A stretch of DNA of 64,000 bases from Alphaproteobacteria bacterium. GTDB taxonomy: Bacteria; Pseudomonadota; Alphaproteobacteria; Sphingomonadales; Kordiimonadaceae. The notes beneath the pieces were generated by a model, which saw only the letters and a list, made by a program, of their open reading frames with translations, had not been told where the DNA came from and made no database searches. The translations under genes were made by a program, and so were the position numbers. This document shows positions 1 through 64,000 of this stretch, piece by piece. The stretch lies in the NCBI GenBank assembly GCA_006226495.1, contig SBGU01000046.1:1-64000 (forward strand), read 5' to 3'. Positions within the stretch are counted from its first letter, which is position 1, and every line of letters starts with the position of its first letter.

Positions 1-74
1 TGGCGGACGCCGAAGCCGCCTGGATGGATGCCGAAGAGGCGCTGGCCGAACAGGAATCCCTGATCGGGGCGTGA
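1..74 (+). CDS. C-terminal end of a cut-off gene, possibly an ABC-F family ATPase
   Basis: Only the last 23 codons lie in the window, ending in TGA at 72-74. The tail reads ADAEAAWMDAEEALAEQES and is Ala/Glu-rich with one Trp. The Uup-type ABC-F ATPases often end in a coiled coil with an AEExWLELEE-like pattern, which this resembles. The match is short and compositional, so the family call is a guess. The coding frame itself is plausible because it ends cleanly 74 bp before the next gene. Confidence 0.3.
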   Translation, partial: ADAEAAWMDAEEALAEQESLIGA

Positions 75-147
75 GCCGCTTGACGCCCGCCAGCGTTTGG
101 CGCCTTATGGCGTTGGTCGAACTTTTGCCACCCTGGGGGAGCCTTCC

Positions 148-990
148 ATGCTGGTCACGCAGCCGCGCCTTGCACCAACCATTGCCTTTGCCCGCTTTTT
201 TGCAACAGCATCGCTTGCGCTGGTGCTGATCTGGTTCGGGCTTATGAATATTTCAGGCACCAGTGCCCCGGTTGTCGCCAAATGGATCAGCGGCCATGAC
301 TACTTTTCCGGCCTGAAGCAGTATGACAAGTTCGTCATGTATGGACTTGGTATTGTTCAGATTTTCTGCGGTTTGGTGATTGCCCTTCAGAATGTGCCCG
401 AGCGCACACGGCGCGCAGCCTACTGGGCCGTGATTGCCCTGTCCGGCTTTTCGCTGACCCTGCTGTTGACCAACCCGGTATGGGACCAGAGCCTGGGTGG
501 TTTCCCCGCCATCGGTGCCGGCCAGGGCCTGATCAAATATGTCGCTATCATCGGGCTTGCGCTCTGGTGCCTGCATAACAAGCACGGCGACACCATCATG
601 CTCTTGGGCCTTATCCTTGTGCTGGGCTGGATCGGCGCCATGAAATTCACGGCACCGGAAGCCGAGGGCATTGCGCCGCTTCTGAAGACCAGCCCGGCCT
701 TCAGTTGGATGCTGAACAGTTTCAGCCTGCGCACGGCATCAAACATCATCGGCGCCATCGAGATCGGCACCGCCCTTCTGCTGACCGCGCGCTGGTGGAA
801 CAGCACGGCCTATGGCCTGGGGCTGTTGTTCTGTGTCTATACGTTTGCGGCCACCCTCAGTTTCCTGATCACCTTCAAGGCGGCCTGGACGGGCGTGGGC
901 ATGCCCTATCTCAGCTCGGCCGGGCAGTTTCTATTGAAAGACCTGCTCCTGCTGGCGGCAACACTCGTGCTGGCGTCCGAGCGGCGCTGA
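148..990 (+). CDS. DUF417 (YkgB/RclC-like) membrane protein with internal duplication
   Basis: This is an integral inner-membrane protein of 280 residues with about eight hydrophobic segments. The C-terminal half carries DUF417 hallmarks: WIGAMKFTAPEAEGIAPLL at about residues 151-169, and YLSSAGQFLLKDLLLLAATL near the end. E. coli YkgB/RclC, of this family, is about 197 residues and belongs to the reactive-chlorine response. The N-terminal half looks like a diverged copy of the same fold: a WFGLMNISG segment, then a YGLGIVQIFCGL helix, then GAGQGLIKYVAIIGLALW. I chose ATG 148 because GGGGGA lies 9 bp upstream; an in-frame ATG at 97 lacks this. The 3' end overlaps the convergent hydrolase gene by 80 bp. 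Function is unknown. Confidence 0.8.
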   Translation: MLVTQPRLAPTIAFARFFATASLALVLIWFGLMNISGTSAPVVAKWISGHDYFSGLKQYDKFVMYGLGIVQIFCGLVIALQNVPERTRRAAYWAVIALSGFSLTLLLTNPVWDQSLGGFPAIGAGQGLIKYVAIIGLALWCLHNKHGDTIMLLGLILVLGWIGAMKFTAPEAEGIAPLLKTSPAFSWMLNSFSLRTASNIIGAIEIGTALLLTARWWNSTAYGLGLLFCVYTFAATLSFLITFKAAWTGVGMPYLSSAGQFLLKDLLLLAATLVLASERR

Positions 991-1780
991 CACCCCAGCG
1001 CCGCGCCACGTCGTCCTGCACGTCATTGCGCCACGGCAGGTCATAATGCGTGGCGCCCTCAACACGGATAAAGACATCGTCGTCGCCCAGAACGCCGGTC
1101 AGTTCCTCGCCTGACGCGAACGGGATGATATCATCACGCGTGCCATGGTAAATGATCAGCCGACCCGGCGCCCTGGCCAGTTCCTCGTCATTCCGGAACG
1201 GATAGGCCGCCAGGAAGCTTGGCAGGAACGGATAGCGGCGTTCGGCAATATCCTCGATCGACTTCATCGGCGCAAACAGGATTACATTGCCGACATTGCG
1301 GGCAGCCGCGACATGGCTTGCGAAAGTGGTGCCCAGCGAATAGCCGACAACGCGCACGTTTTTGGCACCATACTGGTCTGCGGCCCAGTCGAACCACATC
1401 TCAGCGTCCGCCAGCAGCGCGCCATAAGACAGTTCACCCCGGCTTTTTCCAAATCCGCGATAGTCCATCGACAGCACGTCAAAACCCATGTTCTGGAACT
1501 GGTCCGACATGCTTTCCGACCAGCCGACATTGCCGGCATTGCCTTTATAATAGACCACAACACCGCGGGGTTTGTCGGGTGTCTTGAACAGGATGCCATG
1601 CAGTTTTGCCTCGCCATTATCGAGCCAGACATCCGCATGTTCGCTTTCAAACTGATATTGATATTCGGCATTGACGGGCGCGAAATGGAACATCAATCGG
1701 TCCTGCGCCACATAGACAAGAACCGCCATGCCAATATAAAGCATGATACATCCGCCCAGTATGCGCCAAAGCCATTTCAT
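911..1780 (-). CDS. Membrane-anchored alpha/beta hydrolase
   Basis: This 289-residue protein has one N-terminal hydrophobic anchor (about residues 4-26) followed by an alpha/beta hydrolase domain, presumably facing the periplasm. The nucleophile elbow is GYSLG with Ser148. The likely acid is Asp216 or Asp217 in HGTRDD, and the base is His245 in GATHYDL. An oxyanion-region motif YYKGNAGN is also present. It resembles the Bem46/YfhR group of serine hydrolases, whose substrates are mostly unknown. The start is supported by GGAG about 8 bp upstream. The last 27 codons overlap the end of the opposite-strand DUF417 gene. Confidence 0.85.
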   Translation of the reverse strand: MKWLWRILGGCIMLYIGMAVLVYVAQDRLMFHFAPVNAEYQYQFESEHADVWLDNGEAKLHGILFKTPDKPRGVVVYYKGNAGNVGWSESMSDQFQNMGFDVLSMDYRGFGKSRGELSYGALLADAEMWFDWAADQYGAKNVRVVGYSLGTTFASHVAAARNVGNVILFAPMKSIEDIAERRYPFLPSFLAAYPFRNDEELARAPGRLIIYHGTRDDIIPFASGEELTGVLGDDDVFIRVEGATHYDLPWRNDVQDDVARRWGVSAARTPARVLPPAGAGLSIETARPS

Positions 1781-1959
1781 GATGTGTTACTCCGCTTTCA
1801 GTGTTCCGTCAGGTCTCCGTTTGTCTCCCCACATGGATCAGTCTAGCGGCCGGCTCGTAAAAAAATCGTAACACTGTGGCGACCGGGCGAAAGAAAGTCC
1901 TTCTTCCCAAGACGATTATAGGTGGTCGTTTGTGCCGTGAATGTGGCGCGAATGCGCCC

Positions 1960-2424
1960 TTATTGGGTGTTTTTCGCCGAATAGATGTCCGGCACTACGA
2001 TTTCCATCAGGATATCGGGCTTGGCAACCGGCCTGAAGCCAACCTGCGCATAGAGCGCATGCATGTCGCTGGTGGCCAGCATCATGCGCCGGAGGCCCTG
2101 CAGGTCGGGATGTGCCATGATCACATCCATCAGCCAGCGGCCAAGACCAAGTCCCCTGTGGGCGGGTGCAATGAATACGTCGCCCAGATAGGCGAAGGTA
2201 GCCCGGTCGGTGATCATGCGCGCACAGCCGGCGGCGCCGTCGGTGTCATGCAGAAGCACGAACGACAGGCTGTGGCGGAAGGATTTTTCCACGATATCGC
2301 GCGGGATATCACGGGCCCAATAGGCACCGGACAACCAGCCATGCAGCCGGGCGAAGTCGAAATCGTCAATATTGGTGGAAATGCTGAATGGCAGGCTGGG
2401 GTGCCGCACCGGGCCGGCGCTCAT
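1960..2424 (-). CDS. GNAT family N-acetyltransferase
   Basis: The 154-residue product has the GNAT core: the acetyl-CoA-binding stretch VFIAPAHRGLGLGRWLM (about residues 82-98, the RGxGxG-type loop) and the typical end segment MHALYAQVGFRPV. The acceptor substrate cannot be predicted. Its ATG overlaps the holC stop in an ATGA junction, so it is translationally coupled as the last gene of a pepA-holC-GNAT operon. The size is normal for a single-domain GNAT enzyme. Confidence 0.88.
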   Translation of the reverse strand: MSAGPVRHPSLPFSISTNIDDFDFARLHGWLSGAYWARDIPRDIVEKSFRHSLSFVLLHDTDGAAGCARMITDRATFAYLGDVFIAPAHRGLGLGRWLMDVIMAHPDLQGLRRMMLATSDMHALYAQVGFRPVAKPDILMEIVVPDIYSAKNTQ

Positions 2425-2870
2425 GCTTTCTGTTCCCAGCCGCCGGTTTCGCGCTGCTGCCAGTAGGACAGCTTGGCATCGGTGTCCTTCAGGCTTTTCC
2501 AGTCTGCCCTGGCTTTGGCAACAATACCTTCGTCCCGGCCGTCAAACATGTACAGGCAGCGGTCATAGGATGTCACATGCGCGCTGTCGACTGCATCCAC
2601 CAGCACCAGCACCGTGGCACCGTTCGGATTGTCGTCACCTGTGGTCAGGTAGAAGGTCTGGGCCTCCGGATGCGGGCAACCCTCTTTGTCGTGTGGCAGG
2701 AAGCTTGCGGGATCGTAATCCCACAAGACCTTGTCCATGGTGTCCATCAGCCCGCGATCGGGCAGTTTGATCACGGCCTTCAGGCCGGCGGCCTGCACCC
2801 GCTCCATAAGCTTCGGCAGCGCTTCTTCAAGCGGCTGCCGCTGCAGATGGTAAAAGCTGATGTCGGCCAC
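2421..2870 (-). CDS. holC: DNA polymerase III chi subunit
   Basis: The product of 149 residues matches HolC: an N-terminal FYHLQRQPLEEALPKLMERV helix, LWDYDPASFLPH in the middle, then a beta-strand with DAVDSAHVTSYDR and a C-terminal WKSLKDTDAKLSYWQQ helix. In bacteria chi links the clamp loader to single-stranded DNA-binding protein at the replisome. It sits 6 bp after pepA and overlaps the GNAT gene by 4 bp. The pepA-holC pairing is common in proteobacteria and strengthens the call. Confidence 0.92.
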   Translation of the reverse strand: MADISFYHLQRQPLEEALPKLMERVQAAGLKAVIKLPDRGLMDTMDKVLWDYDPASFLPHDKEGCPHPEAQTFYLTTGDDNPNGATVLVLVDAVDSAHVTSYDRCLYMFDGRDEGIVAKARADWKSLKDTDAKLSYWQQRETGGWEQKA

Positions 2871-2876
2871 CCCGGA

Positions 2877-4343
2877 TCAGCCTTCGTAATGGTCCGCGAC
2901 CAGGCGGTCCAGCAGGCGCACACCAAAGCCGGTGCCACCTTTTTCGCTCAGCGGCAGGTCCTTGTCGGACCAGACGGTGCCGGCGATATCCAGGTGCGCC
3001 CAGGGCACATCGTTGGTGAAACGCTTCAGGAACTGCGCAGCGGTAATGGAACCGGCCGGACGGCCACCGATGTTTTTCATATCGGCGGTCGCGCAGTTGA
3101 TCTGCTTGTCGTAATTCTCATGCAGCGGCATGCGCCATACCTTGTCGCCGGTTACCTGGCCGGCCTTGAACAGGCGTTCGGCCAGTTCGTCGCTGTCGCT
3201 GAACAGGCCGGCATGCTCGTGGCCAAGCGAAATGATGATGGCGCCCGTGAGGGTGGCAAGATCGATCATGAACTTGGGCTTGAAGCGGTCCTGGCAGTAC
3301 CAGAGCGCGTCTGCGAGCACCAGGCGGCCTTCGGCGTCGGTGTTCAGGACCTCGATGGTCTGGCCGGACATGCTGGTGACAACGTCACCCGGGCGCTGTG
3401 CGTTGCCGGACGGCATGTTTTCAACAAGGCCGACCACGGCAACCACATTGGCCTTGGCCTTGCGGCCCGCCAGTGCCTTCATCAGGCCAACAACGGTGCC
3501 CGCACCGCCCATGTCCCATTTCATCTGTTCCATGCCCTCGCCCGGCTTCAAGGAAATGCCGCCGGTATCGAAGGTTACACCCTTGCCGATGAAGGCAATC
3601 GGCTGGTCGTCCTGGCCGGCGCCGTTCCAGCGCATCACCACCAGTTGGCTTTCCTTTTCGGAACCCTGGCCGACCCCCAGAAGCGAGCCCATGCCCAGTT
3701 TGGCCATTTCGGCTTCGCCCAGCACTTCGACCTCGACACCCAGTGCCGACAGTTTCTTGATCTCGGCCGCGAAGCTTTCCGGGTACAGAATGTTTGCGGG
3801 CTCCGACACCAGATCGCGGGTCAGGAACACACCTTCGGCGACACTGGCGCGTTCGATGAAACGGCCCGCAGCGGTGGCATCAGATGTTGCAAGTGCAACA
3901 GATTTCAGCGACGGCTTCTTGGCTTCGGTTTCCTTGGTGCGGTACTTGTCGAACCGGTAGGACCGCAGGCGCACACCTTCGGCCAGAAGGGCTGCGTCAA
4001 GGCCTGCATTGTCCGCGATCACGGCAACATTTTCGCTGCCGGACATCTGAAGCTGCGCGACGACGGCTGCGCCAAGCTCCAGGCAATCGCATTCACTGAA
4101 ACTGTCCTTGTCGCCAAGGCCCAACAGCAGCACACGGTCGACCGACAGGCCGTGCGGCGCAACGATTTCCAGCGACTGGCCCTTGGCACCGGTGAAGCGC
4201 GACACTTCGCGCGCTTTCGACAGTGCGCCGCCGGTGGCGCTGTCCGCCTCGGCAGCCTGGCCCGCGAAAGGTTTGTCTTTTGCGACAAAAAACGCGACCG
4301 CGCCCGCGGATGGAAGCTCGATGCCAGTGAATGAAATCTGCAT
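2877..4343 (-). CDS. pepA: Leucyl (cytosol) aminopeptidase
   Basis: This 488-residue M17 metallopeptidase has the normal family length. The signature [14 protein letters not shown] is present, as is the metal and catalytic region [18 protein letters not shown] followed by MKWDMGGAG. These supply the Lys, Asp and Glu ligands of the two-metal centre. The enzyme releases N-terminal residues from peptides in the cytoplasm; some members also bind DNA. It heads a minus-strand operon with holC and a GNAT gene and is divergent from lptD. Confidence 0.96.
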
Positions 4344-4568
4344 GGGTATCCCCTGTTTTTCTCTTGTGACTGCGGTGTGCGCTGGGTTGGCGGCACCCTG
4401 CCCGAACTAATGCCCCTAAATGCACACCAGCGCAAGCACCCTCCCCAGAAATCGCCACAATTTTGGGCAACAGCATGGCAAATATAGGCAGCATGTGCGC
4501 AAGGTCGTTGCAGTGGCGCATGCCAGCCGCTATCAAGTCATGAATACCCGAGGGCTGGATTTCCTGTT
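4344..4568. promoter_or_regulatory. Divergent pepA/lptD intergenic region
   Basis: These 225 bp must hold the promoters for pepA (minus) and lptD (plus). I looked for a sigma-E-like lptD promoter (GGAAC and TCTGA boxes) and did not see one. A TTTTGGGC...AATATAGG pair near 4461-4488 has spacing too short for a good sigma-70 site. No strong hairpin or repeat was noticed. Confidence 0.35.
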
Positions 4569-6800
4569 GTGCCACTGAATTTCTCGCGAAAACGCCTGTC
4601 TGCCACCATTGCCGCGCTGTGCCTGGGCACCGCGCTGTCGGCGCCGTCTATTGCCGTGCAGGCACAGGAGGACGACCGTATCACCCTCGATGGCAACAAG
4701 GTTGAACTGGCCGCCGACCAGTTGTCCTACGATGCCAATACAGGTGAAATCGTCGCCATCGGCAGGGTTCGGCTGGACCATGAGGGGTATGTCCTCGAGG
4801 CCGGCGAAGTGCGTTACAATGAAAAGACCGGCCATGCCGAAGCGTCCGGCGCTGTCGAACTTGTAACCCCGAACGGCGAACGCATCTTTTCGCCGCGTGT
4901 TGTCCTTGACGACAATCTGACCAAGGCCTTTGTCGATGACATCCGGCTGTTGCTGCAGGACGGCGCACAGGTACGTGCGATCTCGGGCGAACGCGACGGT
5001 GACACAACCACCCTCGACCATGCGGTCTACAGCCCGTGCGAGGTGTGCCAGAAGGACGGCGGCACCAAGGAGCCGCTGTGGCAGTTGAAAGCGGTGCGCG
5101 TGGTACACGACCGCGAGAAGCGTCGGCTTTATTACAAGAATGCCTCGCTTGAAGTGTTTGGCGTCCCCATCCTGTGGACACCCTATTTTTCGCACCCCGA
5201 CCCGACCGTGGAAAAGGCGAGTGGTTTCCTGCCCCTTGATATCCAGACCAGCAAGGATCTGGGCCTGGTCGTCGGTGTGCCCTATTACCATGTCTTCAAC
5301 GACAGCCAGGACGCCACGATCACACCGATCCTGACCACCAAGGAAGGTTTTGTAGTCGCGGGCGAATACCGGCAGGCGCTGCGCGCGGGCGAATATACGG
5401 CGGACGGCAGCATCACATATGCCGACGAACGCGACAGCAGCAATATGCTGACCGGCGGCCACGAATTCCGCGGGCATGTGCGCTCGAACGGTGAATTCAA
5501 CCATTCTTCGCGCTGGCGTTCCACCTACCAGGTTGCCTGGGCGTCGGACGATACCTACCTTCGGCGCTACAATTTCTCGAACGCCGATTCCCTGATGAGC
5601 GAATACAAGCTCGAGGGCTTCTATGGTGCGTCCTACATTTCTGCGCGCACAATGGCATTCCAGGGCCTGCGCCAGGAAGATATCGCTGGCAAGACAGCCT
5701 TTGCCCTGCCGCTGATCGACGCTGAGTATGTCGCCCCCTTCAAGCCGCTGGGCGGCACATTCAAGCTGGGCGGCAATGCCCTGGCCCTGCACCGGACCGA
5801 CGGCCTTGATACACAGCGCGTGTCGGCGTCCGCCAACTGGCAGAAGCGCTATATCACCTCGCTCGGCTTTGTGGTCGACGTGGATGGCCTTGCCCGTGTC
5901 GACGCCTACAATCTGGATGAACTGGACAAACCGGACGATGCTGCCTTCACGGGCTCGTATGACGGCACCAGCGACACGTCTGCCAGCGAGATACGTACCC
6001 TGACCCGCCTGAGCACCACCGTTACATGGCCGCTCGTGAAAATGACCGGTACCGGCACCCATATGATCGAACCGATCGTCGAGGTGACGGTCTCTCCCGC
6101 CCGGGCGAGCGCGACCGATGTCGTGAACGAGGACAGCCGGGCGTTCGAATTGACCGACCTGAACCTGTTTTCGGCCGAGCGCGCCGCGGGGTATGACCTG
6201 TGGGAAGATGGCACCCGCCTTACCTATGGTGTGCGCTGGCGCTACGACGGGGAAAACCTTCGCAGCCGTATCATGGTTGGGCAGTCCTGGCGCATCACCG
6301 GCAGCGACCTTGTTTTTGCTGACGGCGCCGGGCTTGAGGGCGATTTCTCCGATCTCGTGGGGCGAACGGAAATCTATTACAAGGACTGGCTTGAATTTGA
6401 ACACCGCTACCGGCTGGATGATACCAGTTTCGATATCCGGCACAATGAGGTGAACCTGAAGCTCGGCACGGCAAAACGCGGGATACTGCTGGGGTATTTC
6501 AAGCTGGACCGGGACCTGAACTTCATCAACCGGGAAGACCGGGAGGAAATCCGGGGCAATGCCTATATTTCGGTTGATGACAACTGGCGCTTTGATGGCG
6601 GCATAACCCACCGCCTGACCGGCGCCGTGATCGGCGGGGTCAGCGAGGGGGCCGGTGGTGTGGGCTACAATATCGGCGTTACCTACGCGAACGAGTGTAT
6701 CGAACTTGGCCTCAGGCTGAAGAAATCTTTCACCGAGGACCGGGATATCGAGCCCGGCACCTCGATTCTGTTCCGGCTGAAATTGAAGAATTTGGGCTAG
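4569..6800 (+). CDS. lptD: LPS-assembly protein LptD (outer-membrane beta-barrel)
   Basis: This 743-residue protein inserts lipopolysaccharide into the outer leaflet as part of the LptDE translocon. A signal peptide covers about residues 1-33, ending AVQAQ. An OstA/LptA-like jellyroll follows (about 40-180: LSYDANTGEIVAIGRVRL), and then a long barrel domain. The mature protein has a CxxC pair (Cys157, Cys160, in SPCEVC) and one late Cys at about residue 710 (ANECIELGL). In E. coli LptD, disulfides between such regions are essential, so an analogous bond is likely here. The best start is GTG at 4569, since no in-frame ATG gives a signal peptide. surA follows 81 bp later. Confidence 0.95.
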   Translation: MPLNFSRKRLSATIAALCLGTALSAPSIAVQAQEDDRITLDGNKVELAADQLSYDANTGEIVAIGRVRLDHEGYVLEAGEVRYNEKTGHAEASGAVELVTPNGERIFSPRVVLDDNLTKAFVDDIRLLLQDGAQVRAISGERDGDTTTLDHAVYSPCEVCQKDGGTKEPLWQLKAVRVVHDREKRRLYYKNASLEVFGVPILWTPYFSHPDPTVEKASGFLPLDIQTSKDLGLVVGVPYYHVFNDSQDATITPILTTKEGFVVAGEYRQALRAGEYTADGSITYADERDSSNMLTGGHEFRGHVRSNGEFNHSSRWRSTYQVAWASDDTYLRRYNFSNADSLMSEYKLEGFYGASYISARTMAFQGLRQEDIAGKTAFALPLIDAEYVAPFKPLGGTFKLGGNALALHRTDGLDTQRVSASANWQKRYITSLGFVVDVDGLARVDAYNLDELDKPDDAAFTGSYDGTSDTSASEIRTLTRLSTTVTWPLVKMTGTGTHMIEPIVEVTVSPARASATDVVNEDSRAFELTDLNLFSAERAAGYDLWEDGTRLTYGVRWRYDGENLRSRIMVGQSWRITGSDLVFADGAGLEGDFSDLVGRTEIYYKDWLEFEHRYRLDDTSFDIRHNEVNLKLGTAKRGILLGYFKLDRDLNFINREDREEIRGNAYISVDDNWRFDGGITHRLTGAVIGGVSEGAGGVGYNIGVTYANECIELGLRLKKSFTEDRDIEPGTSILFRLKLKNLG

Positions 6801-6881
6801 TGCATTGCCGCGAAAGCGTCTAAAAGGCTAACCATATTGGGGCGGAAAAAGCTGGAACGATCCTTTAAACGAAGTTGAAGC

Positions 6882-8165
6882 ATGGCGAGAATCGTAAATA
6901 AAGCAAAGAGTTGGGTTTATGCGGGGGTAGTTGGGGCCAGTGTACTGGTGGCACCGATGGCCGCCATGGCACAGCAGTCGATCAACAGTATCGAGGTGCT
7001 GGTGAACGATGAGCCTATTTCCAGCTTTGATATCAACCAGCGCCTCCGGCTCGTGATTGCCGTCGCAGGCGGGGTCAGTTCCGAACAGGAATTCCTGAAG
7101 GTCCGCGAACAGGTTATCCGCTCCATGGTCGACGAGCGCCTGCAACTGCAGGAAGCCAAGGACGTCGAACTGGTTATCCCCAAGGAACAGCTTGAAGATT
7201 TCTTTGCCCGCCGCGCGCAGGGCCTTGGCCAGCAGCCGGAGCAGCTTGAAAAAGCGCTGCGCCAGATTGGCTCGAGCAAAAAGACCATGCTGGACCAGAT
7301 GGAAGCCGAACTGGCCTGGTCCCAGCTTGTACAGGGCCGCCTTGGTTCGTTCGTCAGTGTATCCGATGAAGAAGTCGAAGCCTTCATCCAGCGCATTTAC
7401 GACAACCGCGGCAAATTCGAATATCGCCTCGCCGAGATCGTGCTTCTGGTGGATTCACCCGAACAGGAAGCCAGCGTGAAGGCAAACGCCGAAGAACTGG
7501 CCTCGCGCATTCGCGGTGGGGCCTCCTTCCCCGATATCGCGCAGCAGCTTTCTGCATCCTCAACCGCCGCGGTGGGTGGTGACCTTGGCTGGCTGACCGG
7601 TGACGACGTGTCCGGTGCCTATGAGCAGGCCGTGAAGAATGTGAAGGTTGGCGAAGTTTCCGACCCCATCCGTACACCGGGCGGTTATGTGATTGTCGCC
7701 GTGCGCGACCGCCGCCGCGTGCTGACCGCCGATCCGCTGGACACCCAGTTCAGTCTGCGCCAGTTGCAGTTGACCCCGGAAAAATCGGCCGATGCGGACG
7801 CTGTGGCGAAGTTCGAAGCCATCGCCAGCAAGCTGCATGACGAAAACACCAGTTGTTCCGACATCGCGGGCCTTGCCGAACAGGCGGGCGCCGATGGTCG
7901 CCAGGAAGTGGGCGTCCTGCGCCTGCGTGACCTGCAGGGCGAGGTGCGCGCAGCCATCGAGCCGCTGCAAACCGGTGGCGCAACCCCGATCATGCACATG
8001 GAAGACGGCTTGCGTGTGCTTGTGGTCTGTGGCCGGGAGGAACCTGAAGTGCAGGAACCGAACTTTGATGCCATTTACGACCAGTTGGAACAGCAGCGTC
8101 TGTCGATGATGGCCCGTCGTTACCTGCGCGACATTCGCCGCGACGCCATCGTGGACTATCGCTAA
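6882..8165 (+). CDS. surA: Periplasmic chaperone / peptidyl-prolyl isomerase SurA
   Basis: The 427-residue product starts with a signal peptide (about 1-30, ending AAMAQ). A SurA N-terminal chaperone module follows, with INSIEVLVNDEPISSFDINQ, then one clear parvulin domain (about 177-280: YRLAEIVLLV ... GGDLGWLTGDDV ... IRTPGGYVIV). The region after about residue 290 looks like a second, degenerate parvulin or C-terminal helix. SurA escorts unfolded outer-membrane proteins, including LptD, to the BAM complex. The lptD-surA-pdxA-rsmA order is widely conserved. pdxA begins 13 bp downstream. Confidence 0.94.
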   Translation: MARIVNKAKSWVYAGVVGASVLVAPMAAMAQQSINSIEVLVNDEPISSFDINQRLRLVIAVAGGVSSEQEFLKVREQVIRSMVDERLQLQEAKDVELVIPKEQLEDFFARRAQGLGQQPEQLEKALRQIGSSKKTMLDQMEAELAWSQLVQGRLGSFVSVSDEEVEAFIQRIYDNRGKFEYRLAEIVLLVDSPEQEASVKANAEELASRIRGGASFPDIAQQLSASSTAAVGGDLGWLTGDDVSGAYEQAVKNVKVGEVSDPIRTPGGYVIVAVRDRRRVLTADPLDTQFSLRQLQLTPEKSADADAVAKFEAIASKLHDENTSCSDIAGLAEQAGADGRQEVGVLRLRDLQGEVRAAIEPLQTGGATPIMHMEDGLRVLVVCGREEPEVQEPNFDAIYDQLEQQRLSMMARRYLRDIRRDAIVDYR

Positions 8166-8178
8166 CCGGACATCCGCC

Positions 8179-9186
8179 ATGAGACAGGCCAACGCCAGCG
8201 CCCCGCTTGCCCTCACGATGGGGGACCCTGCGGGTGTAGGCCCCGAACTTGTTGGCCGCCTGTGGCAGGATCGGGATGCTCTCAAGCTGCCCCCGTTTGT
8301 CTTTATCGGTGCGCCGGAAGCCCTTGCCGCCGTGGCGCCAGACCTTCCTGTTCAGGCCATTGACAGCCCTGCAGACGTTGCGACCGTGTTTCCGCACGCC
8401 TTGCCGGTAATCCCTGTATCCGTCTCCGCGCCCGTGGTTCCGGGCCAAGGCGACCCCGCAAACGGTCGCAGTGTTGTCGCGGCCATCGACAAGGCCGTCG
8501 AGCTTGCGCTCGCCGGTGCTGTTGGCGGCATCGTGACGGCACCACTGCACAAGGCCATCCTCTACAAAGCCGGGTTCGACGCGCCCGGCCACACCGAATA
8601 TCTGGCGCGGCGCTGCGACCTGCCTGACCATGCCTCCGTGATGATGCTGGCGACCGAAGGCCTGCGTGTGGTGCCTGTGACCGTGCATATCGCCCTGAAG
8701 GACGTACCCCGCAAGCTGACGGCAGATGCCATTATCCACGCAGGCCGGGTGACAGCCGCCGACCTCAGGGACCGGTTCGGCATTGAAAACCCGCGCCTTG
8801 CGGTCGCGGCCCTCAATCCGCATGCGGGGGAAGGTGGCGCCATGGGCATGGAAGAAGGCACGCATATCACCCCGGCCATCTGGACCCTCAGGGACGACGG
8901 CATCACGGTCAGTGATCCCCTGCCCGCAGACACCCTGTTTCACGCCGATGCCCGTGCAAACTATGACGCAGTGCTGTGCATGTATCATGATCAGGCGCTG
9001 ATCCCGCTGAAGACCCTCGATTTCTGGGGCGGTGTCAATATCACGCTTGGTCTGCCGATCATCCGCACGTCGCCGGACCATGGCACGGCCTTCGATCTTG
9101 CCGGCAAGGGGATCGCCCGCACCGACAGCATGCTGGCCGCCATCCGCATGGCTGCGCGCATGGCAGACGCGGAGGCAAATGCATGA
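8179..9186 (+). CDS. pdxA: 4-hydroxythreonine-4-phosphate dehydrogenase
   Basis: The 335-residue enzyme acts in the DXP-dependent pyridoxal phosphate pathway, oxidising 4-phosphohydroxythreonine. Signatures include [14 protein letters not shown] at the N terminus, [16 protein letters not shown] with the metal-binding His, [20 protein letters not shown] and [16 protein letters not shown]. All metal-binding His/Asp contexts are present. The gene overlaps rsmA by 4 bp (ATGA), indicating coupled translation. The dependence of both cysteine desulfurases in this window on PLP is only a general metabolic link. Confidence 0.96.
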
Positions 9187-10043
9187 CCGACAGCCTGCCG
9201 CCCCTACGGGAAGTGATCCGTGCCTACGACCTGCGCGCCAAGAAGAATTTCGGCCAGAACTTCCTGCTGGACCTGAACCTGACCAGCAAGATCGCCCGTG
9301 TTCCCGGTGATATTTCGGACAGCGTTGTCTATGAAGTGGGCCCAGGGCCCGGTGGCCTGACGCGCGGATTGTTGATGTCCGGCGCCGGGCGCGTGGTTGC
9401 GGTCGAAATGGACAGCCGCTGCCTGCCCGCGCTCGCGGATATTTCCGCAGCCTATGAAGGCCGGCTGACCGTTCATAATGCCGACGCGCTTGATGTGGAC
9501 GAACTGGCGCTTCTGGCACCAAAGGAAGGCGAGAAGGTCCGGATCGCGTCCAACCTCCCGTATAACGTCGGCACCATGCTGTTGATCAAATGGCTGACCG
9601 CTGAACAATGGCTGCCCTGGTATGCGTCCCTGACCCTGATGTTCCAGCGCGAGGTTGCCGAACGCATTGTCGCCAAACCCGGCAGCAAGACCTATGGCCG
9701 CCTGTCGGTGCTGGCCCAGTGGCGCGGCAAGGTGCGCATCGCCCTCAATGTACCGGCGGCTGCCTTCACGCCGCCGCCGAAGGTTGCAAGCGCTGTGATC
9801 CATTTTGAACCGACCGAGCCGATCGACCCGACCGTGAAGCTCGCTGATCTTGAGTTCGTGGTCGAACGTGCCTTCAACCAGCGCCGCAAGATGCTGCGCG
9901 CCAGCCTCAAGGGACTGCCGGTGGACGCGCTCGCGCTTTTGGAAATGGCGGAGATCGACCCGACCCTCAGGGCCGAAGATGTCAGCGTCGCCGACTTTGT
10001 GCGGCTGGCGCGCTGTTATGGCGACATGAAAAACCGGGCTTAA
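9183..10043 (+). CDS. rsmA: 16S rRNA (adenine1518-N6/adenine1519-N6)-dimethyltransferase
   Basis: This 286-residue KsgA/RsmA enzyme dimethylates the two adjacent adenines in helix 45 of 16S rRNA. Key motifs are [11 protein letters not shown], the SAM-binding [14 protein letters not shown], and the catalytic NLPYNVGT; the [11 protein letters not shown] and [12 protein letters not shown] stretches are typical. Its ATG overlaps the pdxA stop. Its own TAA (10041-10043) overlaps by 2 bp the stop codon of the opposite-strand gmk gene, inside a palindromic terminator. Confidence 0.96.
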
Positions 10044-10054
10044 GCCCGGTTTTT
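10029..10054. terminator. Bidirectional rho-independent terminator shared by rsmA and gmk
   Basis: A perfect 26-bp palindrome has arms AAAAACCGGGCTT and AAGCCCGGTTTTT. Transcripts from either side form a GC-rich stem with a tetraloop TTAA, followed by a T run. The TAA stop codons of rsmA (10041-10043) and gmk (10042-10040 on the minus strand) both lie in the loop region. Confidence 0.9.
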
Positions 10055-10696
10055 TGCATCCTCGATCAAACCACGGGCAAATTCCGCGATGCCGGTCTGG
10101 CGTTTGCGCCGCAGGCGTTCCGCCGACAGGATGGTCTTCAACTGTGCGAACGTATGGTCAAGGTCGTCATTCACCAGGATATAGTCATATTCGTTCCAGT
10201 GACTGATTTCGCTGCCGGCCTGTGCCATGCGTTTGCGCACGGTCTCGTCGCTGTCCTGTGCGCGGGTATGCAGGCGGCGCTCCAGCGCGTCGATGCTGGG
10301 CGGCAGGATGAAGATGCGCACCAGGTCCTGGGCGGCATTCTGCTCAAGCTGCTGGGTGCCCTGCCAGTCGATATCGAAAATAACGTCCTTGCCCTGGATA
10401 AGCGCGGTCTGTACCGGTCCGCGCGGCGTGCCATAACGGTTCTCGAACACGACTGCATGTTCCAGAAGCTCGTTATGTTCCATCATTTCACGGAAGCGTT
10501 CATGGGTGACGAAAAAATAGTCTTTCCCGTCCACTTCGCCGGGGCGCGGCGCGCGCGTGGTGGCCGATACCGACATGACCATGTTGCCGCCCTCTTCTTC
10601 AAGAAGGCGGCGCGTCAGGGTGGTTTTGCCGGCACCAGAGGGCGACGACATGACAAGCATCAGGCCCCGGCGGGCGTGAGCATTTTTTTCGGTCAT
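10040..10696 (-). CDS. gmk: Guanylate kinase
   Basis: The 218-residue enzyme phosphorylates GMP to GDP with ATP. The P-loop is [16 protein letters not shown], followed by [11 protein letters not shown] and [13 protein letters not shown], which contribute to GMP binding, and [11 protein letters not shown] start at ATG 10696 because CAGGAC lies just upstream, 10 bp after the yicC stop. A longer form from 10732 would overlap yicC and add an unconserved leader. It is the last gene of the fabD-to-gmk minus-strand cluster; yicC-gmk adjacency is a classical arrangement. Confidence 0.95.
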
Positions 10697-10706
10697 AACA
10701 GTCCTG

Positions 10707-11594
10707 CTACTCGATATTCTGAATTTGCTCACGGAATTGATCGATCAGGACCTTCAGGTCAAGCCCAATCTTCGTCAATCCGCTGTCGCTGGACTTGGAA
10801 CAGAGCGTATTGGCCTCGCGGTTGAATTCCTGGCACAGGAAATCCAGGCGGCGGCCAACCGGTGCCTTGTCGGCAAGCAGCTTGCGGGCTTCAACCACAT
10901 GGCTGTCCAGCCGGTCCAGTTCCTCCTGGATGTCGGACTTGACGATCATCAGGGCGATTTCCTGGGCCAGCCGCTCTTCAGGGACAGGCTTGTCGTTTTT
11001 CTCTAGCTTGGTCATCTGCTGGCGGAACCGCGCCTGCATGGCTTCGGTACGGTCGCCTGCAGCCGTGCGTGCGGCAACCGCCAAACGCTCGATTTCATCC
11101 AGTTGGGCGGTCAGCACATCACCAAGCCGGGCGCCTTCGTCGGCGCGCGCCGCCTTAAGGGCATCGAGAAGGCCCGCGAAACTGTCCTTCAGGCGCGCCT
11201 CGAGGGCAACCTTCTCGTCCTCGTCCATCTCGCGGCTGGTGACATCGACCACACCTTTGACTGCCAGCAGGCCATCCAGACGCGCCGGCTGCACACCTGG
11301 CCGGTCGGCATAGCGGGCCGCAAGGTCAAAAAGCGCTTCAAGACGTTCTTCATTGATGACAAAAGCACCTTCGTCACCATCCAGCGACACACCGAGGGTC
11401 ACGAACACCGAACCGCGGGCCAGTTGGTCGCTGGCAAGTTTCTTGATGGTAAGGTCGAAGCCGTCCAGGAAAGACGGCAGCTTGGTGCGAACCTCAAGGC
11501 CCTTGCTGTTGACGCTCTTGACTTCCCAGTTCCAGCGGCAGCCAGCGCCTTCACCCGCGGACCGCGCAAAACCTGTCATGCTCATCAGCGCCAT
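10707..11594 (-). CDS. YicC family protein (putative endoribonuclease)
   Basis: This 295-residue protein has both YicC domains: the N-terminal MSMTGFARSAGEGAGCRW...WEVKSVNSKGLEVR, and the C-terminal DUF1732 with GRRLDFLCQEFNREANT and a terminal coiled helix. E. coli YicC has been described as an endoribonuclease; the role in alphaproteobacteria is unproven. It is placed between mltG and gmk, and the gmk Shine-Dalgarno sequence lies just past its stop codon. Confidence 0.93.
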   Translation of the reverse strand: MALMSMTGFARSAGEGAGCRWNWEVKSVNSKGLEVRTKLPSFLDGFDLTIKKLASDQLARGSVFVTLGVSLDGDEGAFVINEERLEALFDLAARYADRPGVQPARLDGLLAVKGVVDVTSREMDEDEKVALEARLKDSFAGLLDALKAARADEGARLGDVLTAQLDEIERLAVAARTAAGDRTEAMQARFRQQMTKLEKNDKPVPEERLAQEIALMIVKSDIQEELDRLDSHVVEARKLLADKAPVGRRLDFLCQEFNREANTLCSKSSDSGLTKIGLDLKVLIDQFREQIQNIE

Positions 11595-11674
11595 GCTGTT
11601 CCCTTTCGGCTGTTATGTTTGTTGGCGGGGACTATAGCCACAGGTGGGGGGCTCGCGCACGCGCAAAACGCCTG

Positions 11675-12658
11675 TCAGCGCGATTTTTGCCGGAACTGGC
11701 GCCAGCGCGCCACATTGCGGTTGTGTTCCTCAAGCGTGCGCGCAAAGGCATGGCCGCCGCTGCCGTCCGCGACAAAATAGAGATAATCCACATCCGCCGG
11801 CGCCAGCACAGCCTCAAGCGCGGCGCGCCCCGGGTTGGCAATCGGTGTCGGCGGCAATCCGCCGATACGGTAGGTATTGTAGGGCGTCACCTCTCTGAGG
11901 TCAGCGGACGTCAGGGCGCGATCAAGCGGCAGGCCGCCGGTGATGCCGTAGGTCACGGTGGGGTCCGACTGCAGCCGCATGCCCCGCTTCAGCCGGTTGA
12001 CAAACACAGCAGCAACCAGCCGGCGTTCCGCGGCCACACCCGTTTCCTTTTCGACGATGGAGGCCAGCACAAGCGCATCGTCAGGGCTGTCGAACGGCAG
12101 GCCGTCGGCGCGGCCCTGCCACAAGCGGGCCAGTTCCTCATTCATAGCGGATTTCATGCGCCTGACCACCGCTTCTGCCTGCATACCACGGTCGTAGAAA
12201 TAGGTATCGGGCAACAGGCTGCCCTCTTCCGCTTTCACAGCGTCAGCGCCTTCAAGGCCGAAACTGCCGGACAGGATGGCCTTGATCTCCGCGACGGACC
12301 TTCCTTCCGGCACGACCAGCCGGCGGTGGTGGCGCTCCTGACGTTCGATGGTGCCAAGTACCTCTGAAAGCGACTGTCCTGCCCTGACTTCATATTCGCC
12401 GGCAAACAGGGAATGTTCGCGGCCCAGCCAGCGCACAGCCGCCATGAAATGCCAGGGTGCCCGCACCAGCTTGTCGCGCCCCGCAAGGTAGGAAGCCCGC
12501 AGGAGCCCGGTGCCGGGTGGGATGTAATAATAGACGGTGCTGGTGGCCGGCACGGGTGCAGCCAGAATCTGGCGCATCACGCCAACCCACAGGCAGGTCG
12601 CGACAACAAGGAAACCGGAGGCAATCAGCCCCCCAATGAAAAACCGGCTTCGGATCAT
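11675..12658 (-). CDS. mltG: Endolytic murein transglycosylase MltG
   Basis: The 327-residue inner-membrane enzyme has an N-terminal membrane anchor (about 8-30), a LysM-like region (FAGEYEVRAGQSLSEVL) and the YceG catalytic domain. The catalytic Glu is in LASIVEKETGV, and RLQSDPTVTYG and PYNTYRIGGLPPTPIANPG are diagnostic. MltG cuts nascent glycan strands and sets their length next to PBPs such as the PBP1A encoded at 42-44.6 kb. It sits 63 bp downstream of fabF in the same operon. Confidence 0.95.
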   Translation of the reverse strand: MIRSRFFIGGLIASGFLVVATCLWVGVMRQILAAPVPATSTVYYYIPPGTGLLRASYLAGRDKLVRAPWHFMAAVRWLGREHSLFAGEYEVRAGQSLSEVLGTIERQERHHRRLVVPEGRSVAEIKAILSGSFGLEGADAVKAEEGSLLPDTYFYDRGMQAEAVVRRMKSAMNEELARLWQGRADGLPFDSPDDALVLASIVEKETGVAAERRLVAAVFVNRLKRGMRLQSDPTVTYGITGGLPLDRALTSADLREVTPYNTYRIGGLPPTPIANPGRAALEAVLAPADVDYLYFVADGSGGHAFARTLEEHNRNVARWRQFRQKSR

Positions 12659-12721
12659 GACGCAGAGCCTAGCAGGCCATCGCGCCGGTCCAAAGCCGGT
12701 TTTGATGTCTTCGGGCGATTA

Positions 12722-13993
12722 TCAGTCGCCGGTATATTCCTTGACCACGATCGAGGCGTTGGTGCCGCCAAAACCGAAGCTGTTGGACAGCGCCGCACGT
12801 ACCTTGCGCTCCTGCGCCGTGTGCGCGACGAGGTCGATACCGACACAGCTTGCCGACGGATTGTCGAGGTTCAGGGTCGGCGGAACCACACCCGATTCGA
12901 TGGCCTTGATGCAGAAAATGGCTTCAACCGCCCCTGCGGCACCCAGAAGGTGGCCGATGGAGGATTTGGTCGAGGACATGGCCAGTTTGCCGGCCGCGTC
13001 ACCCACAAGCTGTTTCACCGCGCCAAACTCGATCTCGTCACCCAGCGGGGTCGAGGTGCCGTGCGCGTTGATATAATCAAGGTCTTCCGGATTGAGGCCG
13101 GCGCGTTTCAGCGCGGCTTTCATGGCGCGGTAACCGCCGTTGCCGTCCGGCGCCGGTGCGGTGACATGGTAACCGTCACCCGACATGCCGTAACCGACAA
13201 CTTCGGCGTAAATCTTGGCGCCACGCTTTTTGGCGTGTTCGAGTTCCTCGAGGATCACCACGCCCGAGCCTTCGCCCATCACGAAACCGTCGCGGCCCTC
13301 GTCCCACGGACGCGAGGCTTTGGTCGGGGCATCGTTATAGTCGGTCGACAGGGCTTTGGCCTGGCTGAAACCGGCAAAGCCGATACCGCAGATCGACGCT
13401 TCGGCGCCGCCGGCGACCATGACATCGGCATCATCAAGCGCGATGATGCGGGCGGCGTCGCCGATGGCGTGCGCGCCGGTCGAACAGGCGGTCACAACCG
13501 AGTGGTTCGGCCCCTTGAAGCCATATTTGATCGACACGTTGCCAGACGCGAGGTTGATGATCGAGCCGGCGATGAAGTGCGGGCTTACACGCCGCACGCC
13601 ACGCTCGTTCAGCACGAGCGACATCTCGGAGATCCATTTCAGGCCGCCGATGCCGGCACCGATCATGACACCGGTGCGCAGGGATTCTTCGTCGCCCGGA
13701 CTTTCCCAGCCGGCGTCACGCAGTGCCTGGGTGGCCGCAGCCATGCCGAACAGGATGAAGGTGTCGACGCGGCGCTGTTCGCGCGCGTCCATCCAGTCAT
13801 CCGCGTTGAAGGTACCGTTCGTACCGTCGCCCAGCTTCACTTCGCAGGCGACCTTGCACGGAAAATCCGTGGTGTCGAACAGGGTAACCGGACCCGCGCC
13901 GGATTGACCCTCGATCAGGCGGCTCCATGTCTCGTTCACGCCACATGCGAGCGGCGACACCATTCCCAGCCCTGTCACTACTACACGTCTCAT
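12722..13993 (-). CDS. fabF: 3-oxoacyl-[acyl-carrier-protein] synthase II
   Basis: The 423-residue condensing enzyme elongates acyl-ACP with malonyl-ACP. The Cys-His-His triad is visible: VVTACSTGAHAIG, INAHGTSTPLGD and KSSIGHLLGAAGA. The start at 13993 (MRRVVVTGLG) is the family start and has AAGGAA upstream; a longer reading from 14065 adds unconserved residues and overlaps the intergenic space. It lies downstream of acpP, the standard gene order. Confidence 0.97.
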   Translation of the reverse strand: MRRVVVTGLGMVSPLACGVNETWSRLIEGQSGAGPVTLFDTTDFPCKVACEVKLGDGTNGTFNADDWMDAREQRRVDTFILFGMAAATQALRDAGWESPGDEESLRTGVMIGAGIGGLKWISEMSLVLNERGVRRVSPHFIAGSIINLASGNVSIKYGFKGPNHSVVTACSTGAHAIGDAARIIALDDADVMVAGGAEASICGIGFAGFSQAKALSTDYNDAPTKASRPWDEGRDGFVMGEGSGVVILEELEHAKKRGAKIYAEVVGYGMSGDGYHVTAPAPDGNGGYRAMKAALKRAGLNPEDLDYINAHGTSTPLGDEIEFGAVKQLVGDAAGKLAMSSTKSSIGHLLGAAGAVEAIFCIKAIESGVVPPTLNLDNPSASCVGIDLVAHTAQERKVRAALSNSFGFGGTNASIVVKEYTGD

Positions 13994-14104
13994 CGGTCGT
14001 TCCTTAATTTCTATCTTGCAGCCCAAATGCGGACAGAAAATGAAAAGGGCAACAGCCAACCTCAACCGGCGCGGCTGTTGCCCTCATTGAATAGCAGATC
14101 CGGC

Positions 14105-14338
14105 TTAGGAATTCGCGCTAATAAAGTCGATCGCGTCCTTGACGGTCTGGATTTTTTCAGCCGCGTCATCCGGGATCTCAATGCCGAATTCTTCTTCGAA
14201 CGCCATAACCAGCTCGACGGTGTCCAGGCTGTCTGCGCCCAGGTCGTCGATGAAGCTGGCAGTGTCGGTTACTTTGTCTTCGTCAACACCAAGGTGCTCG
14301 ACTACGATCTTTTTCACCTTGTCGGCGATTTCGCTCAT
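14105..14338 (-). CDS. acpP: Acyl carrier protein
   Basis: The 78-residue acidic protein carries the [19 protein letters not shown] helix; the Ser of DSL receives 4'-phosphopantetheine. The start at 14338 gives the usual [12 protein letters not shown] terminus and removes an unconserved 19-residue extension. It shuttles acyl chains for FabF, FabG and FabD encoded on either side. The 176 bp separating it from fabG suggest it may have its own promoter, as is common for this very abundant protein. Confidence 0.97.
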
Positions 14339-14514
14339 TGCTCTTTTCCTCGTTCTTAACACCGAAATGCAAGGGGATGTCCCTTGAACCATCACCCCAC
14401 AACGTGCGGTAGCCTGCCAATCTTGAGCCAGATCGCCCGCATCGAGGGTGCTCGTAACATAGTTTCCCGCCTTTGAGAAGTCTCTGTTACATCTTTCAGG
14501 CGCTTATTCGCGCC
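14339..14514 (-). promoter_or_regulatory. fabG-acpP intergenic region with a small hairpin
   Basis: This 176-bp gap probably carries an acpP promoter. On the minus strand, a hairpin with AGGCGC/GCGCCT arms (14498-14515) begins at the fabG stop codon but lacks a T run, so it is not a clear terminator. Further down, GTAACA and TGTTAC form a loose inverted repeat about 25 bp apart. I could not pick a convincing -35/-10 pair. Confidence 0.35.
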
Positions 14515-15252
14515 TCAAATCATTGCCATGCCGCCGTTCACATGCAGTGTCTGGCCGGTGACATATTTGGCTTCGCTGCTTGCAAGATACAAGACCGCCG
14601 CCGCGATATCTTCCGGCGTGCCCAGTTCGCCCGACGGAATGCCCGAGGTGATGGCCGCTTTCTGGTCGTCGGTCAGCACATCGGTCATGGGAGTCGCGAT
14701 AAAGCCCGGCGCCACGCAGTTGACCGTAATGCCGCGGCTGGCGAGTTCCTGCGCCAGCGACTTGGACATACCGATCATGCCCGCCTTGGCCGCGCAATAG
14801 TTGGCCTGGCCGGGGTTGCCGGTCACACCCACCACAGACGTGATGTTGATCACCCTGCCCCAGCGGCTTTTCATCATGCCGCGCATGCTGGCCTTGATCA
14901 GGCGGAACGCCGATTCCAGGTTCACCTGCATCACGCTGTCCCATTCCTCATCCTTCATGCGCATGGCGAGGTTGTCGCGGGTGATGCCGGCATTGTTCAC
15001 AAGGATATCGAGGCCGCCCAGGGCTTCGGTCGCATCCTTGGCAAGCTGGTCGACACTGCCGCGGTCAGACAGGTTTGCGGTCACGACATGTACACGGTCG
15101 CCAAGCGTTGCCGCCAGCTCTTCGAGTTTTTCAGCGCGTGTGCCGGAGATCGCGACTTCCGCACCGGCTGCATGAAGTGCCGATACAATCGCGGCACCGA
15201 TGCCGCCGGTTGCACCGGTTACCAGTGCCTTTTTGCCTGAAAGGTCAAACAT
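14515..15252 (-). CDS. fabG: 3-oxoacyl-[acyl-carrier-protein] reductase
   Basis: The 245-residue short-chain dehydrogenase reduces 3-ketoacyl-ACP with NADPH. The cofactor loop is VTGATGGIGAAI, NNAGITRD stabilises the fold, and the catalytic Ser-Tyr-Lys triad is in NITSVVGVTG and QANYCAAKAG. The C terminus (GQTLHVNGGMAMI) is the FabG type. It is flanked by fabD (32 bp upstream) and acpP. Confidence 0.96.
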   Translation of the reverse strand: MFDLSGKKALVTGATGGIGAAIVSALHAAGAEVAISGTRAEKLEELAATLGDRVHVVTANLSDRGSVDQLAKDATEALGGLDILVNNAGITRDNLAMRMKDEEWDSVMQVNLESAFRLIKASMRGMMKSRWGRVINITSVVGVTGNPGQANYCAAKAGMIGMSKSLAQELASRGITVNCVAPGFIATPMTDVLTDDQKAAITSGIPSGELGTPEDIAAAVLYLASSEAKYVTGQTLHVNGGMAMI

Positions 15253-15284
15253 TCTGTGTCCCTTGTTCTGGTTGAATACCGACT

Positions 15285-16223
15285 TTAAAGCGAAGCCGTG
15301 AAGGCTTCAATATCTGCCGGGTCCTGAAGGTTGGCGATGGCCAGGTCGCGGTCGATCCGGCGCACAAGGCCGGTCAGCACCTTGCCCGACCCGACCTCGA
15401 CCACCTCGGTGATGCCGAGCGAGCCCATGGAGCCCACACTTTCGCGCCAGCGCACGGAGCCCGTCACCTGTTCCACGAGCAGGTTGCGGATGCCTTCCGG
15501 CTCGCTGACCGGCGCTGCCAATACGTTGGCAATGACCGGTACGACCGGGCGATTGATCGCAACGTCCGCCAGTGCTTCTTTCATCTCATTGGCGGCGGGT
15601 TTCATGAGCGGGCAATGGAACGGTGCCGACACCGGCAGCAACAGGCCACGCTTGGCGCCCTTTTCCTTCGCGAGTTCAATTGCGCGTTCGACTGCGGCCT
15701 TGTGGCCCGAAACAACCACCTGGCCATCCGAATTGTCGTTTGCCATCACGCAGACCTCACCTTGGGCCGCGTCCGCCGCAACGGCATTCACGTCTTCGAT
15801 CGACAGGCCGAGAATAGCCGCCATGGCGCCCTCGCCCACCGGCACGGCACGCTGCATGGCCTGGCCACGGCGCTTCAACAGGCGGGCAGTGTCGGAAACC
15901 GAAAAGGCACCGGCGGCCGCCAGCGCGGAATATTCACCCAGCGAATGGCCAGCCACATGGCTTGCTATACCGACAACCTTGACACCGCCGGCTTCAAGGA
16001 CACGGATCACGGCAAGCGACGCTGCCATCAACGCCGGCTGCGTGTTTTCGGTCAGGCGAAGGTCGTCTTCAGGGCCTTCCCACATGATTTTGCTGAGATG
16101 CTGCGACAGGGCGTCGTCAACTTCCTCGAACACGTGCCTGGCGGCCTCGAATGCATCGGCAAGCGATTTGCCCATACCGATATACTGGCTGCCCTGGCCG
16201 GGAAATACGAGTGCGCGGGTCAT
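15285..16223 (-). CDS. fabD: Malonyl CoA-acyl carrier protein transacylase
   Basis: The 312-residue enzyme loads malonate onto ACP. FPGQGSQYIGMG at the N terminus, the nucleophile motif GHSLGEYSALAAAG and the His in VSAPFHCPLMKPA are all present. The start at 16223 (MTRALVFPGQG) has GGGGAGAG upstream; a form from 16292 adds an unconserved leader. It is the first gene of the minus-strand FAS II cluster. Confidence 0.96.
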   Translation of the reverse strand: MTRALVFPGQGSQYIGMGKSLADAFEAARHVFEEVDDALSQHLSKIMWEGPEDDLRLTENTQPALMAASLAVIRVLEAGGVKVVGIASHVAGHSLGEYSALAAAGAFSVSDTARLLKRRGQAMQRAVPVGEGAMAAILGLSIEDVNAVAADAAQGEVCVMANDNSDGQVVVSGHKAAVERAIELAKEKGAKRGLLLPVSAPFHCPLMKPAANEMKEALADVAINRPVVPVIANVLAAPVSEPEGIRNLLVEQVTGSVRWRESVGSMGSLGITEVVEVGSGKVLTGLVRRIDRDLAIANLQDPADIEAFTASL

Positions 16224-16332
16224 ATGGTCTCTCCCCTTGTCTGGTATACTTACCGGGCTCATTGCACAGGCTGAAGGCACAAGGCAAGCCATTAATTACA
16301 GGGGCCCCTACGGCACCCTGACGTTCAGGCCG

Positions 16333-17115
16333 TTAGCGACCGCGCCGCACACGCACCTTTCCGGGCAGCACCCCGAACGCATCCCTGTAGGCCTTGCTGA
16401 AGGCGCCCACGGACGCATAGCCTAGGTCATAGGCCACGCTGGTCACCGGAACGCCGGTTTCAAGCCAGGATACGGCAGCCAGCAACCGGGCCTGACGGCG
16501 CCATGCGTCCGGCGTCAAGCCAGTTTCCGACAGGAACCGGCGCGACAGGGTCTTGGCCCCGATTCCCAGTTCCGACGCCAGCGCCTGCAACGGACGGCGG
16601 TCTTCCGGCATTCCTTCAACGAGGGCAGCGAACTTGAGGAGCACATCGCTCTTGGGCCATGGCAATGACAGACAGTCCCTTGGCGCCAGCAGCAGTTCCT
16701 TCAGGAGAAGTGCCGATACCAGCGGCCATAGCACCGGCTCCTGCACCGTGCCCACGATTTCGAGCCCCCTGAGGATCAATTCCCGCATCAGGGGGCTGAC
16801 CTTGATGAGAACGGGCCCATCCGGCATTGGCGTCTCGCTGCGCGGATGGACAAACAAGGTCCGCAACCGCACCTCGCCATTCATCCAGAACCCATGACCT
16901 GTATCGGCTGGTATCCACAAGGCCCGACCGGGAGGCACCGCCCAGGCGCGGCCTGGGGTTCGTGCCCGGATCACACCGCTTGTCGCCTGCAGAAGCTGCC
17001 CGACCGAGTGGGAATGGGACGGCACAACCTCGCCGTCCGCATAATCGCGTGCCATGAGGAACGCCGGGGCGCTAGTGGTTTCAATCAGGCGGATATCGGC
17101 GAGATGTTTGTCCAT
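16333..17115 (-). CDS. AraC family transcriptional regulator with cupin-like sensor domain
   Basis: The 260-residue protein has an N-terminal cupin-like domain (PSHSHSVGQLLQATSGVIRA, WIPADTGHGFW) and a C-terminal AraC double helix-turn-helix (ASELGIGAKTLSRRFLSETG, SVAYDLGYASVGAFSKAYRDAFG). This architecture matches small-molecule-sensing AraC regulators such as the NimR group. It is divergent from a SAM methyltransferase gene 97 bp away, which is the most likely regulated neighbour; that link is inference. The effector is unknown. Confidence 0.9.
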   Translation of the reverse strand: MDKHLADIRLIETTSAPAFLMARDYADGEVVPSHSHSVGQLLQATSGVIRARTPGRAWAVPPGRALWIPADTGHGFWMNGEVRLRTLFVHPRSETPMPDGPVLIKVSPLMRELILRGLEIVGTVQEPVLWPLVSALLLKELLLAPRDCLSLPWPKSDVLLKFAALVEGMPEDRRPLQALASELGIGAKTLSRRFLSETGLTPDAWRRQARLLAAVSWLETGVPVTSVAYDLGYASVGAFSKAYRDAFGVLPGKVRVRRGR

Positions 17116-17212
17116 TTAGGCGCTTTTTTTGTCCAACAAGTCGAAGATAGACATTTCTGGCACGCCTAGAATGCCGGGGCAAGCCCAAGAGGCGCAAATC
17201 CGGAGCAAAGAC

Positions 17213-17980
17213 ATGAACCACAAAAGCCTGATCGAAGAGCAATTCACCAAACAGGCCATCCCTTTCAGCGAGGCACCCAACATGCGCGACGAGGATGCCA
17301 TCAACCTACTAGTGGGCGCCGCAGAACCAAAGCCGGGGGACCATAGCCTCGATGTTGCATGTGGCCCGGGGCTTGTGGTGTTTGGTTTCTCGCCACGGGT
17401 AAAGGCCGCTACCGGTATCGATGTAACAAAAGCCATGCTGGCGCGCGCGGAACGCCTTGCAGCCGAACGCGGCATCCAGAATGCGACATGGCACCTTGGC
17501 GAGGCCGAACATTTGCCGTTTGACGCTGGAGTATTTGATATCGTCACCTGCCGGTTTGCGTTCCATCATGTCGAGGCTCCACTGGCCGTGCTCTGTGAGA
17601 TGGTCCGTGTGACCCGGCCCGGCGGCCGTATTGTCGTCTGTGACGCTGCGGCACCGGAAGATAAGGAAAAAGCCGCTCTCTTCAACCGGCTCGAACGCAT
17701 GCGCGACCCGTCCACCACGCGTTTCCTGCCCCTTTCAGAGCTTCAGGCCCTGTTTGCCAAAGCCGGCTTGGATGCCCCCGCCCTGCAGAGCTACCGCATT
17801 CCAATCGAACTGGATGCCTTTGTCTCGGCCTCCTTCCCGAACCCGGGCGACGAAGACAAACTGAAAGACCTGATCCGCGCATCGATCGCCGATAAAAGCC
17901 TCGATCTTGGCGCACACGAGCGTGACGGGAAGCTCTTTTTCCACTATCCTGCCGTCATTCTCAGTGTTACCCGGCGCTGA
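17213..17980 (+). CDS. Class I SAM-dependent methyltransferase
   Basis: The 255-residue product has motif I LDVACGPGLVVFGF, motif II GIDVTKAMLARAE and motif III-like LPFDAGVFDIVTCRFAFHHV, typical of the UbiE/Methyltransf_11 group. The acceptor is not predictable. ATG 17213 is preferred because CGGAG lies 8 bp upstream; longer readings start with TTG at 17129 in the promoter region. It is transcribed divergently from the AraC regulator. Confidence 0.88.
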   Translation: MNHKSLIEEQFTKQAIPFSEAPNMRDEDAINLLVGAAEPKPGDHSLDVACGPGLVVFGFSPRVKAATGIDVTKAMLARAERLAAERGIQNATWHLGEAEHLPFDAGVFDIVTCRFAFHHVEAPLAVLCEMVRVTRPGGRIVVCDAAAPEDKEKAALFNRLERMRDPSTTRFLPLSELQALFAKAGLDAPALQSYRIPIELDAFVSASFPNPGDEDKLKDLIRASIADKSLDLGAHERDGKLFFHYPAVILSVTRR

Positions 17981-18006
17981 GCAATGCCTGGACCCCAGGT
18001 TTCTCC

Positions 18007-18035
18007 TTGCTTTTGCGATAGTGCAGCGCTATAGA
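18007..18035 (+). promoter_or_regulatory. Candidate sigma-70 promoter for rpsF-rpsR-rplI
   Basis: TTGCTT (18007-18012) and TATAGA (18030-18035) are separated by 17 bp, close to the housekeeping consensus and ideally spaced. Transcription would start near 18042 and give a leader of about 104 nt before rpsF. Confidence 0.6.
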
Positions 18036-18041
18036 GGCGCG

Positions 18042-18145
18042 TCCCGAGTCTCCGGCCATGGCCTGCGACGCGTGGATATTTGTTTGGGAAAGCTGGAGGC
18101 ATCGCCCATGAGGGGCGGTGAACGATCAGCATAAAGGAGCGAAAC
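18042..18145 (+). promoter_or_regulatory. rpsF leader with hairpin, candidate S6:S18 autoregulatory element
   Basis: The predicted 5' UTR contains a hairpin with arms CATCGCCC (18100-18107) and GGGCGGTG (18113-18120) around the loop ATGAG, then the AAGGAG ribosome site at 18134. A GGCCATGGCC palindrome lies upstream at 18054-18063. Many bacteria carry an RNA motif here that binds the S6-S18 complex and represses the operon. I cannot confirm the consensus by eye. Confidence 0.4.
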
Positions 18146-18589
18146 ATGGCTTTGTACGAGCATGTTTTCATTGCGCGGCAGGATATCAACGCCTCGCAAG
18201 TTGAAGGCATTACCGCCGACTTCTCCAAGATCATCGAAGAGAATGCTGGCAAGGTCGCCAAGACCGAATACTGGGGCCTGAAAAACCTGGCCTACAAAAT
18301 CAAGAAAAACCGCAAGGGTCATTATGTTCTGATGAACATCGATGCCCCGCACGCCGCTGTGGCCGAAATGGAACGCCAGGCTCGTCTGCATGACGACGTC
18401 GTCCGTTTCATGACCATTCGCGTTGACGAGCTTGAGGAAGGCCAGTCGGTCGTTCTTCGCTCGAAAGCCGACAAAGAACGTCGTGGCCCGCGTGATGATC
18501 GTGGCGACCGCGGCGATCGTGGTGACCGTGGTGACCGTTTCAACCGTGATGACCGTCGTGGTGACCGCGGCGACAAAAGGGAGTCCTGA
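18146..18589 (+). CDS. rpsF: 30S ribosomal protein S6 with RGD-rich tail
   Basis: The 147-residue protein has the S6 fold in about residues 1-97 ([50 protein letters not shown]). S6 binds S18 on the 30S platform. Beyond about residue 110 it has a low-complexity tail of repeated GDR units ([19 protein letters not shown]). Extended, charged S6 tails are frequent in alphaproteobacteria, and their role is unclear. An AAGGAG site lies 6 bp upstream; rpsR starts 2 bp after the stop. Confidence 0.96.
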
Positions 18590-18591
18590 TA

Positions 18592-18822
18592 ATGGCTGTT
18601 CGTCGTCCTTTCTTCCGTCGTCGCAAAACCTGCCCCTTCTCCGGTGAAGGCGCACAGGTCATCGACTATAAAGATGTAAAACTGCTGCAGAAGTATGTTT
18701 CCGAGCGTGGCAAGATCGTTCCGAGCCGTATCACCGCCGTTTCCCTGAAGAAACAGCGTGAACTGGCCCGTGCCATCAAACGCGCCCGTAACATCGCGCT
18801 GCTGCCGTTCGTCGTTCAATAA
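18592..18822 (+). CDS. rpsR: 30S ribosomal protein S18
   Basis: The 76-residue basic protein begins [18 protein letters not shown] and contains [25 protein letters not shown] and the C-terminal [16 protein letters not shown], which are S18 signatures. It pairs with S6 on the 30S platform. It follows rpsF by 2 bp and precedes rplI by 24 bp in the conserved operon. Confidence 0.97.
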
Positions 18823-18846
18823 TCGCTCAAGCCACGGAGACATAAA

Positions 18847-19434
18847 ATGGAAGTCATCCTGCTGGAACGCGTCGAGAAACTCGGCAAAATGGGCGAAATC
18901 GTATCCGTTCGTGACGGCTTTGCGCGCAACTTCCTGCTGCCGCAGAAAAAAGCCCTCCGCGCGACCGCTGCCAACAAAGCAGCTTACGAAGCCGACAAGG
19001 CCCGCCTGGAAGCAGAAAACCTCGAGCGCCGCAGCTCTGCCGAAGCAGTTGCCAAGGACATGGACGGCCTGAAGGTCGTTATGGTTCGCGCTGCCGGTGA
19101 ATCCGGTCAGCTCTATGGTTCGGTATCGAGCCGTGACCTGGCTGACGCCATCACCGAAGCCGGTGTCAAGACCGACCGCAGCCAGATCATTCTGGACCGC
19201 GCTCTCAAGACCATCGGCCTGCACGAAGTTACCGTTCGCCTGCACCCGGAAGTTTCGGTTGACGTGACCGTGAATATCGCACGTTCCGCTCAAGAAGCCG
19301 AAACCCAGTTCGAAACCGGCTCGGCCCTGGTTGCCGACAACCGCTTCGAATCCGATTTCGAGAGCACCTTTGGCGACGACGACGATGAAGACGAAGCTGT
19401 TGAAGCCGTCGAAGCCGAGGAAGAACAAGCCTGA
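18847..19434 (+). CDS. rplI: 50S ribosomal protein L9 with acidic C-terminal extension
   Basis: The N-terminal L9 domain ([31 protein letters not shown]) and the C-terminal domain ([16 protein letters not shown] ... [19 protein letters not shown]) are both complete. The protein is 195 residues; E. coli L9 has 149. The extra tail is strongly acidic ([19 protein letters not shown]). GGAG precedes the start. A strong terminator follows. Confidence 0.96.
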
Positions 19435-19457
19435 GGCCTGGTTCCGACCCAATCATG

Positions 19458-19488
19458 AAAAAGGCGGCCCAGGTGGCCGCCTTTTTTA
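19458..19488. terminator. Rho-independent terminator after rplI, usable from both strands
   Basis: Arms AAAAAGGCGGCC (19458-19469) and GGCCGCCTTTTT (19475-19486) pair perfectly around CAGGT, followed by more T residues. It separates rplI from the convergent sulfotransferase gene. Confidence 0.9.
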
Positions 19489-19507
19489 TTTCATTTGATG
19501 CATCGTG

Positions 19508-20497
19508 TCAGTCGGCACAGGCATCGGCCAATGCCGCCCTGTAGCGCGGCAGGTAGGGTTTGAACTCCTTGCCCAGTTCCTCGACCGTCGGCAGGAACTG
19601 TTCTTCGATGGCACGGCGCAGGCCGTCCGGCAGCCGCAGGTCGCTGTTGAATTCCAGTGCCATATGCTTCGCCAGCCTGTTCATGCGGCTGACACCGTCC
19701 TTCTGCAGTTCATTGCGCAGGAAGCCCGAGATCACCGAACTGTTTTTCTGGAACTGATCGGCCACCGATGGGCTCATCGGAATATTGCGCAGAAAGAGCT
19801 GCATCATGCGTGAGGTCATGCGCATCAGTTCCGCCTCTTCGTCGCTGACAGAGACATTGAGCCGCACGTCCTGGTCGAACGCATTGGGCGGCAGGCCCAG
19901 ATATTTGTTAAGCGCCCGGTAGAAATCGGCCTTCCGCTCTCGCATCAACTCATAGGGCAGCACCACAATATTGCCCTTGCCGTAGCGTTCCGCCCACGGC
20001 CCGAGCATCGGCGTCAGGGACAGGATATAGGCAAGCGCATCCGCGTTCGAGGCGACAAATTTCTGCAGGGTCTGCGATCCGCCTTCATGGATATGCTGCT
20101 TGTGCATCGAGCGTATCCAACTGATCGGCTCGCGTACCAGCGCCAGCACACTGGCGTCGCCGGGCGCCATCTGGCCGAATATCTGCGGGGTATAGCGGTA
20201 ATAAAGGTCGAACCGTTCCCTGGTGAAGGGCTTCAGGCACGGGTTGCTGAGGTTTTCCGCTGAAAACACGCTGAAGGCATCGTCAACCTTGGCGGGCCCA
20301 TCGAACACCGGCAGGCCTTCCGGGAAACCGAAATCTTCCGTGGTATTGCCCCAGATCACATCCCGGAGCCGGTAGCAGGTTTTGATCGAGTATTCCTTCG
20401 ACAGATTCACCTCAGGCATCAGCGCCCACAGCGCCTGCAACAATGTCGAACCGGTCTTGTGCAATCCCACATGGATAATCGTTTTCGGCTTGGCCAT
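19508..20497 (-). CDS. Sulfotransferase family protein
   Basis: The 329-residue product starts with a PAPS-binding loop, IIHVGLHKTGSTLLQ (about residues 7-21), and has a second PAPS region, LALVREPISWIRSMHKQ (about 138-154), both hallmarks of the Sulfotransfer fold. It would move a sulfuryl group from PAPS to a carbohydrate or other acceptor; the acceptor is unknown. It stands opposite to the rplI and dnaB genes, interrupting the common rplI-dnaB order. With the nearby GT61 gene it suggests cell-surface glycan decoration. Confidence 0.82.
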   Translation of the reverse strand: MAKPKTIIHVGLHKTGSTLLQALWALMPEVNLSKEYSIKTCYRLRDVIWGNTTEDFGFPEGLPVFDGPAKVDDAFSVFSAENLSNPCLKPFTRERFDLYYRYTPQIFGQMAPGDASVLALVREPISWIRSMHKQHIHEGGSQTLQKFVASNADALAYILSLTPMLGPWAERYGKGNIVVLPYELMRERKADFYRALNKYLGLPPNAFDQDVRLNVSVSDEEAELMRMTSRMMQLFLRNIPMSPSVADQFQKNSSVISGFLRNELQKDGVSRMNRLAKHMALEFNSDLRLPDGLRRAIEEQFLPTVEELGKEFKPYLPRYRAALADACAD

Positions 20498-20802
20498 TTG
20501 CCCTCCTCATCGTATCGCTTCGGAAAACCATAGAGGAAGCGGCCCACCCTGTCAGCATCTGTGATAGGCTGGAAAAGCACACGGCGGGAAGTTATCCCCA
20601 GAGTTATTCCCCTGTGGATAACTTTGTTGTGGATAGCTTTGGGACAGGTGATTTTCCCCCTGCCCCGGGCGCCGGTTTCCGCTATGGTGCCCGGCACCCC
20701 GCGAGGGGTACCAAACGAAAGACCGGGGTCGAAACGGTCTGACAGGATGCCGTGGCACAGTGGCCAGGCACAGGGAAAAACGCACACGGAGGGTTCCGCC
20801 CC
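20498..20802 (+). promoter_or_regulatory. dnaB upstream region with DnaA box cluster
   Basis: This 305-bp gap lies between the divergent sulfotransferase and dnaB. It holds a perfect DnaA box TGTGGATAA at 20613-20621, with near-matches TTATCCCCA (20592-20600), TGTGGATAG (20628-20636) and the weaker TTATTCCCC (20604-20612), all within 45 bp. The dnaB ribosome site GGAGGG is at 20788-20793. No AT-rich unwinding element is obvious, so DnaA control of dnaB is more likely than an origin. Confidence 0.6.
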
Positions 20803-22329
20803 ATGGAAGCGCTGAAACGCGACGCTGCCAACGATTCTGCCGATATGCCCGCATACCGGCAGCAACCGCACAATCTGGAAGCGGAACAGGCACTTCTGGG
20901 CTCGATCCTTGTCAATAACGAGGCTGCGCAGAAGGTTCAGGGTTTCCTGCTGCCGGAGCATTTTTTCGAACCCGTGCATGGCCGCATCTTCGAAGCAGTC
21001 CTCAAACTGATGGACAAGAATCAGATCGCCGACCCGGTGAAGCTGAAGCCCTATTTCGACAATGACGAAGCCCTGAAGGAAGTCGGCGGTGCCCAGTATC
21101 TGGTGCGCCTTGCCGCCAGTGCCGCCACCATCATCAACGCCGAGGACTATGGCCGCACGATCTATGACCTTGCGCTCCGCCGCGCGTTGATCCAGATCGG
21201 CGAACGCATGGTCAACGACGCTTATGATTCGCCTGTCGACCTTGAAGCCGCCGAACAGATTGCGGACGCCGAAAAACAGCTATTTGACCTTGCAGAAATG
21301 GGCCAGGCGGAAACCGGCGCCCAGGCCTTTTCCCGCGCGCTCAGGACCGCGGTCGAGAATATCGAGAACGCCTACAAGGACCCTGACAGCCTGTCAGGCA
21401 TCACCACGGGCCTCAGCAAGCTCAATGAAAAGATTGGCGGCCTGCACAATTCGGACCTTATGATCCTCGCCGGGCGCCCGGCCATGGGTAAAACCGCACT
21501 TGCGACCAACATCGCCTTCAATGCGGCAAAACGCTATGCCGACGACAAGCTGGCGGGCATCCTGCCTGAAAAGTCCAAGGGCGCTGTGGTCTGTTTCTTC
21601 AGCCTCGAGATGTCGGCTGACCAATTGGCGGCGCGTATCCTGTCCGACCGGGCGAATGCGCTTTATAACGGGCCTGAACCGATCCAGTCGCACAAGATGC
21701 GCCAAGGCCACCTGCGCGAGGACCAGTTCGAAGCCATCGCACGCGCCGCAATAGAGCTTGAAGATACCCCTCTGTTTATCGACGATACCCCGGCGCTTAC
21801 GATCGCCGCGCTGCGGAACCGGGCGCGTCGGCTCAAGCGCCAGCACAATCTCGGGCTCGTGGTGGTCGATTACCTGCAGCTTCTCCGGGGCACCGGCAAG
21901 GGTGCATCGTCGGAAAGCCGTGTGCAGGAAATTTCAGAAATTACCCGTGGCCTCAAAGGTTTGGCGAAGGAACTTCATGTTCCTGTTATCGCCCTGTCGC
22001 AGCTTAGCCGGGGTGTGGAACAGCGCGAAAACAAGCGCCCCATGCTGTCGGACCTTCGGGAATCGGGCTCGATCGAGCAGGACGCCGATATGGTGATGTT
22101 CGTATTCCGGGAGGAATATTACAAGGAGAAGGAAGAACCTTCCCAGTCCGACCAGGAAAAGCACCTGCAATGGCAGGCCGAAATGAACGCGCTGTATGGC
22201 AAGGCCGAACTGATCATCGGCAAGCAGCGTCACGGCCCGGTGGGCACTGTGCATCTTGCCTTCGACAAGGAATGCACGCGCTTTTCGGACCTTGTCGACG
22301 AAGACCACCTGCCCGAACGCTTCGAATAG
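20803..22329 (+). CDS. dnaB: Replicative DNA helicase
   Basis: The 508-residue protein has the DnaB N-terminal domain (QPHNLEAEQALLGSILVNNEAAQKV) and a RecA-like helicase domain with Walker A in LAGRPAMGKTALATNIAF, VVCFFSLEMSADQLAARIL and DYLQLLRGTGKG, then SQLSRGVEQRENKRPMLSDLRESGSIEQDAD. It unwinds DNA ahead of the replisome. ATG 20803 has GGAGGG 9 bp upstream; an upstream ATG at 20752 would add an unconserved leader. DnaA boxes upstream hint at replication-linked control. Confidence 0.97.
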   Translation: MEALKRDAANDSADMPAYRQQPHNLEAEQALLGSILVNNEAAQKVQGFLLPEHFFEPVHGRIFEAVLKLMDKNQIADPVKLKPYFDNDEALKEVGGAQYLVRLAASAATIINAEDYGRTIYDLALRRALIQIGERMVNDAYDSPVDLEAAEQIADAEKQLFDLAEMGQAETGAQAFSRALRTAVENIENAYKDPDSLSGITTGLSKLNEKIGGLHNSDLMILAGRPAMGKTALATNIAFNAAKRYADDKLAGILPEKSKGAVVCFFSLEMSADQLAARILSDRANALYNGPEPIQSHKMRQGHLREDQFEAIARAAIELEDTPLFIDDTPALTIAALRNRARRLKRQHNLGLVVVDYLQLLRGTGKGASSESRVQEISEITRGLKGLAKELHVPVIALSQLSRGVEQRENKRPMLSDLRESGSIEQDADMVMFVFREEYYKEKEEPSQSDQEKHLQWQAEMNALYGKAELIIGKQRHGPVGTVHLAFDKECTRFSDLVDEDHLPERFE

Positions 22330-22362
22330 GCGCTCGGGCAGAGCTTCCGGCTCAGGAACGTA

Positions 22363-22626
22363 TCAGTCGCAGGTAATGGTAATCTGCGTGCCATCGGTGC
22401 GCGTGATGGTCACGGAACCGCCGTTGGCGTTGCATTTGAAGCTTTCGTCATCGCTTGAGATAATCGTTTCGGTATCCATCTGGCGGATGACAAGCGCGCC
22501 TTCGTCAAGACTGACGGAAACGCCGCCCGTGCGCATGACCTTGGTCTTGTCTGTCATGAGACTGGCGCCGGTCATCAGCACCACAATGACGACGACGATA
22601 CCGCCGAAAATCAGATTTCTGGACAT
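22363..22626 (-). CDS. Small membrane-anchored protein of unknown function
   Basis: The 87-residue product has one transmembrane segment (about residues 5-23, NLIFGGIVVVIVVLMTGAS) and a short soluble domain likely in the periplasm. Two Cys residues (65 and 86) bracket a beta-rich ITRTDGTQITITC end and could form a disulfide. ATG 22626 has AAGGGGA upstream. I recognise no family. It is convergent with dnaB, 33 bp from its stop codon. Confidence 0.6.
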   Translation of the reverse strand: MSRNLIFGGIVVVIVVLMTGASLMTDKTKVMRTGGVSVSLDEGALVIRQMDTETIISSDDESFKCNANGGSVTITRTDGTQITITCD

Positions 22627-22835
22627 ATGTGTCCCCTTCTCGCTCGCTGTTAGTTCGGCCATGTTTGCCATGGTCCGGTTTGTAGGCAGATGATGGCGGA
22701 AAATGCCGTCGCTCGCAAGGCTGCAATTTTTCCGCAGGCCGTACAGCCACGTGGTTGCCAAGATGCGGGCGGCTGCGCTAACAAGAATTCAGATTTTTGG
22801 TTCCTTTTCCGACTGCCGATTGAAAGTGTCCATCC

Positions 22836-24431
22836 ATGGTTCTTGCCGTCAAAAACGCCATCTGCCTGCCCTGTACGGGTGCCGAAGACAGGCCATTGTT
22901 GGCAAACGGGGCATATGGTGGCATTTTCACGCACGACCGCGCCCCGGTTCGCGAAGGCTTTCTGGTCCGCGAATACCGTCAGCAGGCTGTACTGCGCGAC
23001 GGTGTCTGGGATGCCAGTACCGGGCAGGACCTGCGCGTTGCGGAAATGATCCTTCCCGGCACAATAGGCGAAACCCGCACCCGGCTGGAAGGTACATATA
23101 TCTTTGCGGGCTATATTTTCCCGCACTATGGCCACTTCCTTCTGGAAAGCCTGTCGCGGCTCTGGTTCTACCGCGACAAACCGCATGTGCCGCTGCTGTG
23201 GATGGGTGTTCACAATCAGACCGAATTCAATGCAGTGAACCAGCAACTGTTCGAGCTTTTTGGTATTACCAATCCCATGCATATCGTGACCGAACAGACA
23301 GAAGTCGAAGAACTGCTGGTTCCGGAAGCAGGCTATATCATCAACAGCCGCTACACAGGGGCGCAAGCCGATGCCTTGCGCCTGGTCGGGGCACGAGCGA
23401 TCAAGTCGGGCAAAAAGGTATGGCTTTCACGCAGCAAGCTTTCAAAGGCGAAAATCTTTAACGAACCTGCGTTCGAACGCCTGCTTCGGCACAATGGCTG
23501 GACGGTCTATCACCCGCAGGATCACAGGATTGCAGATCAACTGGACATGCTGTCCGATGCGGAACTTATCGCCGGCGTCGAAGGCTCGGCCTTCCACACC
23601 CTGGTGCTGATGCCCGATTACACCGGCAAGATCTATATCATTGCGCGCGGTGAGCAGTTCAATCTCGATTATGCATCGATTGCCCATTCCCTCGGCCTTG
23701 ACCAGCGCGCATTGTCTGTTCCGCGCTTCCTGTTCTCAAGCGACACCAAACCCTGGCAAAGCAACTGGTTGTGGCCCAATTTCGATATCCTTGCCCAGAA
23801 CCTCGGTCTCAAGCGCCCCAACCTGCCATGGACCCCCTTCTCCGTCGCCCTCCGGAATATCGTGCCGTCGACCGCGGCTTTCTTCAAAAGCAAACGCCTG
23901 ATCGAGTTCTGGCCGCGCGAAAATTCGGTTGCCAGCCTTGTACCCGGCCTGAAATCGACAACGGTTGCCGAAGTGATGGACTTTGACCTCGCCCCCCTCG
24001 ATGCGCTCGACGTTGAGCGGTTCGAGCTGACACCGGACCAATATTTCCAGACCGCAGGCGCAGCCGCAAAGTCCGACCTGTATTGCATTCGCCAGCACGA
24101 TGACCATGACGCCCTCGTCAGGGCATTCAACAACAGCCTGTCGCTGTCGGATGAAAAGACGATCTGGATCATCGAGGGCTGTGACGACAGCGAATTCGGC
24201 CGGACCGCCGCCAATGAAAATTTCCTGGCGACCATCCAGCGCCAATATCCCACCATCATGCTGGCGCGGGTGAAAGGATCGAATATTGTTTATGCTTGGC
24301 GCCAGGCGCGTGTTGGCGCCATCGAACCCTTGTCCGTGAACGCCGACAAGCCGGGGTTCAAGGCCCTGTTGCCGAACGTATCGGTCAATTCCATCGCCCT
24401 TGCGATCCAGAAGGCCCAGAAGGCCGGGTAA
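22836..24431 (+). CDS. Glycosyltransferase family 61 protein with C-terminal extension
   Basis: The 531-residue protein matches the DUF563/GT61 pattern: HYGHFLLESLSRLW (about 97-110), KVWLSRSKL (about 194-202) and IAGVEGSAFHTLVLMP (about 245-260). GT61 enzymes transfer sugars to polysaccharides or glycoproteins. Residues beyond about 330 form an extra domain of roughly 200 residues I do not recognise; it contains YCIRQHDDHDALVRAF and ends GFKALLPNVSVNSIALAIQKAQ. There is no clear signal peptide and no strong ribosome site, so the start is less sure. Confidence 0.75.
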   Translation: MVLAVKNAICLPCTGAEDRPLLANGAYGGIFTHDRAPVREGFLVREYRQQAVLRDGVWDASTGQDLRVAEMILPGTIGETRTRLEGTYIFAGYIFPHYGHFLLESLSRLWFYRDKPHVPLLWMGVHNQTEFNAVNQQLFELFGITNPMHIVTEQTEVEELLVPEAGYIINSRYTGAQADALRLVGARAIKSGKKVWLSRSKLSKAKIFNEPAFERLLRHNGWTVYHPQDHRIADQLDMLSDAELIAGVEGSAFHTLVLMPDYTGKIYIIARGEQFNLDYASIAHSLGLDQRALSVPRFLFSSDTKPWQSNWLWPNFDILAQNLGLKRPNLPWTPFSVALRNIVPSTAAFFKSKRLIEFWPRENSVASLVPGLKSTTVAEVMDFDLAPLDALDVERFELTPDQYFQTAGAAAKSDLYCIRQHDDHDALVRAFNNSLSLSDEKTIWIIEGCDDSEFGRTAANENFLATIQRQYPTIMLARVKGSNIVYAWRQARVGAIEPLSVNADKPGFKALLPNVSVNSIALAIQKAQKAG

Positions 24432-24442
24432 CAAGCGGGGGG

Positions 24443-24781
24443 TCAGAACCCCATCATGTTACGGCTTTCCCTGGGCAGCCTGAGCACGAGCCCGTCCAGG
24501 TCCGCTTCGATAACCACCTGGCAGCCAAGGCGCGAGGTCGCTGTCAGCCCAAGGGCAAGGTCGAGCATTTCCTCTTCATTCTCGCTGGCTTCCGGCAGGC
24601 GGTCGAAATGGCTCCTGTCGACAATCACATGGCAGGTGGAACAGGCCATGTTGCCTTCGCAGGCGCCTTCCATTTCCAGGCCGTTTTCCTGTGCGAGTTG
24701 AAGCACGGTCACACCGGGCGCGGTGGCCACGGTCAGTTCGCTGCCGTCCGGTCGGATGAATGTCACCTTGACGTCGCTCAT
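24443..24781 (-). CDS. fdx: Adrenodoxin-type 2Fe-2S ferredoxin
   Basis: The 112-residue protein has Cys41, Cys47, Cys50 and Cys87 in the pattern C-X5-C-X2-C-X36-C (ACEGNMACSTCHVI and RLGCQV), which binds a 2Fe-2S cluster. Adrenodoxin-type ferredoxins donate electrons in Fe-S cluster assembly. The ATG overlaps the stop of the upstream cysteine desulfurase by 4 bp, which supports that role. The gene symbol rests on this context. Confidence 0.88.
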   Translation of the reverse strand: MSDVKVTFIRPDGSELTVATAPGVTVLQLAQENGLEMEGACEGNMACSTCHVIVDRSHFDRLPEASENEEEMLDLALGLTATSRLGCQVVIEADLDGLVLRLPRESRNMMGF

Positions 24782-25944
24782 GCCCTCAGTCCCCCAACTT
24801 TCCTGACCGCGCCGACAATCTCGTCCGCGGCAAAATCAAGTTCTGCATCTGTTGTGAAGCGGCCGATGCCGATGCGCAGGGCCGCCTTGGTTTCGGTTTC
24901 CGTGCGACCAATCGCCGCCAGAACGTATGACGGGCCGGTCATGGCCGAAGCACAGGCGGCGCCGCTCGATACCGCAAGCGAACGGATCGACGCCAACAGC
25001 AGGTCGCCGTCCAGGCCTGGAAAACTGATGTTCAGGTTGCCGACCCAGCGCGCAGATTCGCTGCCATTGAGCAACAGGCCCGGAAGGTCGGCAAACAGCC
25101 GTGCCTTCAACCGCGCCATCAAAGCTTCGATATGACCGGCTTCCTGCCCAATACCCTGCGCGCAAAGGGCAGCGGCGGCACCAAGTCCTGCCACCAACGC
25201 TGGTGCCTGTGTGCCAGAGCGCAGACCATGTTCCTGCCCGCCACCGGACATCTGGGGCGTGAGCGCAGTTTGCCGCCCTGCCCGTTTATAGAGCGCCCCA
25301 ACACCCTTGGGGCCATAAATCTTGTGGGCAGAGATGCTCATGAAATCGAGGCTGAGGTCATCAACATCCAAAACAATCTTGCCAAAGCCCTGGGCGGCGT
25401 CGGTATGGAACAGCGCGCCATGCCGTTTCGCGATCGCCCCGATTTCCCGAAGCGGCTGGATGACGCCGATTTCGTTATTCACCGCCATCACGGACACAAG
25501 CGCCGTCCGCTCGCTGACCGCCTCAGCGACCTGGTCGAGGTCGACCAAACCGTCCGGCCCCACAGGCAGGACCGTGACATCATAGCCCGCCCGTGCGCAG
25601 GCTGCAGCCGCCTCGAGGACACATTTGTGTTCGGTCGCCACCGTCACCAGTTCAGGGCGCTTTTTGCCCCAGACATCCATAACCCCCTTCAGGACCAGGT
25701 TGTTGCTTTCGGTAGCGCCTGACGTGAAATAGATTTCATCAGCCGCCGCACCGATCAGGGAAGCGACCTGCCCACGGGCGACATCAAGGGCCGCTTCGGC
25801 CTCCCAGCCAAACCGATGGGTGCTTGAATGCGGATTGCCGAACTTGGCTGTAAGGTACGGCATCATTGCCGCCAGCACACGTTCGTCCAGCGGCGTGGTG
25901 GCCTGATAGTCCAGATAGACAGGGGTCTGGATCGCGCCGCCCAT
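24778..25944 (-). CDS. Cysteine desulfurase, IscS/NifS class (first copy)
   Basis: The 388-residue PLP enzyme abstracts sulfur from cysteine for Fe-S clusters or other thiolation. The PLP Lys is in SISAHKIYGPKG, and the active Cys in AVSSGAACASAMTGPSYVL is the IscS-like loop. FTSGATESNNLVLKG and HTDAAQGFGK bind PLP. ATG 25944 lies 3 bp after the stop of the second copy; GTG 25947 is also possible. It is coupled to the ferredoxin gene downstream. Confidence 0.93.
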   Translation of the reverse strand: MGGAIQTPVYLDYQATTPLDERVLAAMMPYLTAKFGNPHSSTHRFGWEAEAALDVARGQVASLIGAAADEIYFTSGATESNNLVLKGVMDVWGKKRPELVTVATEHKCVLEAAAACARAGYDVTVLPVGPDGLVDLDQVAEAVSERTALVSVMAVNNEIGVIQPLREIGAIAKRHGALFHTDAAQGFGKIVLDVDDLSLDFMSISAHKIYGPKGVGALYKRAGRQTALTPQMSGGGQEHGLRSGTQAPALVAGLGAAAALCAQGIGQEAGHIEALMARLKARLFADLPGLLLNGSESARWVGNLNISFPGLDGDLLLASIRSLAVSSGAACASAMTGPSYVLAAIGRTETETKAALRIGIGRFTTDAELDFAADEIVGAVRKVGGLRA

Positions 25945-25947
25945 CAC

Positions 25948-27063
25948 TCAGCGCCGCGTGCGGTTATAAAGGTTTTTCCAGGCGGCCAGGTAGGCGTCTA
26001 TGTCGGCTTCGGTGGTGCCATAGCCAAGCGATACACGAATCGAACTTTCCGCCACCCGGTCCTCGTACCCCATGGCGTTCAGCACATGGGACACCTTTAC
26101 CTTGCCGGACGAACAGGCAGACCCCGACGATACACAAATGCCCGCCAGGTCGAAATGCATGACCTGGGTTTCGCCCTTCACGCCCGGCATGGCGATACAG
26201 CTTGTGTTCGCGGTACGCGGGCTGCCGGCGCCCACAAGCACGATGTCGTTGGCGTGCGCCGTCACCCCCGCTTCAAGCCGGTCGCGCAGCGCGGCGATGC
26301 GGTCCATATCACCGACGGCGCCCATGGCTTCGATGGCGGCCAGGCCGAAACCCGCAATACCCGCGACATTTTCGGTGCCGGACCGGCGCGACAGTTCCTG
26401 CCCGCCACCTGCAATCAGCGCCGCCAGCGGCGCTGTCGGCGCCAGGATAATGGCGCCCAGGCCCTGTGGGCCGCCGATCTTGTGGGCGGACAGGGTCAGG
26501 TAATCGACATCCAGCGCTTTGCGGTCCAGCATCATCTTGCCGGCGGCCTGCACAGCATCCGTATGCATGCGCGCGCCTGCCGCGTGCGCCATGGCCGCAA
26601 TTTCGGCCACGGGCTGGATCACACCGGTTTCATTGTTGGCCAGCATCACCGACACCAGCGCAGGCTTGGCGGCGTCTTCAAGAAGCGCCGCCAGGCGGCC
26701 AAGGTCGACAATGCCGTCCTGCCCCACAGGCAGGCTGAAGACCGGCACGCCGGCCAGTCTGGCGGCTGCCAGACTGCTGTCATGCTCGATGGCGGAGACA
26801 ATGAGGCTGGCTGCACCCGCGCCCCGGATCACGCTATTGTTGGCTTCAGTACCCCCGCCACAGAAAACAACATCCCTTGGCCGGGCATTCACCAGTGCCG
26901 CCACCTGCACGCGCGCCTGTTCGACCGTCGCACGCGCCTGCCGGCCGGCGGCATGCACAGACGACGGGTTACCCACATGGCGCATGGTCTCTGCCACCGT
27001 CTCGATCACGGACGGGCGGATGGGGCATGTGGCGTTATAGTCGAGGTAAATCGGCGTTTTCAT
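25948..27063 (-). CDS. Cysteine desulfurase, NifS class (second copy)
   Basis: The 371-residue enzyme has PLP Lys in LSAHKIGGPQG, the active Cys in VSSGSACSSGKVKVSHVL, and GGGTEANNSVIRG. It resembles the first copy but is clearly diverged, so the pair is not a recent duplication. The start MKTPIYLDYNATCP at 27063 is the family start; reading from 27399 adds about 112 unconserved residues. It heads the fdx-linked operon. Such upstream copies are often adjacent to suf genes in alphaproteobacteria; no suf genes are present here. Confidence 0.92.
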   Translation of the reverse strand: MKTPIYLDYNATCPIRPSVIETVAETMRHVGNPSSVHAAGRQARATVEQARVQVAALVNARPRDVVFCGGGTEANNSVIRGAGAASLIVSAIEHDSSLAAARLAGVPVFSLPVGQDGIVDLGRLAALLEDAAKPALVSVMLANNETGVIQPVAEIAAMAHAAGARMHTDAVQAAGKMMLDRKALDVDYLTLSAHKIGGPQGLGAIILAPTAPLAALIAGGGQELSRRSGTENVAGIAGFGLAAIEAMGAVGDMDRIAALRDRLEAGVTAHANDIVLVGAGSPRTANTSCIAMPGVKGETQVMHFDLAGICVSSGSACSSGKVKVSHVLNAMGYEDRVAESSIRVSLGYGTTEADIDAYLAAWKNLYNRTRR

Positions 27064-27234
27064 GACTGTCACATAGGAACAAACGGTCTGTGGATCAATT
27101 CTAATTTCGGCCCCGATACTTAGTTTGCTTGCGAATCGGTACCAAAGTTCGATATATCGGGGATTGAACATACCGTGGGCGCACTGCCCCAACAATCCAG
27201 TCAACCAAAAAAAAGCGCGAACAAAGACCCTCAG

Positions 27235-27882
27235 ATGCCAGAAATTATCTTCAGTGGACCGGCAGGGCGGCTCGAGGGCCGTTATCAGCCGGGCAAGAGC
27301 GATACCGCGCCGGTAGCCCTTATCCTGCACCCGCATCCGCAATATGGCGGCACCATGGATAACAAGGTTACCTATTATCTTTATCATGCCTTTGCGCACC
27401 GGGGTTTTGCCACCCTGCGCTTCAACTTCCGCGGTGTCGGTCGCAGCCAGGGCGAATTCGACAATGGCACCGGCGAACTGTCGGATGCCGCATCGGCGCT
27501 TGACTGGCTTCAGTCCATGAATGCCAATTCGACCGGTACCTGGATCGCCGGCTTTTCGTTCGGCGCCTGGATCGGCATGCAGCTTCTGATGCGCCGTCCG
27601 GAAATCAAGGGCTTCATTTCGGTGGCGCCGCCCGCGAACCTGTATGACTTCTCGTTCCTGGCACCCTGCCCGTCATCGGGCCTGATCATCCAGGCCGATA
27701 ACGACGACCTGGTGACCCCGATTTCGGTGACCAAGCTCGTGGAAAAACTGAAGGCCCAGAAATCGATCACGATCCATCATGATACGATCAAAGGCGCCAA
27801 CCATTTCTTCGAAACGGAACTGAACGCCCTGATGGCGTCGGTGAACAAATACCTGAACCTGCGGCTGAGCGGCAAAGAATAG
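27235..27882 (+). CDS. Alpha/beta hydrolase (COG2945-like)
   Basis: The 215-residue protein begins MPEIIFSGPAGRLEGRYQPG, the usual start in this family, and has the oxyanion segment LHPHPQYGGTMDN, a nucleophile elbow GFSFGAW, DNDDLVTP for the acid and GANHFF for the base. It has no signal peptide and is probably cytoplasmic. The gene is divergent from the cysteine desulfurase operon, a neighbourhood also seen beside suf/isc genes elsewhere. The substrate is unknown. Confidence 0.85.
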   Translation: MPEIIFSGPAGRLEGRYQPGKSDTAPVALILHPHPQYGGTMDNKVTYYLYHAFAHRGFATLRFNFRGVGRSQGEFDNGTGELSDAASALDWLQSMNANSTGTWIAGFSFGAWIGMQLLMRRPEIKGFISVAPPANLYDFSFLAPCPSSGLIIQADNDDLVTPISVTKLVEKLKAQKSITIHHDTIKGANHFFETELNALMASVNKYLNLRLSGKE

Positions 27883-27906
27883 ACCCCGGCCAAGGGATGG
27901 AAACCA

Positions 27907-27932
27907 AAAGGGCGCCCGATGTGGCGCCCTTT
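27907..27932. terminator. Bidirectional terminator between hydrolase and anmK
   Basis: Perfect 10-bp arms AAAGGGCGCC (27907-27916) and GGCGCCCTTT (27923-27932) surround CGATGT. A broken T run follows on the plus side and an A-run precedes for the minus side, consistent with stopping both convergent transcripts. Confidence 0.8.
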
Positions 27933-27938
27933 CTGCTT

Positions 27939-29096
27939 TTATACATGGTAGGCGCGCTGTCGCGGCTCGTTGAGCACGCCGCCGGTTGTCGGCACCGGAC
28001 AGCCGGTGGTCGACGGCAGGCTGAGCGGCAACCCGCGTACCGAGCGCACGGCCAGGAAAGCGAACGCCTCGGCTTCCAGCGCGTCACCGCGCCAGCCCAG
28101 CACATCAACCGGGTCCACCAGCACCGGCAGGCGCCGCCTCAGACGCCGCATCAGGGTCTTGTTGTGCCGACCACCCCCACAGACATACCAGGCGTCTGGC
28201 GGGCTCGGGAAATGGCTTTGGGCCGCGACCATCGATTCCACCATGAAATCTGTCAGGGTTGCCGCGCCGTCCTCGGCGCTCAGGCCCCGCACACCCTGCA
28301 CGTTGAAATCGTCCCGGTCGAGGGTCTTCGGCGGTGCTTCGTCGAAATAGGGGCTGGCCATCAGGCCCATGACCACTTCCTCGTGGCTGAGGCCACGGGC
28401 CGCGAGTTGGCCGTCGGTATCGCACGGCGTGCCGGTATGGATTTCGGCCCAGTCATCCAGGATCGCATTGCCCGGCCCCGTGTCAAACGCGACAATTTCA
28501 GGTTCCGGGCCGTTCTTGAAGGATACCCAGGTCACATTGGCTACACCGCCAATATTCAGAACCGCCACTGTCTTGTGGCGTTTTTCCCCGGCCAGCAGCG
28601 CGGCATGATAGAGCGGCACCAAAGGCGCACCCTCGCCGCCGGCTGCCACATCTGCCGTGCGGAAATCATTCACGACCGGAATGCCGGTGCGGCCTGCCAG
28701 GCGGCCACCATCGCCAATCTGCCAGGTCCAGCCGCGATCGGGCCGGTGGGTCAGGGTCTGGCCATGGAAACCGATGAGGTCGATATCAGCGGCTGCAAGG
28801 CCGGTCACACCCAATAGCTCCTGCACGGCGGCGGCATGATAGTCGGTCAGATCCTGTTCCAGGACCTTGATGGCGGGCGGGGCGTCGCCCGAGCTGCCGG
28901 CAGAGGCCGCGATGCGCAATCCTTCCTTGATCTGGTCCCTCAGGCGCGGCGGGTACGGCATGGTCAGGGACGGGCCACGGCGTTCAAGCCGGGTACCGTC
29001 CGTATAGATCATCGCGGCATCGACCCCGTCCATCGAGGTACCGCTCATCAGGCCGATCACGCACTTGATGTCGCCCGGCTCACCCAAAACTGTCAT
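27939..29096 (-). CDS. anmK: Anhydro-N-acetylmuramic acid kinase
   Basis: The 385-residue enzyme phosphorylates 1,6-anhydro-MurNAc during cell-wall recycling. The ATP-binding motif VIGLMSGTSMDGVDAA, the FHGQTLTHRP segment, NDFRTADVAAGGEGAPLVP, NIGGVANVT and FDTGPGNAILD are all family signatures. The start at 29096 has AGGTG upstream; a reading from 29150 overlaps the tyrS promoter region. Anhydro-MurNAc is the product of lytic transglycosylases such as the MltG encoded here. Confidence 0.95.
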   Translation of the reverse strand: MTVLGEPGDIKCVIGLMSGTSMDGVDAAMIYTDGTRLERRGPSLTMPYPPRLRDQIKEGLRIAASAGSSGDAPPAIKVLEQDLTDYHAAAVQELLGVTGLAAADIDLIGFHGQTLTHRPDRGWTWQIGDGGRLAGRTGIPVVNDFRTADVAAGGEGAPLVPLYHAALLAGEKRHKTVAVLNIGGVANVTWVSFKNGPEPEIVAFDTGPGNAILDDWAEIHTGTPCDTDGQLAARGLSHEEVVMGLMASPYFDEAPPKTLDRDDFNVQGVRGLSAEDGAATLTDFMVESMVAAQSHFPSPPDAWYVCGGGRHNKTLMRRLRRRLPVLVDPVDVLGWRGDALEAEAFAFLAVRSVRGLPLSLPSTTGCPVPTTGGVLNEPRQRAYHV

Positions 29097-29172
29097 AGAA
29101 CACCTGTTATCTGTACCCTGCCCCACGCGAAGGCTTTGCCTTTTCGCCACCCTATGCTACATCAGCCCGCTC

Positions 29173-29202
29173 TTAAACTATTTTGTGATGGCGCCTTATA
29201 GA
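29173..29202 (+). promoter_or_regulatory. Candidate sigma-70 promoter for tyrS
   Basis: TTAAAC (29173-29178) and TATAGA (29197-29202) are 18 bp apart. The -10 is identical to that proposed for rpsF. The start of transcription would be near 29209, only about 22 nt before the ATG. Confidence 0.45.
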
Positions 29203-29230
29203 AGGCCGCCCCAACCGTTGGACTGACATC

Positions 29231-30484
29231 ATGAGCGAACTGAAATCGGACTTTCTGCGCATCCTGACCGAGCGCGACTTCATCCACCAGGTGACCGACC
29301 TTGAGGGTCTGGACGCCAAGATGGCCGAAGGTCCGATCTCCGCTTATATCGGCTTCGACTGCACGGCGCCCAGCCTGCATGTCGGCAGCCTTGTCCAGAT
29401 CATGATGCTGCGCTGGCTGCAGAAATGCGGCCACAAACCGATCGTGCTTCTGGGCGGCGGCACCAGCCGGGTCGGCGACCCGTCCGGCAAGGACGAAAGC
29501 CGCAAGCTGATGACCGACGAGATCATCGCCGACAATATGCGCGGCATCGGGTCTATCTTCGCCCAGTTCATGAACTTCGGCGACGGCGCGTCGGACGCCA
29601 TGATGGTCAATAACGGCGAATGGCTGGACAAGCTCGAATATATCTCGTTCCTGCGCGATGTGGGCCGCCACTTCACCATCAACCGCATGATGACCTTCGA
29701 CAGTGTCAAGCTGCGGCTCGAGCGTGAACAGCCGCTGACGTTCCTTGAGTTCAACTACATGATCCTGCAGGCCTATGACTTCATGGAACTGGGCCGCCGC
29801 TACGACTGTGCGCTGCAGATGGGTGGTTCGGACCAGTGGGGCAACATCGTCAACGGCATCGAACTGGGCCGCCGTGTCGACAACCGTGGCCTCTTTGGCC
29901 TGACCACGCCGCTGATCACCACCGCGGACGGCAAGAAGATGGGCAAAACCGCTGACGGCGCCATCTGGCTGAATGATGGCAGCCTGTCGGCCTATGATTA
30001 CTGGCAGTTCTGGCGCAACACCCAGGACGGAGACGTCGGCAAGTTCCTGCGCCTGTTCACCGATATCCCGATGGACGAAGTGCGTCGGCTTGAGGCGCTG
30101 GAAGGCTCGGAAATCAACGACGCCAAGGTCATCCTGGCAAATGCCGCGACGGCCATGTGCCGGGGCCTGGATGCTGCCAAAGCCGCCGAAGCCACCGCCA
30201 AGGAAACCTTCGAGCGCGGTGGTGCCGGTGCTGACCTGCCGACCATCGAGATCACCGGTGCGCGGCTGGGCGAAGGTGTGAATATCGTCGACCTCCTTCT
30301 GGAAGCCGGCCTTGGCGCATCAAAAGGCGAACTGCGCCGCCTGGTGCAACAGGGCGGCGCCAAGGTCAATGATGTCAAGGTCGACAGCATCGACGTCACC
30401 ATTTCAGCCACCGACCTGAACGATGGCCTGATCAAACTGTCGGCTGGCAAGAAACGCCACGCGCTGGTGCGCACCGCAGGTTAA
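29231..30484 (+). CDS. tyrS: Tyrosyl-tRNA synthetase
   Basis: The 417-residue class I synthetase has the HIGH-like [15 protein letters not shown], the tyrosine-binding region [27 protein letters not shown] and the KMSKS-like KKMGKT. A C-terminal S4 RNA-binding domain ([23 protein letters not shown]) completes it. It charges tRNA-Tyr. The gene is divergent from anmK. Confidence 0.97.
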
Positions 30485-30566
30485 GGCCTGCACAAGCAAA
30501 CTTGGCCTTTGGGCCTCCGTTCCTGTAGGCTGGCGCAACCGTCAGCCCGGACAATCGGAGGCCCAA

Positions 30567-31361
30567 ATGCTGAAATCCCTGATCCCTGCCCTTTTTCTGG
30601 CGTCCATGCCCGCCCTCGCGGCTGACCCCCTGGACCTTTCCGGCCAGGCCTTTGTCGACCTGAGCCATGCGTATGGCGAGAACACATTGTTCTGGCCAAC
30701 ATCGCCTATCAAGTTCGAACACAAGCAACTGGCATACGGCGAAACCGAAGCCGGTTATTTCTATTCGGCCTATAGCTTCTGCATGCCCGAACATGGCGGC
30801 ACCCATCTTGATGCCCCGATCCATTTCTCAAAAGGCGGCGACACGGCGGACAAGGTTCCGCTCGACAAACTGATCGGCCCTGCGGTGGTTATTGACATCA
30901 GTAAACAGGCCGCCGCCAACCGCAATTACCGGCTGCAGGCCGAAGATGTCGATGCGTTCGAAAAGGAACATGGCCGCATCCCGGATGGCAGCGCCGTCCT
31001 GTTGCGCACGGGCTGGGACCGGTATTGGCCGGACGCCAAATCCTATCTGGGCGACGACACGCCGGGCGATGCCAGCAGGCTCAGCTTTCCGTCTTTCGGC
31101 GCGGCTGCTGTCGCCATGTTGATATCGGAACGCCATGTGCGACTGATCGGCATTGACACTGCGTCCATCGATTATGGCCCGTCGCGTGAATTTCCGGTGC
31201 ACCAGTTGGCAGGTGGCGCCAATATCCCGGCGCTTGAGAACCTGACAGGGCTTGGTGCCCTGCCCGCCACCGGCACAACCCTGATCGCACTGCCGATGAA
31301 AATCGAGGACGGGTCGGGCGGGCCGGTGCGTGTGGTAGCGCTGGTGCCGAAAGCTCAGTAA
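30567..31361 (+). CDS. Secreted cyclase-family (kynurenine formamidase-like) hydrolase
   Basis: The 264-residue product starts with a signal peptide (MLKSLIPALFLASMPALA) and is probably periplasmic. The metal-binding motif HGGTHLDAPIHF matches the HxGTHxDxPxH signature of the cyclase/KynB family. GIDTASIDYGPSREFPVH is also typical. KynB itself is cytoplasmic, so the exported form probably has another substrate. It is followed at 5 bp by the convergent end of the AsmA/YhdP-like gene. Confidence 0.85.
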   Translation: MLKSLIPALFLASMPALAADPLDLSGQAFVDLSHAYGENTLFWPTSPIKFEHKQLAYGETEAGYFYSAYSFCMPEHGGTHLDAPIHFSKGGDTADKVPLDKLIGPAVVIDISKQAAANRNYRLQAEDVDAFEKEHGRIPDGSAVLLRTGWDRYWPDAKSYLGDDTPGDASRLSFPSFGAAAVAMLISERHVRLIGIDTASIDYGPSREFPVHQLAGGANIPALENLTGLGALPATGTTLIALPMKIEDGSGGPVRVVALVPKAQ

Positions 31362-31365
31362 CGGA

Positions 31366-34300
31366 TTATTGCGGCACGGGTCCGGTCGTCGGTTCTGTGT
31401 CGGCGTCCTGTTGTTCTGCCGGCTCTGGTTGTGGCTCCTGCAGGTCAGCGGGCTTTTCTTCTGGTACCGGTTCGGGGGCCGGTACCTGCTTTGGCGCCTC
31501 GACATCGGAGACCCTGCCTTTTTTGCCTTCGAACAGAAGGCGCAGGAACCCGGGCGCGAGGCCGGACAGTGCGTTGACCGTGACCTCCGGCCCTTCGGTC
31601 ATGCCCTTGACCCGGTAGGCGACGCCAAACAGGCCCTTGCCGTCCCCGCCCGAGAACAGACCACCCACCAGCGGAATTTTACCGAGAAGCGAGTTGATGC
31701 CGTATGCAGGCACAATCACGCCATTCACGTTGATGCGGCCATCGTCGGCTTCGATCTGGCCTTCCATGGTCATGCCCATCGACGGGCCGTTGGCCTTGAG
31801 GCCATTGAGGTCAAGAAGCTGTTCTTTGTATTCAAACGGTATTTCGATACTGCTCAGGTCGAGGGGGCCGCTGGCGAGATAATTGTCAAGCCCGCTGATC
31901 ACGCCTTCGGTGATGCCGTCACCCAGGGCAGATTTGGGGACAAGCAACGCCCCCGAGATCGTACCTTTGCCATTAAGGACAAGGTGTTTGCCCCAACCGC
32001 CCGTGACACCGTCCAGCACCATGTTGCCACCCGAAAGATGGGCGAACAGGCCAAGGCCACGCAAAAGCCGCCCGGCATCCGGGCTTTCGATATGGATGGG
32101 CCTGAGTGTCTTGCCATCGTCAAGTACCGTTATGACCGTGCGCGCCTCTGTTTTGGCGTTCGGGAACTGCCCGGAAATGTCCATCATTGTGGGCGCGCCA
32201 TCCACAAAACTGGTCCGCGCCGACGCATGCTCCAGCACCACGGCATTCTCAAGCAGGATGCGATCGGCCTTCAGGCTAAGCTGGAGCGGGCCGTCGCCGT
32301 CGCTGTCTTTCGCGGCCTGGCCAGGTTTGCTGTCCATCAATGGCGCAAGGTCGAACTGGCGTGCCCACATGTCGACCACCAGCGGCCGGTCGGGTCGCTG
32401 GTCGATGGTACCGGCAAGCCCCTCGTTGCGGCCAAGTTGTTTTATGTCGAACTGCCCACTGAACAAGCCGCTATCCTTGGGCCCCCAATGGAAATCGGCG
32501 CTCAGGTCGACACCTTCGCCAGCCAGCACCAAGGGCAACAGGTGTGTACCGGCATCGTCGAATACCACAGTGCCGGTGGCGCTGGCCGGCGCGTTCGCCG
32601 GTTTTTGCCATACCAGTTGCGGCACGCGCACCACGGCCCCAGTCGTGTCGGCGGAGAAGGAACCTGCACGGAATTTGAGCGAGCGACCGACGAAGGTCGC
32701 GTCTCCCAGCACCGGGCCCTGCAGATAGTCTGAAATATCGACTCCAAATGCCTTGAGGTCATTCTGGTCCATGCGTCCGGACAGCGTGATGCGACTTGTG
32801 TCTGCGTCCGGGTCCGTGCGGCCCGCCGCCATATCCTCATGCCAATGCAGGTCCAGCGGGACGCCGTTCAACTTGCCATGGCCATTGGCATCCAGTTCGT
32901 CCGGTGTAAGGGCAAGTGCGAGCGTGGCACCCGTCAGCCCCTCGCCGCCCAGAAGATCAGCGACCCTGGTATCGGTCAGGGTCGCCTGCACATCATAATG
33001 GACGGCTTCCTTCGGCAGATCCTTGACAAGCGGCGTGCTGATCACCGCCCGGATAACGGCCTGGCCGTCCAGCCGGCTGGCGTCAAAACCCATCTTCTGC
33101 GGCACTTCCAGCGGTGGATAGCTGATCAGTTCCATCACCGTCGGCACCGGTCCTGCGGCCCGCACAGAAAAGGTCCCCGTCGCGCCGCCCTGGATATTGA
33201 TGTCCGTCAGCTCGGCGACTGTCCCGGCTATAGGCATGCCCAGAACGGCACCTTTGCTGAGGCCAAGCCTGAAGCTGCTTTCGGTCAAGGTCGCGCGCCC
33301 TGCCGCTCCCTTGATCGGCGGCATGGACAACAGGAATTTCGTGTCCACGTCCTCGAAGGCAAAATCCAGCTTGAAGACGCTGCCGTCTTCAAACGGGCCT
33401 GTACCGTCAGGCGCGATGTCCAGTTGGAACCGGGCCTCGTCTGTCTTGCCGCCCAGCATATGGTCGTCGATCCAGGCGCGGGCACCGCGGGGCGTACCGT
33501 CCGGATGCACCATGATCGGCCAATAGCGCAGCAATTCCGCGATGGAAATATCATTCACGGTGCCGAACATGCGCACCCCGGGCTGTTCGCCACCCTCTTC
33601 CCAATAGATGACGCCGTCCCCGCGGATAACCTTGTCGCCCGCCGCCAGTTCCACCTGCCGGATTGCAAGGATCTGTTCCGCGACATCATAATCGCCGCGC
33701 ACGGTGCCATAGCGGATTTGCGCCGGATTCGGATAATGAACAGGGTCTGACAGCACGCCGTCATCGATATCGACAGCAAAACGCGCGGCCCTGAGGCCGA
33801 TATTGGACGCGAGGTCGAGTTCGAGGTTGAGCCCGACCGGGAATTGCAACAGGGATACAAAGTCCGGCAATTTGGCATGCGCAGCCAGGCTCGCCGGCGT
33901 AAACCCGCTGAAAGCCAGTGAAACATTCACTTCACCGATCAGGGGTTCTGCCTTGCCGCTCAGGGTAATCTGGGTCGGCGCATCCGCGAGGCTGGCATCA
34001 ATGATGGCCCGCATCGCAATCGCATTGTCTTCGTTGCTCAGCCGGAACTGCGGCAGGCTGATATGGGCGTTCGGCATGTCCTGCCCGCGCGCGATATCGA
34101 CGGAAGCGTTGCGTACCACAATTCGGTCCAGGCCCGGCGCCCGGGTCAGGAGCCGGGCGCCGAAACGGCTGAAACCCTCGGTCACCGGCCGCAGGATTTC
34201 AGGTTTTGGCAGACCGTTCTCACCAAACAGGTCGCCCATCAGGTCGCTGTCGCTGTTGGCATCGCTGAAGGCGCCGATATCCGTGATCACCACGTTCGGG

Positions 34301-34653
34301 TTGTTGATATCGATCGTGGAGAAACTGACACTTGTCAGGACCGAGGTGAAAGCAACCCCCAGCCGGGCTTCAGGCACCGAGGCCCGCATGCGGTCGCGCC
34401 GGTCAATCAGGGTCAGGTCGGTGATGGCCACCCAGGGCCGGACCGAGCGCCAGTCCCAGCCGATAACGGCATCCTTGAAGCGGATATCCCAGCCGGGCAG
34501 CACCGCCGCTGCACGTTCCTGGATGCTTTCGCGGGCAAAACTGACATCAACCGGCGCCAGAAACAGGCGTGCGATCACCAGACACAACAGCAACACTGTC
34601 GCTGTCATGATCCAGACACCGATTCTCGCCAATAATGACCACAGTTGTTTCAA
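31366..34653 (-). CDS. Large AsmA/YhdP-like envelope protein (DUF3971)
   Basis: The 1095-residue protein has one N-terminal membrane segment (about 8-32) and a long periplasmic part rich in short beta-strands. Regions such as AELLRYWPIMVHPDGTPRGARAW, AAGRATLTESSFRLGL and a C-terminal DUF3971/AsmA_2-like block (FEYKEQLLDLNGLKANGPSMG, NSLLGKIPLVGGLFSGGDG) fit the YhdP group, which forms lipid-carrying bridges between the two membranes in E. coli. The last 40 residues are Pro/Glu-rich and disordered. It is divergent from glnE. Confidence 0.85.
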   Translation of the reverse strand: MKQLWSLLARIGVWIMTATVLLLCLVIARLFLAPVDVSFARESIQERAAAVLPGWDIRFKDAVIGWDWRSVRPWVAITDLTLIDRRDRMRASVPEARLGVAFTSVLTSVSFSTIDINNPNVVITDIGAFSDANSDSDLMGDLFGENGLPKPEILRPVTEGFSRFGARLLTRAPGLDRIVVRNASVDIARGQDMPNAHISLPQFRLSNEDNAIAMRAIIDASLADAPTQITLSGKAEPLIGEVNVSLAFSGFTPASLAAHAKLPDFVSLLQFPVGLNLELDLASNIGLRAARFAVDIDDGVLSDPVHYPNPAQIRYGTVRGDYDVAEQILAIRQVELAAGDKVIRGDGVIYWEEGGEQPGVRMFGTVNDISIAELLRYWPIMVHPDGTPRGARAWIDDHMLGGKTDEARFQLDIAPDGTGPFEDGSVFKLDFAFEDVDTKFLLSMPPIKGAAGRATLTESSFRLGLSKGAVLGMPIAGTVAELTDINIQGGATGTFSVRAAGPVPTVMELISYPPLEVPQKMGFDASRLDGQAVIRAVISTPLVKDLPKEAVHYDVQATLTDTRVADLLGGEGLTGATLALALTPDELDANGHGKLNGVPLDLHWHEDMAAGRTDPDADTSRITLSGRMDQNDLKAFGVDISDYLQGPVLGDATFVGRSLKFRAGSFSADTTGAVVRVPQLVWQKPANAPASATGTVVFDDAGTHLLPLVLAGEGVDLSADFHWGPKDSGLFSGQFDIKQLGRNEGLAGTIDQRPDRPLVVDMWARQFDLAPLMDSKPGQAAKDSDGDGPLQLSLKADRILLENAVVLEHASARTSFVDGAPTMMDISGQFPNAKTEARTVITVLDDGKTLRPIHIESPDAGRLLRGLGLFAHLSGGNMVLDGVTGGWGKHLVLNGKGTISGALLVPKSALGDGITEGVISGLDNYLASGPLDLSSIEIPFEYKEQLLDLNGLKANGPSMGMTMEGQIEADDGRINVNGVIVPAYGINSLLGKIPLVGGLFSGGDGKGLFGVAYRVKGMTEGPEVTVNALSGLAPGFLRLLFEGKKGRVSDVEAPKQVPAPEPVPEEKPADLQEPQPEPAEQQDADTEPTTGPVPQ

Positions 34654-34749
34654 AGGTGCAGTCCAGCCGTATTAAAGACCCTTGATTTGACGGGACGAGG
34701 CATGGACACTTCGCAAAAGTTTTCTTTCCTGCCTCACCGGTTATAGAGC

Positions 34750-37689
34750 ATGCCAGACAGCAACAGTCCATATCCGTCTGCCTATGATAAAGTAAAAGCG
34801 GACGAAATTGCGGCAATATTGAACGAAACTGCAACAGACTGCGGATTGCCGCCCGCAGCGCCGGAGCTTGTCGCGGCCATGGCCGGCAACAGCCCGTTCC
34901 TCGCGGCCATCATGCGCCGGCGCCCGAAGGAATGCCTTGCCCTTCTGCATGGCACGCCCGACCAGCATCTGGAAAGCATCCTGGCAGACATGCGGTCGGC
35001 AAGGCCCGAGGGCGAAAAGACCCAGGACCTGATGGCCGTGCTCAGGAACTGGAAAACCGACCTCGCGTTCCTGACCGCCGCCGCCGACATTGCCGGCACC
35101 TGGTCGCTCGAGCAGGTTACAGCCGCGCTCAGCCATTTTGCCGACGCCGCCATGACCCTTGCACTTGCGCACCTGTTGCACGACCGCATGACGCGCGGCG
35201 ACCTGGCCTGGCCAAATGGTGCGCCAGAGCCGGCCTCGCCTGCCCTTTGTGCCAGCAGCGGCTATTTCCTCCTGGGCATGGGCAAGCTGGGTGCGTTCGA
35301 GCTGAACTATTCATCCGACATCGACATCATCGCGCTCTATGACACGGCGCGCGTGCGCTACACCGGCCGCAAATCCATCTCCGACTGTTTCATCAAGATC
35401 ACACAGGAACTGGTGCAGATCATGGAACAGCGCACCATGCATGGCTATGTGTTCCGCACCGACCTGCGCCTCAGGCCCGACCCGGGTGCGACATCCGTCG
35501 CCATTTCGGTGGAGGCCGCAGAAAACTATTATCATTCCATGGCCGTGAACTGGGAACGTTCGGCCATGATCAAGGCCCGCCCGTGCGCAGGCGACATGAA
35601 GGCAGCGGCGTCCTATCTCAATGTCATGAACAGTTGGGTCTGGCGCCGCAACATGGATTTTGCCGCGCTTGCCGACATTGCCGCCATCAAGAACCAGATC
35701 AACCGTCACTATGGCACCGGCGGTGTGCATTTCGCCGGTTATAATGTCAAGCTGGGTCATGGCGGCATCCGCGAGATCGAGTTTTTTGCCCAGATCAACC
35801 AGCTTCTGTATGCCGGCCGCCACCCGCGCCTGCGCATATGCGGCACCCTGGATGCCCTTGAGGTGCTGGTCACCGACAAGCTGATCGAACCGAAGGTCTT
35901 CAGGGACCTGTCCGAAAGCTATGTGTTCCTGCGCACCCTTGAACACCGTATCCAGATGGTTGAGGACGAGCAGACCCATTCCATCCCTGAGGACGAAACC
36001 GGTCAGGACAGGATTGCCACCTTCATGCGGTTTGCGAACCGCGATGCCCTGAAGGAGGAAGTGCTCAGGCACAGCGACAGGGTCAGCGCCCACTATGATG
36101 CCCTGCTGCCGGAAGACGACAGCGGCACGGCGGACGGTTTCAGCGAACATGGCCTGACCGACAAACTCGCGGATATGGGTTTCGATGATGCCGCCGGCTC
36201 CGCAGCGCTGATCGACGGCTGGCGCCGCGGCCGGCACAGGGCGCTGAGGACCGAACGCGCAAAACGATTGCTGGAACAGATGCTGCCGGGCCTTCTGGCC
36301 GCCTTTTCCGGCACCCACCGGCCCAGTGCGGCCCTGAACCGCTTTGATGCCTTCATCGCCCAGTTGCCGGCAGGTGTGCAGTTGTTTTCCCTGTTGCATG
36401 CCAACCCGTCCCTGTTCGACCTGCTGGCCCGGGTCATGGGCCTCGCGCCGGCGCTTGCCGACACGCTGGCCAAAAAACCGGCGCTCTGGGACGCGGTGCT
36501 GGAGCCGCACTTCTTCGGCCCCCTGGAGGATGAAGACAGCCTGACCGACGACCTGCAGGCCATGCTTGCGGGTGCAGGCGACTATCAGGACATATTGGAT
36601 TATGTCCGCCGCTTCGTGGCCGAAAACCGGTTCCGGATCGGGGTGCAGCTTCTGGAATCGCTGGCCGATGTGCGCGAATCCGGCGAAGCCATGACCCGCG
36701 TGGCCGATGTGACCCTGAGGACCCTTGTGCCGGCGGTCGAGGCCGAGTTTGCCAAAAAACATGGCCGTTTCGACGGTGGTGGTATCTGCCTTCTCGGCAT
36801 GGGCAAATATGGCGGCCGTGAACTGACCCAGACGTCCGACCTCGATATGGTGTTCCTGTATCATGTCGAAGACATGAACAGCCAGTCGGACGGCGAAAAA
36901 CCGCTGTCACCCAGCCAGTATTTCTCCCGCCTCGGGCAGCATATCATCACGGCCATCACGGCACTCACACCCGAAGGCCGGCTTTTCGAGGTGGATACCC
37001 GCCTCAGGCCGTCCGGCAACCAGGGGCCGCTGGTGGTGACCCTGAAAACCTTCATGGACTATTATTCCGATGCGGCCTGGACGTGGGAGCATATGGCCCT
37101 GACCCGGGCGCGCATCATCATCGCGCCCGATGCCATCCGGGCGCCGCTGGCCCGCGCCATCCGCAATGTGCTGACCTCGCCGCGCAAGGAAGATGACCTT
37201 CTGGTATCCGTGCATGACATGCGGCTGAAGATGAACCAGCAGTTCGGCACCGACAATCCATGGTCCATCAAGTTCGTGCGCGGCGGGCTGGTGGATATCG
37301 AATTCATCTGCCAATATCTGATGCTTCGGGAGGGCAACCGCGAACCCGGCATCTTCCATCCCGAAATCGCCGAAACCATCGAACGCATGGCACGCCAGTC
37401 CGTACTCGCGCCCGCTGAGGCCAAAATCCTGGGCACCGCCCATACGCTTTTGCAGAACTGCCAGTCCCTGCTCAGGCTTTGCCTCGGAGGATCGCCGACC
37501 GGTGACGAGGCGATCCCGGACGGCCTGCGCACCGTGCTTTGCCGCGCGACCGGGGCGGCGAGCTTTGACGCGCTGAAAGACGAAATCCTGCGCACGGAAG
37601 CCGGCGTATACAGCCTGTTCCAAAATATGATAGAGGGTCCGGCAACCGAGATCCTGGCCGCGCGTGCGGCCAAAATCGCAGAAGAATAA
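34750..37689 (+). CDS. glnE: Bifunctional glutamine synthetase adenylyltransferase/deadenylase
   Basis: The 979-residue GlnE adds AMP to and removes it from glutamine synthetase according to nitrogen status, under PII control. Two nucleotidyltransferase domains are intact: FLLGMGKLGAFELNYSSDID (about 176-195) and LLGMGKYGGRELTQTSDLD (about 680-698), each with its Asp pair. Length is normal. The final 14 bases of the gene, ending in the stop, are tandemly repeated immediately downstream. bcp starts 28 bp later. Confidence 0.96.
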   Translation: MPDSNSPYPSAYDKVKADEIAAILNETATDCGLPPAAPELVAAMAGNSPFLAAIMRRRPKECLALLHGTPDQHLESILADMRSARPEGEKTQDLMAVLRNWKTDLAFLTAAADIAGTWSLEQVTAALSHFADAAMTLALAHLLHDRMTRGDLAWPNGAPEPASPALCASSGYFLLGMGKLGAFELNYSSDIDIIALYDTARVRYTGRKSISDCFIKITQELVQIMEQRTMHGYVFRTDLRLRPDPGATSVAISVEAAENYYHSMAVNWERSAMIKARPCAGDMKAAASYLNVMNSWVWRRNMDFAALADIAAIKNQINRHYGTGGVHFAGYNVKLGHGGIREIEFFAQINQLLYAGRHPRLRICGTLDALEVLVTDKLIEPKVFRDLSESYVFLRTLEHRIQMVEDEQTHSIPEDETGQDRIATFMRFANRDALKEEVLRHSDRVSAHYDALLPEDDSGTADGFSEHGLTDKLADMGFDDAAGSAALIDGWRRGRHRALRTERAKRLLEQMLPGLLAAFSGTHRPSAALNRFDAFIAQLPAGVQLFSLLHANPSLFDLLARVMGLAPALADTLAKKPALWDAVLEPHFFGPLEDEDSLTDDLQAMLAGAGDYQDILDYVRRFVAENRFRIGVQLLESLADVRESGEAMTRVADVTLRTLVPAVEAEFAKKHGRFDGGGICLLGMGKYGGRELTQTSDLDMVFLYHVEDMNSQSDGEKPLSPSQYFSRLGQHIITAITALTPEGRLFEVDTRLRPSGNQGPLVVTLKTFMDYYSDAAWTWEHMALTRARIIIAPDAIRAPLARAIRNVLTSPRKEDDLLVSVHDMRLKMNQQFGTDNPWSIKFVRGGLVDIEFICQYLMLREGNREPGIFHPEIAETIERMARQSVLAPAEAKILGTAHTLLQNCQSLLRLCLGGSPTGDEAIPDGLRTVLCRATGAASFDALKDEILRTEAGVYSLFQNMIEGPATEILAARAAKIAEE

Positions 37690-37701
37690 TCGCAGAAGAA
37701 T
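37674..37701 (+). repeat. Perfect tandem duplication of 14 bp across the glnE stop codon
   Basis: The unit AATCGCAGAAGAAT occurs twice in direct succession, at 37674-37687 and 37688-37701. The first copy plus the next two bases gives the end of glnE and its TAA. The second copy lies in the 27-bp gap before bcp. It looks like a slippage duplication. Confidence 0.9.
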
Positions 37702-37716
37702 ACAAGGGAGAATGAC

Positions 37717-38181
37717 ATGAGCATCGAACCCGGCGCCATCGCCCCCGACTTTGACCTGCCCGCCACCGGCGGCAAAAGCGTCAAGCTTTCCGATTTTCGC
37801 GGCAAGAAAGTGGTGCTGTATTTCTATCCAAAAGACGACACGCCCGGCTGCACCACCGAAGCCAGGGATTTCACGGCCCTGGCCGGGGAATTCGAAAAAG
37901 CCGGTGCCGTTATCATCGGCATGTCCAAGGACACCGCCGCCAAGCATGACAAATTCGTCGCCAAGCATGAGCTGAAGGTCGAACTTGCCGCCGACACCGA
38001 AGGCAGCGCCATCGAAGCCTATGGCGTGTGGGTCGAAAAAAAGCTCTATGGCCGGGTCTATATGGGCATCGAGCGCGCGACATTCCTCATTGGCCCCGAC
38101 GGCGTGATCCGTGACGTCTGGCACAATGTCAAGGTGAAGGGCCACGCCGAAGCCGTGCTGGCAGCCGCACAGGCGCTTTGA
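37717..38181 (+). CDS. bcp: Peroxiredoxin, Bcp/PrxQ family, one-Cys variant
   Basis: The 154-residue thiol peroxidase has the peroxidatic Cys45 in [13 protein letters not shown] and the family FYPKD stretch. In E. coli Bcp a resolving Cys sits five residues later; here that position is Arg50, and I see no other Cys in the protein. It would therefore need an external thiol to be reduced. AAGGGAG precedes the start. The stop overlaps an alternative TTG start of the next gene. Confidence 0.93.
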
Positions 38182-38186
38182 CCCCG

Positions 38187-39002
38187 ATGGGCGATTGGCA
38201 GACATTGGGGGAAGCTGCGGTCGCTGTGCTGATGACGGCGGAGGCCCAGGATAAGGCCGCCATGGCCCGCAAGGTGGCCGCCGCATGGCGCGCCGGCGCG
38301 CTTGCCCATGCCTGCGACACCACGCCGCCTGACCGCCCCGCCCGCCCGGCACGGCCTGAACTGCTGTCGCCCGCTGAAATGCCCAAGCGCCGCAAGGCCG
38401 GCACCGAAGGCAATCGCAAGGCGTTGTTGCATGCGGTCGCCCACATCGAACTGAATGCCATCGACCTGGCGTTCGATATGGTCGCGCGGTTTGGCACCGG
38501 CATGCCGCGCGCCTTTGCCGACGATTGGGTCGGTGTCGGCGACGACGAAGCGCGCCATTTCAGCATGCTGGCAAAACGCCTTGAAGCCTTCGACTGCATC
38601 TATGGCGATCTGCCGGCCCATGACGGCCTGTGGCAGTCCGCACTGGAAACACGCCACAGCCTGCCGGCGCGCCTTGCCATCGTGCCCATGGTGTTGGAGG
38701 CCCGTGGCCTTGATGTCACCCCGCAGATGATTGCCCAGCTCAGGCATGTCGGCGACGATGCATCTGCAGACATGTTGCAAATCATCTATGAGGAGGAGAT
38801 CGGCCATGTGGGCGCCGGCACGCGCTGGTTCCGCCACCTTGCGCACCATGAAGACGTGGATGCCGAAAGCTGGTTCCAGGAACAGGTGCAGAATTACTTC
38901 CGTGGCGCCCTCAAACGGCCCTTCAACGAGCCCGCACGCAACAAGGCGGGCATGCCCGTGTCCTTCTACGAACCTCTTGCAGACATGCTGAAAGCAGGTT
39001 AA
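38187..39002 (+). CDS. DUF455 ferritin-like protein
   Basis: The 271-residue product matches DUF455: HAVAHIELNAIDLAFDMVARF, DDEARHFSMLAKRLEAFDC, VPMVLEARGLDVTP and YEEEIGHVGAGTRWF. The spaced Glu and ExxH pairs are what a ferritin-like di-iron site needs. The biochemical role of the family is not established. ATG 38187 is the simplest start; TTG 38178 would overlap the bcp stop by 4 bp. Confidence 0.88.
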   Translation: MGDWQTLGEAAVAVLMTAEAQDKAAMARKVAAAWRAGALAHACDTTPPDRPARPARPELLSPAEMPKRRKAGTEGNRKALLHAVAHIELNAIDLAFDMVARFGTGMPRAFADDWVGVGDDEARHFSMLAKRLEAFDCIYGDLPAHDGLWQSALETRHSLPARLAIVPMVLEARGLDVTPQMIAQLRHVGDDASADMLQIIYEEEIGHVGAGTRWFRHLAHHEDVDAESWFQEQVQNYFRGALKRPFNEPARNKAGMPVSFYEPLADMLKAG

Positions 39003-39007
39003 GCCTC

Positions 39008-39036
39008 TTGACCAAACGTTAGAAAATCTGTGGAAT
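39008..39036 (+). promoter_or_regulatory. Candidate promoter for the M23 peptidase-bactofilin pair
   Basis: TTGACC (39008-39013) and TGGAAT (39031-39036) are 17 bp apart, followed by an AT-rich stretch. Transcription would begin near 39043 and cover both genes. Confidence 0.45.
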
Positions 39037-39097
39037 GCAGAAAATATTAATAAATTCGCGCTAGTAAGCCTATGTAGCGAATGGATAAAACGGGTTT

Positions 39098-40405
39098 TTG
39101 TGGGGAAGGACACGCCACGGGCGTGAGAGGTTATTGACAGGCCAACGCACAATTTTGAGCAAATTTCACGCTTGGCGCGGGAAATATTTTCCCGAACGCC
39201 AGCTTTTTTTGCGCAGTGAAGGCCGCGTCCGCTTCCTCACCATCGGCAGTTATACCCAGCTTGCCATGGCGTCTGTCGCCACCGTCGCCCTGATGTGGGG
39301 CGCTGTCACCAGCTATGCCTGGTTCACGCGCGACCTGACCCTTGAGCAGAAAAACCGCACCATCTCCAGCATGTCCGCCCAGTATGAAGCGCTGTCGAGC
39401 GATTTCTCCGCGCTGGAGCTGGAAGTGGAACGCCGTGCCCAGCAACTGGAAGAGCGGCAAAAATTCCTCGAAGAAGTGATCGGCACGCCAGAGGCTGCCC
39501 CGCTGACGACAGAGCAGCAGCCGCGGGAGAATGCACCTACGGCGCCCGAGGGCAATGAGGGCCGCAGCACGTCGATGAATGTGCCGCTGGGCGGCCCCTC
39601 CTTCCTTGAAGGCCTTTTGGGCACCGGTAGCGCACAGGCCGCCGTGCCAACCAATTCCGACCGCCGCAAGAACCTGCTTGCCCGTCTCCAGCAGATGGAA
39701 GAGCGCCAGCGCCAGCTTGCGGACAGGCTCGTTGACCAGACCAACAGCCAGATGGCGCATATCGACGACGTGCTGCAGCCGACCAAGATCAACAAGGATG
39801 ATCTGCTGAGGCAACAGGACGAAACCTCGGCTTCGGCCATGGGTGGCCCCTATATGCCGGAAACCGGCTTCGAGCCTGTGTTTGCAGAAGAAGACGGATC
39901 GTCGTTCGCCCGGCTTCTGGATGCGCGCCTGCGCCTTGAGATGGTCACAAATGTGCTGAATAGTTTCCCGGTCGGCAAACCGGCAGAGAGCTATTATCTC
40001 TCCAGCCGGTTCGGTCGGCGCAAGGACCCGTTCAAGGAAACATGGGCCCGCCATTCAGGTCTCGACCTCGCGGGCTGGCCGGGCACGGCGATCTACGCCA
40101 CCGCCCCGGGCATCGTGGTGCGGGCCGGTGCTTTTGGCCCCTATGGCCAGATGGTCGAAATCGACCATGGCAACGGCTTCCGTACCCGTTACGGACATAT
40201 GCGGAAGGTGCGGGTCAAAATTGGCGAAGTGGTGGATCTTGGGACACAGGTCGGGGATATGGGAAAAACCGGCCGCGCGACTGATACCCACCTCCATTAT
40301 GAAGTTTGGTTCGACGGCAAGGTCCGCGATCCAATGCCCTATCTGAAGGCAGCAAACGATGTTCGTAAAATCCAAGGAAGACATGAAGAAACCAGTGAGC
40401 AATAA
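39098..40405 (+). CDS. Membrane-anchored M23 family peptidoglycan endopeptidase
   Basis: The protein has one membrane helix (AMASVATVALMWGAVTSYAW), a long periplasmic coiled coil (LSSDFSALELEVERRAQQLEE ... RLQQMEERQRQLADRL) and a C-terminal LytM/M23 domain. Zinc and catalytic residues are in RHSGLDLAG, RYGHM and THLHYEVW. The pairing with a bactofilin gene matches LmdC-BacA of Hyphomonas, where the peptidase follows the bactofilin scaffold. No ATG precedes the membrane helix, so the start is a TTG: 39098, 39134 or 39155 are all in frame. The end overlaps the bactofilin gene. Confidence 0.87.
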   Translation: MWGRTRHGRERLLTGQRTILSKFHAWRGKYFPERQLFLRSEGRVRFLTIGSYTQLAMASVATVALMWGAVTSYAWFTRDLTLEQKNRTISSMSAQYEALSSDFSALELEVERRAQQLEERQKFLEEVIGTPEAAPLTTEQQPRENAPTAPEGNEGRSTSMNVPLGGPSFLEGLLGTGSAQAAVPTNSDRRKNLLARLQQMEERQRQLADRLVDQTNSQMAHIDDVLQPTKINKDDLLRQQDETSASAMGGPYMPETGFEPVFAEEDGSSFARLLDARLRLEMVTNVLNSFPVGKPAESYYLSSRFGRRKDPFKETWARHSGLDLAGWPGTAIYATAPGIVVRAGAFGPYGQMVEIDHGNGFRTRYGHMRKVRVKIGEVVDLGTQVGDMGKTGRATDTHLHYEVWFDGKVRDPMPYLKAANDVRKIQGRHEETSEQ

Positions 40406-40820
40406 CGCACCCGCGCCGAGACCCGGCGTCGTGCCCACCCCTTCCATCATCGGCTCTGATGTCCAGATCGAAGGCAATGTGCGCACCCAGGGTGAGTTGC
40501 AGCTTGATGGCAGCATTGTCGGCGACCTGAGCTGCGGTGGCCTCGTCATGGGTGAAAGCGGGTCGGTTTCCGGCACTATCACCGCAGACACGGTCACCAT
40601 CCGCGGCCATATCAACGGCGAAATCCGCGCCCGTTCGGTGCGGCTTGAAAAATCGGCTGTGGTTGAAGGCGATGTCTATCACGAAAGCCTGTCGGTTGAA
40701 TCCGGCGCCAAGCTGACCGGTCGTTTTGCCCACACCAACAGCCCGGTGGAAGCCGCGAGCCCGAAACAGGCCGACGAAACGCCTTCTTTCGTGGCCGGCA
40801 AAAAAGCCGCCGCCGAATAA
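40359..40820 (+). CDS. Bactofilin cytoskeletal protein
   Basis: The 153-residue protein has the bactofilin beta-helix core (about 30-125: IIGSDVQIEGNVRTQGELQ, DGSIVGDLSC, INGEIRARSVRLEKSAVVEGD), flanked by Pro/Ala-rich disordered ends. Bactofilins polymerise without nucleotide and position wall enzymes. ATG 40359 overlaps the M23 gene by 47 bp; ATG 40383 (MKKPVSNN), with AAGGAAG just upstream, is an alternative. Overlap implies coupled expression with the peptidase. Confidence 0.93.
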   Translation: MFVKSKEDMKKPVSNNAPAPRPGVVPTPSIIGSDVQIEGNVRTQGELQLDGSIVGDLSCGGLVMGESGSVSGTITADTVTIRGHINGEIRARSVRLEKSAVVEGDVYHESLSVESGAKLTGRFAHTNSPVEAASPKQADETPSFVAGKKAAAE

Positions 40821-40841
40821 CCCCGGCAGATAACAATCAGA

Positions 40842-40880
40842 AAAAGGGCGCGACCATATCCGGCCGCGCCCTTTTCTTTT
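40842..40880. terminator. Bidirectional terminator between bactofilin and prfB
   Basis: Arms AAAAGGGCGCG (40842-40852) and CGCGCCCTTTT (40865-40875) pair perfectly, followed by CTTTT. It separates the plus-strand bactofilin from the convergent prfB. Confidence 0.85.
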
Positions 40881-40899
40881 GATCGTCGTTCAGCGCAAC

Positions 40900-42028
40900 T
40901 TAGTCGATGTCACTGACACTTTTGCTTTCGCCATGTACACGCGCAGCCAGGGCGGCTGCCATGAAGGCGTCGAGGTCGCCGTCCAGCACGCGGTCGGGCT
41001 GGCCCGATTCCTCGCCCGTGCGCAGGTCTTTCACCATCTGGTAAGGCTGCAGCACGTAGGAACGGATCTGATGGCCCCAGCCGATGTCGGTTTTCTGGGC
41101 GTTGATCGCGTTGGCTTCTTCCTCGCGCTTCCTGAGCTCGGCTTCATACAGACGCGCCTTCAGCATGTTCATGGCCGTGGCCCGGTTTTTGTGTTGTGAC
41201 CGTTCGGCCTGGCACTGAACAATGATGCCCGACGGAACGTGTGTGATTCGAATCGCCGAATCAGTCGTGTTCACGTGCTGGCCACCGGCGCCCGAGGACC
41301 GGTAGGTATCCACCTTCAGGTCGCTGTCCAGGATTTCGATTTCGATCGTGTCATCGACCACCGGATACACCCAGACCGACGAAAAACTCGTATGCCGGCG
41401 CGCATTGCTGTCATAGGGCGAAATGCGTACAAGGCGGTGCACACCGGATTCCGTCTTCAGCCAGCCATAGGCATCCTCGCCTTTGATCTGCAGGGTCGCG
41501 GATTTGATGCCGGCTTCTTCGCCTGCGGTGTATTGCACGGTTTCAACCTTGTAGCCGCGCTTTTCAGCCCAGCGCATATACATGCGGAACAACATGCTGG
41601 CCCAGTCCTGGCTTTCGGTACCGCCGGCACCGGAATGGATTTCCACAAAGGTGTCGTTGCCGTCTGCTTCACCGGACAGAAGTGCCTTCAGTTCCGCATC
41701 CTTGGCTTTGCCGCCAAGCTGCTGAAGCGCCTCTTCCGCTTCCGCTTCCATGCTTTCGTCGCCTTCCATCTCGGCCAGTTCCAGAAGCTCGAGCGTATCA
41801 TTGAGATCCTGCTCGATTTCCTTCACGGCGCCGACGGCGTCATCCAGCTTGGTGCGCTCGCGCATCAGCTTCTGTGCGTTTTTGGGATCGTTCCAGAGAT
41901 TGGGATCTTCGGCGAGGGCGTTCAGCTCCTCAAGCCTGAGTAAAGCCCGATCCCAGTCAAAGATGCCTCCTCAGCAGTGCCAATGACTGCTGGAGTTGGT
42001 CGACGGTTGCCTGAGCTTCCGCACGCAT
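40900..42028 (-). CDS. prfB: Peptide chain release factor 2, expressed by programmed +1 frameshift
   Basis: RF2 ends translation at UGA and UAA. The GGQ motif is in [15 protein letters not shown]; the stop-recognition tripeptide region reads SPYDS, where E. coli RF2 has SPF. The coding frame is split. ATG 42028 opens 23 codons ending in CTT, then TGA at 41959-41957. Skipping one T continues as GAC and runs for 352 codons to 40900, giving 375 residues in all. AGGAGG at 41971-41966 stands 3 nt before CTT, as in the classical RF2 autoregulatory site. Confidence 0.95.
41956..41971 (-). promoter_or_regulatory. RF2 programmed frameshift site
   Basis: On the minus strand the site reads AGGAGG CAT CTT TGA C. 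The internal Shine-Dalgarno-like AGGAGG, the slippery CTT and the in-frame TGA followed by C reproduce the known prfB arrangement, in which scarce RF2 leads to +1 slippage and more RF2. Confidence 0.95.
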
Positions 42029-42081
42029 AAACAAAATTCCTCTTTTTGAACATTGGCAAGCGCTGGCCGAAATGCCGGCGG

Positions 42082-44604
42082 TCAGTAGATACCGCCCGTG
42101 CCCTTGCGAATTGTGCTTTTGGTATTACCGCTTTCGAGCGAGCCGTCAAGTACCGCGTACTGGCCCGGGCGCGGCTCGGTGCCGGGCTTGAAGGCTTCGA
42201 GGATCACATGGGCGTCGGTCACCTTGGCGGGTTCGCCGGTGTCGGCATTGATGCGCACCAGCCGGATTCCGGATGGCATGCGGAACGGCACGCCGGGCTC
42301 GTCCTTCAGGGCGTCGGCCATGAAGTCCCGGAAAATCGGCACAGCGACGCTCGAACCTTCTTCACCAAGGCCGAGCGACCGGGGCTGGTCGAACCCGGTG
42401 AACACGCCCACCACAAGGTCAGGCGAGAAGCCGACAAACCAGGCATCGGTGGAATCGTTGGTGGTGCCGGTCTTGCCGGCCAGCGGTTTGCCGATAACCC
42501 GGATCTTGCGGCCAGTGCCGTTTTCCACCACCCCCTGCATCATGGAGACCATCTGGTAGGCGGTCAGCGGATCGATGATCTGCTCCCGGTCGTCGGCGAT
42601 GGCGGGTTCGGCCCGGCTTTCTTCCCACGGCACAATGCATGGCAGGCAGGCGCGTTCGTCATGCTTGTAGATGGTGTGGCCGCGCCGGTCCTGGATACGG
42701 TCGATCAGGGTCGGCGTGATATGCTTGCCGCCGTTGACCAGCATGCCGTATGCGGCAGTCAGTTGCATCAGGGTCACTTCCCCCGCCCCCAGGGATGCGG
42801 CAAGGGTCGGTTCGATATTGTCGGCAATATCGAATTTTGTTGCATAATCCACAATCAGCGGCATGCCCAGATGCTGGGCCAGCCGCACGGTCATAAGGTT
42901 ACGCGACTTCTCCAGGCCCAGCCGCAAGGTGCTGGGGCCATAGAATTTATTCGAGCTGTTCTTGGGCTTCCACTTGCCCTGCCCGTCGCCCTGATCCATG
43001 ACAAACGGTGCATCAAGCACAAGGCTCGCCGGTGTGAAACCGTTGTCAAGCGCCGCGGCATAGACAAACGGCTTGAAGGCCGAGCCCGGCTGGCGTTCGG
43101 CCTGCACCGCGCGGTTATACTGGCTGGCGGCATAATCGAAGCCGCCCACCAGCGCCAGCACGCGGCCGGTGTGCGGGTCCATGGCAACAAGGCCGCCATC
43201 GATGGCAGGCACCTGGCGGAGGCCATATTGCGCCACCGGCGCGATCTGCTGGCCCGCCTCGCCAAGGAAACCTGCAACGGCAATGGCCGGGGCTTTGGAA
43301 AGCTTCTCGGCAGGCACCACATCGCCGACCGACAGCACTTCGGCGATATCCTTTACCGACGGTCCCAGATGCTCACCGGTGCGCCAGGCGCGCGCCCATT
43401 TCACTTCCTCGAACGGAATGAACCCGAAATGCCCGTCGGCAAAACCGACAATGGCGCCATCTGCGCGCACTTCGTGCACCAGGGCAAGATGCCAGTTAGC
43501 ATAGCCAAGCGGCTTTTCGACGGCCGACAGCCTGGTTTTCCAGTCGCGGTCAACCTCGATCCGGCGCACCGGGCCGCGCCAGCCGTGCCGGCGGTCATAG
43601 GCCACAAGACCGTCCCGGAGCGTGCGTTCGGCAATCGCCTGCAGGCGCGGCTCCAGCGAGGTCCGCACGGAAAGGCCGCCTTCATACAGAACCTTGTCGC
43701 CATACAGCCGGCCAACACGGCGGCGAACTTCCTCGGCAAAATGCTCGGCTTCAAAATGCGCATGGTCCGCGCGCTCGTGCATCACCAGGTCTTCCCTGGT
43801 GGCGGCCTGGTATGTCGGCTCGTCGATATACCCGAGCTCCTTCATGCGCAACAGAACCCAGTTGCGGCGCGCGACCGCACGTTCCTTGCGGCGCACGGGG
43901 TGATAGTTGCCCGGCGCCTTCGGCAATGCGGCCAGATAGGCCATCTCTGCCACGGTCAGTTCGTTCAGCGACTTGTTGAAATAGTTGAGCGCCGCCGCCG
44001 CGACACCATAGGAGCGATTGCCGAAATAGATTTCGTTCAGATAAAGCTCGAGGATGCGGTCCTTGGAGAAGGCACGTTCGATCCTGAGGGTCAGGATCAT
44101 TTCCTTGATCTTGCGATCCAGCCGCTGGTCGAGGGTCAGGAGGAAGTTGCGCGCCACCTGCTGGGTGATGGTCGAACCGCCCTGCAAGGCCCGTCCGCGC
44201 ACAAGGTTCAGGACGTTCCTCAGGTTTGCCCGCACCATGCCCATATAATCCAGGCCATCATGCTCGTAGAAATTCTTGTCCTCAGCGGACAGGAAAGCTT
44301 CGATCAGTTGGTCGGGAATGGCATTGATCGGCACGAACAGGCGTTCCTGGCGCGCGAATTCGGTCAACAGGCTGCCGTCGCCGGCATGGATGCGGGTCAC
44401 GATTGACGGTTCATAATTGGCCAGCGCCCGATAGTCCGGCAGGTCGCGGCCATAATAGACGATGGCCCACATCACCGCCCCCGCAGCCACGACAATACCA
44501 ACGCCAGACAGGATCAGGCCATATTTGAACAGCCTTTTCCAGAGCGCCGGTTTTGCCTTTTTGGGCCCGCTCGGTTCGGTTTTCATATCTTTACTGTCAG
44601 CCAT
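42082..44604 (-). CDS. mrcA: Penicillin-binding protein 1A (bifunctional class A)
   Basis: The 840-residue protein has a cytoplasmic start, one membrane helix (about 27-50), a GT51 glycosyltransferase domain (AEDKNFYEHDGLDYMGMVRA with the catalytic Glu, GGSTITQQVARN) and a transpeptidase domain. The transpeptidase has SxxK in QPGSAFKPFVYAAAL and KTG in LAGKTGTTNDSTDAWFVG. An OB-like insertion lies between the domains. It polymerises and crosslinks peptidoglycan. The downstream neighbour is prfB and upstream an amidase, an order common in alphaproteobacteria. Confidence 0.96.
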   Translation of the reverse strand: MADSKDMKTEPSGPKKAKPALWKRLFKYGLILSGVGIVVAAGAVMWAIVYYGRDLPDYRALANYEPSIVTRIHAGDGSLLTEFARQERLFVPINAIPDQLIEAFLSAEDKNFYEHDGLDYMGMVRANLRNVLNLVRGRALQGGSTITQQVARNFLLTLDQRLDRKIKEMILTLRIERAFSKDRILELYLNEIYFGNRSYGVAAAALNYFNKSLNELTVAEMAYLAALPKAPGNYHPVRRKERAVARRNWVLLRMKELGYIDEPTYQAATREDLVMHERADHAHFEAEHFAEEVRRRVGRLYGDKVLYEGGLSVRTSLEPRLQAIAERTLRDGLVAYDRRHGWRGPVRRIEVDRDWKTRLSAVEKPLGYANWHLALVHEVRADGAIVGFADGHFGFIPFEEVKWARAWRTGEHLGPSVKDIAEVLSVGDVVPAEKLSKAPAIAVAGFLGEAGQQIAPVAQYGLRQVPAIDGGLVAMDPHTGRVLALVGGFDYAASQYNRAVQAERQPGSAFKPFVYAAALDNGFTPASLVLDAPFVMDQGDGQGKWKPKNSSNKFYGPSTLRLGLEKSRNLMTVRLAQHLGMPLIVDYATKFDIADNIEPTLAASLGAGEVTLMQLTAAYGMLVNGGKHITPTLIDRIQDRRGHTIYKHDERACLPCIVPWEESRAEPAIADDREQIIDPLTAYQMVSMMQGVVENGTGRKIRVIGKPLAGKTGTTNDSTDAWFVGFSPDLVVGVFTGFDQPRSLGLGEEGSSVAVPIFRDFMADALKDEPGVPFRMPSGIRLVRINADTGEPAKVTDAHVILEAFKPGTEPRPGQYAVLDGSLESGNTKSTIRKGTGGIY

Positions 44605-44680
44605 AGGTTTCGCCGCAAGGATGGCGCATCATGCCCCATGGGGCGGTGATCGCAATAGATTGTGTCGCCCTTATGGCACG

Positions 44681-45886
44681 TCAGCGCCCCAGCGCCACCA
44701 TCTGTTCGAAATATTTGTCGACTGCCTTGACCACAGCCCTTGAAATCTTGCGCCTGCCGTCATTGCTGTTGAGGAACTTCGCATTGCTTTCGTTGGTCAG
44801 GTAGCCTGCCTCCAGAAGCACGGACGGAATGTCAGGCGCCTTCAGGACACCAAGGTTGGCATAGCGGTGTCCGCGCGGCAGCATGGGCACACCCTGCCCG
44901 TTCAGTTCCGCCACCAGCATTTCGGCGAACTGGGCTGAAAAATTCATGGTTTCGCGCTGCGCAAGGTCGATCAGGATGCCGGACACTTCATCGTCCACCA
45001 CATCCAGGTTCACACCGGCGATCACGTCCGATTTATTCTCGCGCGCGGCCAGGCGCCCGGCTTCACGGTCCGAGGCCACCTCGGACAGGTTATAGACGCT
45101 GCCACCCTTGGTATTCTTGTTCGAGATACTGTCGGCATGCACGCTGATGAACAGGTCGGCATGGTTGCGGCGGGCGATGCGGAACCGTTCGCGCACCGGA
45201 TAGAAGATATCCCGGTCGCGGGTCAGCCGCACTTCATAACGGCCCGTGCGCTCAAGCTCGGCCTTCATGGCCTTGACGAGATTGAGCACAATCACTTTTT
45301 CATGCACGCCGATAACGCCCAGGTTCCCGGGATCGGGGCCGCCATGGCCCGCGTCCAGCATCACCACGCGCTTGGCGCCGCGCACCTTGGGTTTGGGTGT
45401 GAACACTTCTGCAGTCTGGCTGCGCGGTTCCGGGATCGCTTTTTTGGAGGCAGTAACAGCCGCCATGAAACTGCTGCGGCTCGTGGCTTCAAGGTCAACC
45501 ACCATACGGTGGCCATAGCCCGCCTTGGGCGGCAACTGGAAGGTTGTCTTCACCACCGCCGGTTCCTCAAGATCCAGCACAATACGGTAGGTGCCGGGCA
45601 TGAAGAGACCATGGCGGAAGCCGCCAACCGCGCCGGTCGTTGCAACCGTGCCGGCCGCTTTCCAGTCGGCTTCCGGCAGGTCGATGACAACACGGTACGG
45701 GTCCGCCAGCATGAAGATGCTCGGCTCGGTCTTTTCGGATACATCCAGCACAAACCGGGTCACCTTGCCATTAAGGCCAAAGCGCGCGCCGGAAATCTCG
45801 ATATTTTTCGCATGCACAAGGCCGGCCTGGAAAAGGCACAGCATGGCCAAGATGATGATCTGCCTGACTTTACTGAACACAATCAC
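44681..45886 (-). CDS. amiC: N-acetylmuramoyl-L-alanine amidase with AMIN domain
   Basis: The 401-residue product has a signal peptide (about 1-26), an AMIN domain (about 30-130: KNIEISGARFGLNGKVTRFVLD) that targets septal peptidoglycan, and an Amidase_3 zinc domain. Zinc ligands lie in LDAGHGGPDPG, VHEK and SVHAD, and the catalytic Glu in VLLEAGYLTNES. It cleaves the bond between MurNAc and L-Ala during daughter-cell separation. The start is GTG at 45886 or GTG at 45880, the latter with better spacing to GGGAAG. The symbol follows the domain order and could also be written amiA/B/C. Confidence 0.93.
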   Translation of the reverse strand: MIVFSKVRQIIILAMLCLFQAGLVHAKNIEISGARFGLNGKVTRFVLDVSEKTEPSIFMLADPYRVVIDLPEADWKAAGTVATTGAVGGFRHGLFMPGTYRIVLDLEEPAVVKTTFQLPPKAGYGHRMVVDLEATSRSSFMAAVTASKKAIPEPRSQTAEVFTPKPKVRGAKRVVMLDAGHGGPDPGNLGVIGVHEKVIVLNLVKAMKAELERTGRYEVRLTRDRDIFYPVRERFRIARRNHADLFISVHADSISNKNTKGGSVYNLSEVASDREAGRLAARENKSDVIAGVNLDVVDDEVSGILIDLAQRETMNFSAQFAEMLVAELNGQGVPMLPRGHRYANLGVLKAPDIPSVLLEAGYLTNESNAKFLNSNDGRRKISRAVVKAVDKYFEQMVALGR

Positions 45887-46415
45887 TTCCCGCAGAGTCT
45901 CTGCCCGAATTGCTCAAGGTTTCCATAGATAGTATGAATATTGTTTGAATGGCTCAAGTGAAACCGACGCCAGGATTCCACCTGGCCGAAAAACGCATGC
46001 GCAGAAATAGCTGACAGACAAGCCAGTTTTCGATTGTAAAGGTCGCGTGACTTCACTATTTTACCGATGCGAGTTTTTCGACCGGCCGCCCCAAAAGCGG
46101 CGGGTCGGGGTTTCGCCGGGATGACTGCGTGGCCTGTCCCACTGGACGGCTGCTTCCATCCTCCGAAACCAAATAAGGACAAGAACCGGCAATGGCCAAA
46201 AGGCTTTGCGCAGTAAAGATCAACAGGCTGGACTACCCGCGGAACCGCGAGTGGCCACCTTTTTCTGCGTCCGATTGCCTGTCGGGGATTGGCCTCTCTA
46301 AGCCTTCGGCGCCTCGCCGTCCGCAGGTCATTTCTCACAAAAACATGGAAACCGTCTGCGCCCCCCTCGTAAGAGAGGGCGTGCCTGCGCGGCGGTCTGT
46401 CCGGAGACTTACTAT
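45887..46415 (+). promoter_or_regulatory. Long amiC-rne intergenic region and putative structured rne leader
   Basis: These 529 bp hold no convincing gene. A candidate promoter, TTGTAA (46034-46039) with TATTTT (46057-46062) 17 bp apart, would give rne a 5' UTR near 347 nt. The leader contains several likely hairpins, among them CCGCGGAACCGCGAG near 46239 and CGCCCCCCTCGTAAGAGAGGGCG near 46360. RNase E commonly limits its own mRNA through such a leader. GGAG lies about 9 nt before the ATG. Confidence 0.5.
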
Positions 46416-49316
46416 ATGTCCACACGTATGCTTATCGACGCGCGTCACTCTGAGGAGACGCGGGTCACTGTTGTCAAGGGAAGCCGCGTAGAGGAGTTCG
46501 ACTACGAATCTGCATCCAAACGCCAGCTTAAAGGGAATATCTATCTCGCCCGCGTAACCCGGGTCGAGCCGTCCCTGCAGGCAGCTTTCGTAGAATATGG
46601 CGGCAACCGCCATGGCTTCCTCGCCTTCAGCGAAATCCACCCCGACTATTACCAGATCCCGGTTGAAGACCGGCAGCAACTGATTGCCGCCGAGGTCAAG
46701 GAAGCCGCGAAGGTCGAGGAAATCGACGAAGACGATCATGAGGACGAGGCTGCTGAAGGTGCCGAAGCCGCCGCAAACCACGACCATGAAGAACATGGCG
46801 AAGACGCGCCCCAGGTCCTGGACAGCGACGAAGCCGAAACCGACGCCGAAATCGAAGCCGCTGCCGAACGTCGCCGTTCGCTGCGCGCCATGAAGCGCAA
46901 ATACAATATCCAGGAAGTGATCAAGCGCCGCCAGGTGCTGCTGGTGCAGGTGGTCAAGGAAGAACGCGGCAACAAGGGTGCTGCGCTGACGACCTACCTG
47001 TCCTTGGCCGGCCGTTACTGCGTGCTTATGCCCAACTCGACCCATTCGGGTGGCATCAGCCGCAAGATTTCGTCCGCTGCCGACCGCAAGCGCCTGAAAA
47101 AGATGATCGGCGACATGGAAGTGCCCGATGATATGGGCCTGATCATCCGCACCGCCGGCATGGAACGCACCAAGGCCGAAGTCAAACGCGACTTCGATTA
47201 CCTTCTGCGCCTGTGGAACGGTATCCGCGAACTGACGCTCAAATCGGTTGCCCCCACCCTCGTCTATGAGGAAGGCAACCTGATCAAACGCACGATCCGC
47301 GACCTTTATACCCGCGACATCGACGAGATTCTGGTTGAAGGCGAAGCCGGCTACCGTGCGGCAAAGGACTTCATGAAGCTCCTGATGCCGAGCCACGCCC
47401 GCAAGGTCCAGCATTACAAGGACCGTATCCCGCTGTTCCACCGCTATCAGGTCGAAAGCCACCTGGAGGCGATGTACCAGCCCGTGGTGCAGTTGCGTTC
47501 GGGCGGTTATATCGTGATCAACCCGACCGAGGCATTGATCTCGATCGACGTGAACTCGGGCCGCGCCACCAAAGAACACAATATCGAAGAAACTGCGCTC
47601 AAGACCAACATGGAAGCCGCAGAAGAGATCGCACGCCAGTTGCGCCTTCGCGACATGGCCGGCCTGATCGTGATCGACTTCATCGATATGGAAGAGCGCA
47701 ACAACAACCGCAATGTCGAGCGCCGCATGAAAGAGGTGCTGAAGTCCGATCGTGCCCGCATCCAGGTGGGTCGCATCTCGAGCTTCGGCCTGATGGAAAT
47801 GTCGCGCCAGCGCCTGCGTCCGAACCTTATCGAAGCCTCGATGGAAACCTGTAAGTCCTGCGGTGGTACCGGCGTTGTGCGGTCGGTCGAATCCGCAGCA
47901 TTGATGGTCCTGCGCCAGCTTGAGGAAGAAGGCATTCGCGGCCGCAGCTCCACCGTGCGTGTTGCTGCCAACCCGGAAGTCGCCATCTATCTTCTGAACA
48001 AGAAGCGCAATGTGCTGACCGACCTGGAAACCAGCTACGATTTCACCATCGAAGTTCTGGCCAGCAGCGCCATGGGCCCGTCGGATATCGAGGTCACCCG
48101 CGAAGCAGCCACGGGCGGCAGCCGCCCGGAAGCAGCACCGGTTGATACCGCCGTAACGCCCGATGGCGCCCCTGCCCCGCAACAACCGGCCCAGCCGGCC
48201 CGCCAGGCCAGCCAGCAGGCCGAACGCCCGGCAACGCCGGCCCAGGTGGCCGAAGCGTCCGAGGATGACGAGGACAAACCGCGCCGCAAGCGCCGTCGCC
48301 GTCGTCGCCGCCGCCGTGGTGGTGAAGAAGGTGGTGTTGCCGCCGAAGCCGGAAACGAACTGGTTTCAAGCGACGAAGACGATGCAGACGAAGGCGAAGG
48401 CGATACCGACGCTGACGGCGATGCCACTGCTGAAGCGGCTGAAGGCACCGGCGAAAACGCCGAGCGCCGCCCGCGCCGCCGCCGTGGCAGCCGTGGTGGC
48501 CGTCGCCGCCGCGAGGCCGCTGACCGCACTGGCGAAGGCCAGGCCGCTGACGCTCCTGCAGACGCGGAAGCCCCGGCTGAGGATGCCCCGGCTGACGCCG
48601 TTGCAGAGCCCGTCGAAGCTGCAGAAGCTGCTGCTGCGCCGGAAGCGAAAGCCGACGCAGAGGAAAAGCCGCGCCGTCGTCGCCGCCGTGCCGCCCCCAA
48701 AGCTGATGCCGCAGACGCCGCAGACGCTGCTGATGCCGCAGACGCATCTGTAGCTGCACCGGCTGAAGCTGAAGCCCCGGTTGAAGCACCTGCCGAGGCT
48801 GCGACCGAACAGGCTGAAGAGCCCGTGAAGAAGCCGGCGCGCCGGACCCGCACGCGCAAGAAAGCCGAACCGAAGGCGGACGACGCTGCAGCGGTTGAGG
48901 CTGAAGCCGGCGAACCTGCCGCCGAAGCGGAAGCCGCACCGGCCAAGCCCAAGCGCACGCGCCGCAGCCCGGCCAAGAAGGCTGCCACCGCTGAGCCCGC
49001 CGCTGAAGCAGACGCCGCGCCCGCACCGGCCAAACCGAAGCGCACGCGCACACGCAAACCGGCTGCTGCTGCCGCAGAAGCCGTGAGCCCGGCGCCGGAA
49101 AGCAAGGCTGAAGTCGCACCTGCAGCCGAAGCGCCCGCCACTGAGCCGGCTCCTGCTCCGGCACCTGCTCCTGCGCAGGCATCGGCACCCGTCGACAAGC
49201 CGGTCCAGACCATCAAGGTCGCGGCAGCCGATGGCGCCGCTGGTGAAACCACCGAAGCCGGCGACGATGACGACCGTCCCAAGCGCAAAGGCTGGTGGCA
49301 GCGTACCTTCGGTTAA
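46416..49316 (+). CDS. rne: Ribonuclease E
   Basis: The 966-residue endoribonuclease starts RNA decay and processes rRNA and tRNA. The catalytic part covers about residues 1-560: the S1 domain (KGNIYLARVTRVEPSLQAAF) carries an acidic insertion at about 90-160. Catalytic Asp378 is in ISIDVNSG, Asp421 is in IVIDFIDME, and the zinc-link CxxC is Cys479/Cys482. From about 570 on, the protein is disordered, with an Arg tract near 622-632, Ala/Pro/Lys/Glu repeats, and the conserved tail KGWWQRTFG. This tail is the degradosome scaffold. Confidence 0.96.
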   Translation: MSTRMLIDARHSEETRVTVVKGSRVEEFDYESASKRQLKGNIYLARVTRVEPSLQAAFVEYGGNRHGFLAFSEIHPDYYQIPVEDRQQLIAAEVKEAAKVEEIDEDDHEDEAAEGAEAAANHDHEEHGEDAPQVLDSDEAETDAEIEAAAERRRSLRAMKRKYNIQEVIKRRQVLLVQVVKEERGNKGAALTTYLSLAGRYCVLMPNSTHSGGISRKISSAADRKRLKKMIGDMEVPDDMGLIIRTAGMERTKAEVKRDFDYLLRLWNGIRELTLKSVAPTLVYEEGNLIKRTIRDLYTRDIDEILVEGEAGYRAAKDFMKLLMPSHARKVQHYKDRIPLFHRYQVESHLEAMYQPVVQLRSGGYIVINPTEALISIDVNSGRATKEHNIEETALKTNMEAAEEIARQLRLRDMAGLIVIDFIDMEERNNNRNVERRMKEVLKSDRARIQVGRISSFGLMEMSRQRLRPNLIEASMETCKSCGGTGVVRSVESAALMVLRQLEEEGIRGRSSTVRVAANPEVAIYLLNKKRNVLTDLETSYDFTIEVLASSAMGPSDIEVTREAATGGSRPEAAPVDTAVTPDGAPAPQQPAQPARQASQQAERPATPAQVAEASEDDEDKPRRKRRRRRRRRRGGEEGGVAAEAGNELVSSDEDDADEGEGDTDADGDATAEAAEGTGENAERRPRRRRGSRGGRRRREAADRTGEGQAADAPADAEAPAEDAPADAVAEPVEAAEAAAAPEAKADAEEKPRRRRRRAAPKADAADAADAADAADASVAAPAEAEAPVEAPAEAATEQAEEPVKKPARRTRTRKKAEPKADDAAAVEAEAGEPAAEAEAAPAKPKRTRRSPAKKAATAEPAAEADAAPAPAKPKRTRTRKPAAAAAEAVSPAPESKAEVAPAAEAPATEPAPAPAPAPAQASAPVDKPVQTIKVAAADGAAGETTEAGDDDDRPKRKGWWQRTFG

Positions 49317-49337
49317 TATCTGAAGGTCAGACAATTA

Positions 49338-49371
49338 AAAAGGCGGTGAAGCCACAGCTTCGCCGCCTTTT
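49338..49371 (+). terminator. Rho-independent terminator after rne
   Basis: A 15-bp stem (AAAAGGCGGTGAAGC, 49338-49352, with GCTTCGCCGCCTTTT, 49357-49371; one G-U pair) has the loop CACA and ends in four T residues. Confidence 0.88.
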
Positions 49372-49474
49372 GCATTCATGCTGCGCGCGAACATGTCACG
49401 GCACTGTCAGCCGATGTTCATTGACGATTAAGGCACGAGCGCCTAGCGTGCCGATAGTTGAATGGAGACCTGTC

Positions 49475-50824
49475 TTGCGGACACTTTTCAAGCGCGTTGC
49501 GATTGCCTTCCTGATCCTGCTTATGCCCGGTTCGCCCGTGCTTGCGCAGTCGATCCTGAGGGACGCCGAAACCGAGCATTTCATCCGTCAGCTCAGCGAT
49601 CCGCTCCTGAAAGCGGCCGGCCTCACCCCCTCATCCGTGCATCTTTACCTGCTGCATGACAATTCCATCAACGCCTTCGTCGCGGGTGGCCAGAATATCT
49701 TCATCCATTCCGGCCTCATCCTGGCGGCAGATGATGTCGATGAACTGCAGGGCGTGCTGGCGCACGAAATCTGTCACATCGCCTGCGGCCATGGCATCCG
49801 GACCCAGGAGGCCTATGCCAATGCCGGCACCGCCAGTGTGCTGTCGATGGTGCTGGGGGCTGCCGCTATCCTTGCAGGTGGGGCCGATGCCGGCATGGGC
49901 ATCATGATGGCCGGCCAGTCCGTGGCGCAGGGCCAGTTCCTGGCCTACAGCCGCGGCCAGGAAAGCGAAGCCGATGTGAACGGCGCCAAATACCTGCAGG
50001 CTGTCGGCATTTCGCCCACCGGCATGATCCGCTTTTTCGACAAGCTGCGCGACCAGGAAATCCTGGCTCAGGTTCGCCAGGACCCCTATGTCCGCACCCA
50101 CCCGCTGAACCGCACCCGGATCATGCAGTTGCAGGAAATTGCCGAAAAAAGCCCCTATTACCAGACGCCGCCCAATGCCGCGCGCAATGAAGAGTTCCTG
50201 CGCCTGAAGGCCAAGCTGGCGGGTTATCTGTATGAACCGCGCCAGACCCTGCGCAAATATCCGCTGAGCGACAAAAGCGTTGCCGCGCACTATGCCCGCG
50301 TTTACGCCTATCACAAGGCCCTGGAATGGGATCTTGCCCTCGAAGAGGCCGACGCCCTGATCCAGGCCGAACCGGACAATCCGTATTTCTATGAAATCAA
50401 GGGCCAGATCCTGTTTGAAAATGGCAAGGTGCAAGACAGCCTGCCTGTGCTGCAGAAGGCTGTCGCGCTTGCGCCGCAGGAAGCACTGATTGCCACCGCA
50501 TACGGCCAGGCCATGGTTTCGCTTGAAGACGAGGCGCAAATGGCAAAGGCGATCCCGATCCTGGAGGACGCAACCCGCCGCGACCCGGAAAACACATTCG
50601 CCTGGTTCAACCTCGCCAAAGCCTATGCCTGGACCGGAAAGGATGCCCAAGCCAGCCTCGCGACCGCCGAGCGCTTTTTCTCGGGTGGCTCGCCCAGCCA
50701 GGCGGCCATGCATGCCGAGCGGGCGATGAAAGGCTTCAAGGAAGGCACGCCTGAATGGCTCAGGGCCCAGGACATCATGGTTATCTCGCAGGCTGCTGCG
50801 GAAAGACAGAGACGCCGCCGGTAA
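49475..50824 (+). CDS. Periplasmic M48 metalloprotease with TPR-like domain (BepA-like)
   Basis: The 449-residue product starts with a signal peptide (RTLFKRVAIAFLILLMPGSPVLAQ). The M48 zinc motif HEICH is at about residues 97-101, with GHGIRTQEAYANAG after it and the third ligand region RGQESEADVNGAKYL. The C-terminal half has TPR-like repeats. BepA of E. coli has this architecture and helps LptD assemble or degrades stalled LptD. I start at TTG 49475, with GGAG 7 bp upstream; no ATG gives a signal peptide. The DsbA-like gene follows at 31 bp. Confidence 0.9.
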   Translation: MRTLFKRVAIAFLILLMPGSPVLAQSILRDAETEHFIRQLSDPLLKAAGLTPSSVHLYLLHDNSINAFVAGGQNIFIHSGLILAADDVDELQGVLAHEICHIACGHGIRTQEAYANAGTASVLSMVLGAAAILAGGADAGMGIMMAGQSVAQGQFLAYSRGQESEADVNGAKYLQAVGISPTGMIRFFDKLRDQEILAQVRQDPYVRTHPLNRTRIMQLQEIAEKSPYYQTPPNAARNEEFLRLKAKLAGYLYEPRQTLRKYPLSDKSVAAHYARVYAYHKALEWDLALEEADALIQAEPDNPYFYEIKGQILFENGKVQDSLPVLQKAVALAPQEALIATAYGQAMVSLEDEAQMAKAIPILEDATRRDPENTFAWFNLAKAYAWTGKDAQASLATAERFFSGGSPSQAAMHAERAMKGFKEGTPEWLRAQDIMVISQAAAERQRRRR

Positions 50825-50855
50825 AGTGGCGCACACGTAAGAAAGAGTATCCTTT

Positions 50856-51632
50856 ATGAAAAAGTATCTGCCCCTGATTCTGGCTGCTTCCCTTCTGGCC
50901 ACACCTGCCGTGTCGGCCCAACAGGCCGGCGCGGTCGATCCCGCCGAACGGGCGAAGATCGAAGCGGTCATTCAGGACTATCTGATGGAAAACCCGGAAA
51001 TCATCATGCTGGCCGTGCGCGAATTGCAGCGCCGCCAGACCGTGGCCCAGATGAAACCGACCATCGACCTGTACCGTGACTATCTGGAAAATGAAAAGGA
51101 TGCCCCGGTTCTGGGCAACCCGAACGGCGACGTGACCATAGTTGAATTTTTCGACTATCGCTGCGGTTTCTGCCGCCGGCACTATCCGGCGGTCATGAAA
51201 CTGGTGCAGGAAGACGGCAATATCCGGCTGGTGCCGCGCCAGTTCCCGATCCTTGACCAGCCGGGCGCAACGCCCCTGTCGATGATGGCGGCGCGTGCCG
51301 CCCTTGCGGCGCAGCGGCAGGGCAAGTTCGCGCAGTTCCACAAAGCCGTCATGACCTCAAGCGGCCAGATCACCGAAGACGGCCTTTATACGATTGCCGC
51401 TTCGGTCGGGCTTGATGTCGCGCGGCTGAAGACGGATATGAACGACAAGCTGATCGACAAGAAAATCCAGAACGAGCTGGCCATCGGCAAGGATATCGGT
51501 TTTGAAGGCACGCCCGGCTATATCATCGGCGACGATGTTGTGCTGGGCGCGGAGGGCTATGAACGCCTGAAAGATGCCGTGGTACGCGCCCGCAAGCAGG
51601 TGGCCGAGAATACGGCCCCCAAGGCTGACTGA
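50856..51632 (+). CDS. DsbA family thiol oxidoreductase
   Basis: The 258-residue secreted protein has a signal peptide (about 1-21), a helical N-terminal extension (about 30-75) and a DsbA-like thioredoxin fold. The active site is Cys103-Gly-Phe-Cys106 (FFDYRCGFCRRHYP), and the cis-Pro region is FEGTPGYIIGD. The N-terminal extension is like that of ScsC/Com1-type DsbA proteins, some of which oligomerise and act as isomerases. It follows the M48 protease gene, suggesting envelope quality control; LptD cysteines are possible clients, by inference. Confidence 0.92.
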   Translation: MKKYLPLILAASLLATPAVSAQQAGAVDPAERAKIEAVIQDYLMENPEIIMLAVRELQRRQTVAQMKPTIDLYRDYLENEKDAPVLGNPNGDVTIVEFFDYRCGFCRRHYPAVMKLVQEDGNIRLVPRQFPILDQPGATPLSMMAARAALAAQRQGKFAQFHKAVMTSSGQITEDGLYTIAASVGLDVARLKTDMNDKLIDKKIQNELAIGKDIGFEGTPGYIIGDDVVLGAEGYERLKDAVVRARKQVAENTAPKAD

Positions 51633-51634
51633 CC

Positions 51635-52171
51635 ATGCGGCGCGCCACAGCCGCCCTGTTGCTGTTGCTGTGGTGCGCCCCATGCCCTGCCCTGGCTGAC
51701 GAACAAAAGCTCGCGAGCCCAGACGAGGTGCGGGAGGCCGTCGCGGTATTCACCGACTGGGCCAATGCCTATATCGCCGGCGATTACAGCCGGCAGTGGC
51801 GCCTGACCGACCCGCGCATAAGGCACTGGAAAACCGAAAACCGCTGGCACAAGGCCATGCGCAAGGCCGTCAGGCGCGACGGCGTACTCACCACGGTCGA
51901 TATCCGCTCGGCAGGCCCCATGCCCGGCGACAAGCTGCCCTGCACCGAAATGCGTCACTGTTACCCGACCGACCTGACCGCCGTGGTGCTGATCCTGGAT
52001 ACCAGCTACGCGCACGCGGCGGTGAAGCAGCCGGAATTCATGGTCATGGTGCAGGGCGAAGAAGGCTGGCGCGTGGGCGGCGGCAATTTCCCCAACCGCC
52101 CGTTTGGCGAATCCATGGTGATCCTGAACAGCATCGACGAACGGCGATACCAGCCGGGCCGCACCCCTTAG
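51635..52171 (+). CDS. Small secreted protein, DUF4019-like
   Basis: The 178-residue product has a signal peptide (about 1-22, ending PALADE) and a domain with FTDWANAYIAGDYSRQWRLTD and RWHKAMRKAVRRDGVL, similar to DUF4019 proteins. Two Cys residues in CTEMRHC could form a disulfide. The function is unknown. It starts 2 bp after the DsbA-like gene, so it is co-transcribed with envelope quality-control genes. Confidence 0.7.
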   Translation: MRRATAALLLLLWCAPCPALADEQKLASPDEVREAVAVFTDWANAYIAGDYSRQWRLTDPRIRHWKTENRWHKAMRKAVRRDGVLTTVDIRSAGPMPGDKLPCTEMRHCYPTDLTAVVLILDTSYAHAAVKQPEFMVMVQGEEGWRVGGGNFPNRPFGESMVILNSIDERRYQPGRTP

Positions 52172-52192
52172 GCTGCGGCCGTTTGCATTTCC

Positions 52193-53179
52193 CTAGATCA
52201 GGCCAGACAGCGGCGAGCTCGGGTCGGCATAGCGTTTTTTGGGCATGCGACCCGCAAGATAGGCCAGACGCCCGCTTTCGACCGCCAGTTTCATGGCGCG
52301 CGCCATCATTACCGGTTTTTTGGCTTCGGCAATCGCGGTGTTCATCAGCACACCGTCACAGCCCAGTTCCATGGCCACTGCGGCATCCGACGCCGTGCCG
52401 ACACCGGCGTCCACCAGCACGGGCACATTCGCCTGTTCGATCATCAGCCGGATCTGCACCGGGTTCTGGATGCCAAGGCCCGAGCCGATGGGCGCACCCA
52501 GCGGCATGATCGCCACGCAGCCCATATCCTCCAGCCGCCTGGCGGCGATGGGGTCGTCGGAGCAGTATACCATGACCTTGAAACCATCCCTGATCAGCGC
52601 TTCAGCGGCGGTGAAGGTTTCCAGCATGTTGGGATAGAGGGTCTTCTGGTCGCCCAGCACTTCAAGCTTCACCAGGTCCCAACCACCGGCTTCACGCGCC
52701 AGACGAAGGGTGCGCACGGCGCTGTCGGCATCAAAACAGCCGGCGGTGTTCGGCAGATACGTGATTTTTTTTGGGTCCAGATAATCGACCAGCATCGGCT
52801 GGTTCGGGTCCGAGACATTGACCCGGCGCACGGCCACGGTGACGATTTCGGCGCCAGACGCCGCGACCGCCGCTGCCGTTTCTTCGAAATCCTTGTATTT
52901 GCCGGTGCCGACAATCAGGCGCGAGCTGTAGGTCTTGCCCGCCAGGGTCCAGGTGTCTTGGTCCGTCACTGTTTCCAGTCCTCCGCCGATAAAATGAACA
53001 ATTTCAAGCCGGTCGCCGTCTGCCAGGCACACATCAGCATAGGTGGATTTGGGCACGATCTCCCGATTGCGCTCAACCGCCACCTTTGTGGGATCAAGGC
53101 CCAGGCCCCGCAGAAACCCTGCGATATCGGTCGCTGCGTCCAGATTTTTGGTGTCGCCATTGACGGTGATGCTGATCAC
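52193..53179 (-). CDS. thiSG: Fused sulfur carrier ThiS and thiazole synthase ThiG
   Basis: The 328-residue protein joins ThiS (about 1-67: [20 protein letters not shown] ... [15 protein letters not shown]) to ThiG (about 75-328), whose Schiff-base Lys171 is in [21 protein letters not shown] and [11 protein letters not shown] are also present. ThiS normally ends in a free Gly-Gly that is thiocarboxylated; here the GGG is internal and leads into ThiG. The start is GTG 53179, with AGGATCAGG upstream. No other thi gene is nearby, and no TPP riboswitch motif was seen. Confidence 0.92.
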
Positions 53180-53252
53180 GGTGCCTGATCCTTTGGTACG
53201 TGGTGCGCCTGCAGGCGCGGTCGGACAATACAACAATTTTATCCTTCCGGCT

Positions 53253-53280
53253 TTGCATGCCATGCATATGGCATTATACA
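53253..53280 (+). promoter_or_regulatory. Candidate aroQ-accBC promoter with built-in inverted repeat
   Basis: TTGCAT (53253-53258) and TATACA (53275-53280) are 16 bp apart. Between and overlapping them is a perfect inverted repeat ATGCCAT-GCAT-ATGGCAT (53257-53274), where a repressor could block polymerase. Transcription would start near 53287 for aroQ and the genes after it. Confidence 0.5.
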
Positions 53281-53319
53281 GGGGGCTTCAAGCGATCTGT
53301 CGGAACAGTGAGCCCGCAT

Positions 53320-53778
53320 ATGACTGAAAAATCTTCTGCCCGGATTCTGGTGCTCAATGGCCCCAATCTGAACCTTCTGGGGACCCGGGAACCAAAAACC
53401 TACGGCACGACCAGTCTGGGCGACCTTGAGGCCATGGTCAAAAGCCACGCGGCGACCTGCAGCTTCAGTGTCGATTTCCGGCAGACCAATAACGAAGGCA
53501 CCCTGGTGGACTGGATACAGGAAGGTGGCAAGGGGTTTGCCGGCATCATCCTGAATGCAGCGGCCTATACCCATACGTCCGTCGCCATCCATGACGCCAT
53601 CGCCGCCATAAAGACACCGGTTATAGAGGTGCATCTGTCCAACATTTTCAAGCGGGAGCCGTTCCGCCACCATTCCTATGTTTCGGATGTGGCGGCTGGC
53701 GTGATCTGCGGCTTTGGGCCTGTTGGATATATTCTTGCGATTGACGCGCTAGAGAGTATGCTGCGCCACCAATCATGA
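53320..53778 (+). CDS. aroQ: 3-dehydroquinate dehydratase, type II
   Basis: The 152-residue enzyme dehydrates 3-dehydroquinate in the shikimate pathway. Motifs include LVLNGPNLNLLGTREP with the active Arg, YGTTSLGDLEA with the catalytic Tyr, NNEGTLVDWIQ, LNAAAYTHTSVAIHDAI with the His and VEVHLSNIFKREPFRHHS. The ATG at 53320 is the family start; an upstream extension from 53200 would run through the promoter. It leads the aroQ-accB-accC cluster conserved in the class. Confidence 0.96.
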   Translation: MTEKSSARILVLNGPNLNLLGTREPKTYGTTSLGDLEAMVKSHAATCSFSVDFRQTNNEGTLVDWIQEGGKGFAGIILNAAAYTHTSVAIHDAIAAIKTPVIEVHLSNIFKREPFRHHSYVSDVAAGVICGFGPVGYILAIDALESMLRHQS

Positions 53779-53801
53779 TCGAGGGGTAAGGACTTAGTAT
53801 C

Positions 53802-54275
53802 ATGTCGAAAATTCAAGATTATAAAGAACTCATTCGCGAACTCGCGGAACTCCTGGACAAATCAACCCTGTCCGAAATCGAGGTAGAGGAAGAAGACTTC
53901 CGTATCCGCGTCGCCCGTGATGTTCCGAATGCGGTCAGCTATACCGCGCCGGCCATGGCCGCCCCTGTTGCTGCCGCCGCGCCCGTCGCCGCACCTGCCG
54001 CCGCACCGGTCGCGCCTGCTGCCGCCAATCCGGCTGACCACCCGGGTGCCGTACCGGCGCCGATGGTCGGCACAGCCTATGCTTCGCCCTCGCCCGGCGC
54101 CGATCTGTTCATCAAGGTTGGTGACACCGTCAAGGAAGGCGACACTCTCCTGATCATCGAAGCGATGAAAGTGATGAACCAGATTGCGTCGCCCAAATCC
54201 GGCAAGGTGAAGGAAATCTTCTTCGCCGACGCGCAGCCGGTCGAATATGGCGAAGTTCTCTGCATCATCGAGTAG
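53802..54275 (+). CDS. accB: Biotin carboxyl carrier protein of acetyl-CoA carboxylase
   Basis: The 157-residue protein has a helical N terminus, an Ala/Pro-rich hinge (about 45-80) and a biotinyl domain. The biotin-accepting Lys123 is in IIEAMKVMNQI. It carries CO2 on biotin between AccC and the carboxyltransferase to make malonyl-CoA, the substrate of FabD. accC begins 11 bp downstream. Confidence 0.97.
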   Translation: MSKIQDYKELIRELAELLDKSTLSEIEVEEEDFRIRVARDVPNAVSYTAPAMAAPVAAAAPVAAPAAAPVAPAAANPADHPGAVPAPMVGTAYASPSPGADLFIKVGDTVKEGDTLLIIEAMKVMNQIASPKSGKVKEIFFADAQPVEYGEVLCIIE

Positions 54276-54286
54276 GACGATAACGC

Positions 54287-55633
54287 ATGTTCAAGAAAGT
54301 CCTGATCGCCAACCGGGGCGAGATCGCACTTCGCATCCACCGTGCCTGCCATGAAATGGGCATCAAGACGGTCGCCGTGCACTCGACCGCCGACAATGAT
54401 GCCATGCATGTGCGGCTGGCGGACGAAAGTGTCTGCATCGGCCCGCCCGCGTCCGGCCAGAGCTACCTGAATATCCCGGCCATCATTTCGGCGGCTGAAA
54501 TCACCGGCGCGGACGCCATCCACCCCGGTTACGGTTTCCTCTCGGAAAATGCCCGTTTTGCCGAAATCGTTGCCGGCCACGGCATCACCTTCATCGGCCC
54601 GTCGCCCGAGCATATCCGCCAGATGGGCGACAAGATCACCGCCAAGGAAACCGTGAAGAAACTGGGCATCCCGGTTGTTCCCGGTTCCGCCGGCGGCATC
54701 ACCGACGACGATGAAGCCCGCAAGGTGTGTGAAGAGATCGGTTTCCCGGTCATCATCAAGGCATCAGCGGGCGGTGGTGGCCGCGGCATGCAGATCGTGC
54801 GCACCGCTGACGAACTGCCGCGCAAGCTGCAGACCTGCCGTACCGAAGCCAAGGCGGCCTTCGGCGACGACGCTGTCTATATCGAGAAATTCCTGCAGAA
54901 ACCCCGGCACATCGAGTTCCAGATCATCGGTGACAGCCATGGCAACTGTATCCACCTGGGCGAACGGGACTGCAGCCTGCAGCGCCGCCACCAGAAGGTT
55001 CTCGAAGAAGCGCCGTCCCCGGTGATCGACAGCACCACCCGTGAACGCATGGGCGGCATCGTCGCCCGCGCCATGGCCGATTTCGGCTATTGCGGCGCCG
55101 GCACCATCGAGTTCCTGTATGAAGACGGCGAATTCTATTTCATCGAAATGAATACCCGTGTTCAGGTGGAACATCCGGTGACCGAAATGATCACCGGCAT
55201 CGATATCGTGCGCGAACAGATCCGGGTCGCCTCGGGCGAGAAGCTCAGCTACACGCAGGACATGGTGCGGTTCTTCGGCCATGCCATCGAATGCCGCGTG
55301 AATGCCGAGCATCCTTTCACCTTTGTGCCGAGCCCGGGCAACGTGACCCAGTATCACCCGCCCGGCGGCCTGAACGTGCGCTGCGACAGCGCGGTTTATG
55401 CCGGCTACAAGATTCCGCCCTATTATGACAGCATGGTCGCCAAGCTGATCGTGTCCGGCTACACCCGCGAGGGCTGCCTGATGCGGCTTCGGCGGTCGCT
55501 TGAGGAATATGTGATCGACGGTGTCACCACCACGATCCCGCTTCACCAGGCGCTGATCGACAATGACGAGTTCCGCGCCGGCCAGTATGATATTCACTGG
55601 CTGGAAAAATTCCTGGCGGAACGCAACAAATAG
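54287..55633 (+). CDS. accC: Biotin carboxylase subunit of acetyl-CoA carboxylase
   Basis: The 448-residue ATP-grasp enzyme carboxylates biotin on AccB. Signatures are [33 protein letters not shown], the glycine-rich loop [14 protein letters not shown], and [21 protein letters not shown] with the metal-binding Glu residues and the catalytic Arg. It is of standard length. aat starts 40 bp after the stop. Confidence 0.97.
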
Positions 55634-55663
55634 CACTGTCGCAAACGCACATAGATACGATAA

Positions 55664-55700
55664 ATTAGGGGTTATGCCACATGATGTCATAACCCCTAAT
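55664..55700 (+). repeat. 13-bp perfect inverted repeat covering the aat ribosome site and start codon
   Basis: Arms ATTAGGGGTTATG (55664-55676) and CATAACCCCTAAT (55688-55700) are exact reverse complements around an 11-nt loop that itself contains ACAT-G-ATGT. The left arm contains the aat Shine-Dalgarno AGGGG and its ATG. A CTTTT tract follows the right arm. It could be an RNA hairpin that blocks translation, an attenuator, or a DNA operator. Confidence 0.85.
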
Positions 55701-56333
55701 CTTTTGTTGCAGGCCTATGCCGCCGGCGTGTTCCCCATGGCCGAAAGCCGGGACGATGCCGAACTGTTCTGGGTCGACCCCGATGAACGCGGCATCCTGC
55801 CCCTTCAGCATTTCCATATGCCCAAATCGCTGGCCAAGGTCGTGCGCCAGGACCGGTTCGAGGTTCGGGTCGATACAGCCTTCAGGCGTGTGATGCAGGC
55901 CTGTGCGCGCCCGGCCCGCGGGCGCGAGACCACCTGGATCAGCGAACGGATTGAAGCCCTTTATACCGACCTTCATGCGCGCGGGTTTGCCCATTCCGTG
56001 GAATGCTGGCTCGATGGCCGGCTGGCGGGCGGGCTCTATGGTGTGTCGATGGCCGGGGCCTTCTTCGGCGAAAGCATGTTCCACCGGGAAACAGACGCCA
56101 GCAAGGTTGCCCTTGTACATCTGGTCGCGCGGCTGAAAGCCGGCGGTTTCAGCCTCCTGGATACCCAGTTTGTCACCGATCACCTGAAACAGTTCGGTGC
56201 GCGCGAAATTCCGCGCAAGGAATATCACGCGCGGCTGAGGGACGCGCTCAACCAGATCACGGCCAATTTCTATTCGCTGGGGGACGTCTCGTCGGGGTCG
56301 ACCGTCTTGCAGTTGATCACCCAGACATCATAG
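55674..56333 (+). CDS. aat: Leucyl/phenylalanyl-tRNA-protein transferase
   Basis: The 219-residue enzyme adds Leu or Phe to proteins with N-terminal Arg or Lys, marking them for ClpAP through Clp[55 protein letters not shown] and [16 protein letters not shown] are diagnostic. ATG 55674 has AGGGG upstream, but both lie in one arm of a strong inverted repeat. No other in-frame ATG precedes the conserved core. The end overlaps the convergent DUF2155 gene by 64 bp. Confidence 0.95.
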
Positions 56334-56728
56334 ACCGGATGCTCGAGCGCATTGAGCGCCGGGCTTGAGGCAATCATCCAGCCGTCGAACACGCGCTCCC
56401 GGTTCCCTGCCCGCTTGATATCGTCGATTTCGAGATAGGCATAGGTTTCGGGTGTTTCGATCGGCGGCCGGGTCCGGCAATAGCGCGCGGTCAGCGCCAG
56501 GGTGCCAAACTGCACTTCTTCGCCAATCGGCAGTTCAAGTTCGGTCGTGCGGGCGGTGATTTTATCCAGCGCCCGCAGAACCGCGATATTGTGGGATGTG
56601 TTGGCCGGATCGTCAGCGCCTCCGGGGATCGGCTGCATATCCTGGCCGGAAACGGCAGGCGCAGCCATGGCCATGGCAGCCGCAGCCGCCATCACCAGCG
56701 CCAACCGGTTATTCCTTCTTGGCGCCAT
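56270..56728 (-). CDS. DUF2155 secreted protein
   Basis: The 152-residue product has a signal peptide (about 1-29, ending PAVSGQ) and the DUF2155 core: [43 protein letters not shown] and [21 protein letters not shown]. Its two Cys residues could pair. The role of the family is unknown; it is conserved beside aat and mlaD in alphaproteobacteria. ATG 56728 overlaps the mlaD end by 20 bp; ATG 56755 is also possible. Confidence 0.88.
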
Positions 56729-57167
56729 CACTGCCGCCGGTGGCGAACTTGCCAATCAGACCCAGAAGGTCAAGCGCATCCTGGGTTTCCGAAACCTCGT
56801 CGCCGTCCGCCAGCATGTCGTCCATGCCGCCCGGGATCAGGGTCAGGTACTTGCCCCCCAGAAGGCCTTCCTGCGATACGGCCGCCGCGGTATCCACCGG
56901 CAGCTCGATATCGGATTTCACGGAAAAACGGATGATCGCTTGGTACGTCTTGTTGTCCAGTTCACTGGAAACCACGGTGCCGACCTTGATGCCGGCCAGG
57001 CGCACGTCCGAGCCGACACCGATGCCGTCAATCTGGTCGAAACGCGCCTGCAGCACATAACCGCCGCTGACACCGCCATCTGTGCGGTCATAGGCGAAAA
57101 CCAGGAACCAGCCGGCAATCGCCAGCACCAGGGCACCAATGAGGGACTCTACCAGATTGCTCGACAT
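56709..57167 (-). CDS. mlaD: MlaD-type MCE domain lipid transport protein
   Basis: The 152-residue protein has one N-terminal membrane helix (about 5-25) and an MCE domain (FDQIDGIGVGSDVRLAGIKVGTV ... VSQEGLLGGKYLTLIPGG). MlaD rings in the inner membrane conduct phospholipids between the membranes, working with MlaE, MlaF and MlaC. Those partners are not in this window. The gene lies between NDUFA12 and DUF2155, its usual alphaproteobacterial place. Confidence 0.92.
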   Translation of the reverse strand: MSSNLVESLIGALVLAIAGWFLVFAYDRTDGGVSGGYVLQARFDQIDGIGVGSDVRLAGIKVGTVVSSELDNKTYQAIIRFSVKSDIELPVDTAAAVSQEGLLGGKYLTLIPGGMDDMLADGDEVSETQDALDLLGLIGKFATGGSDGAKKE

Positions 57168-57197
57168 ACAAACCTTTCAGGGCCGCGGAGGCGCGTC

Positions 57198-57596
57198 TTA
57201 CGGGCGCCAGGCTTCATAGTCCGCCGTGGTTGCAGCGCGCTTGCCGCCGGCATTCAGGCTGCCGGCCGGGAAATAGGCGCCGTCCGTACCGGTCAGGTTC
57301 GGTACATGGTCCTTTTCCCAGGATTTGACGACAAACGGCTTTTCGGTCGGCGGCGTATCGACGGTGTAATGCAGCCAGCCATGCCAGTCTGCCGGTACAC
57401 GCGACGCTTCGACCGGGCCGTTCTTGTAGATGACCCAGCGGCGGCGGCCGTTCTTTTCCTTGTAATAAACATTGCCCTGGCTGTCCTCGCCCACTTTCAC
57501 GCCCTTGCGGCTCGTGAACACGCGGGTACCTACCGTGGCGGTGTTCCACCAGGTGAAGATCGGCGACGAAAAGAGCTTGGAGATAAGACCGGCCAT
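57198..57596 (-). CDS. NADH:ubiquinone oxidoreductase accessory subunit NDUFA12
   Basis: The 132-residue product matches the complex I 17.2-kDa accessory subunit: FTWWNTATVGTRVFTSRKGVKVGED, VYYKEKNGRRRWVIYKNG and ADWHGWLHYTVDTPPTEKPF. This subunit is shared by mitochondria and alphaproteobacteria, which supports the class assignment. The start at 57596 gives the family N terminus; a longer reading from 57653 is not conserved. It heads the minus-strand NDUFA12-mlaD-DUF2155 group. Confidence 0.93.
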   Translation of the reverse strand: MAGLISKLFSSPIFTWWNTATVGTRVFTSRKGVKVGEDSQGNVYYKEKNGRRRWVIYKNGPVEASRVPADWHGWLHYTVDTPPTEKPFVVKSWEKDHVPNLTGTDGAYFPAGSLNAGGKRAATTADYEAWRP

Positions 57597-58037
57597 AACA
57601 TGTGTTCCATACTGTGGATGTTTGCGGGCCCGTTTAGCATGTTTGTGCCGCAAGGAAAAGCGGCAGCATGCATCTTTGCGACAAATCCGTCATAAACGAG
57701 TCGTCGCCCGGGTCTGCACCATCTTGCACCTCCGACCTTCTAAGGGCGCTTTAAGGAAAGAATAAGGCAATTGCGCATCGACTCACCAACCATCAACGAG
57801 TCGAGGTTTCGTGCGGCTTTCCAAGGGGTCCGTCAACGCCATCAATTTTAAAAATGCGCTTGTCGTTTGGTCCTTTTCACCCCTACACTTTGCGAACTTT
57901 TGGGCACGGCCCCCAACATCTTGTGGGGCCGCAGGCCGGGTGAGCGCCGTCAGACTTGAGCGAGAGCAAGGCTGAACAAGACAAAAAATGTCAGGCTGCG
58001 ACCGATTGGCCGGGTTGGAAACATACGGGGGAACCTA
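57597..58037 (+). promoter_or_regulatory. nrdJ upstream region: promoter, GANTC sites and inverted repeats
   Basis: The 441-bp gap holds no supported gene. A candidate promoter is TTGTCG (57860-57865) and TACACT (57884-57889), 18 bp apart. Three GANTC sites lie at 57698, 57780 and 57798; the last two belong to an inverted repeat TCGACTC/GAGTCGA (57778-57804). A hairpin CGGCCCC/GGGGCCG (57907-57931) would be in the leader. I saw no B12-box or NrdR box. Confidence 0.5.
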
Positions 58038-61000
58038 ATGCGTATTGAGCGCCGCTTCACGAAAGATATCTCTTGTCCTTACGCCGGCATGGAATGGCGT
58101 GCTGCAGTCAGTGAAATTCGCAATCCGGACGGTTCTGTCGTTTTTCATATGGATGGTGTCGAGGTCCCCGCGGACTGGAGCCAGGTCGCGACCGACATCA
58201 TTGCCCAGAAATATTTCCGCAAGGCCGGCGTGCCCCAGGCGCTGAAGCCTGTTGAAGAGAATACGGTCCCGAGCTGGCTGTGGCGCAAGGAAGCCGACAA
58301 GGACGCCCTGGCCCAGATGCCGGAAGACAAGCGTTATGGGTCCGAGACAAGCGCCAAGCAGGTGTTCGACCGTCTGGCCGGCACCTGGACCTATTGGGGC
58401 TGGAAAGGCGGCTATTTCGAAAGCGAAGCCGACGCCCAGGCCTTTTTTGACGAAATGCGTTTCATGCTGGCAAGCCAGATGGCTGCGCCCAACAGCCCGC
58501 AATGGTTCAACACGGGCCTGCACTGGGCTTATGGCATCGACGGCCCGGCACAGGGCCATCATTATGTCGATTTCGAAAGCGGTAAGCTCGTGCGCTCCAA
58601 AAGCTCTTACGAGCACCCGCAGCCGCACGCCTGCTTCATTCAGTCGGTGTCGGACGATCTGGTGAACGAAGGTGGCATCATGGACCTTTGGGTCCGCGAG
58701 GCCCGTCTGTTCAAATATGGTTCCGGCACCGGCTCGAACTTCTCGAACGTGCGCGGCGAAGGCGAACGGCTTTCGGGCGGCGGCAAATCGTCGGGCCTGA
58801 TGAGCTTCCTCAAGATTGGTGACCGCGCCGCGGGCGCCATCAAATCGGGTGGCACCACCCGCCGCGCCGCCAAGATGGTGGTTGTCGACATCGATCACCC
58901 GGATATCGAGGCCTATATCAACTGGAAAGTGACCGAAGAACAGAAGGTCGCCGCACTTGTTTCCGGTTCCAAGCTCAATGAAATCCACCTGAACCGTATC
59001 ATGAAGGCCTGCCACGAAGCCAAGGCCGACATGGGCGACGAAGCGTTTGAGCCCAAACAGAACCGGGCCCTGAAGAAAGAAGTGATCGCTGCCCGCAAGG
59101 TGATGATCCCGGAAAATTATGTGCAACGTGTCATCCAGTTCGCGAAGCAGGGTTATACCTCGATCGACTTCAAAACCTACAACACCGACTGGGATTCGGA
59201 AGCCTACCTGACCGTTTCCGGCCAGAATTCCAACAACTCCATCCGTGTCACCGACGCCTTCATGAAGGCGGCCAAGGGCGGCATGGACTGGAACCTGACC
59301 AACCGGATCTGCGGCACGGTGGCCAAAACCGTGAACGCGGGCGACCTGTGGCGCGATGTCGGCCATGCGGCCTGGGCCTGTGCCGACCCCGGTATCCAGT
59401 TCCACACCACCATCAACGACTGGCACACCTGCCCGGCGTCCGGTGAAATCAGGGCCTCGAACCCCTGCTCCGAATATATGTTCCTGGACGATACGGCCTG
59501 TAACCTCGCATCCCTGAACCTGCTGACCTTCCGGGGTGAAGACGGCAAGTTCCTGGTCGAGAATTTCAAGCATGCCGTGCGGCTCTGGACCATGGTGCTC
59601 GAGATTTCGGTGATGATGGCGCAGTTCCCGTCCAAGGAAATTGCCCAGTTGTCCTATGAATACCGCACTCTGGGTCTTGGCTTCGCCAACATCGGTGGCC
59701 TCCTGATGAGCCTGGGCCTGCCGTATGACAGCGACGCCGGCCGTGCCCTTTGCGGCGCCATCACAGCCCTGATGACGGGCGAAAGTTATGCTACGTCGGC
59801 CGAAATGGCCAGCGAACTGGGGGCGTTCCCGGGATATGCCAAGAACGCGGACCATATGCTCAGGGTCATGCGCAACCACCGGCGCGCCGCATACGGCCAG
59901 ACCAACGGCTATGAAAAGCTGCATACCAAGCCGGTTGCGCTCGACCATGAAAACTGTCCGGACAATGCCATTGTCATTGCCGCCGTCGATGCCTGGGACC
60001 GCGCCCTCGACATCGGTGAAAAACACGGTTTCCGCAACGCCCAGGCGTCGGTGATCGCCCCCACGGGCACCATCGGCCTCGTCATGGACTGCGACACCAC
60101 CGGCATCGAACCCGATTTTGCGTTGGTAAAGTTCAAGAAGCTGGCGGGCGGCGGTTATTTCAAGATCATCAACCGCATTGTGCCCGACGCCCTGACCACA
60201 CTTGGCTATAAGGCCGACGAGATCAAGGCGATCGAGGATTATGCGGTCGGCCATGGCACCCTCAAGGATGCACCGGGCGTCAATTACGACCTGCTGCGCG
60301 AACGCGGTTTCGGCACAGAACAGATCGAAAAGATCGAATCCCAGGCCCGGAACGCCTTCGATATCAAATTCATCTTCAACCAGTGGACCTTGGGCGCCGG
60401 TTTCTGCAAGGAAAAGCTCGGTTTCTCGGACGCTGAACTGAACGATTACAATTTCGACATGCTGGTCTCGCTCGGTTTCTCGAAAGAGGATATTTCAGCG
60501 GCGAACCTGTTCTGCTGTGGTGCCATGACCCTCGAAGGCGCACCGCATCTGAAAGAAGAACATTATGCGGTGTTCGACTGCGCGAACCCGTGCGGCAAGA
60601 TCGGCAAGCGCTACCTGTCGTGGGAAAGCCATATCCGCATGATGGCGGCGGCACAGCCCTTCATCTCGGGCGCCATCTCCAAAACCATCAATATGCCGAA
60701 CAATGCCAATGTCGAAGATTGCATGGCCGCCTACGAGCTCAGTTGGTCGCTGGCGCTGAAGGCCAACGCGCTCTACCGCGACGGCTCCAAACTCAGCCAG
60801 CCCCTGAACGCCGCCCTTCTGGACGATGTCGACCTCGAGGAAGATTTCGAGGACCTGTCGATGGCGGAAAAAACCACCGTGGTGGCCGAACGCATTGTCG
60901 AACGGATTGTCGAGGTGGAACGCCAGGGCCCGCAGAAGCGCAAGCGCCTGCCGGAACGCCGCAAGGGTTACACCCAGAAAGCCATGGTTGGCGGCCACAA

Positions 61001-61709
61001 GGTCTATCTGCGCACCGGCGAATATGACGATGGCTCGCTGGGCGAAATCTTCATCGACATGCACAAGGAAGGCGCGGCTTTCCGCTCGCTGATGAACAAC
61101 TTCGCCATCGCGATCTCCATCGGCCTTCAGTATGGCGTGCCGCTCGAGGAATTTGTCGACGCCTTCACCTTCACCCGCTTCGAACCGTTCGGGCGCGTCG
61201 AAGGCAACGACACCATCAAGATGGCAACCTCGCTCCTTGATTATCTGTTCCGCGAACTGGCGATCAGCTATCTGGGCCGCGACGATCTGGCGCATGCCAC
61301 ACCGGCCGACCTGATGCACGATACCACCGGCCGCGGCAACCGCGACGATGGCCTGCCCGCACTCGGCAATGAAATGACCGAAGCCCTGGAGCGGGTCCAG
61401 AAACTCGCCTCCACCGGTTATGTGCGCGGCAGCAATCTGGTCGTCTTGAAGAAAACGGGCAAAAAAGTCGAGAAAACGGTCGAAACTGTTGCATCTGCAA
61501 CAGGAACGCACGGAAAAGGTACCGCCACGGTAACCATCGGCTCCGCGGTCGCAAACGGGGCAACCGATGCCACCGCCGACGCCAGAACTGCAGCAAAAAT
61601 GCAGGGTTACGAGGGCGACGCCTGTGGCGAATGCGGGAACTTTACCCTGGTGCGCAACGGCACCTGTCTCAAATGCAACACCTGCGGCGGCACCAGCGGC
61701 TGCAGTTGA
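58038..61709 (+). CDS. nrdJ: Vitamin B12-dependent (class II) ribonucleotide reductase
   Basis: The 1223-residue enzyme makes deoxyribonucleotides with adenosylcobalamin. Early motifs include [27 protein letters not shown] and [19 protein letters not shown]. The active-site region has [21 protein letters not shown], and [22 protein letters not shown] follows. A TSCPD domain ([21 protein letters not shown], about 1013-1033) precedes a C-terminal Cys-rich end (CGECGNF ... CLKCNTCGG) likely used for re-reduction and zinc binding. The long form is usual in alphaproteobacteria. It works without oxygen, so the cell needs cobalamin. Confidence 0.96.
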
Positions 61710-61724
61710 GCGATGATTTCAAGT

Positions 61725-61789
61725 CGTTTGCCAACCCGTCCCGGCAAACGGCTAGCCTTGGGGAAGGCATGTCCTTCCCCTATTTTTTT
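61725..61789 (+). terminator. Double hairpin terminator after nrdJ
   Basis: The first hairpin has arms CGTTTGCC (61725-61732) and GGCAAACG (61743-61750). The second, the actual terminator, has GGGGAAGG (61760-61767) and CCTTCCCC (61773-61780) followed by TATTTTTTT. Confidence 0.88.
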
Positions 61790-61978
61790 GCCTATATTTC
61801 AAAATACTAACCGGTATCCACCGGGTCCGCCGCGACCAATTGACCTGCCGCGAGTTTAGGCGCATGCTGAATTTTACGAAATCTTTACCGGAATTTGGTG
61901 ATCATGTTGCGCCTGCGACGGGGGTCGAAATCCGGCGCTTCTGTATTTTAGGTTTGGTCATTTTACGCGGAGCCGCTT

Positions 61979-63745
61979 GTGGCTGATACGCTGGGAAATA
62001 AAATCTCGCCGATTTCCGGGTCGGGTGGCGAGGGGGTTAGGGCTGTGCGCATTGTCAATACAAGCGCGGTGGTCGACCGCCTGCCGGTTGGTGTCCTGAT
62101 CTGCGGTATCGCGGCAGGCAATGCTGTCGAAGTGCTGTTCGTCAACGGTTTCGCCCGTGACATCTTCAATCTCGAGGACACAGCCACCCTGCCCTGCATG
62201 CTTGATTCGATCTGGCCCGCCAGCGACAATCATGTCCTCGCCGGTCAGGTACTTGAAGTTTTCCGCACCGCGCGCGACGCCAATTTTGAATGGAGCATCC
62301 GCTTCGGCGCTATTGAGCGCTTCCTCTCCAGCCACCTGATCCCGCTCAAGGATCATGAGGGCAATGTCTATCAGATCATCTGCACGATCGAGGACCAGAC
62401 GGCTGAAAAGCTGGCCGAACGCAACCTGTTGCACCATGCCTTCCATGATGCGCTGACCGGCCAGCCAAACCGGGTGCTGTTCCGCAACAAGCTCGAGGAA
62501 GCCGTGGCGGAATGCCAGCGCGCCGGCCATGGTTCCGGCTGCGCGGTGCTGATCGTCAATATCGACCGGTTCCAGCAGATCAACGAAAGTTTTGGCCATT
62601 CCGCCGGCGACCGGTTCCTGATTTCCATGGCCTCGACATTGAGGCGCTGTATCCGGGCAACCGATACCCTGGCGCGCCTTTCGGGCGACGAATTCGCCAT
62701 CCTGGTGTCGCGCTTCCATGAACTTGAGGAAGTGGAAATGATCTCCCGCCGCATTCATGAGGCGATGGAACAGCCCTATGACCTTGACGGCAATGAGGTT
62801 TTTACCTCCGTATCGGTCGGTGTCGCCACCACGATTTCAAGCTCCACCCACCCCGAGGACCTGATCCGCGACGCCGACTTTGCCATGCACAGGGCCAAAT
62901 CGGCCGGCAAGGCCCGCACGGAAATCTATCACCGCGATTCGCACCAGCGCGCCCGGTCGCAGTTCCATCTGGAAACCGAACTCCGCCGCGCGGTCGAACG
63001 CAATGACCTCGAGCTCTATTTCCAGCCGATCATCGATCTGAAAAGCCAGAAACTGCACGGTTTCGAGTGCCTGACACGCTGGATTCACAAGGAACGCGGC
63101 TTCGTTTCGCCCATCGAATTCATCCCGCTGGCTGAAGAGACGGGTATTATCGTCGCATTGGGTCGTTGGGCCGTACATGCGGCCTGCACCCAGATCCGGT
63201 CCTGGATCGATGAAGTTGGCGAAGCAAACGCCGTACCGGTGAATGTGAATGTCTCCGGCATCCAGTTTGCGCGCGACGATGTCGCCGCCATGGTCGAGGA
63301 AGCGTTGCGCGCCCACAATATCGAAGGCCGTTTCCTGCGTATCGAACTGACCGAGAGTGCCATCATGGCCAACCCGACCCGCATTTCCGAATCATTGTCT
63401 CGCATCCGCCGCCTTGGCGTGAAGGTCGCGCTCGACGATTTTGGTACGGGTTATTCGTCGCTCAATTACCTGCACCAGTTCCCGATCGACATCATCAAGA
63501 TCGACCGCAGCTTCATCAACCAGTTGCGCCGGGACAACGAGCCTTACAAGATCCTGCAGATGATCGGCATGCTGGCCCAGAGCCTGGGCCACGAAGTGGT
63601 TGCCGAGGGACTGGAGGATACCGACCATATCAATATGCTAAGAGATATGGGCTTTAGCTTCGCGCAAGGGTATTATTATTCGAAACCTGTTGAAAGCGCG
63701 TCCGCGAGCGAGATGGTGCGTGGCCACCTGCCCTGGGCGACCTGA
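61979..63745 (+). CDS. PAS-like GGDEF-EAL protein (cyclic di-GMP turnover)
   Basis: The 588-residue protein has an N-terminal PAS-like sensor (about 25-150: VVDRLPVGVLICGIAAGN ... IEDQTAEKLAERN), a GGDEF domain (about 155-320) and an EAL domain (about 330-580). The cyclase motif is SGDEF at 235-239. The phosphodiesterase motif is ECL at 363-365, and the key residues are kept in NVNVSGIQF, ELTES, DDFGTGYSSL and KIDRSF. So the EAL half is probably active; the SGDEF half may be active or regulatory. The start is GTG 61979 with GGAG 6 bp upstream. There is no membrane segment. Confidence 0.9.
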   Translation: MADTLGNKISPISGSGGEGVRAVRIVNTSAVVDRLPVGVLICGIAAGNAVEVLFVNGFARDIFNLEDTATLPCMLDSIWPASDNHVLAGQVLEVFRTARDANFEWSIRFGAIERFLSSHLIPLKDHEGNVYQIICTIEDQTAEKLAERNLLHHAFHDALTGQPNRVLFRNKLEEAVAECQRAGHGSGCAVLIVNIDRFQQINESFGHSAGDRFLISMASTLRRCIRATDTLARLSGDEFAILVSRFHELEEVEMISRRIHEAMEQPYDLDGNEVFTSVSVGVATTISSSTHPEDLIRDADFAMHRAKSAGKARTEIYHRDSHQRARSQFHLETELRRAVERNDLELYFQPIIDLKSQKLHGFECLTRWIHKERGFVSPIEFIPLAEETGIIVALGRWAVHAACTQIRSWIDEVGEANAVPVNVNVSGIQFARDDVAAMVEEALRAHNIEGRFLRIELTESAIMANPTRISESLSRIRRLGVKVALDDFGTGYSSLNYLHQFPIDIIKIDRSFINQLRRDNEPYKILQMIGMLAQSLGHEVVAEGLEDTDHINMLRDMGFSFAQGYYYSKPVESASASEMVRGHLPWAT

Positions 63746-63810
63746 GGCTTGAATTCAGCCGTGCGCGCGCCCACATGGGATGAAGAAAACAACCCATTGA
63801 AGGTATGAGC

Positions 63811-64000
63811 ATGAGCGAGGAAACCGACCCCAAGAACGAACCCGGCACCCCGGAACCTGCGGCCAAAAAACCGGCCGCCCGCAAGCGTTCTGCCGCCAGC
63901 GCGGCAAAAGGCAAAACCGGCTCTACGACGGCTGGCGCCAAAAAAGCGGCACCCAGGAAAACCGGCACCACCGGCACGGCAAGCAAAAAGGCCGCGGCAC
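63811..64000 (+). CDS. Start of a Lys/Ala-rich protein, cut by the window end
   Basis: An open frame runs from ATG 63811 (GAAGG about 7 bp upstream) to the window end with no stop. The 63 residues seen are MSEETDPKNEPGTPEPAAKK followed by a Lys/Ala/Gly/Thr-rich stretch (AAKGKTGSTTAGAKKAAPRK). This looks like a histone H1-like protein or the disordered N terminus of a larger one. ATG 63805 is also in frame. I cannot decide between these. Confidence 0.55.
   Translation, partial: MSEETDPKNEPGTPEPAAKKPAARKRSAASAAKGKTGSTTAGAKKAAPRKTGTTGTASKKAAA

Follow-up and report, generated by a model that had tools for sequence, protein, structure and literature searches.

Introduction

In translationally coupled gene pairs such as VII/IX of phage f1, coat/lysis of MS2 and rpmI-rplT of E. 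coli, a structure covering the start of the downstream gene lies close behind the upstream stop codon, and a review describes RBS-occluding structures in several such pairs (PMC12548453). The same review sets out unfolding and scanning models of coupling and states that a structure right after the upstream stop can reduce coupling (PMC12548453), and a second paper gives two main proposals, unwinding and scanning by the 30S subunit (PMC7538156).

The accC-aat junction described here shares with these pairs a start-covering structure close behind an upstream stop codon. It differs in having both hairpin arms downstream of the accC stop, one of them made up of aat codons, and in keeping the pairing across a bacterial family while sequence and register drift; coupling at this junction is something that we infer. 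Translational riboswitches and RNA thermometers likewise hide a start region in a helix, whereas the aat hairpin has neither an Rfam match nor a separate sensing domain in its predicted fold. Intrinsic terminators resemble the hairpin in the window (the whole 64,000-nucleotide stretch of DNA that was analyzed), where a strong stem is followed by a T-rich stretch, but such a tail is present in only 3 of 21 hairpin genomes, and the aat start lies within the stem or is enclosed by it. Hairpins that cover a start codon at an operon junction belong to a known kind of element, and the one at aat looks like a new example that is well supported by sequence comparison. We know of no description of aat control in cis, and among the matches listed in a search of the open-licence literature (titles and abstract starts), we found no cis control of aat and no Kordiimonas RNA element, which is weak evidence of absence.

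Materials and Methods

Among the genomes compared, the assembly has 18 others of the same genus and 28 others of the same family, giving a family set of 29 genomes of Kordiimonas and relatives (Kordiimonadaceae). Ninety-six genomes were matched and 70 junctions were examined, the remaining 26 all lying outside the family of the window. After removal of 14 duplicates, 155 loci yielded 141 distinct junctions, 29 in the family and 112 outside it. Identical junctions are shared by one same-genus genome (G017) and Kordiimonas aquimaris (L038), and by family member G023 (L029) and Kordiimonas sediminis (L037).

Pairing was measured between positions -60 to -7 and -3 to +27, relative to the Ile/Val codon of a conserved Aat motif. 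A junction was scored as a hairpin if it contained an uninterrupted helix of 8 to 18 bp and no more than 6 of 300 shuffles did as well. The arm ends used to measure T-rich tails and stop-to-stem distances were entered by hand, with the inner helix taken by eye for L006.

Results

The features of the window that are relevant to the junction are as follows.

53802 to 54275, + strand: accB (NCBIfam TIGR00531, above cut-off)
54287 to 55633, + strand: accC, upstream of aat (NCBIfam TIGR00514, above cut-off)
55664 to 55676, + strand: left arm of the hairpin, made up of the last bases of the accC-aat spacer and the ATG of aat
55674 to 56333, + strand: aat, leucyl/phenylalanyl-tRNA--protein transferase (NCBIfam TIGR00667, equivalog, above cut-off)
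55677 to 55687, + strand: loop of 11 nt, part of aat codons 2 to 5
55688 to 55700, + strand: right arm, the last base of codon 5 and codons 6 to 9 (Ile-Thr-Pro-Asn)
55701 to 55708, + strand: T-rich stretch of Leu codons 3′ of the right arm; resembles a terminator tail in the window, not generally conserved

The spacing of the genes suggests that accB, accC and aat are presumably co-transcribed as one message, with accB first. The stop codon of accC is at 55631-55633, and the stem begins 30 nt downstream of it. The reading frame, together with conservation of the ATG among relatives, indicates that the aat start codon is probably the ATG within the stem. The 3′ end of aat overlaps a convergent ORF on the - strand (56270-56755) by 64 bp (56270-56333).

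It was found that positions 55664-55676 (ATTAGGGGTTATG) are the exact reverse complement of positions 55688-55700 (CATAACCCCTAAT), with 11 nt between the arms and the aat ATG (55674-55676) forming the final three bases of the left arm. This bears out the original prediction of a perfect 13-bp inverted repeat, which is the longest of its type in the window and the sole perfect one of at least 13 bp with a loop of 3 to 40 nt; one such repeat appeared in 1 of 20 dinucleotide-shuffled versions of the window and none in the other 19. Folding of the RNA, which had been proposed as a check, gave -25.7 kcal/mol for 55634-55720 (z -3.66), a value equalled by 0 of 200 shuffles, and the predicted fold of the junction is a single hairpin in which no separate sensing domain was seen. 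Within 55400-56000, Rfam gave three matches at E 5 or less, the best at E 2.1; none reached the gathering threshold, and none overlapped 55664-55700.

Dispersed palindromic repeats of the REP/RPE type occur in many copies per genome. The pattern of the aat-start repeat, with up to 3 mismatches allowed, was found at 1 place in the 4,320,207-base assembly, which speaks against a dispersed repeat element within that mismatch limit.

The gene accC is directly upstream of aat in all 29 family genomes, its stop codon starting 23 to 81 nt before the motif Ile/Val codon. A hairpin as defined above was found at this junction in 21 of the 29 (in L006 the qualifying helix is the outer one, the inner helix having a mismatch), and the eight members below the helix threshold are L013, L017, L019, L022, L023, L024, L114 and L115, a split of 21 versus 8 that was drawn post hoc, after the helix results were known. 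In a duplex test of the same regions, the median z was -3.2 in the family (n = 29) versus 0.1 outside it (n = 112). At most 7 of 300 shuffles paired as well in 20 of the 29 family junctions, as opposed to 2 of the 112 outside the family (L117 and L107), counted on the 25 lowest rows listed. In this test, L022 was borderline (6 of 300 shuffles as good), and L012 and L014 each reached only 16 of 300. Because accC is also within 400 nt upstream of aat in 77 of the 112 outside-family junctions, the hairpin is not brought by accC adjacency alone. Relatives that keep the aat start and lack the repeat had been named beforehand as evidence against the element; such relatives do occur, with 8 of the 29 family members below the threshold and the junctions outside the family at chance, and 21 of the 29 keep the hairpin.

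In all 21 hairpin genomes, the right arm is aat coding sequence. It corresponds to the codons for (I/V)-T/S-P-x-L, and the left arm is the accC-aat spacer, which in the window type includes the aat ATG. The position of the ATG varies, being in the stem in the window type and in the loop in others (L012, L018, L021, L028 and L030), and the helix includes or encloses the AUG in 21 of 21. Arm sequence, register and loop length (9 to 31 nt, the outer helix of L006 excluded) all drift, and complementarity is kept.

On average, the two arms of a genome fit each other better than they fit those of other members, with a mean pairing energy of -22.3 kcal/mol for own arms versus -16.1 kcal/mol for arms swapped among family members. 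When the right arm was replaced by random synonymous versions, at most 14 of 300 paired as well in 18 of the 21 hairpin genomes; the weaker cases were L012 (99 of 300), L038 (55 of 300) and L018 (34 of 300). In a 35-row tree built from the AccC end and Aat, the hairpin label required 5 changes versus a shuffled mean of 11.3. With 11 of its 32 inner branches open, this tree has a weak backbone that gives no order of gain and loss for the hairpin.

Start regions were compared in 20 of the 28 other family genomes. That of aat had a median z of -3.29, with 12 of 20 rows below -2.5, whereas those of ten neighbouring genes had median z values of -0.31 to 0.75, with 0 to 2 rows each below -2.5 (these genes being anchored at the median protein-match start rather than at proven start codons, with the gene at 52193 on the - strand giving no usable row and the ORF at 46302 on the + strand left out). 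A general habit of gene starts was not seen in these ten neighbouring genes, which were at chance.

Two further junctions were noted. L117 (G069), from another family of the same order, is the sole strong case outside the family (z -5.5, 0 of 300 shuffles); its Shine-Dalgarno-like TAAGGAGGAG can pair with the aat Leu codons CTCCTCCTTA, a helix identified by eye, and its hairpin is possibly of independent origin. L013, which lacks the helix between spacer and codons, has a self-contained hairpin, TGGCGC-tttcgag-GCGCCA, ending at the A of the ATG, also identified by eye.

The drift of the arms is seen directly in their sequences: the window pairs ATTAGGGG with CCCCTAAT, L015 pairs TCGGGG with CCCCGA, L011 pairs TGGCG with CGCCA, L010 pairs GGGGGAGACA with TGTCTCCCCT, L030 pairs TTTCAGGGGTAA with TTACCCCTGAAA, and L135, in which the Pro codon is replaced by Leu, pairs AAAGGTCAAGCG with CGCTTGACCTTT. 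Covariation was quantitatively evaluated on an alignment of 11 window-type sequences (10 distinct rows). In these rows, 93.1% of cells were paired, versus 86.2% after shuffling and 27.7 to 46.2% when the arms were slid, and the covariation score was 0.253 versus 0.111 shuffled, a value that 0 of 500 shuffles reached. Both sides were changed in 9 cells versus 3.5 after shuffling (0 of 500), and the number of pairs with a both-side change was 3, reached by 143 of 500 shuffles and so no excess among the window-type rows. Extension to 17 pairs gave 82.4% paired versus 77.2% shuffled (0 of 500) and 6 pairs with a both-side change, which 63 of 500 shuffles reached. The third base of the Pro codon was paired in 10 of 10 distinct sequences, by five types of pair and without a break, and G-U pairs were present where a palindrome would be broken. 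In the covariation check that had been proposed, the arms change in step among relatives, silent sites included, and the start codon is included in or enclosed by a hairpin that is kept up by paired changes.

The pairing is also visible in codon choice. With the AUG in the stem, the opposite arm must read CATA, and this forces the Ile codon to be ATA: all 11 window-type genomes use ATA for Ile at codon 6, whereas among the other Ile codons of aat and the end of accC in these genomes ATA accounts for 32 of 427, and for 0 of 36 in the window. Because L115, which has no hairpin, also has ATA at this codon, ATA alone is no mark of the hairpin. Between the window and L003, codons 5 to 10 are identical and loop codons 2 to 4 are all silently different; from codon 13 onward, 76 of 178 same-residue codons have changed.

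The original prediction placed both a Shine-Dalgarno sequence, AGGGG, and the ATG in the left arm. The ATG is indeed in the stem, but AGGGG (55667-55671) is a weak candidate, as it lies 2 nt before the ATG and is absent from some hairpin-bearing relatives (L006, L011 and L135); such a gap is unusually short for a Shine-Dalgarno sequence. A sigma-70-like match was found on the + strand at 55563-55591, in a region with a total of 2 matches versus 1.9 expected, which is not decisive for a promoter of aat's own or a leaderless start.

Discussion

The maintenance of the hairpin in evolution by matched mutations on both sides suggests that it controls the amount of Aat. Because sequence, register and loop length are free while pairing is kept, in part by G-U pairs, the function appears to be that of RNA rather than of DNA, and because the helix includes or encloses the AUG in 21 of 21 hairpin genomes, it points to a brake on aat initiation. 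On balance, we consider it somewhat more likely than not that the RNA hairpin is a cis-acting brake on aat translation, one most likely opened by ribosomes finishing accC. In this model, the spacer (in the window type, together with the AUG) would pair with the first aat codons across Kordiimonadaceae accC-aat junctions, the paired start would hinder loading of the 30S subunit and so lower aat initiation, and ribosomes that had just translated accC would open the hairpin and relieve the brake, as in translational coupling. The claim that RNA structure buries the start of the downstream gene agrees with both the predicted fold and the covarying pairing conserved among relatives.

The distances between the genes bear on how the hairpin might be opened. 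In the hairpin genomes, the accC stop is 15 to 57 nt (median 24) from the aat ATG, and the stem begins at most 12 nt after the stop in 12 of 21. The hairpin is nevertheless retained at stop-to-stem distances of 1 to 48 nt, the long cases being the window (30 nt), L003 (31 nt) and L014 (48 nt). Given the ribosome footprint, a stem 30 to 48 nt away would seem to be out of direct reach of a ribosome terminating at accC, so these three would require either a constant brake or opening by scanning ribosomes or some other factor. Feedback through the Leu codons that follow the right arm was also considered, and it was set aside because evidence was lacking.

A different function for the same RNA structure has a minor though real chance of being correct: the hairpin might mainly protect the 3′ end of the accBC message or mark an RNase cut, giving differing stability, with any effect on aat initiation secondary. 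The position of this strong stem at an operon boundary, the conservation of pairing but not of sequence, and an accC stop close upstream in 29 of 29 family genomes would all fit; a stabilizer, however, needs neither aat codons nor an enclosed AUG, and the right arm is aat coding sequence in 21 of 21. The terminator-like character ascribed to the T tract after the right arm, which would make the hairpin an intrinsic terminator or attenuator cutting read-through from accC into aat, did not extend far beyond the window, and we regard this as improbable. The window tail CTTTTGTT has 6 T in 8 nt, and at least 6 T were found in 3 of 21 hairpin genomes versus 2 of 120 other junctions, a small excess in which two of the three genomes are the window and its sister L003. 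The other 18 have fewer than 6 T, the median over all 21 is 4 T, the same as in the 120 other junctions, and the stem sits over the start of the very gene it would end. Some termination is possible in the genomes with T-rich tails (the window, L003 and one more). A terminator scan covering loops of 3 to 8 nt does not list the 55664-55700 hairpin, whose loop is 11 nt.

Two readings require no functional RNA structure. The suggestion of a DNA operator, or a cruciform bound by a regulator, draws on the palindromic symmetry in the window but does not hold up among relatives, where half-site sequence, spacing (loop length) and register drift while complementarity stays, and where G-U pairs occur at positions that would break the palindrome; the site is also single in the assembly, and we consider this reading very improbable. 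It is hardly credible that a G-rich start region simply happens to pair with ACC CCN, the Thr-Pro codons of a conserved protein motif. Pairing of GGGG with CCCC does contribute in many genomes, and similar short matches are seen in several members without the hairpin (e.g., L017 and L022), but chance as a general explanation is contradicted by the shuffle, synonymous-arm, arm-swap, outside-family and neighbouring-gene controls, and the helix forms without GGGG in L006, L011, L018, L038 and L135.

A bolder version of the brake on aat translation, which we offer tentatively as a minor possibility, is a family-specific switch that would make the amount of Aat, an N-degron enzyme, depend on translation of the fatty-acid gene accC or on a trans-acting signal, with only occlusion selected and the register free to slide. 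If the brake is real, aat would be controlled in cis, and the junction would provide a test bed for unfolding versus scanning in coupling, because the stop-to-stem distance varies so widely among genomes that retain the hairpin. The 21 start-covering hairpins form a natural series for a single gene, for which relatives and neighbouring genes without a hairpin serve as controls, and the coding arm makes visible the hold of RNA pairing on silent codon choice.

The window also contains five other perfect inverted repeats, of 11 to 12 bp, at 10029-10054, 14046-14084, 19458-19486, 30508-30567 and 40842-40875, so that those of at least 11 bp total six, versus 0 to 2 per shuffle (n = 20). Three of the five start with an A-run, which would be expected of terminators acting on the opposite strand or on both strands.
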